A stretch of DNA of 64,000 nucleotides from Desulfobulbus oligotrophicus. Lineage in GTDB: Bacteria > Desulfobacterota > Desulfobulbia > Desulfobulbales > Desulfobulbaceae. Numbering within the stretch: position 1 is the first letter of the stretch; each line of letters starts with the position of its first letter. Where the stretch lies: assembly GCF_016446285.1 (NCBI RefSeq), contig NZ_CP054140.1:2275501-2339500 (forward strand), read 5' to 3'. Shown here one piece after another: positions 1-64,000 of the stretch. The position numbers and the translations under genes were made by a program. A model generated the notes under the pieces. It made no database searches. It saw only the letters and a program-made list of their open reading frames with translations, and was not told the DNA's origin.

Positions 1-1116
1 ATACTTGACCGAAGGTACGGTGAGGATCAGCGAAATATCAAACTCCCGTTCGAGTCGTTCCTGAACGACCTCCAGGTGAAGAAGGCCCAGAAATCCGCAG
101 CGGAATCCAAAGCCGAGCGCTGCTGAAGAGTCCTTTTGAAAGGTGAGTGCAGCATCGTTTAACTTCAACTTTTCCAGGGCATTGGCCAGGTCTTCGTACT
201 CATCGGTAGCTATCGGATACAGTGAGGAGAACACCACTTGCTGCACTTCCCGAAAACCCGGCAACGGGGCGGCACAGGGGCGATCTTTATGGGTAATGGT
301 GTCACCCGGTCGTGTATCGGACACAGTCTTGACACCGGCTACAAGATACCCGACTTCACCGGCTGACAGTTGTTGGCACGGTTCCCGACGCAGACGAAAA
401 ATGCCGAGCTCTTCTATGCGGTATTCAGCTCCATTGGACATGAAAAGAATATGATCTCCGGTGCGGACCGTCCCGTTCATGATGCGCACAGAGATGATCG
501 TGCCTCTGTACGGGTCATAGTTGGCATCAAAAATAAGGGCTTCAAGGGGGTTGTCCGGATCTCCCTGCGGTGGTGGTAACAACCGGATTATCGCGTTCAG
601 CAGTTCCGGGACACCCTGGCCGGTTTTGGCGGAACACTTCTGTATTGTTTCGCCTGCCAATCCCAGATCTTCTTCAATTTGGCCGGCTATCTTTTCAGGT
701 TCAGCTGCAGGCAGGTCGATTTTGTTGATGACAGGGATGATTTCGAGGTCGTTCTCCATGGCGAGAAACAGGTTTGCCAGTGTTTGTGCTTCAATTCCCT
801 GGGAGGCATCTATTAAGAGCAGGGCGCCTTCGCAGGAGGCAAGGGCACGAGAAACTTCATAACTGAAATCAACATGACCAGGGGTGTCAACGAGATTGAG
901 CGTGTAGGTGTTGCCGTCGTCGGCCTGGAAAGGCAGACAGATGGTTTGGGATTTAATGGTGATACCCCTTTCCCGTTCAATATCCATGTTGTCAAGCATC
1001 TGATTTTTGAATTCACGGTCCGTGACGATCTTACACGTTTGAATCATACGGTCGGCAAGGGTTGACTTGCCATGGTCGATGTGAGCGATTATGCTGAAAT
1101 TTCTAATGTTTTTCAT
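1..1116 (-). CDS. lepA: Elongation factor 4 (LepA), 3' end cut by window edge
   Basis: This is a ribosome-associated GTPase of the translation-factor family that back-translocates or remodels stalled ribosomes. The minus-strand frame is open from an ATG at 1116 to the window edge (372 codons; the family is about 600). The start reads MKNIRNFSIIAHIDHGKST, which holds the P-loop (AHIDHGKST, residues 11-19). DTPGHVDFSYEV (G3) and NKIDL (G4) follow, then domain II, and the frame runs into the LepA-specific region (GFRCGFLGLLHLEV). The start matches the usual LepA N-terminus. The gene is divergent from rpoH across about 200 bp. The missing part is the C-terminal tail domain. Identification is very secure. 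Confidence 0.96.
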   Translation of the reverse strand, partial: MKNIRNFSIIAHIDHGKSTLADRMIQTCKIVTDREFKNQMLDNMDIERERGITIKSQTICLPFQADDGNTYTLNLVDTPGHVDFSYEVSRALASCEGALLLIDASQGIEAQTLANLFLAMENDLEIIPVINKIDLPAAEPEKIAGQIEEDLGLAGETIQKCSAKTGQGVPELLNAIIRLLPPPQGDPDNPLEALIFDANYDPYRGTIISVRIMNGTVRTGDHILFMSNGAEYRIEELGIFRLRREPCQQLSAGEVGYLVAGVKTVSDTRPGDTITHKDRPCAAPLPGFREVQQVVFSSLYPIATDEYEDLANALEKLKLNDAALTFQKDSSAALGFGFRCGFLGLLHLEVVQERLEREFDISLILTVPSVKY

Positions 1117-1259
1117 ACTGTATATAAAAGGGATAGAGAAAAGGGAAAACTCGACAGGAAGAGGGTAGCTTACCACGAAATGGTGAAAAAAAACCACATC
1201 AGACAAATGCTGATATATTCAAGTGTTTTTTTTTTTATAATCGAGTAGTGTTCCTGTGA

Positions 1260-1300
1260 AAACCCTGCCTGTGAGATGACCCTCCTCGCAGGGTTGTGTT
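1260..1300 (+). promoter_or_regulatory. Hairpin in the rpoH leader
   Basis: AACCCTGC at 1261-1268 is a perfect inverted repeat of GCAGGGTT at 1288-1295 with a 19-nt loop. It lies 28 bases ahead of the preferred rpoH ATG (1324). An alternative in-frame ATG (1276) sits in the loop. A run of T precedes a TATAAT at 1236-1241 that could be a -10 box, although no good -35 is visible. Neither ATG has a clear Shine-Dalgarno sequence. A role in translational or attenuation control of rpoH is inference. Confidence 0.4.
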
Positions 1301-1323
1301 TTCCAACGATATACCAGAATTTC

Positions 1324-2310
1324 ATGACAAAACAGAGAGAAATCGACAAACTGGAGCAGAGCAGACAACCACAGCGCGCCTTGATGTTGACCAGTCAGGA
1401 CGACAATCTTCCTGCGGTCAGTAATCCCGCTTTGCACCGTTATCTTCAGGAGATCAGCCAGTATGAGCTGCTGAGCCGTGAAGAGACTGAAGAACTCGCC
1501 ATCCGTTTTCAGGATACCGGCGACCCGGACGCGGCATACCGTTTGGTGTCCTCCAATCTTCGTTTAGTAGTGAAGGTTGCCATGGATTTCCAGAAGTACT
1601 GGATGCAAAATTTTATGGATCTGGTTCAGGAAGGTAATGTCGGGTTAGTCCAGGCAACCAAAAAATTTGATCCGTACCGTGGTGTTAAATTTTCTTACTA
1701 TGCAGCGTATTGGATTCGTGCCTATATCCTCAAATTCATTATGGACAACTGGAGACTGGTCAAAATAGGCACGACCCAGGCCCAGCGTAAGTTGTTTTTC
1801 AGTCTGAACAAAGAAAAAAAACTTCTTGAATCCCAGGGGTTCAAACCTGAAGTCAAATTACTGGCAGAACGTTTGAACGTCAAGGAAAGTGAAGTCATTG
1901 AAATGAGTCAACGCCTGGAAAACTGGGATGTTTCTCTGGAAGCGCCGGTGCGTAGCGACTCTGAGGATGAGCAGAAAAGCTTTTTACCCCATGACGGGCC
2001 TGGTGTGGAAGAGGTTGTGGCAAGTCAGCAAATCCGTGACCGACTGACATCAATCCTTGCTCAGCTGAGCACCCGGCTCAATGACAAGGAACAGATGATT
2101 CTGAACACCAGACTGTTGAGCGATGATCCCAAAACTCTGCAAACCATTGCCGACGAATTTAATATTTCACGCGAACGAGTTCGTCAGATTGAAGCGAATC
2201 TGCTGAAAAAACTGCGCAAACAACTTGAAAAAGAAATGCCCGATATTCAGGACTTCCTAGACGGAGACGGTGTGATACTCGCCGCTGGTCCTGATACCTC
2301 ATCATCCTGA
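1324..2310 (+). CDS. rpoH: Alternative sigma factor RpoH-like (sigma-32 class)
   Basis: This is a sigma-70-family factor that directs RNA polymerase to heat-shock type promoters. From ATG 1324 it is 328 residues, somewhat longer than E. coli RpoH (284). It has region 1.2 (LHRYLQEISQYELLSREE), region 2 (RLVVKVAMDFQK, DLVQEGNVGLVQATKKFDPYRG, YYAAYWIRAYILKF), and a Q-R-K-L-F-F segment like the RpoH box. Region 4 carries the helix-turn-helix ending (NISRERVRQIEANLLKKL). An upstream ATG at 1276 would add 16 residues, but that segment is not RpoH-like and overlaps a leader hairpin. It is the first gene of a plus-strand set with the aminotransferase and greA. Two hsp20 genes at 28.3-29.1 kb are possible targets. 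Confidence 0.88.
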   Translation: MTKQREIDKLEQSRQPQRALMLTSQDDNLPAVSNPALHRYLQEISQYELLSREETEELAIRFQDTGDPDAAYRLVSSNLRLVVKVAMDFQKYWMQNFMDLVQEGNVGLVQATKKFDPYRGVKFSYYAAYWIRAYILKFIMDNWRLVKIGTTQAQRKLFFSLNKEKKLLESQGFKPEVKLLAERLNVKESEVIEMSQRLENWDVSLEAPVRSDSEDEQKSFLPHDGPGVEEVVASQQIRDRLTSILAQLSTRLNDKEQMILNTRLLSDDPKTLQTIADEFNISRERVRQIEANLLKKLRKQLEKEMPDIQDFLDGDGVILAAGPDTSSS

Positions 2311-2360
2311 CCACTTTAGTTTTTCTACCCTTTTCCTCCTATTCCATGAGTGCTTAACGA

Positions 2361-3548
2361 ATGAATGTACCTTTGCTTGATTTGAAACCGCAACTGGCGG
2401 CCTTGCGCCCTCAGATCATGGAAGCTGTGACCCGGATCATTGATTCCACTGGTTACATACTCGGTCCGGAAGTTGTCGAATTTGAACAGAAGATTGCACG
2501 TTACTGCGGAACGGATGAGGCGATCGGTGTCAGTTCCGGTACGGATGCTCTGCTGGCGGCCCTGATGTCACTCGATATAGGGCCGGGCGACCTTGTTCTC
2601 ACCACCCCTTATACGTTCTTTGCGACCATGGGCACGGTTCTTCGGGTGGGAGCAAAACCATTATTTGTCGATATTGAGCCGAGGAGCTTCAACATCGACC
2701 CTGAGGCCATTGAGCAGGCACTTGCTGCAGATCGCAGCTCCGGTTGTCATGTTAAAGCGATCATGCCTGTCCATCTCTACGGTCAGTGTGCCGACATGCA
2801 GCGCATCGGCGCTCTTGCAGAAAAATATGAGATACCGGTTATTGAAGACGCTGCACAGGCAATAGGTGCCGAGTATCCATTTGCAGACAGTGGAAAAACT
2901 GTCTGGAAACGTGCCGGATCTCTTGGACTTTGTGGTTGTTTCTCCTTTTTTCCGAGTAAAAACCTCGGCGGTATAGGCGATGGTGGCATGATTACCACCT
3001 CAGACTCCGTGTTTGCCGATACTGTTCGCTCCAATCGTAACCATGGTGCTGAGCCAAAGTACTATCATTCCCGGGTCGGTGGCAACTTTCGTCTCGATCC
3101 AATTCAGGCTGCTGTTCTCAGCGTTAAGCTGGAGTATCTTGAATCGTGGCATGCATGCCGCAGACGAAATGCAGCACTGTATCGTCAGTACTTTCAGCAG
3201 GCCGGGCTTATTGATAATCCGGTTACCTTGCCGGAGGCTGTTTATGCAGCATTTGCTGGAGCGGAACAACACAATCATCATGTGTACAACCAGTTTGTCA
3301 TTCTTGTTCCTGAAAGGGACAGTTTACGTGAATACCTGCAGCGCCATTCAATCGGAAGTGAAATTTATTATCCTTTAAGCCTGCATCAACAAGAATGTCT
3401 TCGTGCAAAGGAGTATCAACAGGCCTCCTATCCGATTGCAGAACATGCTGCAGCCCATTCTTTAGCTCTGCCGATTTTCCCTGAGCTCACCCCTGAACAA
3501 CTTGCGTACGTTGTTGAAATTATAGAGCAGTTTTACCGAACTCGATAG
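2361..3548 (+). CDS. DegT/DnrJ/EryC1/StrS family sugar aminotransferase
   Basis: This is a PLP-dependent enzyme that aminates keto-sugar nucleotides for surface polysaccharides. It is 395 residues, full length for the family. It opens with the typical MNVPLLDLKPQL. The ring-stacking and aspartate segment is EDAAQAIGA (D163), and the Schiff-base lysine is K200 in FSFFPSKNLGGIGDGGM. The family contains ArnB/WecE/PglE-like enzymes, and the substrate cannot be read from sequence. It starts 50 bp after rpoH and is followed by a strong terminator hairpin. No other nucleotide-sugar genes adjoin it, so its pathway is open; galU lies far away at 60.6 kb. Confidence 0.88.
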   Translation: MNVPLLDLKPQLAALRPQIMEAVTRIIDSTGYILGPEVVEFEQKIARYCGTDEAIGVSSGTDALLAALMSLDIGPGDLVLTTPYTFFATMGTVLRVGAKPLFVDIEPRSFNIDPEAIEQALAADRSSGCHVKAIMPVHLYGQCADMQRIGALAEKYEIPVIEDAAQAIGAEYPFADSGKTVWKRAGSLGLCGCFSFFPSKNLGGIGDGGMITTSDSVFADTVRSNRNHGAEPKYYHSRVGGNFRLDPIQAAVLSVKLEYLESWHACRRRNAALYRQYFQQAGLIDNPVTLPEAVYAAFAGAEQHNHHVYNQFVILVPERDSLREYLQRHSIGSEIYYPLSLHQQECLRAKEYQQASYPIAEHAAAHSLALPIFPELTPEQLAYVVEIIEQFYRTR

Positions 3549-3599
3549 ATGTTGATTTGTTGAGGCCTTCAGTACATTGAATCGGCCTGGATGCAATCG

Positions 3600-3636
3600 C
3601 CGCCTGAAGGCTGATATGGCCATGGGCGGTTTTTTA
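3600..3636 (+). terminator. Rho-independent terminator after the aminotransferase
   Basis: CCGCC (3600-3604) pairs with GGCGG (3625-3629). An inner GGC/GCC stem adds stability, and six T residues follow directly (3630-3635). It stands between the aminotransferase stop and the greA ribosome-binding site, so it could also act as an attenuator for greA. Confidence 0.75.
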
Positions 3637-3678
3637 TGGAATATTTTAAGTTGAATAATGTTTGCAGGAGGAAAGAGC

Positions 3679-4164
3679 ATGGTGGAACGTGTCCCGATGT
3701 CTGTAACGGGAAATCTACAGCTTCGTGACGAGCTGGAGCGCCTTGAACGTGTTGAGCGACCCGAAATTGTTAAAGCGATTGAGGTGGCACGGGCACATGG
3801 TGATCTCAGTGAGAACGCCGAATATCATGCGGCAAAAGAACGCCAAAGTCTGGTCGAGGGAAGAATTCTCGAACTGAAGGACAAGCTGGGGCGAGCAGAA
3901 GTTATTGACTGTTCAAAAGTCTCCATTCATCGTGCCGTGTTTGGCACCGTGGTTGTTCTGATGGATCTGACGACTGAAGTTGAGGTAACGTATCAGCTTT
4001 TAGGGCCGGAAGAATCAGATGTAAAAAAAGGATCTATTTCAGTCTTTTCACCCCTGGGGCAGGCCTTGTTGGGTAAGGAAGTCGGTGATGAAGTGATAAC
4101 CAAGGCACCAAAGGGAAGCAGAGCGTATGAAATTATAACTATAACTGCTTCGTCAATACGGTAG
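3679..4164 (+). CDS. greA: Transcription elongation factor GreA
   Basis: GreA rescues backtracked RNA polymerase by stimulating cleavage of the nascent RNA 3' end. The start at 3679 is chosen because AGGAGG (3665-3670) lies 8 bases upstream; an ATG at 3658 would swallow that site. The protein is 161 residues, normal for GreA. The N-terminal coiled coil has the GreA pattern (LERVERPEIVKAIEVARAHGDLSENAEYHAAKERQ) with the acidic tip DLSENAEY. The C-terminal FKBP-like domain ends in LLGKEVGDEV. Convergent with the TetR gene. Confidence 0.95.
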   Translation: MVERVPMSVTGNLQLRDELERLERVERPEIVKAIEVARAHGDLSENAEYHAAKERQSLVEGRILELKDKLGRAEVIDCSKVSIHRAVFGTVVVLMDLTTEVEVTYQLLGPEESDVKKGSISVFSPLGQALLGKEVGDEVITKAPKGSRAYEIITITASSIR

Positions 4165-4268
4165 AAGCTTGCGGCTTTTGTTCAGGATGCAGCAGCGGGT
4201 AGGGATAAGCAGAAAGGGGAGGTGTCTGAAGGGAGCAATTGTGCAAAGAGAAACACAGTACACGGTGC

Positions 4269-4847
4269 TCAGGCAAGTAATCCTGTCTGCATTATATTGG
4301 AAATCTGCGAACTGATCTCTTCAATGCTGTACTGAGAAGAGACTTCTGTGTAAAAAATGGATATCTCATCCAGTGCGCCGAAAATAAGTTGCCGGGCTAT
4401 TTCCGGTCTGATATCACTGCGGAAAACCCCGGTCTCCTGACCAAGTGTAATAATAGAGCTGATGATGTTGAGATATTCATTGAATTTATTCTTGCGATAT
4501 TCTTTGACCAGTTTGCTGGTCTGTCGCAGTTCAACATGGATAACTTCAGCAAGATAGCGATTTTTTTTCATCTCCTCGAGATGAAGCATAACAAAGAGTG
4601 TTAACTTCTTCTGAGGATCGCTTTCCTTTTCAAGGAGCTGACCGATATGTTCTATCAGTTTGCCGACCTCTTGCTCGAAAACGGAAAGAAGAATGTCAAA
4701 CTTATTGTTAAAATAGAGATAAATAGTGCCGTCCGCCACCTTGGCTTCCTTGGCAACGTCAGAGATTCTGGCGTTAAAAAAACCTTTTTTCGCAAAAACC
4801 TTTGTGGCAGCTCGTATTATCTTGCGATGTTTATCTGCAGATTTCAT
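4269..4847 (-). CDS. TetR-family regulator, probably FadR/YsiA type (fatty-acid degradation)
   Basis: This is a one-component repressor of 192 residues from ATG 4847; a TTG at 4859 is the alternative. The N-terminal helix-turn-helix reads IIRAATKVFAKKGFFNARISDVAKEAKVADGTIYLYFNNK, split here only by natural order, and is typical of TetR. The C-terminal ligand domain resembles FadR-type proteins (FGALDEISIFYTE near the end). The divergent upstream region carries a palindrome closely like the Bacillus FadR box, so control by acyl-CoA and autoregulation are inferred. No beta-oxidation genes are in the window. No Shine-Dalgarno is obvious at either start. Confidence 0.82.
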   Translation of the reverse strand: MKSADKHRKIIRAATKVFAKKGFFNARISDVAKEAKVADGTIYLYFNNKFDILLSVFEQEVGKLIEHIGQLLEKESDPQKKLTLFVMLHLEEMKKNRYLAEVIHVELRQTSKLVKEYRKNKFNEYLNIISSIITLGQETGVFRSDIRPEIARQLIFGALDEISIFYTEVSSQYSIEEISSQISNIMQTGLLA

Positions 4848-4882
4848 TTTATATGTCAAAACACACGGTTACTGTGAAAAAT

Positions 4883-4898
4883 GAATGAATCCTCATTC
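4883..4898. promoter_or_regulatory. FadR-like operator upstream of the TetR gene
   Basis: GAATGA-ATCC-TCATTC is a perfect 6+4+6 palindrome 36 bases upstream of the regulator start; with flanks it reads TGAATGA-N4-TCATTCT. The known Bacillus FadR (TetR family) box is TGAATGA-N4-TCATTCA. On the minus strand a TTGACA (plus-strand 4925-4930) with TACGTT 18 bases further on could be the promoter. This places the operator just downstream of the transcription start. Confidence 0.6.
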
Positions 4899-5066
4899 TG
4901 AACGTACCAGCTTGAACGATGAATTGTCAAGAAAAATGCCCCTGTACATTGCATGATATACTTGGAAAAATGTGCAAAATTGAGCATTATTCGCGTCGTT
5001 GATATGACGACTCGATCTTAAGGGGCAGGATGTCGCGGATGTTTAACAAAGGAGGAGGGGGGTGAG

Positions 5067-6839
5067 ATGAAAGTTTTGGTGATTGGTGGCGGTGGCCGTG
5101 AACATACACTTGTCTGGAAACTGCGGCAGTCCTCACAGGTCGATGCCATCTACTGTGCGCCGGGAAATGCAGGGATCAAAACCATGGCGCAGTGTATAGA
5201 TATCTCTGCAGGCGATATTGAAGCATTGCTTGCCTTTGCTCTTCAGGAGAAAATTGATCTTACTGTTGTCGGGCCGGAGGAGCCGTTGACAAAGGGGGTT
5301 GTTGATCTTTTTGAAAAGAATGGCTTACGCATTTTTGGACCTGACAGTAAAGGTGCTCTACTTGAAGGCAGCAAGGTTTTTTCCAAGAATTTTCTCAAAA
5401 AATATACTATTCCCAGTGCTCGTTTTGCATCTTTTACAAAACGAGGGGCTGCAAAAAAATATATCGCCTCGATCGGTGCCCCCTGTGTTGTCAAAGCAGA
5501 CGGCCTTGCTGCAGGAAAAGGGGTTATTGTTGCGCAGACAGTTGCAGAAGCTGAGCAGGCTGTTGACTTGATCATGAAGGACAAGGCCTTTGGTGCTGCC
5601 GGAAATGAGGTGGTGATCGAAGAGTTTCTCACCGGTGAAGAGGCATCGTTCATTGCTTTCACAGACGGCAAAACTGTGCTCCCTCTCCCGACCTCGCAAG
5701 ATCACAAGGCCATATATGATGGAGATCAGGGGCCCAATACCGGTGGAATGGGAGCATATTCACCAGCACCGGTCATGACCGATACGTTAATTAATCGTGT
5801 CATGGAAGAGGTGATGCTGCCTACTGTGCGCGGTATGGCAGCTGAAGGTCGACCGTATAAAGGTATGCTTTATGCCGGTCTGATGATCAAAGGTGATCAG
5901 TTCAGTGTACTTGAGTTTAACTGTCGTTTTGGAGACCCTGAGTGTCAGCCTCTGTTAATGCGTCTGCATACAGATCTTGTTGATATCCTGAATGCGTGCA
6001 TTGATGGGACTCTTGATAAGGTGGAACTTGTTATCGATCCTCGTCCTACGGTTTGTGTGGTTATGGCCTCTGGCGGATACCCCGGCAAATATACGGTTGG
6101 TCGTGTGATTACAGGCTTACAAAAGGCTGCAAAAATTGACGGAGTTGAAATTTTTCATGCCGGAACTGCAGAGAAAGCGCGGAAAATTGTGACGAACGGC
6201 GGTCGGGTTTTAGGTGTAACCGCAATAGGGGAGACGATCCAAGAAGCCATAGATCGGGCCTATCTGGCTGTGAAAGAGATCGATTGGCAGGGATGCTATT
6301 ATCGGCACGATATAGGGTACCGGGCTTTAATGCGATCGGATAAATCGCTGCAACCGGTTGTCGGCATTGTTATGGGCAGTGACTCTGATTTACCGATTAT
6401 GCGGGCTGCTGCAGACTTTTTAACATCTGTTGGAGTGGAGTTTGAGATGCGTATCACCTCAGCTCATCGCACACCGGACGAGGCCTGCACCTATGCCCGA
6501 ACAGCAAAACAACGTGGTCTGCAACTCATTATCGCCGGTGCCGGTATGGCAGCCCACCTTGCCGGGGTACTTGCGGCGCATACCATCTTGCCGGTTATTG
6601 GTGTTCCCCTGGAAGCCTCTTCTTTAAATGGCCTTGACGCCCTGCTCTCAACAGTGCAAATGCCACCTGGAGTTCCTGTCGCCACGATGGGAATCGGTAA
6701 AGCCGGTGCCAAAAACGCTGCAGTTTTGGCAGTTCGTATCCTGGCCCTGCAAGATGAAGAGCTGCAAAGACAGTTGGAAAAATATGCACTGGACATGGCT
6801 GAAGAAGTAGCTGAGAAAAATAGAGCTCTATCCATGTGA
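5067..6839 (+). CDS. purD-purE: PurD-PurE fusion: GAR synthetase + N5-CAIR mutase
   Basis: The two purine-pathway enzymes lie in one 590-residue chain. Residues 1-423 are phosphoribosylamine-glycine ligase: MKVLVIGGGGREH, an ATP-grasp core with QGPNTGGMGAYSP near residues 221-233 and EFNCRFGDPECQ near 283-294, and the usual PurD ending YRHDIGYRAL. After a linker of about 6 residues, 430-590 is a class I PurE with GIVMGSDSD (433-441), SAHRTP (465-470) and the GAGMAAHLAGV loop. Class I PurE normally uses N5-CAIR from PurK; purK is not in the window. A GC-rich AGGAGG ribosome site precedes the ATG. The stop overlaps the next gene. Confidence 0.95.
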   Translation: MKVLVIGGGGREHTLVWKLRQSSQVDAIYCAPGNAGIKTMAQCIDISAGDIEALLAFALQEKIDLTVVGPEEPLTKGVVDLFEKNGLRIFGPDSKGALLEGSKVFSKNFLKKYTIPSARFASFTKRGAAKKYIASIGAPCVVKADGLAAGKGVIVAQTVAEAEQAVDLIMKDKAFGAAGNEVVIEEFLTGEEASFIAFTDGKTVLPLPTSQDHKAIYDGDQGPNTGGMGAYSPAPVMTDTLINRVMEEVMLPTVRGMAAEGRPYKGMLYAGLMIKGDQFSVLEFNCRFGDPECQPLLMRLHTDLVDILNACIDGTLDKVELVIDPRPTVCVVMASGGYPGKYTVGRVITGLQKAAKIDGVEIFHAGTAEKARKIVTNGGRVLGVTAIGETIQEAIDRAYLAVKEIDWQGCYYRHDIGYRALMRSDKSLQPVVGIVMGSDSDLPIMRAAADFLTSVGVEFEMRITSAHRTPDEACTYARTAKQRGLQLIIAGAGMAAHLAGVLAAHTILPVIGVPLEASSLNGLDALLSTVQMPPGVPVATMGIGKAGAKNAAVLAVRILALQDEELQRQLEKYALDMAEEVAEKNRALSM

Positions 6840-7498
6840 TCCGGCCTGTTACTGCAGATAATATAAGTGTGAGCCATGCTGCCCGTATTTTGCGGGCCGG
6901 AGGCGTGGTCGCTTTTCCAACGGAGACTTATTACGGTCTTGCTGCTGATCCGTTTAATCCCTCTGCTCTGGCGCGGTTGTTTCAAGTAAAGCAACGACCG
7001 CGCCAGTTGCCGATACTTGTTTTGGTGGAAAACAGCTCTCAACTGAAACTGTTCACCAGCACGGTACCTGTGATGTATCATCTTTTAATTGATACCTTCT
7101 GGCCTGGTCCTTTAACCCTCATTTTCCAGGCACTACCAACACTTCCAGATCAACTGACAGGGAAAACAGGGACTGTCGGTATACGTTATTCTCCCAATCC
7201 GACAGCTAATGCTTTAATTCAGGCGTTCAACAGCCCCATCACGGCGACGAGTGCAAACATCAGCGGTTTACCCGCTGCAACCTCGGCGGAAGAGATCTCG
7301 CAGATGTTTGTTGATGGCATTGATCTTATTTTGGACGGTGGTCCCACCCCCGGCGGGAGCGGGTCGACACTTGTTGGTCTTGACAAGGGCCGGCTAGTCT
7401 GCATTCGCAAGGGGCAAATTGATTTTGCTCGAATTAAGAGATGTGCTGACCGACTCTTTGAGTCATTGAGGGAATATTCTGGAGACGATTATGAGTAA
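6836..7498 (+). CDS. tsaC: Threonylcarbamoyl-AMP synthase (Sua5/YrdC/YwlC family)
   Basis: The enzyme makes L-threonylcarbamoyladenylate from threonine, bicarbonate and ATP for tRNA t6A37. It starts with GTG at 6836, overlapping the purDE stop in GTGA, which indicates coupled translation. It is 220 residues with a single YrdC domain: FPTETYYGLAADPFN near the N-terminus, KQRPRQLPILVLV, FWPGPLTLIF, and TSANISGLPAAT. It lacks the extra C-terminal Sua5 domain, so it is TsaC-sized with a short tail. Its partner in the pathway, tsaE, lies at 53 kb. Confidence 0.92.
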   Translation: MIRPVTADNISVSHAARILRAGGVVAFPTETYYGLAADPFNPSALARLFQVKQRPRQLPILVLVENSSQLKLFTSTVPVMYHLLIDTFWPGPLTLIFQALPTLPDQLTGKTGTVGIRYSPNPTANALIQAFNSPITATSANISGLPAATSAEEISQMFVDGIDLILDGGPTPGGSGSTLVGLDKGRLVCIRKGQIDFARIKRCADRLFESLREYSGDDYE

Positions 7499-7817
7499 TA
7501 ATCTGCAGTGGAATAAAACTTTTGCCTTAGAGCAAACAGCAGGTAATGAAGAGTTGCTGGAAGAGCTGCTGGTGCTGTTTAAGAACTCCGCAGCCGCCGA
7601 CTATATACTGTTACAAGAAGGGGTAAAGAAGAATAACCCCGAGGTCGTGATGCATGCGGCCCACAGTATAAAAGGAGCCGCCTCCAGTCTGGGGATAGAG
7701 GGTATCCGACAGCTAGCTCATGCTATGGAGATCGATAGCCGGAACAACTCCGTTGTTGTGGCACGGGATACATTACCTGCAATGGCGGAACTTATGACAC
7801 AACTGCAGGTTCTTTAA
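7491..7817 (+). CDS. Histidine phosphotransfer (HPt) domain protein
   Basis: This is a stand-alone HPt module of 108 residues that would pass phosphate between a hybrid sensor kinase and a response regulator in the cytoplasm. The phospho-acceptor is H58 in AAHSIKGAASSLG, the HPt signature, embedded in a predicted four-helix bundle. It overlaps the tsaC-like gene by 8 bases, so the two are co-transcribed and probably co-translated. No hybrid kinase or receiver is adjacent, so its partners are unknown. Confidence 0.88.
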   Translation: MSNNLQWNKTFALEQTAGNEELLEELLVLFKNSAAADYILLQEGVKKNNPEVVMHAAHSIKGAASSLGIEGIRQLAHAMEIDSRNNSVVVARDTLPAMAELMTQLQVL

Positions 7818-7829
7818 TCAATTCAGGCA

Positions 7830-7872
7830 CAAAAAACGGGCTAAGATTGCTGCTTTGAGCGGTCTCAGCCCG
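7830..7872 (-). terminator. Terminator of the rhodanese gene (minus strand)
   Basis: CGGGCT-A-AGA (7837-7846) pairs with TCT-C-AGCCCG (7863-7872) with one mismatch. On the minus strand the stem is followed by six or more T (plus-strand A run ending at 7836). It sits in the convergent gap between the HPt gene and the rhodanese gene and may stop both. Confidence 0.7.
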
Positions 7873-7907
7873 GAGGCTTATGTGACAGTGAACATGTAAG
7901 TTCAAGG

Positions 7908-9233
7908 TTATGGCCTGATTATTTCACAATCACATTCAGCATCTTTAATGTTGAGAAGGAGAAACTTGGCATCAAAACCGTTTTTTATCAGCTCTTCATA
8001 GGCCATGTCAGCCCTGGCACCGGTGGAGCAGTGAACATAAATCTTTTTATCTTTTGGCAGTTCATTGAGACGGTTGGGAATCTCATCCAAAGGAATATTG
8101 ATAGTATTTTTGAAAATACCTAATTCCGCCACCTCCTCTTTGGTGCGAGCATCCACAATGATGGCATTTTTGTCTTCACCTGAGGCTACCTTGCGGAAAT
8201 CCGCTACCGATACCTCTCCCTTACCTAATATTCGTACCCATTTGATTTCAGTGTTATAAATAGGGCCTTTTTCGGTTTTACCTTTGGCCTTTACCCAGCC
8301 TTCATACCCACCATCAACCAGGGAGACAAAGTTAAAGCCTTCTTCTCGAACATCGGCGAGTGCATCCATGATCACATCTTCATCGCCGTACAGGACAATG
8401 GGGGCATTGCGGGGAACATCATCGAGTTTGTCTTCCAGCATATGATAGGGAACACTGTAGGCACCCATGATTCGCCCGGCAATAGCGTTGGCAGTTGAAC
8501 GGGTGTCAATAAGAACAACGTTACCGTTTACAATAAAGTCTGTTGTTGAATAGGTGGGCAGGTTAGCCTTGGCCCACTCGGGTTCTCCGTCCAGATAAAC
8601 ACGAACATCATTGTATCCTAATTTTTTCGCCAGACCGGCGGAAGCGGTAGACATACCTCATGTGGGCCCTCCACAATAAAAAACAAGGGGTATGTCTCTG
8701 TTTTCAGGAAGAACACCAGCCTGTTTTTCTTCTAAAAGCGGAACAGGAATGGAGTGTGCTCCAGGTAAGTGGGACTGACCGTAGCGAGCAGTCGGGCGTG
8801 AATCAACGAGAAAGAGCGGACTTTGAGTGGTAATTAATTTTTCCAGTTCAGGTGTTTTGATCTCAGTCGTCCCGGCAGGGAGTTTGGCAAGTTTTAATTG
8901 GACGTCTGTAGCAAAGGCGTCATTGCCACGCATCTCATAAGCTATGCTCACAGCTTTACCCTTGGCTACCTGACTAAGACCGGTGGTGGTGGTGTCGAAC
9001 TTGACCATCATCACCTTGGCTTGCTCACCTTTGCCGATCGCAATGGAAATGCTCTGGGCTCGTTCTGAAAAACCAGTGACTTCACCTTCGTATATGAGGG
9101 GTTCTTGTTTTTGTACAGTCTCTGTTGCGGCTAGAGATTGTGTTTTCTCCACTGTTTTCGTTCCCGCACATCCACCGGCAAGCAAGGCCAGCATGAGGCA
9201 AACGGGAATCAGTCGTAACGGCTTCATTTTCAC
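7908..9233 (-). CDS. Triple-rhodanese lipoprotein, predicted selenoprotein (in-frame TGA)
   Basis: Two open frames (9233-8658 and 8654-7908) are in the same phase and are separated only by TGA at 8660-8658. Read through, they give a 441-residue protein with U192. GTG 9233 has AGGAGG 7 bases upstream. Residues 1-22 form a lipoprotein signal (LLAGGC, C22), so the location is periplasmic or membrane-anchored. After a beta-rich segment (about 45-115) come rhodanese 1 (about 125-215; VDSRPTARYGQSHLPGAHSIP, then C187-G-G-P-T-U192-G-M-S-T), a cysteine-less rhodanese 2 (about 230-315) and rhodanese 3 with active C402 (VHCSTGARA). It ends with a CxC. Rhodanese homology continues smoothly across the TGA, which argues against two genes. 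It likely handles sulfane sulfur or sulfur redox. A simple nonsense mutation is the alternative. Confidence 0.8.
8628..8657 (-). promoter_or_regulatory. Candidate bacterial SECIS element downstream of the TGA
   Basis: In the mRNA, 17 bases after the UGA, CGCC-GGUCU-GGCG (plus coordinates 8640-8628) forms a 4-bp GC stem with a 5-base GGUCU loop. The E. coli fdhF SECIS has the same GGUCU apical loop, three bases nearer to its UGA. SelB recognises such loops. Nearer the UGA, GGUA-UGUC-UACC can form another small stem. The function is inferred from this resemblance. Confidence 0.6.
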
Positions 9234-11593
<2,360 letters not shown>

Positions 11594-11726
11594 AGTTCAG
11601 ATACAGTTTAAGATAATCGATAAGCAGATCCGTCAGAGGGGGCACCTGACTGTTTTTCCGTCATGATGCCCTGCTGTTTTTCATTTCCCAAGGTGCATTA
11701 AGCCGTTCAGGTGAGGAGTTTCCCTC

Positions 11727-11978
11727 TTATTCAGAGGCAACAGTTTTCATCCAACCGAATATCTCTTCCACCTGTTTGCGTTCCTTCCGGCTCACAGCAT
11801 AGCCTGCATGACGGGTGGTCCGACCATTGATGGCGAACCCTCTGGGTTTTTGCGCCACCTGCGAAGTGACGGTCAGGCTGCGCAGGTCATCGACGAACTC
11901 CAATTTTGGATTGCGGTTGTCACCAGGAGAGACCGGAGACTCATCATTCTTGGGCGAAAGCTCTTCAGCGATGCCCAC
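11727..11978 (-). pseudogene. Transposase remnant, IS5/IS4-type DDE family, C-terminal part
   Basis: The minus-strand frame encodes DLRSLTVTSQVAQKPRG followed by INGRTTRHAGYAVSRKERK and QVEEIFGWMKTV. This matches the closing part of IS5-group DDE transposases, in which GRTTRHxGYAVSQ is followed by an EExFGWxKTVG box. The upstream residues (SPVSPGDNRNPKLEF) look like a more N-terminal part joined after an internal deletion. It is only about 84 codons and stops right after the FGW box. No terminal inverted repeats or target duplication were recognised. It is not functional. Confidence 0.7.
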
Positions 11979-12246
11979 GTAAAAGGTTGCTCCGTTTGAA
12001 ATCGGTTGAGCGCATACAGTCGGAGTGTACGGTCCAGTTTTACTTATTGAATAAAAGGTGATTTTATACTGTTCGTGTATACCATTTAGCCTTGAGAGTT
12101 ATGTTGTCGTTATGTTATTCAGTATAGATCGCTAATTTTCAGTAACCCTTATTGTGATGTATAAAGTGTGACATATAAAACCTTGGTAATGTTCAATATT
12201 ATTTAAGTCCAGAAAAGGTGGTATGTAAAATATCACGGAGGCGTTT

Positions 12247-13026
12247 ATGACTTATTCTGAAATGCAAAAACTTCTCATGGAAGAACTTCGGCTCTATCAT
12301 TATCCTATTGCTGTGAAGTTTTTTTATGACCCTGAAAAAGTAGCACTTTTTAAAGAAAAGGCGGACGAATACCATTTGCCTCTTAAGGCGATGACATTTT
12401 GCCAGTGGGAACTCGCGGCACGAATGAAGGGCCAGGTTGTGTATAGCGAAGTGGATGGCCTGGGGTGCGGAAACGCTAAATACTGTTTTGGTTGGAAAGA
12501 GTTGGATGAAGGGGAAATAAAAGGACATGCAAAATATGTGAAAGATTTGGAACAGGCGGAACGTTTTGTGTTGTCCAAGTCGCGGTTGCCACCCGGATTA
12601 CTCGGCATTGCTGTTGCTCCCCTGACCAAGGCAGATATTTTTGAAGGGCCGGATACAGTTCACTTCTATTGTGACAATATGCAAGCCTACCACTTGGCTG
12701 TTGATTATATGGCAGCAACAGACACACATCCGCTACAAACAAACATCACCATGAATTCTTCCGCATGTGGTGGTAATGTCTGGAGTTTTGTGAACCAGAA
12801 GTTCAATATGCTGCCCGCATGTTCTGGCAGCTATAATGCCGGGAAGACAGAGCGTGGTGAAATAAATGTTATCATTCCAGGCAGTCAGATTGAGGCTGTT
12901 GTGAACAGGCTGAAAGAACGGATCGATACTCTTGGAAGCAGTGCGATCACTCGCCCCGGGGATGGATTTCCAGGGGCTGATATCTGTAAAAACTGTCCGC
13001 TAATTGTGTTCAAAAAAACAAAATGA
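12247..13026 (+). CDS. DUF169 family protein
   Basis: This is a 259-residue cytoplasmic protein of the DUF169 family, common in methanogens and sulfate reducers and without an assigned function. It shows the typical opening (ELRLYHYPIAVKFFYD), conserved cysteines (FCQWELAARMKG, GLGCGNAKYCFG, SSACGG, and C-terminal DICKNCPLIVFKK), and the GLLGIAVAPL segment. The clustered cysteines hint at metal or cofactor binding. ATG 12247 is preceded by CACGGAGGCGTTT, a good ribosome site. The gene is intact although it sits among remnants of a transposase and broken genes. It appears to be transcribed alone. Confidence 0.85.
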   Translation: MTYSEMQKLLMEELRLYHYPIAVKFFYDPEKVALFKEKADEYHLPLKAMTFCQWELAARMKGQVVYSEVDGLGCGNAKYCFGWKELDEGEIKGHAKYVKDLEQAERFVLSKSRLPPGLLGIAVAPLTKADIFEGPDTVHFYCDNMQAYHLAVDYMAATDTHPLQTNITMNSSACGGNVWSFVNQKFNMLPACSGSYNAGKTERGEINVIIPGSQIEAVVNRLKERIDTLGSSAITRPGDGFPGADICKNCPLIVFKKTK

Positions 13027-13050
13027 TGCGTCATGGCGCTGTGTAGTTTA

Positions 13051-13251
13051 TCATTGACATACGCCTGACAAATCGGCAACCTGCACTTTTATACGATCTT
13101 CTTGGCCATCTCCGTTTATGGGGATGGTCTTGTTTTTTCCCACCAGCACTTCCTGTAACGCACCATGGAGAAGTTGATCACCGTAGACATCCGTTTTAAA
13201 TGGGTTGTACATCTTCAGCTCTGTTGTTCTGATCATTAACGATTTGCTCAT
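13051..13251 (-). CDS. Small hypothetical protein (possibly a gene fragment)
   Basis: This is a 66-residue frame from ATG 13251. It starts MSKSLMIRTTELKMYNPF and contains HGALQEVLVGKNK. It has no family I recognise, no signal peptide and no membrane segment. Codon composition looks coding rather than random, and it does not overlap a better gene on the other strand except at its first bases. It may be a real small gene or a piece of a lost one in this debris zone. Confidence 0.3.
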   Translation of the reverse strand: MSKSLMIRTTELKMYNPFKTDVYGDQLLHGALQEVLVGKNKTIPINGDGQEDRIKVQVADLSGVCQ

Positions 13252-13552
13252 ATTCCGAACGTTACAAAACAATATATTGACCCACTTGAAAAACTGTTTG
13301 ATTTTTCAGCGTTTTTTGTAAAGGCCGGCAATATTCTTGGCTTTACGATAATGCGTAGTGGTGACAAACTGATACTTGGCACCGGTTTTTATTGTCAAAC
13401 CGAAGCAGTCTGGAGTCGCTTGGCTCAGAACAGAAAAAAACCATGAAAACGCTGTTAAATCTCATTTCAAGTCAAGCCTCAATGATGATGCAGAAGTCTT
13501 CAAAATTCTGAAAGATATGGACTTTTCTCCTGACAGGAAGAGCAATGACTAA
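13240..13552 (+). pseudogene. Frameshifted remnant of an unrecognised gene
   Basis: Frame 1 encodes QYIDPLEKLFDFSAFFVKAG and ends SRLAQNRKKP before a TGA. From the seven-A run just before it, the next frame continues sensibly with HENAVKSHFKSSLNDD and ends KDMDFSPDRKSND. A one-base change at the A run would join them into one reading frame of about 100 codons. There is no start codon, and a stop lies just upstream of 13240. The product is unknown. A 32-codon frame (ATG 13545) overlaps its end and continues in phase after a TAA to 13704. Confidence 0.45.
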
Positions 13553-13682
13553 AAATTTTGATGTTATTCAGCAGGCCACGCAGTGGCATCGCAGAATCCA
13601 GGAGAGACAGGAATTCGGCGATCAGGTGCAGGATGACTTTTAAGGAGTAGCCGGCAGACCTGAAGAAGAGGGTTTTCCCGGT

Positions 13683-13936
13683 AACTCGGTTCGCATTGTG
13701 GATGAGTTGTAAGACAGGAAAAAGTACTGGTGGAGAGGTTGTTGAAAACGATCTTCATTATAGTTGGATCTTCCCACCATTACCAAAAATCCATGAAGTC
13801 TCCCCGGCCGTTGGCTACTGCTGCGGCTGAACCAGCCTATAAAGAGAGGCTTGCCATTCGCCCCAAGCCAGACGATCTGCAGGCATACATGCAATCATTG
13901 ATGTTTGATCCGGTATATCAAGAATCTATTGAATAG
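13683..13936 (+). pseudogene. Decayed copy of the malic enzyme C-terminal end
   Basis: Bases about 13733-13936 align almost base for base with 11393-11593, the end of the malic enzyme gene, including the stop and the following GAGTTCA. Encoded pieces are GEVVENDLHYSWIFPPLPK, IHEVSP and PDDLQAYMQSLMFDPVYQ. One inserted base near 13813 shifts the frame (GTTGGCTACTG against GTTGCCACTG), and upstream similarity (SVRIVDEL) breaks at a stop. It is a broken partial duplication or the relic of a second malic enzyme gene. Confidence 0.75.
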
Positions 13937-14118
13937 AGTTCAACAAAAAAATAAAAGCCGCAAGCTGACAGATCGCACACCTTAAACAGCCTGTTGTTGT
14001 AAGGCAGATGTAATTTTACAAGTATGAAATTAAACACATTGTTCGTTATGTCTGTGCGACAGATCCTGGCAAACGGCTTATGAGCTCTGGTAAAAGAGAG
14101 CTCACTCCAGCTTTGCTT
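13937..14118. other. Intergenic, hairpin before the PepSY-like gene end
   Basis: No gene was seen. TGAGCTCT (14081-14088) and AGAGCTCA (14097-14104) form a perfect 8-bp stem 15 bases beyond the stop of the minus-strand PepSY-like gene. There is no T run, so it is at best a weak terminator. Confidence 0.35.
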
Positions 14119-14577
14119 TTAACGCCACAGATTACCGGTTATCGGATCTACTGCAAGTTTGATTTTTTGTCTGTGCTTGCGCAGTTTGACTTCCCACACT
14201 CCGTTGTCAAACTCTACTTCTGTGATAGTTCCCAACCCCTGTGCTTCCACTGAGCGAACGATAGCAGAAAGAGGAATGGACCCCTGCGGCGGTATCTCAT
14301 CAGAACGGGTCCATTTTCGGCGCACCTCGTCAGCACTGTACGGTGAGAGATAGAGTTTTTGACAGTCTCTTCTGCCGCACACCTTTACTTCCCACATCCG
14401 GTCATCAAATTCAGCTTCAGTAATAGTTCCCTGTTGTCGTGCTTCCACGGACTGCAGGATGGAGGAAAGCGGCCGGCTGTCTGGTGGCGGAATATCATCG
14501 GCATGAACAGTAGGTATCAGCGGGAACAGGGCAGAGAGAAACAGTGTTAAAATACCGACGGCTGTTTGTTTACGCAT
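14119..14577 (-). CDS. Secreted tandem PepSY-like domain protein
   Basis: The start is set at 14577, where GGAGGAGCTC immediately precedes the ATG; an ATG at 14622 would add 15 residues ahead of the signal. The protein is 152 residues with a Sec signal peptide (MRKQTAVGILTLFLSALFPL, cleaved near VHA-DD). Two repeats of about 60 residues follow. Each begins PLSxIxxSVEAxxxGTITE and continues EFDxxxWEVKxxxxxxxxKL, the pattern of PepSY-like periplasmic domains. The first repeat has a CGRRDC pair and the second ends ITGNLWR. Such proteins are thought to bind or inhibit envelope proteases, but the function here is unknown. Confidence 0.75.
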   Translation of the reverse strand: MRKQTAVGILTLFLSALFPLIPTVHADDIPPPDSRPLSSILQSVEARQQGTITEAEFDDRMWEVKVCGRRDCQKLYLSPYSADEVRRKWTRSDEIPPQGSIPLSAIVRSVEAQGLGTITEVEFDNGVWEVKLRKHRQKIKLAVDPITGNLWR

Positions 14578-14851
14578 GAGCTCCTCCAGTCTGAGGTGAG
14601 GGTATGCTCCTGTGTTTAGCAAAGATGTGTGTAAAAAGCCATCTCTGCAAGAATATGACAGGTACAGGAAGTCGAGAAACAGGGTAGAACAGACATTGCC
14701 TGTTCATTAGAGATGCCTAAAGAGAGAAACGATCCGTCTGCCCTGCCAAAGGGGCAGGCAGTACACCGCAGGTAACAGCCACAGTAAGGCGCGGCTGGAT
14801 TGTAGACAGATGGAAGACTTACCCGTAATCTTACCTGTGTAGAGCACAGGG

Positions 14852-15691
14852 TTAGAGATCACCTGCTGGTTGCTCTTCATTTGGGCAGTCATTCGGCGGA
14901 TGTTCAAGGAGCAGTTTGGCAAGTTTTTCAACCTTTGGCAGGTTGTCCATTATGGTTTCATAGGCATCCAGTGCTCCCGGTGAGAGAGGACCACGTTTTG
15001 CACGTGGATGAACACACCGATTTCTGATCTCTCTGATGTTTTTGATGACATCTTCTGTGTATTCCGGATTAAACGCACCTGCATGTCTGGCTACACGTTC
15101 ATCAAAAGGGCTCGGATGCTGCTGGAGTGATTGTTGTTTGTCAAAAAAATATTCAATAACTTTATAAAACTGTTCGTACTGTAAAAAAAGATTGTCAGTT
15201 TTTTTAGCTGCTGCATAGTAGTTTACAGCCACAGGGTTGGCAAAATACTCCTTGATCTTCTCCGACTCTATCGATCCGCCAACACTCCATTCGGTTACCA
15301 CAGATGAACTCCTCATTGGCGGATATCTGGCGAGTATCTCTTCTTCCTCAGGTGTTTCAGGAAACACTTCTGGATATTCAAGATCAATCTTATTGTGATC
15401 AAAAACTTCAATCGATGTCTGTATAAAAATAACACTGGCCAGGTAAACCGTCAGTTCATGGGTGATAAACTCAAGTTTCCTGGAGCTGCTCTTGTCTACC
15501 AGATCTTTCAAATAGGGGGCAACCGCCTCCATCTCAAGGTTAGAAATTTTAAGAAGTATACGTTGCAAGTAGCCTGTATTTTGATCGTTATACAGTTTTA
15601 TGTCTATGTTGGGAGTAAGGGAGATCGTTTGTTTTTCCGGCAGTTTAATCTCTAGTTTTTCGTTAATGGGAATGGTGTACACTGCGCGCAT
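14852..15691 (-). CDS. Hypothetical protein with an Apea-like HEPN motif
   Basis: This is a 279-residue soluble protein. The C-terminal half has helices around LQYEQFYKVIEYFF (170-183) and the motif R223-N-R-C-V-H228 inside REIRNRCVHPR, which fits the HEPN consensus R-x4-6-H. In this superfamily the R and H form an RNase active site, as in toxins and defence proteins. The N-terminal half (1-130) is unassigned. No nucleotidyltransferase (MNT) antitoxin or other defence gene adjoins it, so it stands alone between a PepSY-like gene and a GntR regulator. The nuclease assignment is inference from a short motif. Confidence 0.6.
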   Translation of the reverse strand: MRAVYTIPINEKLEIKLPEKQTISLTPNIDIKLYNDQNTGYLQRILLKISNLEMEAVAPYLKDLVDKSSSRKLEFITHELTVYLASVIFIQTSIEVFDHNKIDLEYPEVFPETPEEEEILARYPPMRSSSVVTEWSVGGSIESEKIKEYFANPVAVNYYAAAKKTDNLFLQYEQFYKVIEYFFDKQQSLQQHPSPFDERVARHAGAFNPEYTEDVIKNIREIRNRCVHPRAKRGPLSPGALDAYETIMDNLPKVEKLAKLLLEHPPNDCPNEEQPAGDL

Positions 15692-16036
15692 AAGCTTTCT
15701 TTCAACCAGTTCAGGTGCTTGAGAGGATAGGTCGGCAATATAACCGACATCCTCGGGGGAAAAGCACTCTGGATAACGTGCTTAAAAAGGCAACTGCTGG
15801 TGCAGGATGAACATATAACTGCCCACTATAGAGGATTTCCCGGTATATGGCAATTATGTGCAGATCTGTGTCCTGTGTCTCATATACATACTTCACAGCG
15901 TTTTTTCATAAAGCTACAATGAATCTTCTCTTATGGTTAACCATATATATTATCGTTTTTATATCATTTACTTTGACAAATAATCATTTATCAGGTAATG
16001 GTTAACCAATTTTAAATGGTATGGCCCTGTTATGGT
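15692..16036. promoter_or_regulatory. Regulatory region of the gntR-tauE pair with two identical operators
   Basis: The palindrome TGGTTAACCA occurs twice, at 15934-15943 and 15999-16008, centres 65 bp apart. The first extends to ATGGTTAACCAT. TTGACA at 15973-15978 with TAATGG at 15996-16001 (17-bp spacer) is a promoter candidate, and the second palindrome overlaps its -10. TGGT...ACCA arms are typical of FadR-subfamily GntR regulators. Repression by the adjacent GntR protein is therefore likely. The rest of the 345 bases shows no gene. Confidence 0.65.
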
Positions 16037-16726
16037 ATGAGGAAAAGAGCGAAGAAACACAACTATACTGTCATCATTGAACGTATCCGGGAGATGGTTC
16101 GTGAAAATGGTTTGCAGCCGGGTGACCGCTTACCCCCGGAGCGCGTTCTGGCTGCGGCTTTTCATGTATCTCGCGGCAGCCTGCGGCAGGCATTGCAAGC
16201 CCTTGCTGAGCGCCATATTGTAGAAAGTCGGCAGGGACAGGGGACCTATCTGTTGGCAGATTTTGACTCTGTGCTTCCCGGGGACGCTATTTTGGAAAAA
16301 GTGAGTGAACACGACAATGTTCTTCACGATATCTTTGAATTCAGACGTATTATTGAACCTGAAATAGCCGCTCTTGCCGCTCAACGAGCCAATGTTGCGA
16401 CACTGAATCAGCTGAAGGTGCTAGTCTACGATCAACAGCGTGCCTTGTTCAACAATAACGAGGTCGACCAATTTGACACACAATTTCATCAGCTTCTGGT
16501 TGCCATGACCGGTAACAGTGTCATTGCCCAGGTTATGCAGGCCATTCAGGCAATCGTTGATACGAGTCGTGCTCCCTGGTTGCAAAGTCGTAAACGTCGG
16601 CAAATGTCAATCGAAGGCCACTTGCGTATTATTGATGCGTTGGAGAAAAAAGAAAGTGATGGTGCCCGTCGGGCCATGCAACAGCATCTGGCTGCTGTAG
16701 AGCAGTTTATTTTTGATAACCAGTAA
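16037..16726 (+). CDS. GntR-family regulator, FadR/FCD subfamily
   Basis: This is a transcription regulator with an N-terminal winged helix (LQPGDRLPPERVLAAAFHVSRGSLRQALQALAERHIV, in order) and a C-terminal all-helical FCD ligand domain (FEFRRIIEPEIAALAA and QFHQLLVAMTGN). The length of 229 residues is typical of PdhR/LldR/GlcC-type regulators that sense small organic acids. ATG 16037 is preferred over ATG 16016, which would leave almost no leader after the predicted promoter. Two identical palindromes upstream suggest autoregulation. The neighbour tauE is 81 bases downstream and probably the main target. Confidence 0.88.
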   Translation: MRKRAKKHNYTVIIERIREMVRENGLQPGDRLPPERVLAAAFHVSRGSLRQALQALAERHIVESRQGQGTYLLADFDSVLPGDAILEKVSEHDNVLHDIFEFRRIIEPEIAALAAQRANVATLNQLKVLVYDQQRALFNNNEVDQFDTQFHQLLVAMTGNSVIAQVMQAIQAIVDTSRAPWLQSRKRRQMSIEGHLRIIDALEKKESDGARRAMQQHLAAVEQFIFDNQ

Positions 16727-16807
16727 AACAGCAGGGGATACGAGACGGTATCTCTGTATAAGAAGCTGCAACTATAGATCAATAAACGACAAAAAAAGGA
16801 GAGCGGC

Positions 16808-17611
16808 ATGTCGTTGGAACTTATTGTGATGTACATAGTGGTGGGATTGATCGCCGGTGTGCTTGCCGGACTGCTCGGCGTGGGCGGTGGGGTGGTCATT
16901 GTGCCGATGCTGGTGTTTTGTTTTGTTAAACAGGGCATTCAGCCCGATCAGATCATGCACCTGGCTCTCGGTACTTCGTTGGCCTCGATTATTTTTACCT
17001 CCATATCCAGTTTCATGTCCCATCATCGCCGTGGCGCGGTGGAGTGGCGTATTGTAAAACAGATTGTTCCGGGTATTTTGATCGGTACCTTTGCAGGAAC
17101 TTTTATTGCCGCACAGTTGTCCACAAACTTTCTCAAAGCCTTTTTCTGCGTCTTTCTCTATGCAGTTGCCACGCAGATGCTTCTGAACAAAAAACCAACG
17201 TCAACCCGGGAACTCCCCGGATCAACGGGCATGTTTGGTGTGGGATCAACAATCGGTGTGGTTTCTGCACTTGTGGGCATCGGCGGTGGTTCGTTGTCGG
17301 TTCCCTTCATGATCTGGTGCAATGTGCCGGCCCATAGGGCCATTGGGACCTCAGCGGCCATTGGTTTTCCAATAGCCGTTGCCGGCGCAGCGGGGTACAT
17401 CATCAATAACCTGCAGGCAAGTGGCCTTCCTGCATACAGTTTTGGGTATGTTTACCTGCCTGCTCTGGTGGCTATTGTTTGCTTCAGTGTATTGACCGCC
17501 CCTCTGGGAGCCAGGCTCGCCCATGCGCTACCGGTTGATAAGTTGAAAAAGATTTTCGCGATATTCCTCTACGCTGTTGCCACCCGGATGGTCTGGAGTC
17601 TGATAGCCTGA
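16808..17611 (+). CDS. TauE/SafE family anion permease
   Basis: This is an inner-membrane protein of 267 residues with about eight hydrophobic segments in two homologous halves. Each half opens with the glycine signature: AGLLGVGGGVVIVPML near residue 20 and ALVGIGGGSLSVPFM near residue 157. The family exports or imports sulfite, sulfoacetate or other organosulfur and carboxylate anions; the substrate cannot be deduced. A clear AAGGAG ribosome site precedes the ATG. It probably forms an operon with the GntR regulator, which suggests a small acid as inducer. Confidence 0.88.
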   Translation: MSLELIVMYIVVGLIAGVLAGLLGVGGGVVIVPMLVFCFVKQGIQPDQIMHLALGTSLASIIFTSISSFMSHHRRGAVEWRIVKQIVPGILIGTFAGTFIAAQLSTNFLKAFFCVFLYAVATQMLLNKKPTSTRELPGSTGMFGVGSTIGVVSALVGIGGGSLSVPFMIWCNVPAHRAIGTSAAIGFPIAVAGAAGYIINNLQASGLPAYSFGYVYLPALVAIVCFSVLTAPLGARLAHALPVDKLKKIFAIFLYAVATRMVWSLIA

Positions 17612-17823
17612 TGTGTTCGTTGTTGCTGTGCATACTCCTCATTTCCATGTACACAGCCAGAAACACATCGGTTAACATCTGACAGGGAATTTTTGCATCA
17701 ACAGTAAATGTCCAACAGAAAGCATTGATGGCAGATTCCTGTCTTAGAGCTTAAATCTAAGGTAACCCATGCATCTTGCCGGAAACCACAAAAAAGAAAA
17801 CAGACTGGCAATGGCGAAGCACT
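17612..17823. other. Convergent intergenic gap
   Basis: No gene was seen in the 212 bases between tauE and malQ. TTGCC near 17776 and GGCAA near 17809 could pair over a long loop, but there is no convincing terminator. Confidence 0.3.
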
Positions 17824-19401
17824 TTAAACATTTGGTGTATCCGCCGGCTTGGGTTTGTTTGCAGGTATACGTCCAAAGACAGTGGTGATATCCAGCAGCC
17901 ATGATGCCACCGCGTCATTGATAAATCTTTGTGCACAACGCCATTGCCAGTTATTCTCTACTGTACCGGGGGTGTTGAGGCGGCAGTCATTGCCAAATCC
18001 GAGTACATCCTGCATCGGCAGGATAACCAGGTTTGCCGGAGATCCCATGGCCAGGTGGATCATGTCCTGGTGAAAAGAGCCGGCATGATCGTCAAATCGA
18101 TTAGCAAAACGTTTAGCCCTTTGTTTGCTGCTTTCAGGAACTTCAGGGTTGAGATACCAGCCGACGGCAGTGTCATTATCATGGGTACCAGTATAGACAA
18201 CACTGTTTTTTTCTATGTTATAGGGAAGATAACTGTTTTCCGGATCACCATCAAAGGCAAAGAGTAAAATTTTCATTCCCGGATAACTGAGGTTGTCACG
18301 AAGCTCGATCACATCTGGAGTAATGCTTCCCAGGTCTTCAGCTATAACCGACATCCCGTCAATCCGCTGTTGCATGGCTTCAAAAAATGCCTGGCCCGGA
18401 CCTGGTTGCCAACTCCCGTTTAATGCTGTGGGCTCGTGTGCAGGTACAGCCCAATACGCTGCAAATCCACGGAAATGATCGATTCTCAATGTGTCGACAA
18501 AACTGAAGTTGTGACGCAACCGCTGTTCCCACCAACCCCACAACCTGGCGACAAGAGAACGGTCATTGCTCTCCCACTGATATAAAGGATTTCCCCATCG
18601 TTGCCCGGTTTCGCTGAAGTAATCAGGTGGCACACCGGCCACAGAGGTTGGCTGACATGTTTCACGGTCAAGCTGAAACAGCTCCTGGTGACTCCAGACA
18701 TCGGCACTGTCAAGGGCAACATAAATAGGCAGATCACCTATCAGACGAATGCCTTCAGAGGTCGCATAGTCGCGGAGCTGTTGCCATTGGTTCCCAAAAA
18801 GATACTGCTCAAAGATAAGGTAATCGATGCTGCCTTTATATGCGTGGTCAATCTTGGCAAGTTCTTTGGATGAGCGGTGTCGAAACTGGTCCGGCCACAT
18901 GAACCACGGTGTGTCTCCCAAGTACCTTTTGAGTGTCAGAAACAAGCCGTAATCATGACACCATGGATGGTTTTCCGTGAACTCCTCTAAGCGGGTTCGA
19001 TTGGAAGGGGTGTTGATAAATCGTTCCCAGGCCAGGGCGAGAAGTTGTTTTTTGTATTGAGCAACGTTTTCATACTGAACAGTATATTCTGAAAAACGTG
19101 GTGGGTTGATTTCATCCTCCCGGAGCAACCCTGCCTGAACCAACAGGTCAATGCTGATGAGCAGTGGAGAGCAGGCAAAAGCAGAGGGGCTCATGTACGG
19201 CGAATTGCCCAGCAGTGGACTGGTCGGCCCAGCCGGTAGAATCTGCCACCAGCTTTGACCGCTTTGTTTGAGAAAATCGATGAATGTATACGCTGGTAAA
19301 CCGATGTCGCCGATCCCATGTTTTCCGGGCAAAGAGAAAAGAGGTAGCAGTATTCCACTTGATCTTTGTTGAAGAATGTTTACGTGTGATTGATCAGTCA
19401 T
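17824..19401 (-). CDS. malQ: 4-alpha-glucanotransferase
   Basis: This GH77 amylomaltase transfers alpha-1,4-glucan segments in glycogen or maltodextrin metabolism. The protein is 525 residues, the size of the compact bacterial type. It has RSSGILLPLFSLPGKHGIGD at the N-terminus, WWQILPAGPT, GNSPYMSPSAFA, and catalytic-region motifs LRIDHFRGFAAYW (nucleophile Asp), SVIAEDLGSITPDV (acid/base Glu) and YTGTHDNDTAVGWY (third Asp). It appears monocistronic; no other glycogen gene is in the window. It is divergent from rpoD across 191 bases. Confidence 0.95.
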   Translation of the reverse strand: MTDQSHVNILQQRSSGILLPLFSLPGKHGIGDIGLPAYTFIDFLKQSGQSWWQILPAGPTSPLLGNSPYMSPSAFACSPLLISIDLLVQAGLLREDEINPPRFSEYTVQYENVAQYKKQLLALAWERFINTPSNRTRLEEFTENHPWCHDYGLFLTLKRYLGDTPWFMWPDQFRHRSSKELAKIDHAYKGSIDYLIFEQYLFGNQWQQLRDYATSEGIRLIGDLPIYVALDSADVWSHQELFQLDRETCQPTSVAGVPPDYFSETGQRWGNPLYQWESNDRSLVARLWGWWEQRLRHNFSFVDTLRIDHFRGFAAYWAVPAHEPTALNGSWQPGPGQAFFEAMQQRIDGMSVIAEDLGSITPDVIELRDNLSYPGMKILLFAFDGDPENSYLPYNIEKNSVVYTGTHDNDTAVGWYLNPEVPESSKQRAKRFANRFDDHAGSFHQDMIHLAMGSPANLVILPMQDVLGFGNDCRLNTPGTVENNWQWRCAQRFINDAVASWLLDITTVFGRIPANKPKPADTPNV

Positions 19402-19592
19402 ACCTGTGTCCCAATGTAAAATAAGCCGTTTTTGGTGTGATTTTTTTTCTACCCCAACCCTGTCATGCTATAACAGGTACTTCTACTTAAATACACTCAT
19501 CAGTTGCTTTTTTGCTCGAAAAGAGTATCGTATAATATTTATTTTATCTCATAAAACTATCCTGTGCTTTTACACAAGAAAGGAGATGGCAG

Positions 19593-20912
19593 GTGCTTTC
19601 TGGTATAAAAAATGATCTTCTTGAAGCCGGTAAAGATGAAGGCTGCATCACCTTCCAACATTTAAACGAACTACTGCCTGACCAGATTAAGGACCCTGGT
19701 GCAATTGAAGAGCTCTTTGATTTTCTTGGAGAAAACAATATAGAGATTGTTACCCAGGAAGAGTCAGGAAAAAGAAAAACTCTTTCCGGCGAAGAGTGGA
19801 CCGGAAAAAAAATAGACGAAGAAGAGGTTGTTGTTGATGCTTTACCCGACAGTGAAGAGCACGAGTCGGAGGAAACCACTACAACCTATCTGCGTGAAAT
19901 GGGGCAGTTTGATCTGCTGACCCCGGAAGAAGAGGCAAAATATTCCAAAACCATCCGCGAAGGATTTAACGCCATAATTGAGGCTATCCGGGAGGACGCC
20001 TCAGACGCAACAGAGATTAAGATGCTCATCGAACGGATTGATCTCTGGCATCGGCGCGATCCCACTTTAAAGCCGAAGAAGCAACAGTTGAACTACATGC
20101 GGCACTGCGTGAGCAATGCTAATCGTAAGTACCCGGAAAAAAGGGAGTTGCTTGAACTGGTCACTAAAGTCGAAGCGTACAATCGATCGATTGATTTTGC
20201 AAAAGACTCGATGATTCGTGCCAATCTGAGGCTGGTTGTCTCTATTGCCAAACGATATATGCATCAGGGTTTGACGCTGGCCGACCTTATTCAGGAAGGC
20301 AATCTTGGTCTGATGAGGGCTGTTTTCCGGTTTGATTATAAAAAAGGGAATAAATTTTCCACCTATGCCTCCTGGTGGATACGCCAGGCGATCACCAGAG
20401 CTATTCTCGACAAAACCAGAACTATCCGATTGCCTGTGCATTTTTTAGAGCTGCGCAGTCAATTTTTTAAGGCCTTTTATTCGTTATTAAAAGAGTTAGG
20501 GCGCGAACCGACGCCGGTTGAGATTTCGAAAATAACCGATTTGCCAATGGACAAGATCCTGGCAATTCTTGAGGCCTCCAGGGAACCTATTTCACTGGAA
20601 ACCCCTGTAGGCGACGATGATTCAACACTTGGTGATTTTCTTGAAAATCAGGAGTCGGAATCACCCTATGATGCTGTGCAGAACAGAGAGTTGGCTCATA
20701 GGGTAACGGAAGTTTTGTCCACTCTGACCGATAGAGAGGAAAGGATCATCAGGTTACGGTTTGGTATTGGTGAGAAGGCTGAGTATACTCTCGAGGAGAT
20801 CGGTAAGCAGTTCAATGTTTCTCGAGAGCGGATTCGACAGATTGAAAAGAAAGCGCTCAATCGGTTACGGCACTCAAGCCGACGTGAAAAACTCCGTTAT
20901 TTCCTGGATTAA
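19593..20912 (+). CDS. rpoD: Primary sigma factor RpoD-like
   Basis: This is a sigma-70 factor of 439 residues. The start is GTG 19593 with AAGGAG 7 bases upstream. The N-terminus resembles region 1.1 (CITFQHLNELLPDQI and on). Region 1.2 (TTTYLREMGQFDLLTPEEE), 2 (RLVVSIAKRYMHQGLTLADL, then SWWIRQAITRAI), 3 (EISKITDLPMDKI) and 4 (LRFGIGEKAEYTLEEIGK, SRERIRQIEKKALNRLR) follow in order. The non-conserved insert between 1.2 and 2 is short. It is not next to dnaG as in many genomes, so a primary-like paralogue cannot be excluded. A strong terminator follows. Confidence 0.9.
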   Translation: MLSGIKNDLLEAGKDEGCITFQHLNELLPDQIKDPGAIEELFDFLGENNIEIVTQEESGKRKTLSGEEWTGKKIDEEEVVVDALPDSEEHESEETTTTYLREMGQFDLLTPEEEAKYSKTIREGFNAIIEAIREDASDATEIKMLIERIDLWHRRDPTLKPKKQQLNYMRHCVSNANRKYPEKRELLELVTKVEAYNRSIDFAKDSMIRANLRLVVSIAKRYMHQGLTLADLIQEGNLGLMRAVFRFDYKKGNKFSTYASWWIRQAITRAILDKTRTIRLPVHFLELRSQFFKAFYSLLKELGREPTPVEISKITDLPMDKILAILEASREPISLETPVGDDDSTLGDFLENQESESPYDAVQNRELAHRVTEVLSTLTDREERIIRLRFGIGEKAEYTLEEIGKQFNVSRERIRQIEKKALNRLRHSSRREKLRYFLD

Positions 20913-20935
20913 CAACCAATCTTTAAAGTAGACTT

Positions 20936-20975
20936 AAGCCCCTTTCTTTCAAAGCATAAGGGGCTTCTTTTTTTC
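20936..20975 (+). terminator. Terminator after rpoD
   Basis: AAGCCCCTT (20936-20944) pairs perfectly with AAGGGGCTT (20958-20966) over a 13-base loop. The T-rich tail CTTTTTTT follows. It separates rpoD from the menaquinone operon. Confidence 0.9.
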
Positions 20976-21000
20976 TAATAGAGCCCATAGCCCTCTTATT

Positions 21001-22095
21001 ATGGATACATATATTGAACAGGCAGGATTGAAATCAATCCTGCAAAAGGTCCGAGCAGGTGAACGTCTGACCATTGAAGATGGACGATCTCTCTATAATC
21101 ATCCGAATATACTCGCAGTTGGTTACTTGGCCAATATCGTACGAGAACAAAAAAACGGCAACCAGGCATTTTTTATCTACAACCAGCACATCAATTATTC
21201 AAATATCTGTACTAATCTCTGTAAATTCTGTGCCTTTGGTAAAGAAAAAGGAGATGCTCTTGCCTATGAGATGAGCGTTGAAGAAATCAAGGCAAAGGTC
21301 AGAGAAAGGCTGGATGAGCCCATCAATGAGATTCATATGGTGGGCGGTATCCATCCGGATCTTCCCTTTTCATACTATCTTGATGCCTTGCGCGGTATCA
21401 AGGAGGTAAGACCAGATGTTCATATCCAGGCTTTTACCTGTGTTGAGATTCATCATCTCGCTCAGTTGGCCGGTCAGTCAGTGCAACAGACCTTAAACGA
21501 TCTGGTTGACGCCGGACTTGGCTCTCTGCCGGGTGGTGGCGCTGAGGTGTTTAGCCCTCGCATCCGCCAGGCCACCTGTGAAAGAAAGCTTCCGGGAACA
21601 GGCTGGCTTGAAGTCGCTAAAATTGCCCATCAGCAGGGATTACGCACGAACGCCACCATGTTGTATGGTCACATTGAAACCATTGATGAACGCCTGGAAC
21701 ACCTTGATGCCCTGCGCCGCACTCAAGATGAAACCGGTGGGTTTCTTGCCTTCATTCCTCTGGCCTTTCATCCCAAAAATACCCAGCTAACGGAACATTC
21801 CGGTACCACAGGGATCAATGATCTGAAAAATATAGCTGTCAGTCGGTTGATGCTGGACAATTTTCCTCATATCAAAGCCTACTGGGTGATGATTGGCCCT
21901 AAGTTGGCCCAGGTGGCACTTTCCTTTGGGGCTGATGACATGGATGGGACAGTCAAAGAGGAGGTGATCACCCATATGGCCGGCGCTGAAACTGCCCAGG
22001 CATTAGGGCACAAAACTCTGATTCGACTTATTCAAGAGGCCGGCCGGCAGCCGGTACAACGAGATACCCTTTACAACATCCTGGCAACCTACTGA
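21001..22095 (+). CDS. mqnE: Aminofutalosine synthase
   Basis: This radical SAM enzyme joins 3-[(1-carboxyvinyl)oxy]benzoate to the SAM-derived adenosyl radical, the second step of the futalosine menaquinone pathway. The 364-residue protein has the Fe-S motif CTNLCKFC (CX3CX2C) in YNQHINYSNICTNLCKFCAF, a glycine-rich LPGGGAEVFSPRIR, and the MqnE-type C-terminal motif GADDMDGTVKEEVITHMAGA. No strong ribosome site precedes the ATG. It is the first gene of the mqn operon, 26 bases beyond the rpoD terminator. The stop overlaps the mqnC start. Confidence 0.95.
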   Translation: MDTYIEQAGLKSILQKVRAGERLTIEDGRSLYNHPNILAVGYLANIVREQKNGNQAFFIYNQHINYSNICTNLCKFCAFGKEKGDALAYEMSVEEIKAKVRERLDEPINEIHMVGGIHPDLPFSYYLDALRGIKEVRPDVHIQAFTCVEIHHLAQLAGQSVQQTLNDLVDAGLGSLPGGGAEVFSPRIRQATCERKLPGTGWLEVAKIAHQQGLRTNATMLYGHIETIDERLEHLDALRRTQDETGGFLAFIPLAFHPKNTQLTEHSGTTGINDLKNIAVSRLMLDNFPHIKAYWVMIGPKLAQVALSFGADDMDGTVKEEVITHMAGAETAQALGHKTLIRLIQEAGRQPVQRDTLYNILATY

Positions 22096-23162
22096 TGACT
22101 CTTCAGAAAATCATCGCCACCATTGAAGATGGTGAGCGTTTAACAGGGTCTGATTTTCTTCAGCTTGAACAGAAAGCAAGCGTCCATCAACTTGCTTTTC
22201 TGGCGCATGCAGTTCGAATGCGCTTACATCCTGCTCCAACCGTGACCTATGTTATTGACCGAAACATCAACTACACAGATATCTGTATCTCTGCCTGTAA
22301 GTTTTGTGCTTTTTTTAAAAGTCCGGAACAAAACAACGGACAGGTGTTATCGCAAGAGACCTTAGCTCAGAAAATAGCTGAAACCCAGAATGTCGGCGGC
22401 ACGCAGATCCTGCTCCAGGGCGGGTTGCATCCGGATAAGCCTCTGGAGTTTTATGAGGACATGCTTCGGTTTATAAAGACAACCGGCATCCATATTCACG
22501 GATTCTCTCCACCGGAAATCGTCCACTTCAGCAAGCTGTCGGGTTTAACCATCAGAAAGGTCCTGCAGCGACTGATAGCTGCCGGCCTTGATTCCATCCC
22601 CGGTGGTGGTGCGGAAATTTTAAATAATCGGGTGCGTAAAGAGTTGGCGCCAAACAAATGTGATGCCGACCAGTGGATCGAAGTGATGGATACTGCGCAT
22701 CATCTTGGTCTCCGCACGACTGCTACCATGATGTTTGGTCATATCGAGACTGTAGAGGAGCGGCTTGAACACCTTCAGAGGGTTCGGGATCTTCAGGATC
22801 GGACCGGCGGTTTTACAGCCTTTATTCCCTGGCCTTTTCAACCGGATCATACCCCATTGGCTGCTGCACGTAAGATCGAGAAAACAACGGCTATCAACTA
22901 CCTCCGTATGCTGGCTCTGAGCCGGATTTTTCTGGACAATGTTCCTAACGTACAGGCGTCCTGGGTAACCCAGGGCCCGAAAATAGCACAGTTGTCTCTT
23001 TTTTTCGGTGCCAATGATTTTGGTTCAACCATGATAGAAGAAAATGTGGTGGCTGCAACCGGGGTACGGTTTCGTCTTTCTGAAGCAACAATCAGACAAC
23101 TGATAACAGATGCCGGTTTTCAACCCCAACAGCGGTTGATGGATTACACACCAGTCCAATGA
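22095..23162 (+). CDS. mqnC: Cyclic dehypoxanthinyl futalosine synthase
   Basis: This radical SAM enzyme cyclises dehypoxanthine futalosine in the futalosine pathway. The 355-residue protein has CX3CX2C in ICISACKFCAFF, the SIPGGGAEIL motif and the MqnC-type GANDFGSTMIEENVVAATGV. It is a paralogue of the upstream MqnE (both carry GHIETxxERLEHL), yet its C-terminal motif separates it. The ATG overlaps the mqnE stop by one base and the end overlaps the next gene by 4, so translation is coupled. Confidence 0.95.
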   Translation: MTLQKIIATIEDGERLTGSDFLQLEQKASVHQLAFLAHAVRMRLHPAPTVTYVIDRNINYTDICISACKFCAFFKSPEQNNGQVLSQETLAQKIAETQNVGGTQILLQGGLHPDKPLEFYEDMLRFIKTTGIHIHGFSPPEIVHFSKLSGLTIRKVLQRLIAAGLDSIPGGGAEILNNRVRKELAPNKCDADQWIEVMDTAHHLGLRTTATMMFGHIETVEERLEHLQRVRDLQDRTGGFTAFIPWPFQPDHTPLAAARKIEKTTAINYLRMLALSRIFLDNVPNVQASWVTQGPKIAQLSLFFGANDFGSTMIEENVVAATGVRFRLSEATIRQLITDAGFQPQQRLMDYTPVQ

Positions 23163-24385
23163 CTGTTGACAGACCAACTATCCATACGGCCGACTGGGTC
23201 GTTCCGGTCAGTTGTCCGCCACTGAAAAACGGCGGTATCGTCCTCATCGAGAAGACTATAGCAGCAGTTGGTGAGGCAGCCCGACTGCAGCAGCTGTATC
23301 CGGGAGCTCAGATAAAAGATCATCCGCAGTCTCTTCTGACCCCGGCTCTGGTTAACGGGCATATTCATCTCGAACTTTCCCATTTACAGGCGTTGACAAA
23401 GACGTCGCCTGTCACGAGTTTCACCGGATGGATCACCGACCTGCTTGCCTTGCGTGACGAACTGGGAGCGGACGGTGAATCTGTCAGATCGGTGGCGCAG
23501 GAAACAGCCATTACCCAGTACCGGCTTGGTGTTGAAGTGATAGTTGATGTCGGCAACACCATGATTGGCCACAACCTGTTGGAAATCTTCCCGGGGACGC
23601 TGCTCCCGTTTAAGGAATATCTGGGGCTTGCTGCATCTACATTTGAGAAAACACACCACCGCCTGCAGCAAGAACCAGCCTCAGTTCGCTGTTCAGCACA
23701 TGCCCCATATTCAACGCATCCTCGTTTACTCCAACGTATAAAGGCAAGGGCAAACGAACTTGGACATATTTTCCCCATTCATGTGGCAGAACCGGTTGCT
23801 GAAGGAGAGATGATCCGGGAGGGGAGGGGGGAGATGGTTGATTTCATTCGTCAGCGTGGCTTCTGGGACCATTCATTTCAGCCGAGAGGACAAGGTGGTT
23901 CCATCAACTATCTGTATGATCTCGGTGTGCTGGATGAGCAGACGTTATGTGTGCATTCGATTCACGTATCGGATGAGGAGATGCATATATTTGCCGGCCA
24001 GGGCGTTAAGATCTGCCTGTGTCCAGGGAGTAATCAGTTTTTGCATACCGGCACAGCTCCACTGCCACGTTACCTAGACCATGGCATCCTGCCTGCACTT
24101 GGTACAGATAGTCTGGCCAGTAACCCTGCCCTCTCTCTCTGGCGAGAGATGAGGATTCTTGCGCAGACATTTCCTGAAGTTGAACACGCTGCTCTTTTCC
24201 GCATGGCCACCCTGGGTGGAGCTGAAGCCGTGGGAATGGCTCGTTATTTCGGATCTCTGGAGCCGGGAAAAAGTGGCAATGTGTTAAAGATCCCTCTGCG
24301 TGAAGAGCTGACCACCGCAGAGCAGGTGTATCACCATTTGGTGCAAAAGGGGGAGGAAGTGCCTCCTCAACGATTGATACAGTGA
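23159..24385 (+). CDS. Aminofutalosine deaminase-like amidohydrolase (MqnX type)
   Basis: This is a 408-residue metal-dependent hydrolase of the TRZ/SsnA/MtaD group. Metal-site motifs are seen: LVNGHIHLELSH (HxH), FPIHVAEP, CVHSIHVS and ALGTDSLASNP (Asp). Inside the mqn operon the likely reaction is deamination of 6-amino-6-deoxyfutalosine to futalosine, as shown for MqnX-type enzymes. Some organisms bypass this step, so its presence suggests the deaminase branch. It begins in the end of mqnC. Substrate assignment rests on context. Confidence 0.8.
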   Translation: MTVDRPTIHTADWVVPVSCPPLKNGGIVLIEKTIAAVGEAARLQQLYPGAQIKDHPQSLLTPALVNGHIHLELSHLQALTKTSPVTSFTGWITDLLALRDELGADGESVRSVAQETAITQYRLGVEVIVDVGNTMIGHNLLEIFPGTLLPFKEYLGLAASTFEKTHHRLQQEPASVRCSAHAPYSTHPRLLQRIKARANELGHIFPIHVAEPVAEGEMIREGRGEMVDFIRQRGFWDHSFQPRGQGGSINYLYDLGVLDEQTLCVHSIHVSDEEMHIFAGQGVKICLCPGSNQFLHTGTAPLPRYLDHGILPALGTDSLASNPALSLWREMRILAQTFPEVEHAALFRMATLGGAEAVGMARYFGSLEPGKSGNVLKIPLREELTTAEQVYHHLVQKGEEVPPQRLIQ

Positions 24386-24396
24386 GGCGTAAACAT

Positions 24397-25221
24397 ATGA
24401 TACGGATTGGCATGGTGAACTACATCAATACAGCGCCGATTTATGAAGTGTGGAAAGAGCGCACAATGCCTGCTGAATGGGTCATGGTTGAAGGGCAGCC
24501 GAGTCAGTTGAATACCATGTTGGCCAATGATCAGATTGATATGGGGTTTGTCTCATCCTATGCCTATGCCATTCAGCCCGAACGGTATCAGATTCTGGCG
24601 GATCTGTCTATCAGCGCCACCGGGCCGGTTGGTTCAGTGTTTCTTTTTTCACATCTTCCTCCGGAAGAGCTTGACGGCAAATTAGTTAAATTAACCGCCC
24701 AATCCGATACATCCATCCGACTGGTCATGATCATCCTTGAAGAGTTTTATGGGGTGAAACCACGGTATGAAACAGGTGAGGTGTATGGCCCAACAGTGCA
24801 GAAAGACAAGGTAAGCGCTGTTTTGGCCATCGGTGATGATGCTCTTCGTCTTCGTGCAGAGAAGCAGTATCCCCTGCATCTTGATTTAGGTGAGATGTGG
24901 CATAAGCGGACAGGCTTGCCATTTGTGTTTTCAGTCTGCGCTGTTCGCGAGGCCTTTCTTCGTGAACAGCCTGCAGCTGCTCGGGCTATCCGCAAAGCTT
25001 TGGTTGACTGTCGGCAGCAGGGAACTGTACAGATGGCAGATATTTGTGAGAGAGTGGCCCGGCGTATTCCCATGGACTGTGAGACGTGCTCCCGGTATCT
25101 TATGGGCATAGAACATGATCTTTCAGCGGTGAAGTTGCAGGCACTCGAACAGTTTTTTCAATATATGGTTGATCGCGGTGAAGTTCCTGCCAGTGCTTTA
25201 CCTCTGAAAATTTTTGAATAA
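24397..25221 (+). CDS. mqnA: Chorismate dehydratase
   Basis: This enzyme removes water from chorismate to give 3-[(1-carboxyvinyl)oxy]benzoate, the first futalosine-pathway step. The start at 24397 (MIRIGMVNYINTAPIYEVW) is typical of MqnA, and GAGG lies 8 bases upstream. An in-frame GTG at 24382 overlaps the previous stop. At 274 residues it matches the periplasmic-binding-protein fold family. Diagnostic segments are the N-terminal NYINTAPI, GQPSQLNTML and DMGFVSSYAYA. It carries no signal peptide, so it is cytoplasmic. Confidence 0.94.
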   Translation: MIRIGMVNYINTAPIYEVWKERTMPAEWVMVEGQPSQLNTMLANDQIDMGFVSSYAYAIQPERYQILADLSISATGPVGSVFLFSHLPPEELDGKLVKLTAQSDTSIRLVMIILEEFYGVKPRYETGEVYGPTVQKDKVSAVLAIGDDALRLRAEKQYPLHLDLGEMWHKRTGLPFVFSVCAVREAFLREQPAAARAIRKALVDCRQQGTVQMADICERVARRIPMDCETCSRYLMGIEHDLSAVKLQALEQFFQYMVDRGEVPASALPLKIFE

Positions 25222-25247
25222 TCTTTGATACAAGTTTACAGCACACT

Positions 25248-25973
25248 ATGCCCCGGATGGACAATGAATCTCCAGAGGATAAAAAACAGTTTGTCAAAAC
25301 TAAATTCGCTGCAATCAGCGGTCGGTACGACCTTCTCAACTCTCTGTTATCTTTACAGATTGATCGATACTGGCGATGGCGGACCACACGTTTGCTGCGA
25401 TCTTTTCCTGATGGCTGGATCCTTGATCTCTGCGCCGGAACCCTGCCGCTCTCCCTTGAGCTAACGCGGCAATCTTCACAAAGATCTGTGTTAGCCGTTG
25501 ATTTTTGTGAGGATATGGTACGGTCAGGTATTGCAAGCCTGCCCAACGATGATCGGGCAGGCCGTATTTTTCCAACTTGTGGTGATGGCGAGCTCATCCC
25601 TGCACCAGCCAATGTTTTCTGGGGATGCACGGTTGCCTTTGGTGTGCGTAACCTTGCCAATGTCATTCAGGGATTACGGGAAATGCACCGTGTTCTGAAG
25701 CCTGGTGGTAAACTGCTTATTCTGGAGTTCTCTCGCCCGACCAATGTGGTGATTAAACCGATATATACTTTTTATTTAAACAGGGTCCTGCCCGCAGTGG
25801 CTGGTTTAATTTCCGGTGATAAAGAGGCGTATCAGTATCTTGCCTCTTCAATCGCAGCTTTTTATGAGCCGCAAGAGTTGTTAGCCATGATGCGGGAAGC
25901 CGGCTTTGTGCAGATAGAAAGAAAACCCCTTACCTTTGGTATTGTTTCAATTTATATAGGGGTCAAAGAATGA
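25248..25973 (+). CDS. menG: Demethylmenaquinone C-methyltransferase (UbiE/MenG family)
   Basis: This SAM-dependent methyltransferase methylates the naphthoquinone ring in the final menaquinone step. The protein is 241 residues. It shows the family N-terminus (FAAISGRYDLLNSLLSLQID), SAM-binding ILDLCAGTLPLSLEL, TVAFGVRNLANV and KLLILEFSRP, which are UbiE signatures. A few positions of the glycine-rich loop differ from the commonest DVAGGTGD form. It overlaps the ubiX start by 4 bases. An alternative start at 25257 would remove three residues. Confidence 0.92.
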   Translation: MPRMDNESPEDKKQFVKTKFAAISGRYDLLNSLLSLQIDRYWRWRTTRLLRSFPDGWILDLCAGTLPLSLELTRQSSQRSVLAVDFCEDMVRSGIASLPNDDRAGRIFPTCGDGELIPAPANVFWGCTVAFGVRNLANVIQGLREMHRVLKPGGKLLILEFSRPTNVVIKPIYTFYLNRVLPAVAGLISGDKEAYQYLASSIAAFYEPQELLAMMREAGFVQIERKPLTFGIVSIYIGVKE

Positions 25974-26551
25974 CCGCAGATAAACGTCCACGCATCATTC
26001 TCGGCATTACCGGTGCAACCGGTATGCTGTACCTACCGCCGTTTTTGCGGTTATTAGCTGCGCAACAGGTGGAAGTACACGGCATTGTTTCTGAGGCCGG
26101 CCGTAAAGTGTTGCAGTTTGAGCTCGGAGTGCAGCCTGAACATCTAGCGCCGGTGTCCCGGTGGTTTAGCCACGATGATTTTTTTGCTCCTCCGGCATCC
26201 GGCTCCTCTCTGTATGATGCCATGGTTGTTTTACCATGCAGTATGGGCAGCCTGGCAGCCATTGCAAGAGGATACTGTGCAAACTTATTGCACCGTTGTG
26301 CAGATGTCACCCTCAAGGAACGGCGACCTCTGCTGCTGGCCGTACGGGAAACCCCATTGAACCGGACCCATCTCAGCAATATGCTGGCCGCTCACGATGC
26401 CGGCGCTACAATCTGTCCGCCCATGCCGTCGTTTTATCATTCCCCCCAAACTCTTGAAGATCTGGCCAGACACTTCGGAGCCCGACTCTGTGATCTTCTT
26501 GGTGTTTCTGTTGATGAAACTGAAGTAAAACGCTGGGCTCAAGAGGGATGA
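25970..26551 (+). CDS. ubiX: UbiX-family flavin prenyltransferase
   Basis: The enzyme builds the prenylated FMN cofactor used by UbiD-type decarboxylases. The protein is 193 residues with GITGATG near the N-terminus (FMN phosphate site), LPCSMGSLAAIARGYCANLLHRCADV (CSMxTxAxIxxG-like) and RPLLLAVRETPLN, all UbiX motifs. In the operon it would serve a UbiD homologue acting on the prenylated naphthoate of the futalosine pathway, but no ubiD is in the window. It overlaps both neighbours by 4 bases. Confidence 0.93.
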   Translation: MTADKRPRIILGITGATGMLYLPPFLRLLAAQQVEVHGIVSEAGRKVLQFELGVQPEHLAPVSRWFSHDDFFAPPASGSSLYDAMVVLPCSMGSLAAIARGYCANLLHRCADVTLKERRPLLLAVRETPLNRTHLSNMLAAHDAGATICPPMPSFYHSPQTLEDLARHFGARLCDLLGVSVDETEVKRWAQEG

Positions 26552-27408
26552 ATATGTGGAGAAAAATTGTCATTCTGCTTGAGATGATCAAGTTCGAGCA
26601 TACTGTTTTTGCCATGCCTTTTGCACTGATGGGCGCCTTTCTTGCCCAACGTGGTATGCCCACCTTGTATACATTTTTCTGGGTTATTGCGGCAATGGTT
26701 GGTGCCCGGACCTGTGCCATGGGGTTTAATCGAATAGTCGACCGACGTTTTGATGCTGCCAACCCCAGGACCGCTGACCGAGCATTGCCGGCAGGGCAGG
26801 TGAGTCTTTCTGCATCGTGGGCGATGGTCACCTTGGCAGGAACACTGTTTTTTTTCGCCTGTTTTATGCTCAACCCACTGGCCCTGGCCATAGCACCTTT
26901 TGCACTGGGGCTGACTTTATTCTACTCGTTAACCAAACGTTTCACCTGGTTATGCCATGTCGTGCTCGGTGTTGCACTTGCCTTTTCACCGCTGGGCGGC
27001 TGGATTGCCGTTGCCGCGAGCTTTGATGCTTACCCATGGGTACTTTCCCTTGGAGTACTCTTTTGGGTAGCTGGTTTTGATTGTATCTACGCCTGCCTTG
27101 ATACGGAATTTGATCGGAAAACAGGGCTGTTCTCAATGCCGGCAATTTTCGGTCGGCGGAACAGCTTTCGCATCGCAGTCATCTTTCATGCTTTTGCCTT
27201 TCTCCTCTTCACACTGGTCGGCATGCAGATGCAATTAAACTTCTGGTATTATTCCGGCATTATCATTACAGGTTTTGCCTTATTTTATCAGCATCTTATT
27301 GTTAATCCCAGGGATCTGACGCGTATTCAGCAATCTTTTTTTTCAATGAACGGTCTGATTGCCTTAACCCTCTTTTTTGCCACCTGGTTATCGCTGGCGA
27401 CTGATTGA
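26548..27408 (+). CDS. ubiA: UbiA-family prenyltransferase, probably MqnP
   Basis: This is an integral membrane prenyltransferase of 286 residues with about eight transmembrane segments. The first Asp-rich motif is NRIVDRRFDAANPRT and the second is CLDTEFDRKTGLFSMP; both bind the prenyl diphosphate through Mg. The MqnP type prenylates 1,4-dihydroxy-6-naphthoate, and position in the mqn operon makes that the likely role. Sequence alone also fits 4-hydroxybenzoate prenyltransferase. It starts within the ubiX end. Confidence 0.9.
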   Translation: MNMWRKIVILLEMIKFEHTVFAMPFALMGAFLAQRGMPTLYTFFWVIAAMVGARTCAMGFNRIVDRRFDAANPRTADRALPAGQVSLSASWAMVTLAGTLFFFACFMLNPLALAIAPFALGLTLFYSLTKRFTWLCHVVLGVALAFSPLGGWIAVAASFDAYPWVLSLGVLFWVAGFDCIYACLDTEFDRKTGLFSMPAIFGRRNSFRIAVIFHAFAFLLFTLVGMQMQLNFWYYSGIIITGFALFYQHLIVNPRDLTRIQQSFFSMNGLIALTLFFATWLSLATD

Positions 27409-27412
27409 CGGC

Positions 27413-28252
27413 ATGAGACCACGAACGTTTTTGCTGTTAACAGTCCTCGCGCTGACGACTTTTAGCGCGATAAAAGAAGGGGCGGCTCAAGAATATCAGC
27501 CTCCACCGGCACAGATCGATCAGAATATTTTAGCTGTTATTTTTTCTGGAGATGAGATGTTGCGTTATGCTGTCACCTGGGGCGGGGGGGTTAAAATCGG
27601 TGACATCAAGATGACGATTCAACGGGATTCAACGAAAGCAGACATCTTTAATATATCAGCACATATTACGGATACCGGTCCACTGAAAATGCTGTATCCC
27701 GTTAATGACACCTTTGCATGTCTGGTTTCAGGGCCCATGAAATTACCCTACCAGTACACGGTTCATCAAAAGGAAGGTTTTGGTCGCGAGATACACAGAT
27801 TCACACGGTATGATCAAGCAAACCATCTGGTCTGGTATCGGAAAAACAAGCAGGATGAACAGAGAATTGAGATAACCGGACCAACGTATAACGAATTTGC
27901 TGCGTTCGTCATTACCCGATCCCTCGCATTTACCGAGGGAGAATCAATTATTGTTCCAACCTTTGCCGATAAAAAACGACATGAGGTTAAAGTCACTGTT
28001 GTGGGGAAAGAGAAACGGCGAACTCGGTTTGGTTCTAAAAACACTTTGGTGGTACAACCACAGATGCCGTTTAAAGGGCTGTATGAAAAGAGCGGTAATA
28101 CAACGCTCTGGCTCACCGACGATCGATGCCGGATACCGCTTGAAATTCATTCTAAAATAGTGATCGGTTCTTTGGTTGCGGAATTGGTGGGATATACCAA
28201 CCCCGCTTGTCCTGATTTTACGCGCACCCTGTCAGATGAACAGATTCAATAG
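27413..28252 (+). CDS. Exported DUF3108 family protein
   Basis: From ATG 27413 the protein is 279 residues with a Sec signal (MRPRTFLLLTVLALTTFSAI, then EGAAQ). The mature part is beta-rich and resembles DUF3108 proteins: LRYAVTWGGGVKIGDIKM, then YRKNKQDEQ and a long series of strands ending with TTLWLTDDRCRIPLEIHSKIVIGSL, written here in order. Longer in-frame starts overlap ubiA. It is the last gene of the operon and convergent with hsp20. Periplasmic role unknown; a link to quinone synthesis is not implied by the family. Confidence 0.75.
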   Translation: MRPRTFLLLTVLALTTFSAIKEGAAQEYQPPPAQIDQNILAVIFSGDEMLRYAVTWGGGVKIGDIKMTIQRDSTKADIFNISAHITDTGPLKMLYPVNDTFACLVSGPMKLPYQYTVHQKEGFGREIHRFTRYDQANHLVWYRKNKQDEQRIEITGPTYNEFAAFVITRSLAFTEGESIIVPTFADKKRHEVKVTVVGKEKRRTRFGSKNTLVVQPQMPFKGLYEKSGNTTLWLTDDRCRIPLEIHSKIVIGSLVAELVGYTNPACPDFTRTLSDEQIQ

Positions 28253-28274
28253 CAAAACTCTCCACAAAATGCAA

Positions 28275-28673
28275 TCAGCCAATCTGAACTTCAATTTTTC
28301 TGGGTTGCAGTGGTTGGATCTTTGGCAGTCGTACCGTAAGAACACCATCGGTTAAGGAAGCTGCAATACGTTCTTGATCAATGGTTTCAGCAACTGTAAA
28401 GCGACGCAGATAATGACCGGTTTCATATTCTTCAAGAATAAGACGGCCGGATTGCGCAGGGGGAAGTCGACGGCCCTGGATGGTAAGGATGCTGTCCTCA
28501 AGGGAAAGGTCGAGGTCATCCGTAACTACTCCCGGCATATCTGCAATAACTATAACTTCTTGATCTGTTTCGTAAATATCAACGTGCGGCGCAAAGTAAA
28601 GCTCATTTTTTGTCTGTTCACCGCTGAGTTGTGCAGCTTTTTTTTCTTGAATTTTCAGTTCCTGTTCAGTCAT
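28275..28673 (-). CDS. Small heat-shock protein, Hsp20 family (downstream copy)
   Basis: This is a 132-residue ATP-independent chaperone that holds unfolding proteins in the cytoplasm. The alpha-crystallin domain runs from PHVDIYETDQEVIVIADMPG to the VLTVRLPKIQ (I/V-x-I/V-like) tail. ATG 28673 is chosen for its GAGAGG ribosome site; the frame extends upstream into the other hsp20. It lies 10 bases after the upstream hsp20, so the pair is an operon. The N-terminal arm is only about 25 residues. Confidence 0.9.
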   Translation of the reverse strand: MTEQELKIQEKKAAQLSGEQTKNELYFAPHVDIYETDQEVIVIADMPGVVTDDLDLSLEDSILTIQGRRLPPAQSGRLILEEYETGHYLRRFTVAETIDQERIAASLTDGVLTVRLPKIQPLQPRKIEVQIG

Positions 28674-28683
28674 GATAACCTCT

Positions 28684-29142
28684 CTACTCTGCATTGACTT
28701 TAATTTGACGTGGCGTAGCAGCGGATGCCTTGAACAGAGTAATGGTGAGGATGCCGTTTGCAAGGCGAGCATCGACTTGTTCCGGATCAACTTTGACGGG
28801 TAATGCTATGGATCGACTAAAACTTCCTGCTTCAATTTCTCGGCGGTGATACGAGATCCCGCTCTCACTCTGGCGGCGGTCTCGTTTACCTTGCAAAGTG
28901 AGCGTGTCACCCTCCAGGGAAAGATCAAGGTTGTCCACCTTTACACCTGGTAATTCGGCGGTTATTACCAGACGATCAGTCGCCTCATACATGTTGAGGG
29001 CAGGGTAGACATTGGCTAATCCTTGCCCCTTTCCTCTTTCGATATATGTTCGGGAAAGTTCATCAAGCCCTTGGCGAATGCGTTCAAATTCAGCCCATGG
29101 ATTACGAAAGGGTGGGCGATCGGTAAAACGTACAAATGTCAT
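28684..29142 (-). CDS. Small heat-shock protein, Hsp20 family (upstream copy)
   Basis: This is a 152-residue Hsp20 of the class common in sulfate reducers: N-terminal PPFRNPWAEFERIRQGLDEL, then the alpha-crystallin domain (YPALNMYEATDRLVITAELP, RREIEAGSFSRSIALPV, GILTITLFKA). The start at 29142 follows CAGAGGTG. A minus-strand TTGACA (about 29212) may be the -35. The two hsp20 proteins differ enough to form a heterologous pair. RpoH (1.3 kb) is a plausible regulator, but no clear sigma-32 promoter was confirmed. Confidence 0.92.
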   Translation of the reverse strand: MTFVRFTDRPPFRNPWAEFERIRQGLDELSRTYIERGKGQGLANVYPALNMYEATDRLVITAELPGVKVDNLDLSLEGDTLTLQGKRDRRQSESGISYHRREIEAGSFSRSIALPVKVDPEQVDARLANGILTITLFKASAATPRQIKVNAE

Positions 29143-29277
29143 GATATACACCTCTGTAACGGGGTTGTGAATGTAATGGTTGTTGTCAGACAAGGTAAGA
29201 TCCGGACTGTGCTTGTCAAGAAACATGCTGGGACAGGAAAGAATAGGTTTAATGGGTCAATAAAAAAGGAGTGCTAT

Positions 29278-30168
29278 ATGGATGCGGCTATCATAACAAC
29301 CGAATGTCCGGATTTAACTTTGATACACCGGGGTAAGGTGCGGGATATGTACGAGATTCCCGGCCATGCAGACAAACTGCTGATGGTGGCAACGGATCGG
29401 ATCTCAGCCTATGATGTGGTGATGGCGGAGCCGATTCCGGGAAAAGGGAAGATCCTCACCGCCATCTCTTTGTTTTGGTTCAGGTTGCTCAGCGACATTG
29501 TTCCCAACCACCTGATCAGTGCTGAAATCAGCGAGTTTCCAGCAGTATGTCAGCAGTATAAAACGCAGTTAGAGGGGCGCTCCATGCTGGTCAAACGGAC
29601 CCGGGTTGTGCCCGTCGAATGCATTGTTCGAGGGTATTTGAGCGGCTCGTTCTGGAGTGCCTACCAAAAAAACACCACGGTCTGTGGATTTGAGTTGCCG
29701 GCAGGCATGCGTGAGTCCGAACAGTTCTCTGAGCCGTTGTTTACGCCTTCAACAAAGGCTGATCAAGGACTGCATGATGAAAACATATCACTGGCACAGA
29801 TGCGGCAGTTGATTGGCGATACTTTAACCGAGCAGATGGCTGATGTGAGTGTTCAGCTCTATCAACGTGCCGCTGAATATGCCCGTACAAAAGGCATAAT
29901 CATTGCTGATACGAAATTTGAAATGGGGCTGGACGGTGATACGCTCACCTTGGTTGATGAGGTGCTGACACCGGATTCCTCACGATTCTGGCCACTTGAT
30001 CAGTATACACCGGGAAAAGGACAGCCGAGTTTTGATAAACAGTTCCTGCGAGATTTTCTCTCTTCTCTGCAGTGGAATAAACAACCACCACCACCGGCAA
30101 TCCCTGCTGACATTCTGGAGAAAACAAAAAATCGTTATCAGGAGGCCCAGGACAGGTTAACTCGCTGA
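29278..30168 (+). CDS. purC: SAICAR synthetase
   Basis: This enzyme condenses CAIR with aspartate in purine synthesis, the step after the PurE half of the purDE fusion. From ATG 29278 (AAGGAG upstream) it is 296 residues. It shows IHRGKVRDMYEIP, ATDRISAYDVVM, the VPVECIVRGYLSGSFW segment, ADTKFEMGL and DEVLTPDSSRFWP. These belong to the longer purC type found in many bacteria and fungi. The next gene on the other strand is convergent, with only 6 bases between the stops. Confidence 0.95.
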   Translation: MDAAIITTECPDLTLIHRGKVRDMYEIPGHADKLLMVATDRISAYDVVMAEPIPGKGKILTAISLFWFRLLSDIVPNHLISAEISEFPAVCQQYKTQLEGRSMLVKRTRVVPVECIVRGYLSGSFWSAYQKNTTVCGFELPAGMRESEQFSEPLFTPSTKADQGLHDENISLAQMRQLIGDTLTEQMADVSVQLYQRAAEYARTKGIIIADTKFEMGLDGDTLTLVDEVLTPDSSRFWPLDQYTPGKGQPSFDKQFLRDFLSSLQWNKQPPPPAIPADILEKTKNRYQEAQDRLTR

Positions 30169-30171
30169 CCA

Positions 30172-30220
30172 TGCTCAATCCTCCTGTTCAACAAGGCCTT
30201 TTTGAGCAGAACAGGAGGAT
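30172..30220. repeat. Overlapping inverted repeats at the purC/S4-gene convergence
   Basis: ATCCTCCTGTTC (30178-30189) is a perfect inverted repeat of GAACAGGAGGAT (30209-30220). A second pair, TGCTCAA (30172-30178) and TTGAGCA (30202-30208), interlocks with it in order A-B-A'-B'. The two hairpins share space and would be mutually exclusive. They lie over the last codons of the minus-strand S4 gene. A two-way terminator is the plain explanation, but no T run follows. Confidence 0.5.
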
Positions 30221-30444
30221 GAAGTGGTGATGTGCAAAGTGACACCATCGAAATCAACCGTATCTCCAGGATAGAGCTTGCGACGTTTGCGGATTTCCTT
30301 GGAGCCGTTCACCAGGGCTGTGCCTTGACTGATAAGAAATCTTGCTTCACCACCACTGGCCACCATATTTTCCCGTTTGAGCAGTTTGTCCAGTTCGATA
30401 TACGATGTGGTAATTGTCACTAAACGATGGTTTTCTTGTTGCAT
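30175..30444 (-). CDS. S4-domain RNA-binding protein (YbcJ-like)
   Basis: This is an 89-residue protein with one S4 fold: IELDKLLKRENMVASGGEAR, FLISQGTALVNGSKEIRKRR and LYPGDTVDFDGVTLHI. The family (YbcJ/YaaA) binds structured RNA, perhaps on ribosomal subunits; the precise role is unsettled. The last ~15 residues, rich in Ser and acidic, are encoded by a strong inverted repeat shared with the end region of purC. Confidence 0.82.
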   Translation of the reverse strand: MQQENHRLVTITTSYIELDKLLKRENMVASGGEARFLISQGTALVNGSKEIRKRRKLYPGDTVDFDGVTLHITTSSSCSAQKGLVEQED

Positions 30445-30537
30445 AGTATATACGATGAAAGGGACTCAACCGGGGATAGCAGGGGGCAGGGATGATAGGT
30501 TACCTTGTTTGTATGACGGTGCGCATGCAAAGCAAGG

Positions 30538-31407
30538 TTACAGAGCCCGCATGTACTCAGGCTTAAGTGGCCTGTCACCAGCAAGCGCCTGGTCGATCAG
30601 TTGTAAGGTTGCTGTATACTCTTCAGGTAGTTTGGCGCGAATGGGGAGGTAGTTCGAGGCATGGTTTGCATGGAACAGGCCGTTGGTGAGGTGAGTGTTG
30701 GCAATCATCGTGCGCAATTCCTGTAAGATTACCAAAGGTTCGGGAACAACAAACTCACCTGCCTGAATCTGGGCAGAGAGAGGCGTTCCCGGTTCAACCA
30801 TAAGACTCAGTGCCCCGACATATTCAGGATCCAGAGCTGTAAGCGCTTTCCCTGTTGCCACGGCATGGGCCGGCGAATCTTCCTTGCCGGCAATACCCAA
30901 GAGCACGGTTATGGACAACGGAATACCGGCTGCCTTCACCTTGTGTCCCATGGCGATCATCTCTTCTGCAGTCATACCTTTGCACATCTGTTGCAAGGTG
31001 TCGTTGTTGCCACTCTCCAATCCCATATAGATAATACCCAGGCCCAGATCACGAAGTATGCGCAGTTCTTCAACTGTTTTTGTTCGTAGGTTTTTACCGT
31101 TCGCGTAGAGACCGACCCTTTCAACTCGCGGCAGTTTTTCCTTGATCTGCTTGAGAATAGTCTGCAGTTTGGCAAAAGGTAAAATCAGGGCATCACCATC
31201 ACATAAAAACAAACGTCTGGCATACGACATGTTGCGGGCAGCATAGTCGATATCAGCATAAATGATATCGTCAGGAACGAGAGTAAAACGTTTGTCTTTA
31301 TACATTCCACAGAAGGTGCATCTGTTGTGCGAGCAACCTGTTGTGACCTGTAATAAAATACTGTTGGCCTCACTGGGGGGGCGATAAATGGTTCCTTGAT
31401 AGTGCAT
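30538..31407 (-). CDS. Radical SAM protein with CX4CX2C cluster motif (paralogue 1)
   Basis: This is a 289-residue radical SAM enzyme of unknown substrate. It opens MHYQGTIYRPPSEANSILLQ and the cluster cysteines are C25, C30 and C33 in GCSHNRCTFCG, spacing CX4CX2C instead of CX3CX2C. CDGDALILPFAKL is a further conserved element and GLESGNNDTLQQM lies in the barrel. It ends NHASNYLPIRAKLP and a Leu/Lys-rich tail. A close paralogue lies at 43.2 kb on the other strand. It is alone between the S4 gene and a PHP gene. It resembles the B12-independent oxidoreductase-like group; the product is unknown. Confidence 0.85.
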   Translation of the reverse strand: MHYQGTIYRPPSEANSILLQVTTGCSHNRCTFCGMYKDKRFTLVPDDIIYADIDYAARNMSYARRLFLCDGDALILPFAKLQTILKQIKEKLPRVERVGLYANGKNLRTKTVEELRILRDLGLGIIYMGLESGNNDTLQQMCKGMTAEEMIAMGHKVKAAGIPLSITVLLGIAGKEDSPAHAVATGKALTALDPEYVGALSLMVEPGTPLSAQIQAGEFVVPEPLVILQELRTMIANTHLTNGLFHANHASNYLPIRAKLPEEYTATLQLIDQALAGDRPLKPEYMRAL

Positions 31408-31444
31408 AGTTTCCTAAATGAAAAAGTTACCGAGAGCAGCCGGT

Positions 31445-32101
31445 TCAGGTGAGGGGTTTTAACTGGTGAACAAAAACCGCCATGTCGTGCCTGATTTGCA
31501 GATAACGTTCCCGGCTTAATCCCGCACCTAAGCCAACCCGCTCGGCCATCTCCGGTGTTAAAAAATCGCCTGGTGCATGCGCATCGGCATTAATCGCTAA
31601 TTGAGCACCGGTCCGTTCCGCCATTTTAGCGACATGGCCATTGGTGAGACTGTGACCTCTTCGTCCCGACAGCTCAAGGAAGATATTATTTTTAGCGGCC
31701 AACTGAGCCTCCTCCTCAGTAATAAAACCGGGATGGGCTAAAAGATCGATATCGGCCTCCAGGGCTGCACGATTTGTGCCTGGAGCGACAGGTTCAACGG
31801 GAGATTCACCGTGGACAACCACCAATTGTGCACCAAGTTCCCGAGACTGTGCAGCAAGCGGAGCGATAAGGGGTGGCGGTACATGTGTAAGTTCAACCCC
31901 GACGATCAGTTGTGTACGGTTGACGGGGTTCATGTCTTTGGCGGCTCGTAACAGAGCTGGTATCAGGATGGAAATATTTGAAGAATCGGCATGGTCAGTG
32001 ATTGCTATAGCAGTGTAGCCAAGGGTTTCAACGCGTCGTACATGTTCGGCAGGTACCAGCGCGCCATCACTGAAGAAAGAATGAGAATGTAGATCGATCA
32101 T
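31445..32101 (-). CDS. PHP-domain phosphoesterase/hydrolase
   Basis: This is a 218-residue metal-dependent hydrolase of the PHP superfamily (histidinol-phosphatase and DNA-polymerase PHP fold). Metal ligands are seen in DLHSHSFFSDG, ITDHAD, VHGESPV, LAHPGF and NADAHAPGDF. The length fits a bare PHP barrel. It sits 25 bases upstream of the miaB end in the same direction, so the two are probably co-transcribed, but the substrate is not deducible. Confidence 0.87.
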   Translation of the reverse strand: MIDLHSHSFFSDGALVPAEHVRRVETLGYTAIAITDHADSSNISILIPALLRAAKDMNPVNRTQLIVGVELTHVPPPLIAPLAAQSRELGAQLVVVHGESPVEPVAPGTNRAALEADIDLLAHPGFITEEEAQLAAKNNIFLELSGRRGHSLTNGHVAKMAERTGAQLAINADAHAPGDFLTPEMAERVGLGAGLSRERYLQIRHDMAVFVHQLKPLT

Positions 32102-32126
32102 AGTATTTAAATAAGTAGTAATTTTG

Positions 32127-33476
32127 CTATTCAGAAAGTCGACCTTTCAACGAATGATTACCCGCATGTTCGATAATCACCAGGGCAAGGTCTCCAGGGA
32201 GTAAGGAGTCAACATTTCCTGCAGCATGGACCATATGGTTGGTGGCGGTGCGTCCTTTAATTTCTCCGTCCAGTATCGATTCAATCATAATCTCAACTGT
32301 TTTTTCTAAGTATTCTCTGTTCCGTTGTAAACTGATTTTGTTTTGCTCCTTCTGGAAAGTGGCGAGGCGTTTGGATTTTATTTCTTCCGGGATCTTGTCT
32401 GTAAAACTTGTGGATCGTGTGTGAGGGCGATCTGAATATTTAAAGGAGAAGGAGCCATGGAACCGGACTTCTTGCAAGAGACGCATTGTCGCGGCAAAAT
32501 CTACATCAGTCTCGCCGGGAAATCCGACAATCACATCTGTTGCCAAGGCGATATCCGGACGATACTGTCTAAGCCTGGCAACTTTTTGAAGATAACTCTC
32601 TACAGTGTACTTGCGGTTCATACGTTGTAAAATTTTGTCGGACCCTGATTGGACCGGCAGATGAAAGTGCGGGCAAAGATTTTCCAGTTCTGCAAAACAT
32701 TGCATCAGTTCTTCTGACAGATCCTTGGGGTGCGAGGTGGTAAAACGAAGCCTTTGCAAACCTTGCACAGCCGATACCTTGCGCAAAAGCTGCGGAAAGG
32801 AGACCGGCCTTGGATCCACTGTGTTGGTGGCGCCATACGAGTTGACGTTTTGTCCCAGCAGGGTAATCTCCCGCACCCCTTGTTCAACAAGAAGCTCTAC
32901 CTCTTCCAGAATATCACGTACAGACCGGCTGATCTCCCTGCCTCTTGTTGTCGGAACAACACAGTAACTGCAAAAATTATCACACCCCTGCATGATTGTG
33001 ACAAACTGCTTAAATCCAGGCGTGATCGCGGTTTTTTCGTTGTTAACAAGCAGTTTCTGAAAAGGGGGGATTGAAAAAGATGACTCCATATTGGTGGCAA
33101 TCTCTTTTTGGGTCATCCCGCTTAACAGACGATCGAGCATTGCAGGTAAGCGATAAATTTGCTGAGTACCGACAATTAAATCGACATGGGGCATGCGTGA
33201 TCGGAGATGTTCACCTTCCTGCTGGGCAACACAACCGATCACACCAACAACTAAAGAGGGATTTTTCTTTTTTTCTTCACGCAGTGAACCAATCAGACTG
33301 AAGGCCTTTTGTTCCGCTTTTTCTCTGATACTACAGGTATTAACCAGAATAAGATCAGCCTCCTCCTGCACAGAGGTCGTTGCAAATCCTTCTTGAGCAA
33401 GCAGTTGTGCAATGACCTCTGAGTCTCGCTCATTCATCTGACAGCCAAAGGTTTTAATGTATAATTTTCTGCTCAT
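32127..33476 (-). CDS. miaB: tRNA-2-methylthio-N6-dimethylallyladenosine synthase
   Basis: This radical SAM methylthiotransferase adds a methylthio group to i6A37 in tRNAs reading UNN codons. It is 449 residues. The N-terminal UPF0004 domain has FGCQMNERDSE, the radical SAM motif is CDNFCSYC (CX3CX2C) in the middle, and the C-terminal TRAM domain begins near SILDGEIKGRTATNHMV. It works after MiaA, encoded 3.6 kb away in the same strand block. The start ATG is at 33476. Confidence 0.96.
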   Translation of the reverse strand: MSRKLYIKTFGCQMNERDSEVIAQLLAQEGFATTSVQEEADLILVNTCSIREKAEQKAFSLIGSLREEKKKNPSLVVGVIGCVAQQEGEHLRSRMPHVDLIVGTQQIYRLPAMLDRLLSGMTQKEIATNMESSFSIPPFQKLLVNNEKTAITPGFKQFVTIMQGCDNFCSYCVVPTTRGREISRSVRDILEEVELLVEQGVREITLLGQNVNSYGATNTVDPRPVSFPQLLRKVSAVQGLQRLRFTTSHPKDLSEELMQCFAELENLCPHFHLPVQSGSDKILQRMNRKYTVESYLQKVARLRQYRPDIALATDVIVGFPGETDVDFAATMRLLQEVRFHGSFSFKYSDRPHTRSTSFTDKIPEEIKSKRLATFQKEQNKISLQRNREYLEKTVEIMIESILDGEIKGRTATNHMVHAAGNVDSLLPGDLALVIIEHAGNHSLKGRLSE

Positions 33477-33484
33477 TAAGACTA

Positions 33485-33721
33485 TTATCCCGTTGATTTC
33501 GGATGAATGTCGGTACGATCGGGCGTCAGAGTTTCAGCCAGTGCCTCTAAAAGCCGCATGGTTTTCATATAATGACAATCAAAGGTCTGAATACTGACCA
33601 AGCCGATTTCAGCAGTAATGGTGGAAAGGATGGCCAAGCCGTCATATCCCTCTAGTATAAATCTCAACCAGCTGATCTTACAGGGTTTAATTAAAAGAGG
33701 GTAGGTGATAAGTTTAGGCAT
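33485..33721 (-). CDS. DUF4911 family small protein
   Basis: This is a 78-residue protein from ATG 33721; a TTG at 33745 is possible but less likely. The core ISWLRFILEGYDGLAILSTI is the DUF4911 pattern, found mainly in Desulfobacterota. No function is known. It lies 9 bases from the miaB start in the same direction and 44 bases after purB, so it may belong to that transcription unit. Confidence 0.7.
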   Translation of the reverse strand: MPKLITYPLLIKPCKISWLRFILEGYDGLAILSTITAEIGLVSIQTFDCHYMKTMRLLEALAETLTPDRTDIHPKSTG

Positions 33722-33764
33722 TGAGTGCAAGAAAACAGTGAACAAGGTTTACTGATACAACAGA

Positions 33765-35207
33765 TTAAACGGCTATAGTCGCGTCAATATCTTTAATTAT
33801 GTGTTTGTATTTTTCAAGTATGGGGTCAACGTACTGTTGAAGAAACTCCACTGTTTGCATTGCTGCTCGACCGGTAAACGCTTGATAATCACCCAAAAGA
33901 GCATCAAGTTCCTGTTGGCTGAAGGGGACACGGTCATCTTGCGCAAGCAGTTCAAGCAGGTTATTGGCAAGGCCCTCGTGTTTAACCGCAAAACCAGCGG
34001 CTACAGAATACTCTCGTATTATTTCATGCATCTCCTGCCGGCTTTTTCCACGCTCCACACAGGCCATGAGAATTTTTTCAGTGGCCATAAAGGGGAGTTC
34101 TTCTTTTAGATGTTTCTCTATTTGTTTCGGATAAACAACCATTTTACTGGTAATATTCATATAAATCTTCAAAATTGCGTCTGTCAGTAGAAAGGCCTGC
34201 GGAATATCCATCCGGCGAATAGCTGAATCATCCAGGGTTCGCTCAAACCACTGATTAGCGGCGGTGGCAGCAAAGTTGCCTGGTAATCCCATCAGTTTTC
34301 GAGCCAAGCCTGTCATACGTTCTGCTCGCATCGGGTTACGCTTGTATGCCATTGCCGAGCTGCCCACCTGTTTACTCTCAAACGGTTCTTCCTGTTCTTT
34401 CAAATTGGACAGTAAGCGTAAATCAACAGCAAATTTGTGAGCGGAAGCTCCGATCCCCGATAAAGTTTCAGCTGTTTTCATATCAAGTTTACGGGGATAC
34501 GTTTGTCCGGTTACGGCAAAGGTCTGGGTAAAACCAATTTTTTGAGCAACTAACTGATCGAGTTGGCGAACCTTTTCATGATCACCGTTAAAAAGTTCTA
34601 TGAACGTAGCCTGTGTACCGACAGTTCCCTTGGCGCCACGTGCTTTTATGTGATTTTCAAGTTGTTCAAGATAATCAAGATCCATGAGAAGGTCTTGTAT
34701 GTACAGTGTGTTGCGTTTGCCAACAGTCGTCGGTTGAGCCGGCTGGTAATGGGTGTAGCCAAGAGTGGCCATGTCTTTATGCGTTACACTGAAATGGGCT
34801 AAATTGGAGATAACCTTGATCAGGGCTTTTTTAATGAGCTGCAGGGCCTGTTTCTGGATAAACAGATCGGTGTTACAGACGACAAACTGTGAAGTCGCAC
34901 CCAGATGAATAATTGGTTCAGCCAAGGGACACTGCTGACCGTAGGCATATACGTGCGCCATGACATCATGACGAATTTCACGTTCCTTGGCAGTGGCCAC
35001 CTCGAAGTTGATATTATCAATGTTTGCTTTCAATTCTGCAACCATCTCTGCTGTCACAGCAGGTAATCCAAGTTCGTACTGGGCTTCAGCCAGAGCGGTC
35101 CAACATTTTCGCCAGTGGGTGAATTTATAACGTTCTGAAAACAGTTCCTGCATCTCACGACTGGTATAACGAGAAACAAGGGGTTCTTGATAGATATCAC
35201 GGTTCAT
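33765..35207 (-). CDS. purB: Adenylosuccinate lyase
   Basis: This enzyme splits SAICAR and adenylosuccinate, releasing fumarate, in purine synthesis. From ATG 35207 (GTG 35219 is an alternative) it is 480 residues. It shows EIRHDVMAHVYAYG, HLGATSQFVVCNTDL, GYTHYQPAQPTTVGKR and the fumarase/aspartase signature region SSAMAYKRNPMRAERM. It carries the long tail of the eukaryote-like purB subgroup. It starts 119 bases from recJ in a gap that holds a 16-bp AT palindrome. Confidence 0.95.
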   Translation of the reverse strand: MNRDIYQEPLVSRYTSREMQELFSERYKFTHWRKCWTALAEAQYELGLPAVTAEMVAELKANIDNINFEVATAKEREIRHDVMAHVYAYGQQCPLAEPIIHLGATSQFVVCNTDLFIQKQALQLIKKALIKVISNLAHFSVTHKDMATLGYTHYQPAQPTTVGKRNTLYIQDLLMDLDYLEQLENHIKARGAKGTVGTQATFIELFNGDHEKVRQLDQLVAQKIGFTQTFAVTGQTYPRKLDMKTAETLSGIGASAHKFAVDLRLLSNLKEQEEPFESKQVGSSAMAYKRNPMRAERMTGLARKLMGLPGNFAATAANQWFERTLDDSAIRRMDIPQAFLLTDAILKIYMNITSKMVVYPKQIEKHLKEELPFMATEKILMACVERGKSRQEMHEIIREYSVAAGFAVKHEGLANNLLELLAQDDRVPFSQQELDALLGDYQAFTGRAAMQTVEFLQQYVDPILEKYKHIIKDIDATIAV

Positions 35208-35325
35208 GTAGATTCTCACAAGTAAAGATAGATATTGGAAGAAACGAGAAAATGAAGAGTTTGTCTCGTCAGGCGGCAGCCTGTTGTAGATATTTCAAAT
35301 GTCGCATAATATATATTATGTTAAA
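35208..35325. promoter_or_regulatory. purB upstream region with a 16-bp AT palindrome
   Basis: CATAATATATATTATG (35305-35320) is a perfect palindrome, 98 bases upstream of the purB start and just past the recJ stop. It is AT-only inside. It could contain a TATAAT-like -10 on either strand or an operator, and it could form a stem at the recJ end. No further signal was recognised. Confidence 0.35.
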
Positions 35326-37065
35326 TTAAGTAGAGCTATCGCGATCAGGTCGGTGCAGCTCCAATGCCTGAATCTGAGTGCGCTCGACACCTTTAAACCA
35401 GGAACGTTTTAAATGGAAAATAAGATTGGCTCGTTGCGGACAATCAAAGAACTCTTCCGCAAGATTAAAGCCAATACCTGGCAGCACGCCCTCCCCTCCT
35501 TGCAGCTGAAATAAGAGGTGACCATTCCGTGACCTTGTCCGTAACAGATGTTGTTCAGCCAGAAGTAAACACGGTTCATGATTGCCTTCCCCAAATGGTT
35601 GCATCATCTGCAGTGCGTTGGCAAAAGAAGTAGAGAGCATATTGGCATTAGGCAGAAAGTAATCAACTGTTGTATGAACTCTGTTCTCTATCATTAAAAT
35701 CATACGTTTGATTTGCTCATCAAAGTCTCTTTTGAATTGAGATAGATTCTCTCTACGTACTGATAAGCCGACTGCCATTGCATGTCCACCGAACTGTTCT
35801 ATCGACGCTGCACACTCTTCCAGAGCGTGGTACAGATTGATACCTTGAATTGATCGTCCGGATCCACGCAGTACAGATGCATTCTGGACATCATCTGAGA
35901 ACACCAGCACCGGCCTGCCGCAACGATCAACCAGTCGTGAAGCTAAAATTCCCAGCACACCGACATGGCAATCAGGATGATACAGTATGATACTGGAGCT
36001 TTGTGCGGAAAGTTGTTCTTGATAGTTCTCTTGTAAAACCGCTAAAGCTGAAGCTTCTAACTGTTTCCTTGCCAGGTTCATGGTCTCCAGTTGTTCAGCC
36101 AGCATCTGTGCATTTGTTGCTGTTTCAGCAAGAAGTAATTCTACACCCTTTGACGGATTGCCTAACCGGCCACCTGCATTCATTCTTGGGGCCAGGCGGA
36201 AAGAGATGTCTTCCGACAGCGCTTCCCTGCCAGTCAACCCGCTTTTTCGACACAAAAAATCCACACCTAACCGATGCTTTGACGATATAACTTCAAGCCC
36301 GGATCGAACTAAAATACGATTCACCCCCTGCAAAGGTACAACATCAGCCACTGTACCAAGAGCAACAAAATCAAGGTACTTCTTCAGATTGAGTGACAGG
36401 CCCATGGCTCTTCGTAAAGCGATGAGCAGAAAGAAAGCAACCCCTACTCCTGACAGAAATGAGCAAGGAAAGGTGCATCCTGGTTGCTTAGGGTTGAGAA
36501 TAGCATCGGCAAGAGGTAGTTGTTCCGGAGCTTCATGATGATCAGTTATAACAACCCGAAGACCCTGGTGCCGGGCGTATCCAACTTCTTCAACAGCTGT
36601 AATGCCACAGTCAACCGAAATGAGTACTCCACCCTGCCCTGGACATTGGGCGAGCAATCGATCTATGGACGCAAAAGAAAGTCCATAAGCTTCCTTGAGC
36701 CTGTTGGGTATATAGTAATAAGCCCTTTGCCCGATTTCGGTGAAAAAAGAGATTAAAAGCGCGGTGGCGCTGATACCGTCAACATCATAGTCTCCATGGA
36801 TGAAAATCGGCTGCTGTTCATTGCACGCATTTATTATGCACGTAACTGCCTTGTCCATATCTTTCATCCTGTCCGGGGATGGGAGCATCGATAGATGAGG
36901 ATACAGAAACTCCTGCGCCTGGTCGAGTGTTGTGATGCCTCGACTGTGCAGCAGCTCACCGACTGGTTCGGGAATACCAAACTCTTTAGTCATCAACCTG
37001 CCAAAGGTTCGTTCTTCAGATGTGCGCTGACAAAGCAGAGTATATTTAAAAGAAAAACGATTCAC
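35326..37065 (-). CDS. recJ: Single-stranded-DNA-specific exonuclease RecJ
   Basis: This 5'-3' single-strand exonuclease acts in recombination and mismatch repair. It is 579 residues. DHH-family metal motifs are GDYDVDGISATALL (motif I), SVDCGITAVEEVGYA, VVITDHHEAPE (DHH), GCTFPCSFLSGVGVAF and a DHHA1 domain with GGHAMAVGLSV near the C-terminus. The GTG at 37065 is chosen because homology to RecJ extends to before the internal ATG at 36993. The start overlaps the region upstream of miaA by 20 bases. Confidence 0.95.
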   Translation of the reverse strand: MNRFSFKYTLLCQRTSEERTFGRLMTKEFGIPEPVGELLHSRGITTLDQAQEFLYPHLSMLPSPDRMKDMDKAVTCIINACNEQQPIFIHGDYDVDGISATALLISFFTEIGQRAYYYIPNRLKEAYGLSFASIDRLLAQCPGQGGVLISVDCGITAVEEVGYARHQGLRVVITDHHEAPEQLPLADAILNPKQPGCTFPCSFLSGVGVAFFLLIALRRAMGLSLNLKKYLDFVALGTVADVVPLQGVNRILVRSGLEVISSKHRLGVDFLCRKSGLTGREALSEDISFRLAPRMNAGGRLGNPSKGVELLLAETATNAQMLAEQLETMNLARKQLEASALAVLQENYQEQLSAQSSSIILYHPDCHVGVLGILASRLVDRCGRPVLVFSDDVQNASVLRGSGRSIQGINLYHALEECAASIEQFGGHAMAVGLSVRRENLSQFKRDFDEQIKRMILMIENRVHTTVDYFLPNANMLSTSFANALQMMQPFGEGNHEPCLLLAEQHLLRTRSRNGHLLFQLQGGEGVLPGIGFNLAEEFFDCPQRANLIFHLKRSWFKGVERTQIQALELHRPDRDSST

Positions 37066-37085
37066 ACTCTATATCCACCGGGAGT

Positions 37086-38021
37086 TTATTGCAGGAAGGC
37101 ATTAATAGCTGAAAAAATTTCATTCGTTTTTTTATTGGAATACCATTGCACCTGCTGCTGGCGTCGGAACCAGGTGAGTTGTCTTTTCGCATAGCGCCTG
37201 GTATCCCGAACCAGGGTCGCGGTGGCTGTTTCCCAATCACAGGTCCTGTTAATAACAGCTATCATATGTCGATAACCAATTGATTGCATTGATGGAAGGT
37301 GCGCTTCATACCCCTGTTTGAGAAGCCAGGACACCTCTTCCAGAAAGGCGTCTCCCATCATAGCAACTGAACGCTGGTGAATGCGGTTATAGAGCAGTTC
37401 CCGATCACAGGTCAAGCCCAAGATCAGTAGTCGGGAAAATAAGGGTCGGGGCACTTGTTGTTGTCGGTGCAAATGCGATGACCATGGGATGCCCGTAGCA
37501 TGATAAATTTCCAGGGCACGAATTAAACGCTGGGTATCATTTTTGTGAATACGCTGACTGCTGATTGGATCAACTGCACATAGCTCAGCATAAAGCGCTT
37601 CCCTACCCTGTTCAGCCAGTCTGTGTAAAAGCGAGGCCCGAACTTCAGGAGAAACTTTAACAGTGTCGAACAGTCCATTGAGTAATGAGGAAAGATAGAG
37701 CCCTGTCCCGCCGGTTATAAAGGGTATCTTCCCATGAGCATGGATATGTTTGATGGCCTTTCTGGCATCAGTTACAAATCTGGCTGCATTGTACTGCTCA
37801 TCAGGATCAACAATATCGATCAGGTGATGAGTAACTTGCCGGCGTTCCTCATTACTCGCCTTGGCGGTCCCGATATCCATGTAGCGATAGATCTGCATCG
37901 AATCCATGGAAACAATTTCAGCCTGGATCCGATCAGCAATTTCAAGTGACAGCGCTGTCTTACCGATGGCTGTCGGGCCGATCAGGACGACAATCGGTTT
38001 TTGAATGGAAGATGATAGCAT
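37086..38021 (-). CDS. miaA: tRNA dimethylallyltransferase
   Basis: This enzyme transfers a dimethylallyl group to A37 of tRNAs, giving i6A, the substrate of MiaB (32-33 kb). It is 311 residues with P-loop GPTAIGKTALSLEIA, MDSMQIYRYMDIGTAK (DSxQxYRxLdigTAKp-like), HHLIDIVDPDEQYNAARF, and TGGTGLYLSSLLNG. The C-terminal half contains the characteristic RQLTWFRRQQQVQWY. It follows a ComEA-like gene by 8 bases. Confidence 0.96.
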   Translation of the reverse strand: MLSSSIQKPIVVLIGPTAIGKTALSLEIADRIQAEIVSMDSMQIYRYMDIGTAKASNEERRQVTHHLIDIVDPDEQYNAARFVTDARKAIKHIHAHGKIPFITGGTGLYLSSLLNGLFDTVKVSPEVRASLLHRLAEQGREALYAELCAVDPISSQRIHKNDTQRLIRALEIYHATGIPWSSHLHRQQQVPRPLFSRLLILGLTCDRELLYNRIHQRSVAMMGDAFLEEVSWLLKQGYEAHLPSMQSIGYRHMIAVINRTCDWETATATLVRDTRRYAKRQLTWFRRQQQVQWYSNKKTNEIFSAINAFLQ

Positions 38022-38029
38022 TGCTGATC

Positions 38030-38530
38030 TTATTCAAAGCTGATGAATGGTGAGAGACGCTGCAAGATTATCGGCCCGATGCCTGGGACCTCAAGCAAAT
38101 CCTCCGGACCTGTGAATCGCCCTTTTGTTGATCGTGTCGTTACGATAGCAGCGGCAAGACGCGGTCCGATTCCGGGAAGCATTTTTAAGTCCTGTTCCTG
38201 ACATGTGTTCACGGGCAAAGGTTGGTTAAAAAACAAGGCAAATGCTGGTGGGATTTTCTCTTGTCCGTTTATTTTCTGCTGATGAACCAACGTACTGTCT
38301 GCTGCCCTGTCTTGCACAACAAGGCAATACCTGGTGCTGACGACCTGCCATGCACTGTTGTCATCTTGAGGTGCCCACGTATACTGGTGTTTTGGTGGTG
38401 ATTCTGCATGTTGTACTAGCAAAGGTAAACCAACCATGAAGCATCCCAAAACAAAAAGGACAAGCGTTTGCTTGTCCCTGTTTGACGAGTTGGTACCTGA
38501 ACCGGCCCTGTCAGTGGTTATTTTTTTCAT
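38030..38530 (-). CDS. Membrane-anchored ComEA-like helix-hairpin-helix protein
   Basis: This is a 166-residue protein with an N-terminal cytoplasmic lead, one transmembrane helix (TLVLFVLGCFMVGLPLLV, about residues 22-39) and a C-terminal double helix-hairpin-helix (LKMLPGIGPRLAAAIVTTRS and EVPGIGPIILQRL) of the kind in ComEA DNA receptors. The location fits ComEA, but no other competence gene is near. The start codon lies in the cimA tail (20-base overlap), and the ATG is downstream of a good AAGGATGA. Confidence 0.8.
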   Translation of the reverse strand: MKKITTDRAGSGTNSSNRDKQTLVLFVLGCFMVGLPLLVQHAESPPKHQYTWAPQDDNSAWQVVSTRYCLVVQDRAADSTLVHQQKINGQEKIPPAFALFFNQPLPVNTCQEQDLKMLPGIGPRLAAAIVTTRSTKGRFTGPEDLLEVPGIGPIILQRLSPFISFE

Positions 38531-40106
38531 CCTTGATCAACTTATAATTGATACTGTCAACCAAAGCCAGCCAGCTCGCTTCAATAATGTTTACAGAAAC
38601 CCCCACGGTTCCCCAGCTCTTTTCCAGATCCTTAGTCTCCACCAGTACTCGGACCTTTGCACCGGTACCGTGTTCGCCGGTCAGAACCCGCACCTTGTAA
38701 TCAACAAGCTCCATATCTTCAAGACCCGGGTAAAAACGGGTCAGTGCTTTACGCAGGGCTCGGTCAAGGGCATTGACAGGACCATCGCCCATTGAGGCAG
38801 TATGTACCTCTTTACCGTCAACGTAAAGTCGGATAGTGGCTTCGGTAACAGGGGGGTGTTGATCAAAGGTATGGTGAATAACCCGGAAAGTTTCAAGTTG
38901 AAAAAAATCGCGATGAAGTCCCATAGTCCGACGCATCAACAATTCGAAACTGGCTTCAGCCGCCTCAAATTGATAACCTGAATTTTCCAGCCGTTTAAGT
39001 TCAGCTACAATCGAAGCTACCATCGCGTCATCCTGATGGACGTCCAGGCCATATTTCTGTGCCTTCAGCAAGATGTTTGCTTTACCGGATTGATCAGAGA
39101 CCAGAACCCGACGAATGTTGCCGACCTTTTCAGGAGCAATATGCTCATACGTCATTGGGTTGCGTTGTACGGCACTGATATGCACGCCACCTTTATGGGC
39201 AAAGGCTGATTCGCCGACATAGGGTTGATATCGATTATGTGGCAAGTTAGCCAGTTCGTTGACCATCCGGGCAGTGGTATACAACTGGTCAATACGTTTG
39301 CCGACCTTACACTCCAGTCCCATTTTAAAAATCAATGCCGGGATAATAGACGTCAGGTTGGCATTGCCGCAACGTTCGCCAAACCCGTTGATTGTCCCTT
39401 GTACGTGATTCGCCCCAAGATGAACACCCATCAAAGCATTGGCAACAGCGGTTTCCGAATCATTATGTGCATGAATACCAAGTCTGATCGCACGTGCTCC
39501 CTGTTCAGAACAGAACTGCTGTACGCGCTGCATGATCTCCGGGATTTCATGAGGGAGCGTTCCACCATTGGTGTCGCAGAGGACAACAGTCTCTGCTCCG
39601 CCTTTTATTGCTTTGCCGATGGTTGCCAGACAGTACTCCCGGTTATTCTTAAACCCATCGAAAAAATGCTCCGCATCATAGATCAGATGTTGCACCCTGG
39701 GACGCAGGTAGGCGAGAGAATCTTCGATAATCTTCAAATTATCTTCAAGTTCAATCCGTAACGCATCGATTACATGAATATCCCAGCTTTTCCCGAATAT
39801 GGTTATTGCCGGTGTCTTGGCCGCCAGCAGTGCCTGTATGTTACCATCCGCTTCCGGAGGTTTCTGAAAATGTCGAGTTGAGCCAAAGGCCGTTAGTTTT
39901 GCATGTTGAAGCTCAACATTCCGCATGCGCTCAAAAAATGCAACTGCCAGCGGATTCGATCCAGGCCAGCCACCCTCAATAAAATCAATACCAATCCGAT
40001 CCAGCTGGCGACAGACTTTGATCTTGTCATCTACTGAGAGATTAAAGTTTTCAGCCTGAGTCCCGTCCCGCAGTGTGGTGTCGTAAAGTTGAATAACTCT
40101 GGCCAT
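38511..40106 (-). CDS. cimA: Citramalate synthase
   Basis: This enzyme condenses pyruvate with acetyl-CoA to (R)-citramalate, the threonine-independent entry to isoleucine. The 531-residue protein has the alpha-IPM-synthase-like barrel (LYDTTLRDGTQAENFNLSV, GIDFIEGGWPGSNP, HAHNDSETAVANAL, GTINGFGERCGNANL) and a C-terminal regulatory domain. Length and sequence (GSTRHFQKPP) match the CimA_Desulfo type rather than LeuA. The start ATG at 40106 lies 3 bases from the lysC stop. Confidence 0.95.
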   Translation of the reverse strand: MARVIQLYDTTLRDGTQAENFNLSVDDKIKVCRQLDRIGIDFIEGGWPGSNPLAVAFFERMRNVELQHAKLTAFGSTRHFQKPPEADGNIQALLAAKTPAITIFGKSWDIHVIDALRIELEDNLKIIEDSLAYLRPRVQHLIYDAEHFFDGFKNNREYCLATIGKAIKGGAETVVLCDTNGGTLPHEIPEIMQRVQQFCSEQGARAIRLGIHAHNDSETAVANALMGVHLGANHVQGTINGFGERCGNANLTSIIPALIFKMGLECKVGKRIDQLYTTARMVNELANLPHNRYQPYVGESAFAHKGGVHISAVQRNPMTYEHIAPEKVGNIRRVLVSDQSGKANILLKAQKYGLDVHQDDAMVASIVAELKRLENSGYQFEAAEASFELLMRRTMGLHRDFFQLETFRVIHHTFDQHPPVTEATIRLYVDGKEVHTASMGDGPVNALDRALRKALTRFYPGLEDMELVDYKVRVLTGEHGTGAKVRVLVETKDLEKSWGTVGVSVNIIEASWLALVDSINYKLIKDEKNNH

Positions 40107-40109
40107 ACC

Positions 40110-41351
40110 CTATTCATCCTCTTCCAGCGGGACGTTTTCTTTGTCCAGGGCAAAAGCATCGTGAAGCGCCCGAACAGCCAGTTCTGTATATTTTTCTGCA
40201 ATAACACAAGAAACTTTGATCTCTGAAGTGGACACCATCATCATGTTGACCCCTTCTTTTGCCAGGATCTGAAACATTGTGGAGGCAATGCCCGGATGAT
40301 TGCGCATGCCAACGCCCACGATCGATATTTTTGCAATATCTTTGTCACCCGTCACGGTCTTGGCGTTGATTTCCTTGGCAACCTTGTGCAGAATTTTCAT
40401 GGCCTGGTCATAGTCTCTTCGTAAAACAGTGAAGGTCATGTCAGTGAGGTGACCGTCGTCGGTATTTTGAATGATCATATCGACCAAAATACCTGCATCT
40501 GAAATAGGAAGAAATATTTTCGCCGCAATTCCAGGCTGATCCGGCACTTGTTTAATGGTGATCCTAGCTTCATTTTTACTGTACGTAATGCCGGAAACCA
40601 GCATGGACTCCATAATTTTGTCCTCCCTAACAACCCATGTGCCAGTATTATTTGAAAAAGTTGAACGGACATGCACAGGCACGCCAAATCTTTTTGCTAA
40701 ACCTACTGATCGAATATCTAACACCTTGGCCCCGAGACTGGCCAGTTCCAGCATCTCGTCGTAACTGATGTAGTCTATTTTTTTTGCCTTGGCACAGATA
40801 CCGGGATCTGCTGTATATATCCCTTCGACATCGGTAAAAATTTCACAGGCATCGGCCTGCATGGCAGCGGCTAAAGCAACTGCGGTCGTATCAGAGCCAC
40901 CGCGACCAAGCGTCGTGATGTCACCGTTGTCGGTTACTCCTTGAAATCCGGCAATAACGACAATTTTACCGTTATCCAGATGTTTCTTAATCCGCACCGC
41001 ATCAATTTCTTGAATACGGGCCTTGGTATGCATCGTGTCGGTATGAATGGCCACCTGATCAGCCAGCAGGGAGACCGCATCATACCCTAAGTTCTTAATG
41101 GCCATGGCAAAAAGAGCTATGCTGACCTGTTCACCGGTGGCGATAAGCATGTCCATTTCCCGCTGATCAGGGATCTCTTGCATGGCAAGGGCGAGTTCGA
41201 CCAGCCGGTCGGTTTCTCCGGACATTGCCGATAACACCACGATCATCTGGTTGCCTTGCTTATGGGTATTGAGCACCCGTTCAGCCACCCCTTTTATCTT
41301 GTCAGTAGAGCCTACCGATGATCCTCCGTATTTCTGAACGATGAGCGCCAT
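40110..41351 (-). CDS. lysC: Aspartate kinase
   Basis: This enzyme phosphorylates aspartate, first step to lysine, methionine and threonine. It is 413 residues. The kinase domain starts ALIVQKYGGSSVGSTDKI and includes TLGRGGSDTTAVALAAAM and FTDVEGIYTADPGI. Two ACT domains follow after residue 265 (ITIKQVPDQPGIAAKIF and SIVGVGMRNHPGIAS), which suggests feedback control. It is the upstream gene of cimA in the same operon. It implies the diaminopimelate route for lysine. Confidence 0.95.
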   Translation of the reverse strand: MALIVQKYGGSSVGSTDKIKGVAERVLNTHKQGNQMIVVLSAMSGETDRLVELALAMQEIPDQREMDMLIATGEQVSIALFAMAIKNLGYDAVSLLADQVAIHTDTMHTKARIQEIDAVRIKKHLDNGKIVVIAGFQGVTDNGDITTLGRGGSDTTAVALAAAMQADACEIFTDVEGIYTADPGICAKAKKIDYISYDEMLELASLGAKVLDIRSVGLAKRFGVPVHVRSTFSNNTGTWVVREDKIMESMLVSGITYSKNEARITIKQVPDQPGIAAKIFLPISDAGILVDMIIQNTDDGHLTDMTFTVLRRDYDQAMKILHKVAKEINAKTVTGDKDIAKISIVGVGMRNHPGIASTMFQILAKEGVNMMMVSTSEIKVSCVIAEKYTELAVRALHDAFALDKENVPLEEDE

Positions 41352-41568
41352 AATCGTGTCCGCTGATAGAAAAAACTGTGTTTAGATTAGAAAATTGAGA
41401 TTGTGTGAAAAAACAAAGACATGCATGAATTTATATAGTACCCCAGAATGGCATTATCTGTAATGAATAAAGAGATCCAGATTAAAGGGTATTTTTAAAT
41501 TTGCAACCTCTATCCATATTCTGTACATAGAACAGTTTCAGTTTTTTGCCGTTACGTTGAACAATCAC
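41352..41568. other. Divergent gap between lysC and trmL
   Basis: This stretch of 217 bases is AT-rich and holds no gene. I saw no lysine riboswitch or other known leader. Promoters for lysC (leftward) and trmL (rightward) should lie here; no clear pair of boxes was identified. Confidence 0.35.
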
Positions 41569-42039
41569 ATGCAAACGCCCTATTCCACCCTTCATATCGT
41601 TCTTGTTGAACCGGAAATTCCTCCCAATACGGGATCAATCGCCCGTTTGTGCGGAGCCACTGATACGGTGCTCGACCTGATACATCCTTTGGGGTTTGCG
41701 ACTGACAACAAGCATCTCAAACGAGCCGGCCTTGACTATTGGCCCCATGTACAGATTAACCATTGGGAAAATTTAGATACTTTTCTGCAAGCTCAAGATG
41801 AAAACAAACTCTATTTTTTAACGACAAAATCTAAAAATATCTATACCAGTGCTCAATTCAACCCCGGAGACAAGTTCATCTTTGGCAAAGAGACAAAAGG
41901 CTTGCCTGAGGATATATTGAGTCTGTATAGTGACCGCTGTCTGACCATCCCCATGCACAACCCTAATATCCGCAGTCTCAATTTGGCAATGGCTGCGGGT
42001 ATCGTTCTTTATGAAGCCTTACGACAGATCAGTCGATAA
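41569..42039 (+). CDS. trmL: tRNA (cytidine/uridine-2'-O-)-methyltransferase
   Basis: This SPOUT methyltransferase modifies the wobble base 34 of leucine tRNAs. The protein is about 156 residues and shows LVEPEIPPNTGSIARLCGAT, the KRAGLDYW segment, FIFGKETKGLPEDIL and the knot region IPMHNPNIRSLNLAMAAGIV. An in-frame TTG at 41557 is another start; neither has a strong ribosome site. It is followed by serC after 39 bases. Confidence 0.93.
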   Translation: MQTPYSTLHIVLVEPEIPPNTGSIARLCGATDTVLDLIHPLGFATDNKHLKRAGLDYWPHVQINHWENLDTFLQAQDENKLYFLTTKSKNIYTSAQFNPGDKFIFGKETKGLPEDILSLYSDRCLTIPMHNPNIRSLNLAMAAGIVLYEALRQISR

Positions 42040-42078
42040 CCTCCATATATCAGCCATTTTAACAGCAAGGAGAAAGTA

Positions 42079-43161
42079 ATGCCTGAAAGAATTTACAATT
42101 TCAGTCCCGGACCAGCCACCCTCCCCTACTCAGTCCTTCAAGAGGCGGCAGTCGATATTGTCAATTTTAAAGACAGCGGCATGGGGTTGATAGAACTGAG
42201 TCATCGCTCTAAACTTTTCATGGATGTGGCAGACGAAACAGAGGCATTGCTCCGCGAATTGTTGAATATACCTTCAAACTACAAGCTCCTTTTCCTCCAG
42301 GGCGGTGCATCTTCCCAGTTTTTTATGGTTCCGATGAACCTGCTGCAGCATGATCAGAAGGCAACGTACCTGAACACCGGAGTGTGGGCGAAAAAAGCAA
42401 TCCAGGAAGCACAACTCTTCGGCAAGGTTGAAGTGGCGTATTCCAGTGAGGATATTACGTACAGGCGTGTACCCAAAGATGATGAGTATACAGTTTCCAG
42501 TGATAGTCAGTATCTCCACTTTGTCAGTAATAACACCATTTACGGTACTCAGTATCCAGATATGCCCGACAAGACAGTGATGCTTGTGGCTGATATGTCA
42601 TCAGACATTTTAAGCCGACCATTCGATGTCAGTAAGTTTGGGATAGTGTACGCCGGTGCGCAGAAAAATATGGGGCCGGCCGGAGTTACCATAGTCATCA
42701 TTCGTGAGGATCTGCTGGATAAAGTCGGTGACAGGGTGCCGACCATGCTGAAGTATAAAACCCATGCTGAGAAAGATTCCATGTTCAACACGCCTCCCTG
42801 CTTTGCCCTCTACTGCGTAGGTCGGGTGTTGAACTGGCTGAAGAACTTCGGCGGTGTGGCTGCCATAGAAAAAATAAACCGTGAAAAGGCAGCCGTGCTC
42901 TATGAGGCCATCGACAGCATGGAAATGTATCGTGGTCACGCAGAAAAAGAATCCCGTTCATTGATGAACGTTACCTTCAACCTCCCCACACCGGAGCTTG
43001 AAGCCCGGTTTATTCGTGAAGCTGCAGCTGTCGGCCTTGACGGCCTTAAAGGGCATCGCTCGGTTGGTGGTTGTCGTGCATCGATCTATAATGCTTTCCC
43101 ACGGGAAGGAGTTGAAAAACTGGTCTCTTTTATGGCAGATTTTGCCCAACAGAACCAGTAG
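42079..43161 (+). CDS. serC: Phosphoserine aminotransferase
   Basis: This PLP enzyme makes phosphoserine (and acts in pyridoxal synthesis). It is 360 residues, starting IYNFSPGPATLPYSVLQEAA. It contains FLQGGASSQFFMVPMNLL, the Schiff-base lysine in GAQKNMGPAGVTIVI, and HRSVGGCRASIYNAFP near the C-terminus. It has AAGGAG before the ATG. serA is not in the window. Confidence 0.96.
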   Translation: MPERIYNFSPGPATLPYSVLQEAAVDIVNFKDSGMGLIELSHRSKLFMDVADETEALLRELLNIPSNYKLLFLQGGASSQFFMVPMNLLQHDQKATYLNTGVWAKKAIQEAQLFGKVEVAYSSEDITYRRVPKDDEYTVSSDSQYLHFVSNNTIYGTQYPDMPDKTVMLVADMSSDILSRPFDVSKFGIVYAGAQKNMGPAGVTIVIIREDLLDKVGDRVPTMLKYKTHAEKDSMFNTPPCFALYCVGRVLNWLKNFGGVAAIEKINREKAAVLYEAIDSMEMYRGHAEKESRSLMNVTFNLPTPELEARFIREAAAVGLDGLKGHRSVGGCRASIYNAFPREGVEKLVSFMADFAQQNQ

Positions 43162-43224
43162 CCCTTTAGTCCCCAACCCGTGATTACAGTTCTCTATTGA
43201 TCATGGATTGGGGACGATTTTGTT

Positions 43225-44094
43225 ATGGATTATCAGGGAAACATCATTCGGCCGCCAAGTGAAGCCTTCTCAATTATACTGCAGGTAACCCATGGCTGTT
43301 CACATCATCGCTGCACCTTTTGCGGAGCCTATCGCGACAAGCCGTTTCGGATAAAATCGCAGGATGCAATCGAACGAGACCTGGACTTTGCTGCTCACTG
43401 GTGTCGCCGTCAAACCACTCTATTTTTAGCCGATGGCGATGCCCTGGTTTTACCCCATTCGCAAATGATTACCTTACTGACTCGTATTCGTTCGCAACTG
43501 CCCTGGATTCGACGGATCAGTTCCTACGCTACCTGTCAGAATATCATGGCAAAAACCGATGCAGAACTGGCAGCGTATAAGCAGTCAGGATTACAGCGAT
43601 TGTATATAGGCCTTGAAAGTGGTCATGATCCAACTCTCAAGGCCATTGGTAAAGGCGTGGACAGTGAGACAATGGTGATTGCCTGTCAACGGGCCCGGGC
43701 CGCCGGCATGTTTGTGTCAGTCACCTGTCTGCTCGGGATTGCCGGTCGTCTCGCATCATTGCACCACGCAAAAGCCACAGCAGAAGTACTCAACCATATA
43801 CAGCCCAATCAGATCGCTATTTTAACCTTGATGTTGCTGGAAAACACCCCATTGTATCAACAGGCAGCGGCTGGACACTTTTGCCTGGCCAGTCCGAAAG
43901 AGATGCTGATCGAGTTGAAACATTTAATTACTCATCTTGACTCTTTTCGCACCCAGTTCCATGCCAACCATGCCTCCAACTATTTTTCCTTGAGCGGCCG
44001 ATTTCCCAGAGATCATAAAAGTATACTTGCCGCTCTTGATGACCTTATCCGCGAGAATGCTCCTTTAAAACCGGAGACCCTGCGCATGTTGTAA
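43225..44094 (+). CDS. Radical SAM protein with CX4CX2C cluster motif (paralogue 2)
   Basis: This is a 289-residue paralogue of the protein at 30.5-31.4 kb, with the same opening (DYQGNIIRPPSEAFSIILQ) and the same cysteine pattern (C25, C30, C33 in GCSHHRCTFCG). It shares LADGDALVLPHSQM, YIGLESGHDPTLKAIGKG and FHANHASNYFSLSG. The substrate is unknown. It sits between serC and rlmN, which are unrelated, so context does not help. Confidence 0.85.
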   Translation: MDYQGNIIRPPSEAFSIILQVTHGCSHHRCTFCGAYRDKPFRIKSQDAIERDLDFAAHWCRRQTTLFLADGDALVLPHSQMITLLTRIRSQLPWIRRISSYATCQNIMAKTDAELAAYKQSGLQRLYIGLESGHDPTLKAIGKGVDSETMVIACQRARAAGMFVSVTCLLGIAGRLASLHHAKATAEVLNHIQPNQIAILTLMLLENTPLYQQAAAGHFCLASPKEMLIELKHLITHLDSFRTQFHANHASNYFSLSGRFPRDHKSILAALDDLIRENAPLKPETLRML

Positions 44095-44136
44095 TTCGTG
44101 TTACTGTGCTACAAACCCCACGTATTGACCGTCATT

Positions 44137-45219
44137 ATGCAGAAGAATAAATCAAGAAAGGTCGACCTTAAAGACCTGACCCAGGATCAGCTGGTACGTT
44201 TTGTCGAATCATTGGGCCAGCCTGCATTTCGTGGTCGTCAGATTTTAGCCTGGATCTATCGCCCTGGAATTTCAGAGTTTTCCCAAATGACTGATCTGGC
44301 CAAAGAGTTCCGTGCCGTCCTTTCACAAGCAGCAACCATGAGTCGTTTTGATGACTATCTTGTAGAGTCCTCCATGGATGGCACGATCAAATTCGGCTTT
44401 CGGTTGAAAGACGGTCTGGTTATTGAATCTGTTTTGATCCCTGAAGAGGAGCGAAATACCCTTTGTGTGTCTTCCCAGGTTGGATGTGCCATGGGATGCA
44501 GCTTTTGCCTGACCGGAAAGATGGGATTTCATCGCAATTTGCGCACAGCTGAGATCGTGAATCAGGTCTGTGCAGCACAGGAATGGTCTTTCTCGCATGA
44601 GCGGGGACCACTCACCAACCTTGTTTTTATGGGCATGGGGGAACCACTGGCCAACCTGGAGAGTGTTCTTGATGCGATCTCGATTCTGACCGAACAGCGT
44701 GGGCTCGATTTCAGCAATCGACGGATTACAGTATCCACCTGTGGACTGGTGCCGCAAATGCAGATTTTAGGCGAACAGACAGGTGTCAACCTGGCAATTT
44801 CTCTGCATGCTGTCGATGATGAGGTTCGTTCTTCCTTAATGCCAATCAACAGGAGATATCCACTCCAGCAGCTGATTGAAGCTTCCCGCACGTATCCTCA
44901 GAAACGACGTAAACGGGTCATGTTTGAATATACGTTACTTGAAGGGGTGAATGACGCGGACACTGATGCAGAAAAGCTGGCAGATCTGTTACACAATGTC
45001 CCCTGTAAAATTAATTTACTGTCTGTCAATCCAACCGGGGATGCTCGTTTTCACAGCCCAAAAGAAGAGCGGATATTAGAGTTTCAGAAAATACTGCGTG
45101 ATCGTGGCTTTACTGTTTTTATTCGTCAAAGCCGAGGGGAAGATATAGCCGCGGCATGTGGTCAACTGGCCGGCAAAGGGTGGCCTGTTAATCAAGACTC
45201 CGAATCTCAGTTGAAATAA
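44137..45219 (+). CDS. rlmN: 23S rRNA (adenine2503-C2)-methyltransferase
   Basis: This radical SAM methylase acts on A2503 of 23S rRNA and A37 of tRNAs. From ATG 44137 it is 360 residues; a GTG at 44098 gives 13 more. Features: HhH-like N-terminal domain with FRGRQILAWIYRPG, the cluster motif CAMGCSFC, NLVFMGMGEPLANL, SVNPTGDARF, and the catalytic C-terminal cysteine in EDIAAACGQLAG. All are RlmN hallmarks. Confidence 0.95.
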   Translation: MQKNKSRKVDLKDLTQDQLVRFVESLGQPAFRGRQILAWIYRPGISEFSQMTDLAKEFRAVLSQAATMSRFDDYLVESSMDGTIKFGFRLKDGLVIESVLIPEEERNTLCVSSQVGCAMGCSFCLTGKMGFHRNLRTAEIVNQVCAAQEWSFSHERGPLTNLVFMGMGEPLANLESVLDAISILTEQRGLDFSNRRITVSTCGLVPQMQILGEQTGVNLAISLHAVDDEVRSSLMPINRRYPLQQLIEASRTYPQKRRKRVMFEYTLLEGVNDADTDAEKLADLLHNVPCKINLLSVNPTGDARFHSPKEERILEFQKILRDRGFTVFIRQSRGEDIAAACGQLAGKGWPVNQDSESQLK

Positions 45220-45264
45220 AAATCGATAATTCAGAACGATAAAAACAACATATAAAGCATGACC

Positions 45265-45858
45265 TTATCGTTCCCTGACAAAGCTGCCAAAGGAAAACAG
45301 GCCGTCATTTATTTGAATTCGACTGAGTAGAGTGTTGTAATCTTCGTCAGATGTGCTCATTCCTCCGGTACTCCAGCTAAACGATCCGCCTATTCGATCT
45401 CCTTCGTTAAAAAAAAGGATACCTCCCTCCTCTTTTTTCAAGAGTTGCACGTCGATAAATCCTGAAAACTGTTTTTGGCGAAGGCGGAAAATAAGGTCCG
45501 GTAAAGGAATTTCCGATGATTTTAACGATGTCTTAGCTCTTTGAAAGAAAGGCATTTGTGCCCAGAAGTAGATAGCATTTGCATCCAGTTGATACACGTT
45601 AACCGAACAGCTGGAGCTGTAAAACGTGCTGCGAACAATTTCCAGAGATGGGGTAAGGTGGGCCTGTTGTCCTTTTTCCTGAATAAGATTGCTGATGATT
45701 TCCGATTCATTGAAATAAATCATCATTTCCATCCGAGCTGATCGGCAATAGATACTCCCGGTACCGATATCCCCCTGCATGTGCTCGATAAAACGTTCCA
45801 GTTGGAGGTAATAACTATTGAGCCCTTCCAGGTAGGGTTTTTCACGAGGTATGAGCAT
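45265..45858 (-). CDS. Hypothetical protein, possible DUF4388/PATAN-like domain
   Basis: This is a 197-residue soluble protein of unknown function. A central-to-C-terminal segment (QFSGFIDVQLLKKEEGGILF and FNEGDRIGGSF) resembles the DUF4388/PATAN pattern, where a sheet ends in a readout of the form G-x-L-x-F-x-x-G. It lacks membrane spans and signal. In deltaproteobacteria such proteins accompany regulators, but no partner is adjacent. It is convergent with rlmN. Confidence 0.45.
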   Translation of the reverse strand: MLIPREKPYLEGLNSYYLQLERFIEHMQGDIGTGSIYCRSARMEMMIYFNESEIISNLIQEKGQQAHLTPSLEIVRSTFYSSSCSVNVYQLDANAIYFWAQMPFFQRAKTSLKSSEIPLPDLIFRLRQKQFSGFIDVQLLKKEEGGILFFNEGDRIGGSFSWSTGGMSTSDEDYNTLLSRIQINDGLFSFGSFVRER

Positions 45859-45918
45859 AGATCAGATGATACATGCAACCGGGAAGAGTGCTGGATGAGT
45901 GTTGACGGCAGGAAAAGT

Positions 45919-46098
45919 TCATTGATTAAGTGAACTCTGTTCAGACGCGTTTACCGGATCTGTCACGTGACCGGTTCGTTTCCTGACCACAACGATGATA
46001 TGGCCGCACTCCTGGCAGGAAAAACGAGCCCTGTCCCCTTTCATTTTAGATTCATCAACATTGTATTTTTTTGAACACTCTTCACAGATGGCCAGCAT
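45919..46098 (-). CDS. Small zinc-ribbon protein (MJ0042 type)
   Basis: This is a 59-residue protein from ATG 46098, where GGAGGA lies 8 bases upstream; a longer frame to 46152 adds an unlikely N-terminus. Cysteines C5, C8 and C28, C31 in CEEC...CQEC make one zinc ribbon, followed by a basic and acidic tail. The MJ0042-like N-terminus (CEECSKKYNVDESKMKGD) is common in deltaproteobacterial regulatory proteins. The function is unknown. Confidence 0.7.
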   Translation of the reverse strand: MLAICEECSKKYNVDESKMKGDRARFSCQECGHIIVVVRKRTGHVTDPVNASEQSSLNQ

Positions 46099-46198
46099 GG
46101 GGAATCCTCCGATTTTAAACGTACCAGGACCTGACAGGTGTTGGTACGTCACAACATGACTATCAGGTCTCCATGCTTTCTTATAGGACGTCCGGAGG

Positions 46199-46284
46199 TA
46201 TCGGTCAAATTAAAATGCTACGTATGAATAAGCTTCTTGCCCGTTGTACCGGCTTTTGTCAGTGACAAAAGTGCTTGACCGATA
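46199..46284. repeat. Nested inverted repeats between flavodoxin and zinc-ribbon genes
   Basis: TATCGGTCAA (46199-46208) and TTGACCGATA (46275-46284) are perfect 10-base inverted ends. Inside lies CTTTTGTCA-G-TGACAAAAG (46253-46271), a perfect 9-base palindrome with a one-base centre. The ends bracket 86 bases in the gap ahead of the zinc-ribbon start (46098). A small nonautonomous element, an operator, or a folded leader are possible. Confidence 0.45.
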
Positions 46285-46302
46285 TTGTCGGCAGTTCAGG
46301 GG

Positions 46303-46878
46303 TTAACTGTGAATTTTTTTTAAGAGCCATGCCATATTTTTGCCCAGCTCCTGCATTGTTGCAATGCCTTCCTTGTCATCAGCCACTTCTCCTTTTTCCC
46401 GGCCAAAGCCAATATTCCAGTAAGAAGACCCGACTATGATCATCTGGCTTATTGTGAAGAAATGGTTAATGGAGTCAAAGGCGTGAATGCCGCCGGCGCG
46501 ACGCTGGGTGACGATAGCTGCGCCGAGTTTTCTTTTGAACATATCGTTGTTTGCCCGCGAAGTCATCCCGGCACGATCGATAAGCGCTTTGGTTTCACAG
46601 GAAATATCTGCAAAGTAAGTGGGAGAGGCAATAACGATGGCATCAGCAGCTGTCATCTTTTCAATGCACAGGTTGATACAATCATGATCAACGATGCACC
46701 GACCGTTTTTTCGCTTGAAACATTGGTAGCAGGCAATACATCCATGGGGGTGTTCGCCTGCCAGCTGAACTGCTTCCGTGGTAATTCCCTCCTTCTTGAG
46801 CTCTTCAAACAAGAAGTTGATCATGAGAGCAGTATTCCCATTTTTACGGGCACTTCCGTTAAAAGCAACAACATGCAT
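46303..46878 (-). CDS. Flavodoxin-like NAD(P)H-dependent FMN reductase / iron-sulfur flavoprotein type
   Basis: This is a 191-residue protein of the NADPH-dependent FMN reductase family. It has an N-terminal phosphate loop (FNGSARKNGNT), a cysteine-bearing segment CIACYQCFKRKNGRCIVDHD typical of iron-sulfur-flavoprotein-like members, and IVIASPTYFADISCETKALI. The redox partner is unknown. It is a cytoplasmic electron carrier or reductase of anaerobes. Confidence 0.85.
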   Translation of the reverse strand: MHVVAFNGSARKNGNTALMINFLFEELKKEGITTEAVQLAGEHPHGCIACYQCFKRKNGRCIVDHDCINLCIEKMTAADAIVIASPTYFADISCETKALIDRAGMTSRANNDMFKRKLGAAIVTQRRAGGIHAFDSINHFFTISQMIIVGSSYWNIGFGREKGEVADDKEGIATMQELGKNMAWLLKKIHS

Positions 46879-47363
46879 GGCATTTCCTCTTTTTGTATAT
46901 CTGCAGCGAGCGCGAAGGGTCGACAGAGGCCTGTCCTTTTGGACAAAAGAAACAGGAAATTTTTGTTTGGATCAAAAGTCGTTTGAATGACCAGAAGATG
47001 CAATCAATTGGTTTGTCTGCGTTGATTTTGAAATTGGCTTAATGGATTTTTGTTTAAAAAGCAAGGAATTACAGAGTTCGGCCTGTTTTTGTTGAGGTAT
47101 CCGGAACATGGAATGCTTATCAAAAAAATATTCACAGGATCTGGTTTTGTTTATATTGGAAAATAACGGCAAAATGCATTAACCGCTCTTGAATATTCAA
47201 ATTTATCAATTTCCTGTTGACAGAGAGGATGCGGTATATTTCCATCAGCATGGCCAAAAGAGCCAAGCTACCATCTGATAGAGCAACATGCGTTCTGTCA
47301 GGCGATACGTTAAAAAGTGGGTCCACATCCTGTGTACTCTTAACCCGTTTTATAGGTAACACC
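46879..47363. other. Intergenic region, no gene supported
   Basis: This is 485 AT-rich bases between the divergent flavodoxin-like and LysW-like genes. Open frames here are short and show no protein-like composition. TTGACA at 47217-47222 has only a 12-base spacer to TATATT, so it is not a convincing promoter. Upstream of the flavodoxin-like gene there is a stem-like CCTGTCC-TTTT-GGACAAA near 46930. Confidence 0.4.
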
Positions 47364-47597
47364 ATGGTGAACAGAGACAATGATGAAGAAGATGTGCAGA
47401 TTGAAGAGTGCGTAATCTGTGGCGGTGATATTGTTGTTGATGAGTTTTGCGAGGAAGAGGATATGGTGTACTGCAATGACTGCGAGACCGAATTTTTGAT
47501 TCGATCCCTCGACCCGCTGCGACTCGAACCAATGGATATTGATCCTGACGATGACATTGATGCGCTGGACGACCGATATGATGAGGATTATTCGTAA
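47364..47597 (+). CDS. Acidic LysW-like zinc-ribbon protein
   Basis: This is a 77-residue, very acidic protein from ATG 47364. A zinc ribbon is formed by C16, C19, C37 and C40 (ECVICGG...YCNDCETEFLI), followed by RSLDPLRLEP and an Asp/Glu-rich tail. This follows the LysW/ArgW amino-group carrier pattern, in which a C-terminal Glu (EDWGE) is loaded with substrate. Here the chain ends RYDEDYS without that ending, so carrier function is doubtful. The aspartate kinase gene suggests a normal lysine pathway. It lies 75 bases before the arginase-like gene in the same direction. Confidence 0.55.
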   Translation: MVNRDNDEEDVQIEECVICGGDIVVDEFCEEEDMVYCNDCETEFLIRSLDPLRLEPMDIDPDDDIDALDDRYDEDYS

Positions 47598-47672
47598 CGC
47601 TGACACAACTCCTGCATGATATACCGATGAAACCGATCGTTTGGTTACTTCATTGTTGTTTGAGGAGGAAAA

Positions 47673-48509
47673 ATGGATTTTCTTAATCTGCCAAGTAAAA
47701 AATCTTTTTACAATGCTGCTAAAGCAGTCATTTTTCCTGTTCCGTTTAGGGGGACGGGCAGAACAGCGGGAATGGAAAAGGGACCCGAGTCCATCCTTCA
47801 GGCATCGCATACGCTCTTTCCCTATGATGTTGAAACCGACACCGATCTAAACGAGCTGGCTCTGTTCACTCTGGAACCGATAGCTTGCCCGGAACAACCG
47901 CACGATGCGCTGGACGATCTGGCCGGTCAGGGAAGTTCGCACTTCAAAAAAGGGAAATTAGTGGCTGCTCTTGGTGGCAGCCACATGATCAGTGAAGGAC
48001 TTGTTCGTGCTGCAATGACCCGAGAGAACAATCTTAGTATTCTACATTTAGGCGCTCACCCCCATCACATCGACCCTGTTACCGGTAAACCGGATACCAT
48101 GGCACGTATCAAAGAGACATGCATGGTCTCACATGTCGGGATTCGCAGTATGTCTAAAGCTGAAAAGAAAAAGATACATATTGATAATCTGGTCTTTGCC
48201 CGTGACCTTTACAACAATGGCCTTAACGCTGCGGTTGACGCTATTGATATACTCAGTGAGACAGTGTATCTCGCCATTAATCTTGATATCCTTGATCCCG
48301 CGTACATGCCTGCTGTTGTTCATCCAGAGCCGGGTGGTCTGGACTGGTATACACTGAACAACCTGATCCGGATGGTAGCTCGGGAAAAAACGATTATCGG
48401 TTTTGATGTCACCGGACTTGTTCCACAGAAACAAGGATTGCCTGCCCATATCCTGGCCGCAAAATTGGTCTACAAGACGTTGATTTACTGTTTGCGCAGC
48501 AACCGTTAA
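47673..48509 (+). CDS. Arginase/agmatinase-fold protein with altered metal site
   Basis: This is a 278-residue ureohydrolase-family protein. The frame matches the family in order: PVPFRGTGRTAGMEKGP, LGGSHMISEGLV, ILHLGAHPHHID, VSHVGIRSM and YLAINLDILDP, with VVHPEPGGL after. Of the six metal ligands in arginase (H; D, H, D; D, D), only H104, H129 and D205 are in place. The others are G127, H131 and N203. A lost or changed activity is likely. It may be a pseudoenzyme, or an enzyme with another metal or substrate. Confidence 0.75.
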   Translation: MDFLNLPSKKSFYNAAKAVIFPVPFRGTGRTAGMEKGPESILQASHTLFPYDVETDTDLNELALFTLEPIACPEQPHDALDDLAGQGSSHFKKGKLVAALGGSHMISEGLVRAAMTRENNLSILHLGAHPHHIDPVTGKPDTMARIKETCMVSHVGIRSMSKAEKKKIHIDNLVFARDLYNNGLNAAVDAIDILSETVYLAINLDILDPAYMPAVVHPEPGGLDWYTLNNLIRMVAREKTIIGFDVTGLVPQKQGLPAHILAAKLVYKTLIYCLRSNR

Positions 48510-48567
48510 GGTTTTGTTAAAACAGCGGTCCGTTTCAATGTGGTGTTAAGGTGAGGGAAACAACAGA

Positions 48568-49413
48568 TTATGCATCATCCATCAGGTAGTCTGTAAAGAA
48601 ACCGGTTGCGCCGGCAGCAAAAAGTTGACGTTGACGCAGCACATCATTTACCGTGAAAACATTAACCCGGATTCCGATTGAACGAACGACATGGATCAGA
48701 TCGGCATCAACGATCTGATCTGACGGATGATAAGCGCACACCCCCAGGTTCTGAAGATAAGAAAGAAGATCCGGAGGATGGCTCCCCTCCTGGAGTGCGG
48801 CAGTGGCTAAGTGTGGAGCAAGCCATTGGCACATTCGTAACATACTGTGATTAAAAGATGAAAGAACGACCTGCTGTCCTGTTGCTGTGACCGCTACATC
48901 GTGAATAACTTCCGCAACCAGGGCTTCATTGAGTCGGGTTGTGCCCATTTCTTTGATTTCGATATTCAGAGGCATGTTGTTGGTAACAGCCCAATACAAC
49001 ACCCGGCGTAACGACGGCAAGCGCTGCGGCATCAGGGCCAGCAACTCTCGACGGTCCACCCTGCCCTGCTCAATAGTATCAAAAGGATCGGTTTCCAGGA
49101 ACCAGGAGCCGACATCCAGCTGACTGAGTTGAACATATCGCCAATCGTGAACAGCCAGACTACGCTGATCAACTTCAAAAGCCTTGGCAACCGCATCACT
49201 GGTACGCCACAGCAGCTGATCATGGAAGACGACAGCAACTCCGTCAGCACTTAATCGAACGTCCAGTTCGATCATATCACAACGTCCGAGGCTGGCGGCA
49301 AAGGCACAAAGAGTATTTTCCGGAAAACAGGCCCGATGTCCTCGATGAGCGATAATGATCGGATGGCGCTCAAATTGGTCAAACAATGAATGTTTACCGC
49401 CATCGGTCTTCAT
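48568..49413 (-). CDS. Glycerophosphodiester phosphodiesterase family protein
   Basis: This is a 281-residue GDPD-type TIM-barrel enzyme that releases glycerol-3-phosphate from deacylated phospholipids. It has IIAHRGHRACFPENTLCAF (HRG and E), IELDVRLSADGVAVVFHDQL (ExD and H), and the C-terminal NVFTVND. No signal peptide is seen, so it is the cytosolic UgpQ type. It is the last gene of a minus-strand run with gmhB, waaF and the YcaO gene. Confidence 0.9.
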   Translation of the reverse strand: MKTDGGKHSLFDQFERHPIIIAHRGHRACFPENTLCAFAASLGRCDMIELDVRLSADGVAVVFHDQLLWRTSDAVAKAFEVDQRSLAVHDWRYVQLSQLDVGSWFLETDPFDTIEQGRVDRRELLALMPQRLPSLRRVLYWAVTNNMPLNIEIKEMGTTRLNEALVAEVIHDVAVTATGQQVVLSSFNHSMLRMCQWLAPHLATAALQEGSHPPDLLSYLQNLGVCAYHPSDQIVDADLIHVVRSIGIRVNVFTVNDVLRQRQLFAAGATGFFTDYLMDDA

Positions 49414-49422
49414 TGCTTCACG

Positions 49423-50058
49423 TTATTGCCGGTTGTATATGTTTTTTGAGTGGTTGAACACCCTTTCACGGGCAATAATCCACTGTACTGCTTCGGCAAG
49501 ATCATCTGCAACATGATCAGGTTGTACAGTCTCTTCCTGTGCAACGTAACACAGTTCTCCCCGGCCATAACCGGTCAACACCAAAATAGTTCGAGCCTGC
49601 ACTGCTGCTCCACAGCGAAGATCAGACCAGCGGTCGCCAACTACGTATGATCTTCGTAAGTCCAGTTTTAATTCCCGGGCAGCCTGTTCGAGCAGGCCGG
49701 TCTTTGGTTTACGGCAGTTGCAACGCAGCCGATACTGTTCCACTCTGGATTCCGGATGGTGCGGGCATACATAAAGACCATCGACATGGGCCCCATCCTG
49801 TGCCAACAGGCGATCCATCTTTGCATGAACAGCTGTAAGAAGCGATTCGGGAAAATATCCTCGTCCCACTCCAGATTGATTGGTCACCACAACCACCGGC
49901 AGGCCGAATTCATTCAGTTGACGGATGGCATGCCCAACTCCTGGGAGCAGCTGGAATCGACCGAGATCATTGATATATCCCATTTGCTCATTGATGGTGC
50001 CATCACGGTCAAGAAAGACAGCCGGCGCACCGGGAACATCCTTTGCTGAAGACATCAT
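49423..50058 (-). CDS. gmhB: D-glycero-D-manno-heptose 1,7-bisphosphate phosphatase
   Basis: This HAD-family phosphatase removes the C7 phosphate in ADP-heptose synthesis for LPS core. It is 211 residues: VFLDRDGTINEQMGYIND (DxD nucleophile), VVTNQSGVGRGYF, the zinc loop CPHHPES...CNCRKPKTG and VVGDRWSDLRCG. It lies 9 bases after waaF, which uses the product, so an LPS-core operon is supported. An ATG at 50055 is an equal start. Confidence 0.93.
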   Translation of the reverse strand: MMSSAKDVPGAPAVFLDRDGTINEQMGYINDLGRFQLLPGVGHAIRQLNEFGLPVVVVTNQSGVGRGYFPESLLTAVHAKMDRLLAQDGAHVDGLYVCPHHPESRVEQYRLRCNCRKPKTGLLEQAARELKLDLRRSYVVGDRWSDLRCGAAVQARTILVLTGYGRGELCYVAQEETVQPDHVADDLAEAVQWIIARERVFNHSKNIYNRQ

Positions 50059-50067
50059 TGCATTCCC

Positions 50068-51129
50068 TCATGATCCTTTAAGCATGTGTAGAACTGCTGA
50101 GCAGACTTCTTTGCTGTCAATCAGCCTCATACATCGAAAATGTTTTTCCGGGCATTGACTTTTTTTGCAGGGGCTGCAGGGAAGCGGCCGTCGGATTACT
50201 TCGGCGTTGTCGGAAAAAGGTCCGGTAGCAATGTGATCAGTGGAGCCAAAGATGGCAACCAAAGGTGTGTGTAATGCGGCGGCTACATGCATCAAGCCGG
50301 AATCGTTTGTCACAAAGACATCACATTCGCCAATAAGAGCCATGGCTTCAATTAAAGTTGTTGTTCCGGTCAGATCAATGATCTGAGGGGCGGCTATGGT
50401 TGCCAGATTTTTGATTGTGGCGGCAGTTTCTTTATCAGCAGTACTGCCAAAAAGTAAAAAAACGGCATGAGTCTTCTGCGCCAACCTGTCCGCCAGATCG
50501 GCAAATTTTTCTGCCGGCCAGCGTTTAGCCGGACCAAAAGCAGCACCAGGATTAAAACCGATGACCGGGACACGACCTGTCGTGTTACCGATGTATTGAC
50601 TGATTTTCTGTTTAGCCTGGTCGATCTGATCACCGGGAACATACAGTTCCAACTCCGTTGGAGCCGGGGTACAGCCTAACCCCTGCATGATTCTTTGATA
50701 ATAGTTAACCTCATGTTTCTTGTTTAACTCATTGATTCTTCGGACACCATGGGTCAGAAGCAATCCCCGCCCATCAGTGGTGTACCCCCCCCGAACCGGA
50801 ATACCGGCCAGTAAGGTCAGCAGTGCCGCTTCAAAGGCGTTTTGTAAAAGTATGGCACAGTCGAACTGCTTTTCACGCAACTCGGCTGCCAGCTGCAGGA
50901 ATCCTCTGATCCCTCTGTGCCGCCCCTTTTTTTCATAAAGTATAATTTGATCAACTCGCGGACTAAAACGAAAAACATCGCTGACCCAGGGGTGAACCAA
51001 CATGGTAATTTCACTGTCAGGGAAATTTTCACGAATGGTGCGCACCGCCGGGGTTGTCATGATGGCATCCCCAATCCAGTTGGTGGAACGAATCAGGATT
51101 TTTTGAGGATGATGCGGCAGCGGGTTCAT
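50068..51129 (-). CDS. waaF: Lipopolysaccharide heptosyltransferase II
   Basis: This GT9 glycosyltransferase adds the second heptose to the LPS inner core at the inner membrane. It is 353 residues: ILIRSTNWIGDAIMTTPAVR at the N-terminus, GFNPGAAFGPAKRWPAEKFA in the middle, DVFVTNDSGLMHVAAAL and VAIFGSTDHIATGPF near the end, with RPLPCSPCKKSQCPEKHFRCM, the Cys-rich tail of WaaF. The start overlaps the end of the YcaO gene by 4 bases. Confidence 0.94.
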   Translation of the reverse strand: MNPLPHHPQKILIRSTNWIGDAIMTTPAVRTIRENFPDSEITMLVHPWVSDVFRFSPRVDQIILYEKKGRHRGIRGFLQLAAELREKQFDCAILLQNAFEAALLTLLAGIPVRGGYTTDGRGLLLTHGVRRINELNKKHEVNYYQRIMQGLGCTPAPTELELYVPGDQIDQAKQKISQYIGNTTGRVPVIGFNPGAAFGPAKRWPAEKFADLADRLAQKTHAVFLLFGSTADKETAATIKNLATIAAPQIIDLTGTTTLIEAMALIGECDVFVTNDSGLMHVAAALHTPLVAIFGSTDHIATGPFSDNAEVIRRPLPCSPCKKSQCPEKHFRCMRLIDSKEVCSAVLHMLKGS

Positions 51130-52892
51130 GCCTGTTCCTTATCCGGGGTTGCATTGATCAGTAATTCAGCCAGATTTTCAGCGGCAAAGATAATCGAACT
51201 GTCCAGAGACAGGGCCGTTTCATACTGACTGATAGCCTCCTGGTATGCCCCGATTTTTTCCAGGTTAAGGGCTAAGTTGGCATAATCGATGGCTGACATG
51301 GGGTTTAAAGTAACAGCACGACGAAAAGATTCTACAGCTTCAGCGTATCGGCCGGTTTTGAAATAACAAACTCCAAGCGTATTATGAATATCCGGTCGCT
51401 CTTCATCATACACCAACCCCTGGCTCAGCACTTCTATGGCTTCAGCAAATTGTCCCTGATCTCGAAAACACAAACCAAGATATGAGCAGAGATACGGGAT
51501 ATCTTCCCCGGCCGGTTGCAGGTCAAGTGCCTTTTGAAAGCAGGTGAGTGCTGCTTCAACAGCCCCCTTTTCATACAGATTGCGCCCTCGATAAAACTGG
51601 AGATAATAGGCATCGGGCAACATCTCCTGCATACTGTCCAGTTTCGCATCAAGGGCATCAGCAGTCAGCAGTTCCGCAGCCAATTTTGCTGCAAAAAGAG
51701 CAGCCTTTCCCTCCATTGCCCGTTCACGAAAATGAGCACCGGGAACCACTGTATAGACGGCCGGAATCTGCAGTTGCGGATGCGTGACATCAACAACGAA
51801 CACCTCCATATCAACGTCTTTGAGGGCTTCCACACAGTTTTTGATCTCCTCCAAGATGTCTTCATGGTGGCAATCAGCCATCAGTTGCAGAGGTATAGTG
51901 TCAGGAGTCTCAACAACGTGTGCCACCTCTTTTAACTCAGAGGGTTTAGGTAAACCACTAGCCACGTAATTGGATCCGCTGTTAAAGTCACCGGCCAACT
52001 GCGCAACTTCGGTCAGTGCCCGGATCATCGCCTTGGCCGCATCCGGCGCAGTGCCTGCGGTGTACACAATTTCACTGAGATGAGGAAACGTGTTAGGATC
52101 ATAGGCCAGGGCTGCTACAGTTGGTATTCCGGTGTTTAGTGAAAAGTCATTCAGGTAAACTTCAATACCGTTTTGTTGAAATTTCGCCAGTAACGCCCTG
52201 GCTACCGGATCAGTGATCGATGTGAAATCTATGGCTGGCGTAACAAGACGGTCCCTTGAGATCAGAGCACAGACATGTCGCTCAACGACCTCGCTTACAC
52301 CCTGAACGATAGCCTCTTCATTGGTGTTGCCTGCTGAAGATCCATTGAATTCATTTATTGCATAAAACCAGGAAAACGGGATTAACAGCGGCATGCTGTC
52401 AGCAAGGCGTAACGACCAGACCCACCGCAATGGCAACCCGGTCAGCAACTTCTCCAGCAACTCGGGGCTGAGCTCGGTATCATGAACAGATTTAAGCAGA
52501 AATTCGATGGGTACAACCGGATACCCCTGAGATTTCAAGGTTGCATAATCACCGATAAGAAAATTTTCAGTGTTCTTTAAAAAACTGAACAAGCTGAATC
52601 GTTCAGCCAGTTCCATACAGGCACTGGCTTGTGCCTGCTCCGGGGTCGAGCCTTTCCCCATTTGTTTTTTATTACCGATAACTTTTTGGGCATCACTCCC
52701 GCACACGGAAAAATAAACAGGAATGTCCAACCTGCCCGTATCTATACGGCGCACTTCTTTGAGAACATCAAGTTTGGTGAGACGTAATCGTTCAAGAAAT
52801 CGAGAGACTGTTTCTGCAGGTGTACAGGCTTTATCCTGATCATAGGTGTACTGTTTACGGCATGATTTGAGCGTTATTATGCGAGGTTTCAT
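51126..52892 (-). CDS. YcaO-domain protein with C-terminal TPR repeats
   Basis: This is a 588-residue cytoplasmic protein. Residues about 65-400 form a YcaO ATP-dependent cyclodehydratase/thioamidation-type domain with the ATP-site patterns ASACMELAERFS, EEAIVQGVSEVVERHVCAL and RALTEVAQLA. Residues about 425-588 hold at least four TPR units (YYLQFYRGRNLYEKGAVEAA; PYLCSYLGLCFRDQGQFAEA; DIHNTLGVCYFKTGRYAEAV; AIDYANLALNLEKIGAYQEA). No TfuA partner, precursor peptide or RiPP gene is adjacent. It is coupled to waaF by a 4-base overlap. The substrate is unknown; E. coli YcaO is linked to RimO activity. Confidence 0.85.
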   Translation of the reverse strand: MKPRIITLKSCRKQYTYDQDKACTPAETVSRFLERLRLTKLDVLKEVRRIDTGRLDIPVYFSVCGSDAQKVIGNKKQMGKGSTPEQAQASACMELAERFSLFSFLKNTENFLIGDYATLKSQGYPVVPIEFLLKSVHDTELSPELLEKLLTGLPLRWVWSLRLADSMPLLIPFSWFYAINEFNGSSAGNTNEEAIVQGVSEVVERHVCALISRDRLVTPAIDFTSITDPVARALLAKFQQNGIEVYLNDFSLNTGIPTVAALAYDPNTFPHLSEIVYTAGTAPDAAKAMIRALTEVAQLAGDFNSGSNYVASGLPKPSELKEVAHVVETPDTIPLQLMADCHHEDILEEIKNCVEALKDVDMEVFVVDVTHPQLQIPAVYTVVPGAHFRERAMEGKAALFAAKLAAELLTADALDAKLDSMQEMLPDAYYLQFYRGRNLYEKGAVEAALTCFQKALDLQPAGEDIPYLCSYLGLCFRDQGQFAEAIEVLSQGLVYDEERPDIHNTLGVCYFKTGRYAEAVESFRRAVTLNPMSAIDYANLALNLEKIGAYQEAISQYETALSLDSSIIFAAENLAELLINATPDKEQA

Positions 52893-52985
52893 GAAATCAC
52901 GTGTTAAAAAATGGAGAGGGCCGCTCCTGCTGCGCCCAGAAAATCGGCATGCTTGAGGCAGCTGTACAGCTGTTATCTCTTGTGC

Positions 52986-53489
52986 CTATGTGCTCTTATA
53001 TACCGGGGTTAGGCAGGTCATGCGGCTCACTCGGGTTGTCCAGGATGCTCCATGGGGGGTCAGAATGAGTTGACGGTCTGTGGCATGATCTTTCATTATT
53101 TCAATATCTAAACGAACAGGAGGGACAGATGAACCAAGGCGATCCGGCCATTCAACAATACACAGTCCGTTTTGAGTGAACACCTCGAGCAACCCGGCCG
53201 CTTCGACATCATCTTCATCCCGCAATCGGTATAAATCCATGTGGAAGATAGGGATTTTGCCACGATATTCATGCAAGAGAGAAAACGAAGGGCTGGAGAC
53301 GTACTGGTCCTCGCCGACGTCCAAAGCTGTGGCGAGCAGTTGGGTTAAGGTAGTTTTACCGGCACCCAGCTCCCCGTAAAGAAGAATAATGTCTCCCGGC
53401 TCTATACTCTGAGCAACAGCCTCGGTAATCGCCTTCAGATCCTCCGTACCGGCACATGTCATCTGCCATGATTTTGTTGCCTGTTTCAT
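52986..53489 (-). CDS. tsaE: tRNA threonylcarbamoyladenosine biosynthesis ATPase
   Basis: This P-loop ATPase supports the TsaB-TsaD complex in t6A37 synthesis. From ATG 53489 it is 167 residues; a TTG at 53531 would add 14. Motifs: IILLYGELGAGKTTLTQLLA, SSPSFSLLHEYRGKIPIFHM, DLYRLRD and IVEWPDRLG, all TsaE-type. It serves the same pathway as the tsaC-like gene at 6.8 kb. Confidence 0.92.
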   Translation of the reverse strand: MKQATKSWQMTCAGTEDLKAITEAVAQSIEPGDIILLYGELGAGKTTLTQLLATALDVGEDQYVSSPSFSLLHEYRGKIPIFHMDLYRLRDEDDVEAAGLLEVFTQNGLCIVEWPDRLGSSVPPVRLDIEIMKDHATDRQLILTPHGASWTTRVSRMTCLTPVYKST

Positions 53490-53624
53490 TTTATCAAACA
53501 ACTGATCATTGCCATTTGAGTTGCAGTTCAAGTCTTTGTGTTTATCAACAGACGTTTAACCATTTTCTTAACAAAAAAACCATTCGGAACTTGGCCTTTG
53601 CATTGATCGTTTTTTGACGAAATA

Positions 53625-54092
53625 CTATTTATGGTAGTTATGGCCTGCTATAATCGTACAGGCACGGTAGAGCTGTTCCAGTAAGATCATGCGCGTCATC
53701 TCGTGAGTAAAGGTCAGATGCGAAAGAGAGAGGATCTGATCAGCCCGATGCAGCACTGACGAGTGGAGGCCCGAATACCCTCCAATAAAGAAACAGATTA
53801 AGCCCAATCCCTGGTGACGCCATCGGTTCAACATACCTGCCAACTCTTCTGAAGTTACACTGATACCTTTGGGATCCAACGCTATACAGAAATTTGCCGT
53901 TGTCGCCTGCTCAAGCAGTTGTACAGCCTCAGCAGCTCTTATGGCTTCATCTGTTGTCTTCCGGCGACGCTGTTCGCGAAGCACTGGTAATTCAACGGTT
54001 AGAAAACGGTTAAGGCGAATCGTGTATTCACGGATAGCGCTATCGAGAAAAGATTCTTTTGTTTTACCGAGCAGGGGGATCAGCAGTTTCAT
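53625..54092 (-). CDS. rlmH: 23S rRNA (pseudouridine1915-N3)-methyltransferase
   Basis: This SPOUT methyltransferase acts on the 70S ribosome. It is 155 residues: N-terminal KLLIPLLGKTKESFLDSAIREYTIRL (in order), FCIALDPKGISVTSEELA, CFFIGGYSGLHSSVL, and the knot end LSLSHLTFTHEMTRMILLEQ, with final YH-Y. The stop-to-start overlap with the YkgJ-type gene is 4 bases, so the two are coupled. Confidence 0.94.
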   Translation of the reverse strand: MKLLIPLLGKTKESFLDSAIREYTIRLNRFLTVELPVLREQRRRKTTDEAIRAAEAVQLLEQATTANFCIALDPKGISVTSEELAGMLNRWRHQGLGLICFFIGGYSGLHSSVLHRADQILSLSHLTFTHEMTRMILLEQLYRACTIIAGHNYHK

Positions 54093-54523
54093 CCGTTCTG
54101 CTCATCCGCACGCTCATGTTGTCGCAGAGCTTGAAAGATGTGGGAAAATTCTTTGTAGGAGAGAGTTTTTTTTATCCCGGGACAGGATGCGGCAATCGTG
54201 TGAAAGTTGCTTTCATCACTGAGTATACTGGGGTGCAGCGGCCACTGCCGACAACGCCATGGTCGCCCTTCATGAACAGTACAACCCTGGGTCGGGTCAT
54301 AAAAAATACAATGACCATCCCGCACCTGCATCTGCACCTCTGTTCCGGTTATTCGCCAGTACTGTTGAGCAGTCTCTTCACGACTCAATCCGAGCACCCG
54401 GACCATCCGTTCTTGATCTTTTGCATCCAGGCTGACTGTTGTTTCACCCTGGCAGCAAAAACCACAGCGTGTACAGGAGAAAATGTCGGAGAGCTGATAC
54501 TCAGGTTCTGTTTCTTTACTCAT
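54089..54523 (-). CDS. YkgJ family cysteine-cluster protein
   Basis: This is a 144-residue protein of the zinc/iron-chelate binding YkgJ family. Cysteines cluster in SCTRCGFCCQGETTVSLD, CIFYDPTQGCTVHEGRPWRC and a final SCPG. Such proteins are proposed to bind an Fe-S cluster; the biological role is unknown. The ATG at 54523 is one option; a GTG at 54568 adds 15 residues. It overlaps rlmH by 4 bases. Confidence 0.8.
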   Translation of the reverse strand: MSKETEPEYQLSDIFSCTRCGFCCQGETTVSLDAKDQERMVRVLGLSREETAQQYWRITGTEVQMQVRDGHCIFYDPTQGCTVHEGRPWRCRQWPLHPSILSDESNFHTIAASCPGIKKTLSYKEFSHIFQALRQHERADEQNG

Positions 54524-54580
54524 AATAAAAAAATCGTCGATCCAGGTGGCATCAACGGTATTGTGCACATTTTTTCAACT

Positions 54581-55141
54581 TTAAGCGCTACCCATGATAT
54601 CGCCGAATATCGTAATATCAATGCCAAAAATCTGTGCAGCTTTTTTCCACTTCTGCTCATCAGGGGTATGAAAGAGCACGTTAAGATCACCAGGAACTGT
54701 CAGCCAACTGTTATCCATCAGCTCCCCTTCAAGTTGCCCGGCACCCCAACCCGCATATCCAAGAAAAAAAAGAAAATGACCGGGTCCCTGCCCAAGAGAG
54801 ATATCTTCAAGTAATCTCGAATCACGGCTTAAATACACACCAGACTTGATCTCGATTGCATACCGATCCGGTATTTCAGCAGCATAAAGGATAAATCCAG
54901 CATCCATATCAACAGGTCCGCCCATATAGACTGCCGGAAGTGGCCCGTTTGGGATTGTCAGGTTGGACCCATGCAGAATATCAAGCAGCGTAATCTCAGG
55001 ATTTGGGTTATTTATGACTAACCCCATTGCCCCCTCTTCGTTATGGGCACAGAGATAAATCACCTGTTCCTGAAACCTTGGATCCGGCATCTGTGGGGTT
55101 GAGATGAGAAAATGTCCAGCCAAACTCTCCATAGCATTCAA
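54581..55141 (-). CDS. algH: YqgE/AlgH family (UPF0301) protein
   Basis: This is a 186-residue protein with family motifs AGHFLISTPQMPDPRFQEQV, YLCAHNEEGAMGLVINNPNP, VYMGGPVDMDAGFILY and FFLGYAGWGAGQLEGELMDN. Family members were linked to alginate regulation in Pseudomonas, but the biochemical role is unclear. It probably starts a transcription unit with the ykgJ-type and rlmH genes. Confidence 0.9.
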   Translation of the reverse strand: MNAMESLAGHFLISTPQMPDPRFQEQVIYLCAHNEEGAMGLVINNPNPEITLLDILHGSNLTIPNGPLPAVYMGGPVDMDAGFILYAAEIPDRYAIEIKSGVYLSRDSRLLEDISLGQGPGHFLFFLGYAGWGAGQLEGELMDNSWLTVPGDLNVLFHTPDEQKWKKAAQIFGIDITIFGDIMGSA

Positions 55142-55303
55142 CAGATATCAATAGTGTTACGGAAAAAGTTGCTTATCAACGAGCAGGCAAGGTCAGCGTT
55201 TTACAATCTGTCCGTCATCACTGTTGCTCACTCATTGTCCATCCGTTACAGTCTAATCGTTGCCAGGGAAACAATCAACCATCCAGAATAAAAGGTGCTG
55301 AAT

Positions 55304-55501
55304 ATGAATACAAGATCACCAGTACAATCAAAGTCCGACAGATTGAAAAAGGCCCTTGTGTGGATGGCGGAACACCTGGAAACACATCCGGAAAAAAAAC
55401 GTGCAGCGGTTTTACAGGAAGCTGAGTTACGTTTTGATCTCACCCCGGTAGAATGTGAGTTTCTTAACACCCATTTCAGCTCAACATCAACAACGGCATA
55501 A
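55304..55501 (+). CDS. Small conserved-looking protein of unknown function
   Basis: This is a 65-residue helical protein from ATG 55304 with an AAGGTG ribosome site. It contains SDRLKKALVWMAEHLETHP, RAAVLQEAELRFDLTP and a C-terminal EFLNTHF. The pattern of a helix followed by LTPxxxEFL resembles small proteins found in related sulfate reducers, but I know no function. It stands alone between algH and the histidine kinase, which is convergent. Confidence 0.6.
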   Translation: MNTRSPVQSKSDRLKKALVWMAEHLETHPEKKRAAVLQEAELRFDLTPVECEFLNTHFSSTSTTA

Positions 55502-55554
55502 AACGCTCTCTCCCCTGCTTCATGCAACCTTGTACTAACAAAAACGGATGCAGG

Positions 55555-57546
55555 TCAGATGGTTGAGTTTGACCGGGATACCGGCAGGTGAATGGTGACC
55601 GTTGTCCCAGTCCCCGGCTCACTTTCCAGGTCGATAGTCCCCCCGTGATCAGCAATAATTTTTTGTGAAATGGCAAGCCCGATACCGGTCCCATTCGGCT
55701 TGGTTGTGAAATAAGGATAGAAAACCTGTGGCAGGGAGTCTGAAGATACGCCGGCGCCGGTATCAGAGATCCGTAATTCAACCCCCCTGTGATCATCTGT
55801 GCTGACAAGCCTCACCGTCAATACACCGCCATCCTCCATGGCTTGCAAGGCATTTAACAAAACATTCATAACCACCTGCTGAATGCGATCGGTATCCACC
55901 GGGACGGGTGGAAGCTCCGGTTGTACATCCAGGTGGACAACAATATGATTGTCGGTCGCCTCTGTTCTGATCAGATCCACACTTTTTTCAAGCAATGCCG
56001 CTAAATTCACCGGTGCCAGCCTAAGTGTGGACGGCCGGGTAAAGCTCAGCATCTCGGTGATGGTTCTGTTCATGCGTTCGGTTTCCTGTATCAGGAGATC
56101 GGCGGTGTTCTGTTCCTTGCTGCCAACGGGAAACTTGTTTTTAAGCAGCAGCGCCAATCCTTTGATCGAACTCAAGGGGTTACGCACCTCATGAGCGACA
56201 CCGCCGGCCATCCGCCCAATGGCAGCAAGGCGTTCACTTTCACGCATCCGCTGCTCCAATGATTTAATCTCTGTAACATCGGAGATGAGCAGTACTTTCC
56301 CCATATATTTTTGTTCACTGTCTGTGATCGTCAGGACGTGACATAACAGTTCGTAGCGTCTGTTGTTTAAAAAAAGGCGCACGTTGTTTTCTGTTTGAAT
56401 ATCCGTCTGATCTCTGGATATCGTGGCATCGGTGCTGAAAAATGTAGCTAGCTGAACAGGCAAAACCTCCTTGGGATGTTTCCGGAGGACCACCTCTTTT
56501 TCAATCCCGATCAACTGGGAGACAGCCCCGTTCCAGGTGGCAATACGTCCTGAAGTATCAACGGCAATGATGCCGACAGGCAGTTTAGTAATAAGCAGGG
56601 AAGTGAACGCTTGAACATCGTTCAGTGTCTTTTGAGAGATACGAAATCCTTGAACAGTGAGCAGAGAAAACCAGCCGCCAAGCCCAACTAGCAGCATGGC
56701 CAGGGACAGCATAAAAATTTGCATGCGTAAACGGGCAAGCGTCCGGTCAAACTCCTTCATTTCCAGGCCAACCACCACATAATACTGTACTCTTGCAGAC
56801 GACATCTTAGGAGACCTGTGAAACGGTGGGCGGCGTGACTCAGGATCCTGGAACCACGCACCGATACTATCCTGACGTCGCTCCCACATCGGCCGAATCG
56901 GTGGTGGAGTGAGTGTCGGAAAAAACGGGGTGAACGGACGTATTGCCTCAAATATTCGACCAGAATCGGCGGTGCTGTGAATACGATGGTTCAGTCGAGG
57001 CTGTTTGTCCATGAACTGTAATTGCTCTGTCTGGACCGGCAAAGCTTCGACAACACCTATTCGGGCATGATTGCTGTGGGCAATTATTTTACCCTTTTCA
57101 TCAATCAGCGAAACAAAATACAGTTCAGGATCTTCACCCAGATGATCGATAACTCGCTGGACATGGTCAGTCCATGGCGAAACACTCCAATGGTCTTTAC
57201 GTAGATCATTGAAGTGGGAAGAGCGTGCCCCGGAGTGCACTACCCGCATCAAGGTTGCCGCTTTCTGGAGCATGGCGTCTGTCATTAATCGTTCTTCCAA
57301 CCTTAAATTATGAAAGGCAAAGGTAACAACAATGACGATCAGTAACCCGGCTGCCGCTGCCAATAACCAGGGTGAAGAGAACAAAAACGATCGTGTCCGC
57401 ATTGTTTTCCAGAAACGTGAGCGCATACCAAGACGATTTGCAAAAAATGAACCTGGTAACAATTCTTGTGCCTTGCCCTCCTCTGGATCGGTGTCCAGAG
57501 TACCGTTTGTCGTCGGTATGGAATATCTTGTATATTTTTTACTCAC
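55555..57546 (-). CDS. Two-component sensor histidine kinase, ZraS/AtoS-like
   Basis: This is an inner-membrane kinase of 663 residues. TM1 lies near 58-80 and TM2 near 276-297, with a periplasmic sensor domain of about 195 residues between them. A PAS domain (about 320-430; LPVGIIAVDTSGRIATWNG) is followed by HisKA with H452 in AGGVAHEVRNPLSSIKGLA and HATPase_c with N-box (NVLLNALQAMEDGG) and G-boxes (DTGAGVSSD and TGIGLAIS). The order matches ZraS/AtoS-type kinases that partner with sigma-54 activators, yet no response regulator is in the window. It is divergent from a ZraP-like gene, which strengthens the ZraS reading. Confidence 0.85.
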   Translation of the reverse strand: MSKKYTRYSIPTTNGTLDTDPEEGKAQELLPGSFFANRLGMRSRFWKTMRTRSFLFSSPWLLAAAAGLLIVIVVTFAFHNLRLEERLMTDAMLQKAATLMRVVHSGARSSHFNDLRKDHWSVSPWTDHVQRVIDHLGEDPELYFVSLIDEKGKIIAHSNHARIGVVEALPVQTEQLQFMDKQPRLNHRIHSTADSGRIFEAIRPFTPFFPTLTPPPIRPMWERRQDSIGAWFQDPESRRPPFHRSPKMSSARVQYYVVVGLEMKEFDRTLARLRMQIFMLSLAMLLVGLGGWFSLLTVQGFRISQKTLNDVQAFTSLLITKLPVGIIAVDTSGRIATWNGAVSQLIGIEKEVVLRKHPKEVLPVQLATFFSTDATISRDQTDIQTENNVRLFLNNRRYELLCHVLTITDSEQKYMGKVLLISDVTEIKSLEQRMRESERLAAIGRMAGGVAHEVRNPLSSIKGLALLLKNKFPVGSKEQNTADLLIQETERMNRTITEMLSFTRPSTLRLAPVNLAALLEKSVDLIRTEATDNHIVVHLDVQPELPPVPVDTDRIQQVVMNVLLNALQAMEDGGVLTVRLVSTDDHRGVELRISDTGAGVSSDSLPQVFYPYFTTKPNGTGIGLAISQKIIADHGGTIDLESEPGTGTTVTIHLPVSRSNSTI

Positions 57547-57654
57547 GCTTCACTCCCTCTCCGGGTAAAAATGGAACAATCCATCCCTGTTATGCCTTGT
57601 CCAGTCTTTTAAGAAAAAGTCAGTAAAACAACATCATGTATCTTTAATGCAAAC

Positions 57655-57670
57655 TGGTATGGTAATCGCT
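57655..57670 (+). promoter_or_regulatory. Sigma-54-type promoter of the ZraP-like gene
   Basis: TGGTAT-N5-TCGCT keeps the invariant GG (57656-57657) and GC (57668-57669) at the spacing of the -24/-12 consensus TGGCAC-N5-TTGCA. The predicted start of transcription lies about 40 bases before the ZraP-like ATG. E. coli zraP is sigma-54 dependent and activated by ZraR, so the find fits the neighbours. Confidence 0.6.
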
Positions 57671-57722
57671 TTAAGTCATGCAAGTCGATATTTTCATATC
57701 ACCCGTGAACAGGAGAACTTTC

Positions 57723-58184
57723 ATGAAACTGAACATGCTTTCAAAAAAAATTGTGGCGGCAACCATTTTTACCAGTGCTTTGACCTTGGCCATGAGTCAG
57801 GCGGCCATGGCAGAATCCGCACAACCGACTTCCCCTGGTGGAGCAGCGGATGCAGGTCCGGAGAAGTTGGTCAGTCGGGTGCAGATGCACACAGAAATGC
57901 AAAGAGTGCACGATAAATTTCTTGATGACACTGTGACAATTCGAAAAGAACTTGCTGAAAAAAAGGCTGTTATGCGCGCACTGTTAAATGCAGGAGCCCC
58001 GGATACAGTTAAAGCCTCACAAATTGCCGCGGAGATTTTTGACCTGCAGGAAAATCTCCGCGTCAAGGCTAAAGAAGCTGGTCTCCCCTTCCCGCTCTCC
58101 GGAATGGGATGGGGCCCGGACTATATGTCCTGTCAAGGGTCCACGGGAAAAGGTCCGATGGGGCGACATCATCGTTTTAAATAA
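57723..58184 (+). CDS. ZraP-like periplasmic heavy-metal/stress sensor protein
   Basis: This is a secreted protein of 153 residues from ATG 57723 (AGGAG upstream). A Sec signal spans about 1-30 (LSKKIVAATIFTSALTLAMS, cleaved after AMA). The mature part is helical and follows ZraP/CpxP/Spy family character: HDKFLDDTVTIRKELAEKKA, VMRALLNAG and AAEIFDLQENLRVKAKEA. The C-terminus is rich in Gly, Met, Cys and His (GMGWGPDYMSCQG; RHHRF) and could bind metal. It probably signals zinc or envelope stress to the divergent kinase. Confidence 0.82.
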   Translation: MKLNMLSKKIVAATIFTSALTLAMSQAAMAESAQPTSPGGAADAGPEKLVSRVQMHTEMQRVHDKFLDDTVTIRKELAEKKAVMRALLNAGAPDTVKASQIAAEIFDLQENLRVKAKEAGLPFPLSGMGWGPDYMSCQGSTGKGPMGRHHRFK

Positions 58185-58215
58185 TTACTGACTCCCCCTC
58201 GTTAACATCCCCCCG

Positions 58216-58256
58216 AACGCCCTGGCGGTCCCCCTCCTTGCCGCTGGGGCGTTTTT
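58216..58256 (+). terminator. Terminator after the ZraP-like gene
   Basis: AACGCCCTGGCGG (58216-58228) pairs with CCGCTGGGGCGTT (58241-58253), 13 pairs with two wobbles, over a 12-base loop. The strand continues into TTTTT. It lies between the convergent zraP-like and priA genes. Confidence 0.88.
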
Positions 58257-58271
58257 CCATCTGTCCTGTTA

Positions 58272-60590
58272 TCACATCATATTCTCCGGATCGACATCAA
58301 TACTCATTGTCACTGAACTAGGGCAGATCCGTTTTTTTTCAGAGGACAGGGCTTCACATAATGCGTGCAACAGGGGTGAAGAAGGACTCTTGAGCAGCAG
58401 CTGCCAGCGTATATGATTTTTGAGCTTGGGAAGAGGTGAAGGTGACGGCCCTAAAATTTCCACCTGACCATGCTGGTGCTGTTGCCGTAAAAAAGATGCG
58501 CTCTGTCTTGCCGCTTCTTCCACCTGTTTTTCCCGTAAACCACTGAAGCGGATGTTGACCAGTCTCGAAAAAGGAGGATAACCAAGGGGCCGGCGGACAG
58601 CAGTTTCCGAGGTGAAAAATGCCTGATAATCCTGATTCTGAGCCAGAACAATGCTGTAGTGGTGTGGTTGATAGGTCTGGACGATGACTCTGCCCCTGTC
58701 TTCTCCCCTACCCGCTCTGCCTGTTACCTGAGCCAGCAGAGCAAAGGTGCGTTCAGCAGATTTGTAATCCGGCATCCCCAGTCCGGAATCAGCCCAAATA
58801 ACCCCCACCAGGGTAATGTGCGGAAAATGCAGGCCTTTGGCGATCATCTGCGTGCCGATCAAGATATCAATTTCACGCGCCTGGATTTTTTGCAGGACCT
58901 TCAGATAATAATTGCGTTTGACAGCGGTATCACTATCAAGGCGTGCCACTCTGGCTTCGGGAAACAACTGTTTTACCTCCTCTTCGACCCGCTCCGATCC
59001 AATCCCCATACCAGTTATCCGGGGCGAGTGACAGACAGGACAGATGGTATGAACAGGCTGGCCGGCACCGCAATAATGACAGAGGAGACGGTTGTTTTTC
59101 CGATGCAGCGTCAAGGAAACATGACAGTGCTGACATTGGAGGATAAATCCGCAATCACGGCAGAGCATAAAGGGTGAAAAACCTCGCCTGTTGACAAACA
59201 GAAGGCTTTGTTTGCCCTGATGGAGAGTTTCCGCCACAGCACGTATCAGTTCATCAGAAAAGGCAAGATCAGGCCGGGAACGTTTTGTGGTGGTCAGATC
59301 AACAATTTCAACCAAAGGCAGTGCCTGTTCTTTAACCCGTGTGGTCATTGTTAACAGGGTATATTTATCCTGCATACTGTGGAAATAACTCACCACAGAA
59401 GGAGTGGCCGAACCGAGTATAACCGGACAGCCGGTCATCTTGGCTCGTAACACCGCCAGGTCACGGGCATTATAACGCAACCCGTCTTCCTGTTTATAGG
59501 CCGGCTCGTGTTCCTCATCAACTATGATCACCCCGATATTTTCTAATGGTGCAAAAACAGCAGAACGGGCCCCAAGCACCACTGATACCTTACCGGAGCG
59601 CACTGCCTGCCACTGATCAAATCGCTGCCCATCAGATAAACCACTATGTAAAATAGCGAGTTGCGCACCGAAACGGGCATAAAAATGAGATTCAAGTTGG
59701 GCGGCAAGGGCAATTTCAGGCACCAGGATCAACGCTGTTTTGCCAAGATCCAGAGCATGCTGCACTGTTTGCAGGTAGACTTCTGTCTTGCCGCATCCCG
59801 TCACACCATGGAGCAGAAACGGAGAGAAGTTGCCGGTTGCAAGGGTCGGTAACACCGTCTCAAGAACGGCCTTTTGCTCCCTGGTCAGCTGTACAGGTCG
59901 AAGGGGTGTCTCCATTACCCGGCTGAAGGGATCACGGATGACCTGTTCATCGGTTTCTTCAAGAATACCGAGCTCACAGAGTCTTCGCAAACGTGGTGAG
60001 GCTCCGGGATACTGCCTTGTAATGAGCAGGCGGTCTATGGGGTGTTGTTCATGTTCACAAAAAATAGAGAGAAAAAGCTGCAGGGTCTTTTTTTCGGCAG
60101 GCTTCAGAGTAATCGAATAATTGCGTTGCAGATGGTCAACAACTGCATCGCCACCATGGTCGACTGCTGTGGACAGTTGCGAAAGCAACAGCGGGCCCGG
60201 GCTTATAACCGAACGCATCTTGGCGCGCACCCGCTGACTGCTTCGCGAGCCTGGTGTCAGTGGGATAGCGGTTCGGAGCACCTTGCCGATAGGATACAGA
60301 TAGTACCGGGCAATCCACTGATACAATGGGATCAAAGCGGGAGGGAAGAGTGGCGATTCAAGCAGTACTTCAGCTATTGGTTTAACGGTAAATGGTTGCT
60401 CGTCCAGATTCTGATGGTGGACTACCCCCAAAATATAGCCGACAACCAACCGCTTTCCCAAGGGGACACGAACGCAACAGCCCGTCGGGAGCGGATCAAC
60501 TCTCTCGACGGGCTGGCTATACGTCAGGGTAGTGGCAAGCGGTGCATCAACAGCAACTTCGTAGAGCACAATCGCGCCTTTATATGTCAC
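58272..60590 (-). CDS. priA: Primosomal protein N' (replication restart helicase)
   Basis: PriA reloads the replisome at collapsed forks. It is 772 residues: N-terminal 3'-DNA binding domain (GCCVRVPLGKRLVVGYILGV), helicase core with LLHGVTGCGKTEVYLQTV (Walker A), VDEEHEPAYKQEDGLRY (DEEH), GSATPSV, and the zinc-binding segment CRDCGFILQCQHC...CHYCGAGQPVHTICPVC. LIGTQMIAKGLHFPHITLV and QVTGRAGRGEDRGRV follow. The GTG at 60590 begins 3 bases after the galU stop. Confidence 0.95.
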   Translation of the reverse strand: MTYKGAIVLYEVAVDAPLATTLTYSQPVERVDPLPTGCCVRVPLGKRLVVGYILGVVHHQNLDEQPFTVKPIAEVLLESPLFPPALIPLYQWIARYYLYPIGKVLRTAIPLTPGSRSSQRVRAKMRSVISPGPLLLSQLSTAVDHGGDAVVDHLQRNYSITLKPAEKKTLQLFLSIFCEHEQHPIDRLLITRQYPGASPRLRRLCELGILEETDEQVIRDPFSRVMETPLRPVQLTREQKAVLETVLPTLATGNFSPFLLHGVTGCGKTEVYLQTVQHALDLGKTALILVPEIALAAQLESHFYARFGAQLAILHSGLSDGQRFDQWQAVRSGKVSVVLGARSAVFAPLENIGVIIVDEEHEPAYKQEDGLRYNARDLAVLRAKMTGCPVILGSATPSVVSYFHSMQDKYTLLTMTTRVKEQALPLVEIVDLTTTKRSRPDLAFSDELIRAVAETLHQGKQSLLFVNRRGFSPFMLCRDCGFILQCQHCHVSLTLHRKNNRLLCHYCGAGQPVHTICPVCHSPRITGMGIGSERVEEEVKQLFPEARVARLDSDTAVKRNYYLKVLQKIQAREIDILIGTQMIAKGLHFPHITLVGVIWADSGLGMPDYKSAERTFALLAQVTGRAGRGEDRGRVIVQTYQPHHYSIVLAQNQDYQAFFTSETAVRRPLGYPPFSRLVNIRFSGLREKQVEEAARQSASFLRQQHQHGQVEILGPSPSPLPKLKNHIRWQLLLKSPSSPLLHALCEALSSEKKRICPSSVTMSIDVDPENMM

Positions 60591-60593
60591 CTG

Positions 60594-61475
60594 TCAGCTG
60601 TCTGATTCGGCACAAACGGTTTTCAGGTATTGGCGGAACGAGGGCCCCAGGGTGTTGTGACGAACGGCAAAATCAACAATAGCCTTGAGGTATCCCAGCT
60701 TATCACCGGCGTCATACCGTTTTCCACTGAACTCATACGCATACATATCCCGTTTAATGGAAAGGGCCTGCAAGGCATCTGTTAACTGAATTTCCCCGCC
60801 ATAACCCGGTGTAGTCTTCTCAAGTAACTCAAAGATATCCGGCATCAGCAGATATCGGCCGATAATAGCCATATCAGAATGACTGGTGCCGGGGGCCGGT
60901 TTTTCAATCATCCGGGTTACCTTGTACGTGCACTCCTGATCCACCGGCACCCCTTCGATAATACCATACTGATGGGTTTCATCCATGGGGACGTGCTGAA
61001 CGGCAACAATCGATTCGCCGACCTTGTTGTACAGGTCAATCATCTGCTTGCAACAGGGGACCTTGCTCATAACAAGGTCATCCCCCAGCAAGACCATAAA
61101 CGGCTCATCTCCGACAACATTTCGAGCCATCCAGATGGCGTGCCCCAGGCCGAGCGGTTCTTTTTGGCGAACAGAAACAATATCAATAAGGTTGGAGATG
61201 TTGGTCAGCTCTTCCCGCATCTGCACTTTGTTACGAGCCTTCAAAATGGTATCCAGTTGAAAGTCATAATCAAAATGGTTTTCAATGGCCGATTTACCGA
61301 CACTGGTAATCAGGATGATTTCCTCAATACCGGAGGCCACAGCCTCTTCAACGATATACTGAATTGTCGGACGGTCAACAATGGTGAGCATCTCCTTGGG
61401 GATAGCCTTGGTTGCAGGTAAAAAACGCGTTCCCAATCCGGCAACCGGAATCACTGCCTTTCTGATCGCTTTCAT
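60594..61475 (-). CDS. galU: UTP-glucose-1-phosphate uridylyltransferase
   Basis: This enzyme makes UDP-glucose for LPS, glycogen and other glycans. It is 293 residues: VIPVAGLGTRFLPATKAIPKE (nucleotide binding), DRPTIQYIVEEAVASGIEE, KEPLGLGHAIWMARN, VLLGDDLV and the C-terminal region FSGKRYDAGDKLGYLKA. It is transcribed with priA, 3 bases apart. It is divergent from hrpA across 170 bases. Confidence 0.95.
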   Translation of the reverse strand: MKAIRKAVIPVAGLGTRFLPATKAIPKEMLTIVDRPTIQYIVEEAVASGIEEIILITSVGKSAIENHFDYDFQLDTILKARNKVQMREELTNISNLIDIVSVRQKEPLGLGHAIWMARNVVGDEPFMVLLGDDLVMSKVPCCKQMIDLYNKVGESIVAVQHVPMDETHQYGIIEGVPVDQECTYKVTRMIEKPAPGTSHSDMAIIGRYLLMPDIFELLEKTTPGYGGEIQLTDALQALSIKRDMYAYEFSGKRYDAGDKLGYLKAIVDFAVRHNTLGPSFRQYLKTVCAESDS

Positions 61476-61645
61476 AACTCCTCATTTTCTTCTGGTTGGA
61501 CGTACACTAAAAAACGCTGTTTTATAATTCCATCCGCACCTGCTTCCTGGGCCGGTTTCACGAGATGGATACATTTCAGATGCTGCGTTGATAAAAGTCA
61601 GGTATAAACCCCCTGATTACCCTTCATTTAGGACTATTACTCCGA

Positions 61646-64000
61646 ATGCATCGGTCTGCTCAAGAAATTTTCCGTAAATTCATGTATTTTTCTTATCCTT
61701 CCGAATTACCGGTCTGCGAACAACGAGACCAGATCGTCACTGCTATCCGTGACCACCAGGTCTTGATCATTATCGGTGATACCGGATCCGGCAAGACCAC
61801 CCAGCTCCCTAAAATGTGCATTGAGGCCGGTCAGGGAACAAACGGTATGGTCGGCTGTACGCAACCTCGTCGTCTTGCCGCAGTATCGGTGGCAGACAGG
61901 GTTGCTGAAGAGACCGGGGCTTTGAACAAAATCGGTTTCAAGATACGTTTTCATGATCAGACTTCACCGGAAACAGTCATCAAATTTATGACCGACGGTG
62001 TTCTTCTGGCTGAAACCCGCCATGATCCCCAATTAAAACAGTATGATACCCTTATCATTGATGAGGCCCATGAACGTAGTCTCAATATCGACTTTCTTCT
62101 CGGATATATCAAGCAGTTGTTGCCGGATCGACCGGATTTGAAGGTAATCATCTCTTCGGCAACCATTGATGCTGAAAAATTCAGCAAACACTTTGCCGGA
62201 GCACCTGTTTTGTCAGTGTCCGGGTATTCATATCCCATCACCACCTTGTACAGGGATATATCTGAACAGGATGAGGAAGATGCCTCGTACGTTGAACAGG
62301 CCGTCGCGGTGGTGGAAGAGCTTGCATCTGATCCTCTTGATGGCGATATCCTTGTTTTCATGCCCACTGAACGGGATATCTTCGACACTATTGACAGCCT
62401 TGAACATCTCAATAACAGTCATCTCCTGCTTCCCCTGTTTGGCAGACTCTCTGCTGCTGATCAACGCAAAGTTTTCCGGTCATCGCGTCATCGTAAAATC
62501 ATTGTTGCCACAAACGTTGCTGAAACCTCGATCACTGTACCGGGAATCCGGTTTGTGGTTGACACCGGACTGGCGAGAATTTCCCGTTACAACCCGCGAA
62601 CCGGTACCACCAGTCTTAAGATCAGCCGGATCTCCAAGGCAAGCTGTGATCAACGTCGCGGTCGGTGCGGCCGGACCGGACCCGGCACCTGTATCCGCCT
62701 TTACAGTGAAGAAGATTTTCTGCTGAGAGAAGATTTCACACTTCCGGAGATCCAGCGATCCAACCTGGCCGAAGTTATTCTCCAGATGATCTCCCTGCAA
62801 CTGGGCAGTCCTGATGTCTTTCCTTTTGTCGATGCACCTCCGGGATCAGCCATTCGCGATGGATACCGGACACTTAAGGAGTTGGGGGCTCTAACCGGCA
62901 GACACTACCTGACACCCAAGGGACGTCTGATGTCCCGACTGCCGTTGGACCCTCGTATCTCCCGCATTATCGTCGAATCAATGGCTGCAGGCTCAACACG
63001 GGAAATCGTGATTCTGGCAGCTGCACTCTCCAGTCAGGATCCCCGTGTTCGGCCCCCAGGCAAAGAACAGAAAGCAGAGGAGGCCCATCAGCGATTTACA
63101 GATAATCGTTCAGATTTTCTCACCCTGCTCAACATCTGGCAGGATCTGTTCGTCGATAATGACACCTCCCCCACCTCATCCCAGCTCTCCCGTTACTGCA
63201 AGACCAACTACCTGTCATGGCAGCGGATGCGCGAGTGGAAAGACGTTCAGGAACAGATTGTCCGTTTGCTTCGTGAGGCAAAACAGTTCCGTCTGAACGC
63301 AGCTCCAGCCGGCTATGAAGCAATCCATCAGGCTTTAGCCAGCGGCTTTCTCCGGAACATCTGCCTGAAAAAAGAAAAGAACGTCTATATAACCGCCGGT
63401 GGTAAAGAAGTTGTTCTTTTTCCTGGATCAGCTTTATACAACAGAGGGCCGCGGTGGGCAATCGCTGCTGAGCTGACAGAAACCTCGCAGCTGTTTGCAA
63501 AAACGGTGGCGACCATTGACGTTGACTGGTTGGAGCGACTTGGGGGCACGCTCTGCAAACGATCCTGGTCTGAACCGCATTGGGAGAAGAGAAGCGGTAA
63601 AGTCATCGCCTTTGAACGCGTCAGTTTATTTGGCTTGACCATTGTTGCCGGTCGAAAGGTTGAGTACGGCAGGATAAACGAAGCGACTCTGATGGAGGCC
63701 AGAGATATTTTTATCCGCTCGGCTCTGATGGAAAACCAGCTGGGAGGCAGGTATCCTTTTCTAGAGCATAACGTTGCCCTGATTGCCCGTTTTCAGGAGA
63801 TGGAAGAACGATTTCGTCGTCGTGATATTGTTGTAGAATCCGAGGCACTCTATCAGTTCTACGCCTCACGACTGGGCAAGGTGTACGATCGTTTCACTCT
63901 CAACAAAATGCTGCGGAAAAACAACAATGACAGCCTGTTACGAATGACGGAAGAGGATATCTGCAGCATTGTTCCCGAACCTGAGGAGTTGTATCGTTTT
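61646..64000 (+). CDS. hrpA: HrpA-type ATP-dependent RNA helicase, 3' end cut by window edge
   Basis: This DEAH-box helicase is open to the window end at 785 codons (E. coli HrpA is about 1,300). From ATG 61646 it shows the Walker A IIIGDTGSGKTTQLPKMC, QPRRLAAVSVADRVAEE, MTDGVLLAE, the DEAH box (DEAHERSLNIDFLLGY), SATIDAEKF, then TNVAETSITVPGIRFVVDTG and QRRGRCGRTGPG. The helicase-associated domain and OB fold are entered, and the long HrpA C-terminal part is absent. ATG 61682 is another start. An mRNA role in ribosome rescue is known for E. coli HrpA. Confidence 0.93.
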   Translation, partial: MHRSAQEIFRKFMYFSYPSELPVCEQRDQIVTAIRDHQVLIIIGDTGSGKTTQLPKMCIEAGQGTNGMVGCTQPRRLAAVSVADRVAEETGALNKIGFKIRFHDQTSPETVIKFMTDGVLLAETRHDPQLKQYDTLIIDEAHERSLNIDFLLGYIKQLLPDRPDLKVIISSATIDAEKFSKHFAGAPVLSVSGYSYPITTLYRDISEQDEEDASYVEQAVAVVEELASDPLDGDILVFMPTERDIFDTIDSLEHLNNSHLLLPLFGRLSAADQRKVFRSSRHRKIIVATNVAETSITVPGIRFVVDTGLARISRYNPRTGTTSLKISRISKASCDQRRGRCGRTGPGTCIRLYSEEDFLLREDFTLPEIQRSNLAEVILQMISLQLGSPDVFPFVDAPPGSAIRDGYRTLKELGALTGRHYLTPKGRLMSRLPLDPRISRIIVESMAAGSTREIVILAAALSSQDPRVRPPGKEQKAEEAHQRFTDNRSDFLTLLNIWQDLFVDNDTSPTSSQLSRYCKTNYLSWQRMREWKDVQEQIVRLLREAKQFRLNAAPAGYEAIHQALASGFLRNICLKKEKNVYITAGGKEVVLFPGSALYNRGPRWAIAAELTETSQLFAKTVATIDVDWLERLGGTLCKRSWSEPHWEKRSGKVIAFERVSLFGLTIVAGRKVEYGRINEATLMEARDIFIRSALMENQLGGRYPFLEHNVALIARFQEMEERFRRRDIVVESEALYQFYASRLGKVYDRFTLNKMLRKNNNDSLLRMTEEDICSIVPEPEELYRF

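Follow-up and report, generated by a model that had tools for sequence, protein, structure and literature searches.

A selenocysteine-type reading frame and its protein

The window, meaning the whole 64,000-nucleotide stretch of Desulfobulbus oligotrophicus DNA that was analysed, contains on its minus strand a coding sequence that runs from a GTG at 9233 to a TAA at 7910–7908 (7908..9233). The strand was absent from the preliminary description of this locus, as was any SECIS hairpin. Homologues cover the full length of the coding sequence, and a Shine-Dalgarno-like AAGGAGG (9241..9247, minus strand) was read 7 nt upstream of the GTG. When TGA is taken as a stop, the region falls into two ORFs, 9233–8658 and 8654–7908. 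When TGA is read as selenocysteine (Sec, U), the product has 441 residues with a single in-frame TGA at codon 192 (8660–8658), which agrees with the earlier claim of two same-phase frames parted by one TGA. We regard the gene as real, and the sequence indicates that its product is most likely one exported sulfur-handling protein with a predicted active-site selenocysteine.

By reading of its N-terminus, the protein is an exported lipoprotein with a signal peptide and a lipobox-like L-A-G-G-C22 (C22 at 9168..9170), as had been proposed. C22 is Cys in 78 of the 104 homologous rows described below, that is, in 63 of 80 rows with Sec and 15 of 24 rows with Cys at codon 192, so the lipid anchor is common, not universal. 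The N-terminal part of the protein includes residues 43–115 (8889..9107), for which the structure model and structure comparison predict a small CusF-like beta barrel (Z of 11.6 to CusF structures over 70–75 residues).

Pfam recognised three rhodanese stretches of PF00581 (129.4 bits; cut-off 22.2), and the triple-rhodanese architecture described before was recovered. Domain 1 (residues 129–222; 8568..8849), the best Pfam stretch and also found by a fold search with the domain model, carries the active-site loop C187-G-G-P-T-U192-G-M-S-T-A-S-A in the residue order given previously. C187 (8673..8675), the first residue of the loop and the expected sulfur acceptor, is Cys in 104/104 class rows, and in 123/123 rows when 19 phylum loci are added. 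Domain 2 (about residues 241–321; 8271..8513), located by Pfam and by PDB sequence matches over 241–321, has the loop Y-G-D-E-D without a cysteine. Domain 3 (about residues 338–426; 7956..8222; Pfam and PDB sequence matches) has the normal rhodanese cysteine noted earlier, C402 (8028..8030) in H-C402-S-T-G-A-R, which is Cys in 102/104 rows. The catalytic Cys at the loop start is present in domains 1 and 3 and absent in domain 2. The protein ends with two further cysteines, C434 and C436 (C-D-C; 7926..7934): C436 is Cys in 101/104 class rows and the C434 column in 53/104. These tail cysteines are absent from several phylum rows.

Codon 192 among homologues

Matches to the protein at E 1e-25 or better were found in 167/257 genomes of the class, and ordinary annotation would split or shorten the gene despite this presence. 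At the phylum level, matches at E 1e-20 or better were found in 42/395 genomes. A plasmid search returned 321 records, all with identity below 60% and one alone covering 80% of the query. For the codon comparison, 105 loci were assembled, comprising 30 from the 55 relatives, the locus L044, 14 class-search loci and 60 hand-picked from the class list. For the mapped rows, L040–L043 were removed as duplicates and L036 is without codon 192; the protein sequences of L044 and L053 are the same, and the genome G240 contributes two rows. In the resulting 104 mapped class-level loci, a set that leaves out some TGA-free class rows such as G197, G209, G247, G224, G078 and G075, codon 192 is TGA in 80, TGC or TGT in 24, and nothing else. 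The preliminary description had pointed to cysteine at this column and to homologues ending at the TGA as informative signs. The first is seen in the 24 Cys rows; the second is not seen at all, as the alignments run through codon 192 in 104/104 rows. The aligned part of 77/80 TGA loci is free of any other in-frame stop. One extra in-frame stop occurs in the TGA rows L081, L101 and L035 and in the Cys row L032.

The genomes that share only the phylum gave 32 listed matches, 23 with one TGA and 9 without TGA. In the best-scoring 19 of these 32 matches listed, codon 192 is TGA in 19/19 and the loop reads C-x4-U, continuing as C-x4-U-V-L-S. D. japonicus also has this TGA. Judging from these sequences, this predicted Sec protein is widespread across an entire group of sulfate reducers.

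A pseudogene or a sequencing error would show up as a single in-frame stop within a gene that is normal in other respects, and this locus has just such a stop. This explanation is refuted by the recurrence of TGA at codon 192, in 80 class-level and 19 phylum loci. The publication on the Desulfobulbus oligotrophicus Prop6 genome gives 1,236-fold coverage and QV 93 (PMC7862947). With TGA present in many separate genomes and such coverage, the wrong base considered in the preliminary description is very unlikely, and the probability left to a pseudogene or an error is minimal.

The SECIS-like hairpin and the decoding machinery

A SECIS-like hairpin, CGCC-GGTCT-GGCG (8628..8640, minus strand), occupies nucleotides 18–30 after the TGA. 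Its stem has 4 bp and its 5-nt loop contains G; the hairpin begins 18 nt beyond the TGA, and the distance from the TGA to the loop is 21 nt. The bacterial SECIS model, as given in the relevant passage of a 2026 review, has a loop of 3–9 nt with G in its first two positions, a stem of 4–16 bp, a distance of 16–37 nt from the UGA and an MFE of at most −7.5 (PMC13188914). The hairpin fits this model as given there (stem 4, loop 5, 21 nt, G in the loop), and the UGA with 45 nt folds at −9.3 kcal/mol. The 49 nt after the TGA showed no extra stability against shuffled sequences (z of 0.18; 103/200 shuffles as stable); the hairpin is therefore short and its support is conservation. Rfam gave no SECIS match; its four weak matches were to unrelated families, all under the gathering score.

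The conservation follows the TGA. The sequence GCCGGTC[TA]GGCG stands at fixed spacing in 78/80 Sec rows versus 0/24 Cys rows. The four inner pairs all form in 99/99 Sec rows (80 class and 19 phylum) versus 5/24 Cys rows, counts that come from mutually related rows and are not independent events. When the stem register was slid by 1–3 bases, four pairs formed in 0, 0, 0, 0, 0 and 1 Sec rows. In the 99 Sec rows, the pair 18–30 is C-G in 94, G-C in 4 and U-G in 1, and the pair 21–27 is C-G in 97 and A-U in 2; as read from the alignment, a few two-sided (compensatory) changes preserve the stem. Codon choice shows the same constraint: the top-codon shares at codons 199–202 of the Sec rows are 0.97–1.0, compared with an average of 0.523 for their 122 conserved columns, and those of the Cys rows are 0.39 at codon 199 and 0.57 at codon 202.

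Two other sequence features were recorded. An inverted repeat, seen by eye in this genome, surrounds the TGA within about 8649–8693: one arm, AGACATACC, lies upstream, and the other, GGTATGTCT, immediately follows the TGA. A second genomic copy of the 13-nt hairpin core, at C1:698043, has no TGA at the same spacing and was read as chance.

In the genome, a single contig of 3,102,012 bases, all four genes named in the preliminary description, selA, selB, selC and selD, were found. selA scored 619 bits (cut-off 268), and selB scored 348 bits (cut-off 242) with its wing domain also matched. The tRNA-Sec gene selC scored 71.5 bits (cut-off 47) and was called by ARAGORN as tRNA-SeC with anticodon TCA. 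selD scored 361.5 bits (cut-off 125) and has its own in-frame TGA in the context A-A-G-U-A-A-K-L-G (L120, G000:C1:1078205-1079146). The tRNA-Sec model was also over its cut-off in 5/14 control genomes; its specificity is imperfect, so it is the combination of machinery genes that counts. Elsewhere in the genome, a formate-dehydrogenase-like gene (L126, G000:C1:2707158-2707937) has a TGA in R-V-U-H-G-P and lies under its family cut-off. The surroundings of the TGA codons in selD and in this gene are typical of Sec.

Among the 55 relatives, 26 genomes have a TGA-bearing match, which in G005 falls within an N-terminal piece instead of at codon 192. Counted by hand, all 26 match the SelB wing or tRNA-Sec. 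Three of them, G033, G043 and G052, gave neither a SelB wing match nor a selB over the cut-off, and tRNA-Sec was found in them; G038 gave no tRNA-Sec match. Several relatives (e.g., G001, G007, G009, G010, G014, G022 and G023) have two distinct tRNA-Sec genes over the cut-off, of which the second scores lower, at 50–66 bits.

The TGA could also be a true stop between two separate proteins, with a restart at the ATG at 8654, two codons on. From 8654 the second ORF is open, and 80/80 class Sec rows, versus 8/24 Cys rows, carry an ATG at the second codon past the TGA. A second half without a signal peptide would stay in the cytoplasm while the first half is exported, and one rhodanese domain would be cut. 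The halves are joined by Cys in 24/104 homologues, and the hairpin is kept only alongside the TGA. The ATG two codons after the TGA is kept in 4/19 phylum rows, and 6/19 (L139, L141, L145, L149, L150 and L151) have no ATG or GTG among the two codons that follow it. Two separate proteins are rejected because of the Cys homologues, the TGA-linked hairpin and the phylum rows without a nearby start codon; we give this possibility very little weight.

The TGA/Cys column, the hairpin and the machinery all support the selenocysteine that had been predicted, and U192 is almost certainly selenocysteine on this sequence evidence. UGA codon 192 would be decoded, with near certainty, by SelB and tRNA-Sec together with the hairpin 18–30 nt downstream.

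Sec and Cys have replaced each other repeatedly in this family. A quick maximum-likelihood tree built from the 104 rows requires 14 changes of the Sec/Cys label, and well-supported branches force at least 11 of them. The Cys rows L089 (also L132) and L093 keep near-intact, decayed hairpins with GGCA instead of GGCG. In the tree, L089 and L093 fall among Sec rows, as though both had lost Sec recently. SelB and tRNA-Sec are still present in most Cys-bearing genomes of the genus, so the Cys members are not explained by a general loss of the machinery. Near relatives distinguished by nothing but Sec versus Cys at a single site provide a natural comparison for learning what selenium contributes to the chemistry of rhodaneses.

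Predicted activity and comparison with known rhodanese selenoproteins

The full-length structure model was poor (pLDDT 61.7, pTM 0.34), and its low confidence is the reason that weight was given only to the domain-1 model (pLDDT 77.4, pTM 0.74). In domain 1, a strand at 183–186, a loop and a helix at 194–204 are predicted, which is the layout of a rhodanese active site. The model matches solved rhodaneses, the best being 6mxv_A (E 5.5e-7, TM 0.65). The active-site Cys of a rhodanese takes sulfane sulfur to form a persulfide. In the protein here, C187 would take sulfane sulfur from polysulfide, thiosulfate or persulfide, giving C187-S-SH. The selenol of U192, which stands sixth in the loop, would then attack this persulfide, so that sulfide is released and a C187-S-Se-U192 bond is left. 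A thiol partner would reduce this bond; that partner may be an external reductant or the two cysteines at the C-terminus. C402 of domain 3 may be a second sulfur carrier, and the overall role may be that of a periplasmic sulfane-sulfur reductase or transferase.

We infer this resolving-selenol mechanism from established rhodanese chemistry, and we place it somewhat short of an even chance. Speaking against it are the lack of a conserved neighbour gene, the tail cysteines absent in some phylum rows and the poor full-length model. No conserved operon partner was seen among 21 stretches around the gene, where other protein clusters occur in at most 8. The clusters that recur near the gene in these 21 stretches look like housekeeping genes of one neighbourhood. 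Taken as a whole, the statement of a 441-residue exported Sec lipoprotein, with the resolving-selenol mechanism as the leading guess, has a probability of about 0.75.

The protein may also be a selenoprotein whose U192 serves redox repair or selenium handling (reduction of peroxide, disulfide or selenite) and not sulfane-sulfur chemistry. C187-x4-U192 resembles a redox pair. Most selenoproteins of known function are oxidoreductases (PMC2398784), and in Geobacter the gene of the rhodanese-like ExtH belongs to a cluster linked with the reduction of selenite and tellurite (PMC5877670). Such a role fits less well with the rhodanese nucleophile position, C187, being Cys in every row and C402 in nearly all, and the 21 stretches show no conserved neighbour related to selenium or oxidative stress. 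We consider a redox or selenium-handling role less likely than not.

For sulfane-sulfur chemistry, a wider and rather doubtful proposal can be made. The protein might be a periplasmic selenoenzyme that occurs throughout the Desulfobacterota. A resolving selenol built into its rhodanese loop would have turned a transferase into a sulfane-sulfur (polysulfide or persulfide) reductase, which would feed or drain the pool of sulfur in the periplasm of sulfate reducers. Provided that the protein is made, many of these bacteria invest selenium in a protein that handles sulfur in the periplasm.

The preliminary description called a Sec-bearing periplasmic sulfurtransferase a notable addition to sulfur biology in this group. 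This wording is too strong, because the relevant passage of the 2026 review already lists rhodanese-like selenoproteins in five forms, with the motifs UxxS, UxxG, CxU, UxxG and UxxxxU (TsoB) (PMC13188914). Form 1 is entered there as WP_010941598.1, with PF00581 and the motif UxxS (PMC13188914, PMC9312934). Sec-containing rhodanese-related sulfurtransferases are listed from sea-water DNA in two earlier surveys (PMC1088965, PMC2398784), and a rhodanese-like Sec protein from a marine deltaproteobacterium in another (PMC8318568). As Sec rhodaneses are already catalogued, a Sec rhodanese as such is not new. No paper joining rhodanese, selenoprotein and Desulfobulb was found in the literature searched, which lacks most subscription papers, and unpublished status is not claimed.

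No NCBIfam model reaches its cut-off for the protein or for its homologue L044. Ordinary periplasmic rhodaneses of the PspE type share with it the loop with a first Cys, seen as weak NCBIfam matches; unlike the protein here, they have one domain and no Sec. The multi-rhodanese ergothioneine synthase EanB also has several rhodanese domains in one chain and aligns over 119–430, at an rmsd of 18, so only single domains superpose. EanB is not known to contain Sec. The form 3 model, NF041203 rhodanese_LYCAU, likewise describes a rhodanese domain with Sec in some members; the protein scores 53.9 bits against its cut-off of 115, and the form 3 motif is CxU in contrast to C-x4-U here. TsoB (NF045694), a rhodanese/DsbD fusion-like selenoprotein with UxxxxU, has two chalcogen residues five apart, like C187-x4-U192. 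Domain 1 alone matches the TsoB model, at 48.7 bits against a cut-off of 805. The first residue of the pair here is Cys, and no DsbD part was seen in the protein.

The form 1 protein WP_010941598.1 is presumably from Geobacter sulfurreducens. Its likeness to the protein here consists of a rhodanese domain, one Sec and UxxS, as judged from its catalogue entry. We think it fairly probable that the two belong to the same catalogued family, "Rhodanese-like domain-containing protein form 1", in which case the family's reach would be the only new point. U192-G-M-S fits UxxS, and so does C-x4-U-V-L-S of the phylum rows; the motif compared is short and was compared by itself, as the review passage gives no architecture. 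On its sequence, the protein appears to be another case of the already known rhodanese selenoproteins, with a motif that fits form 1.
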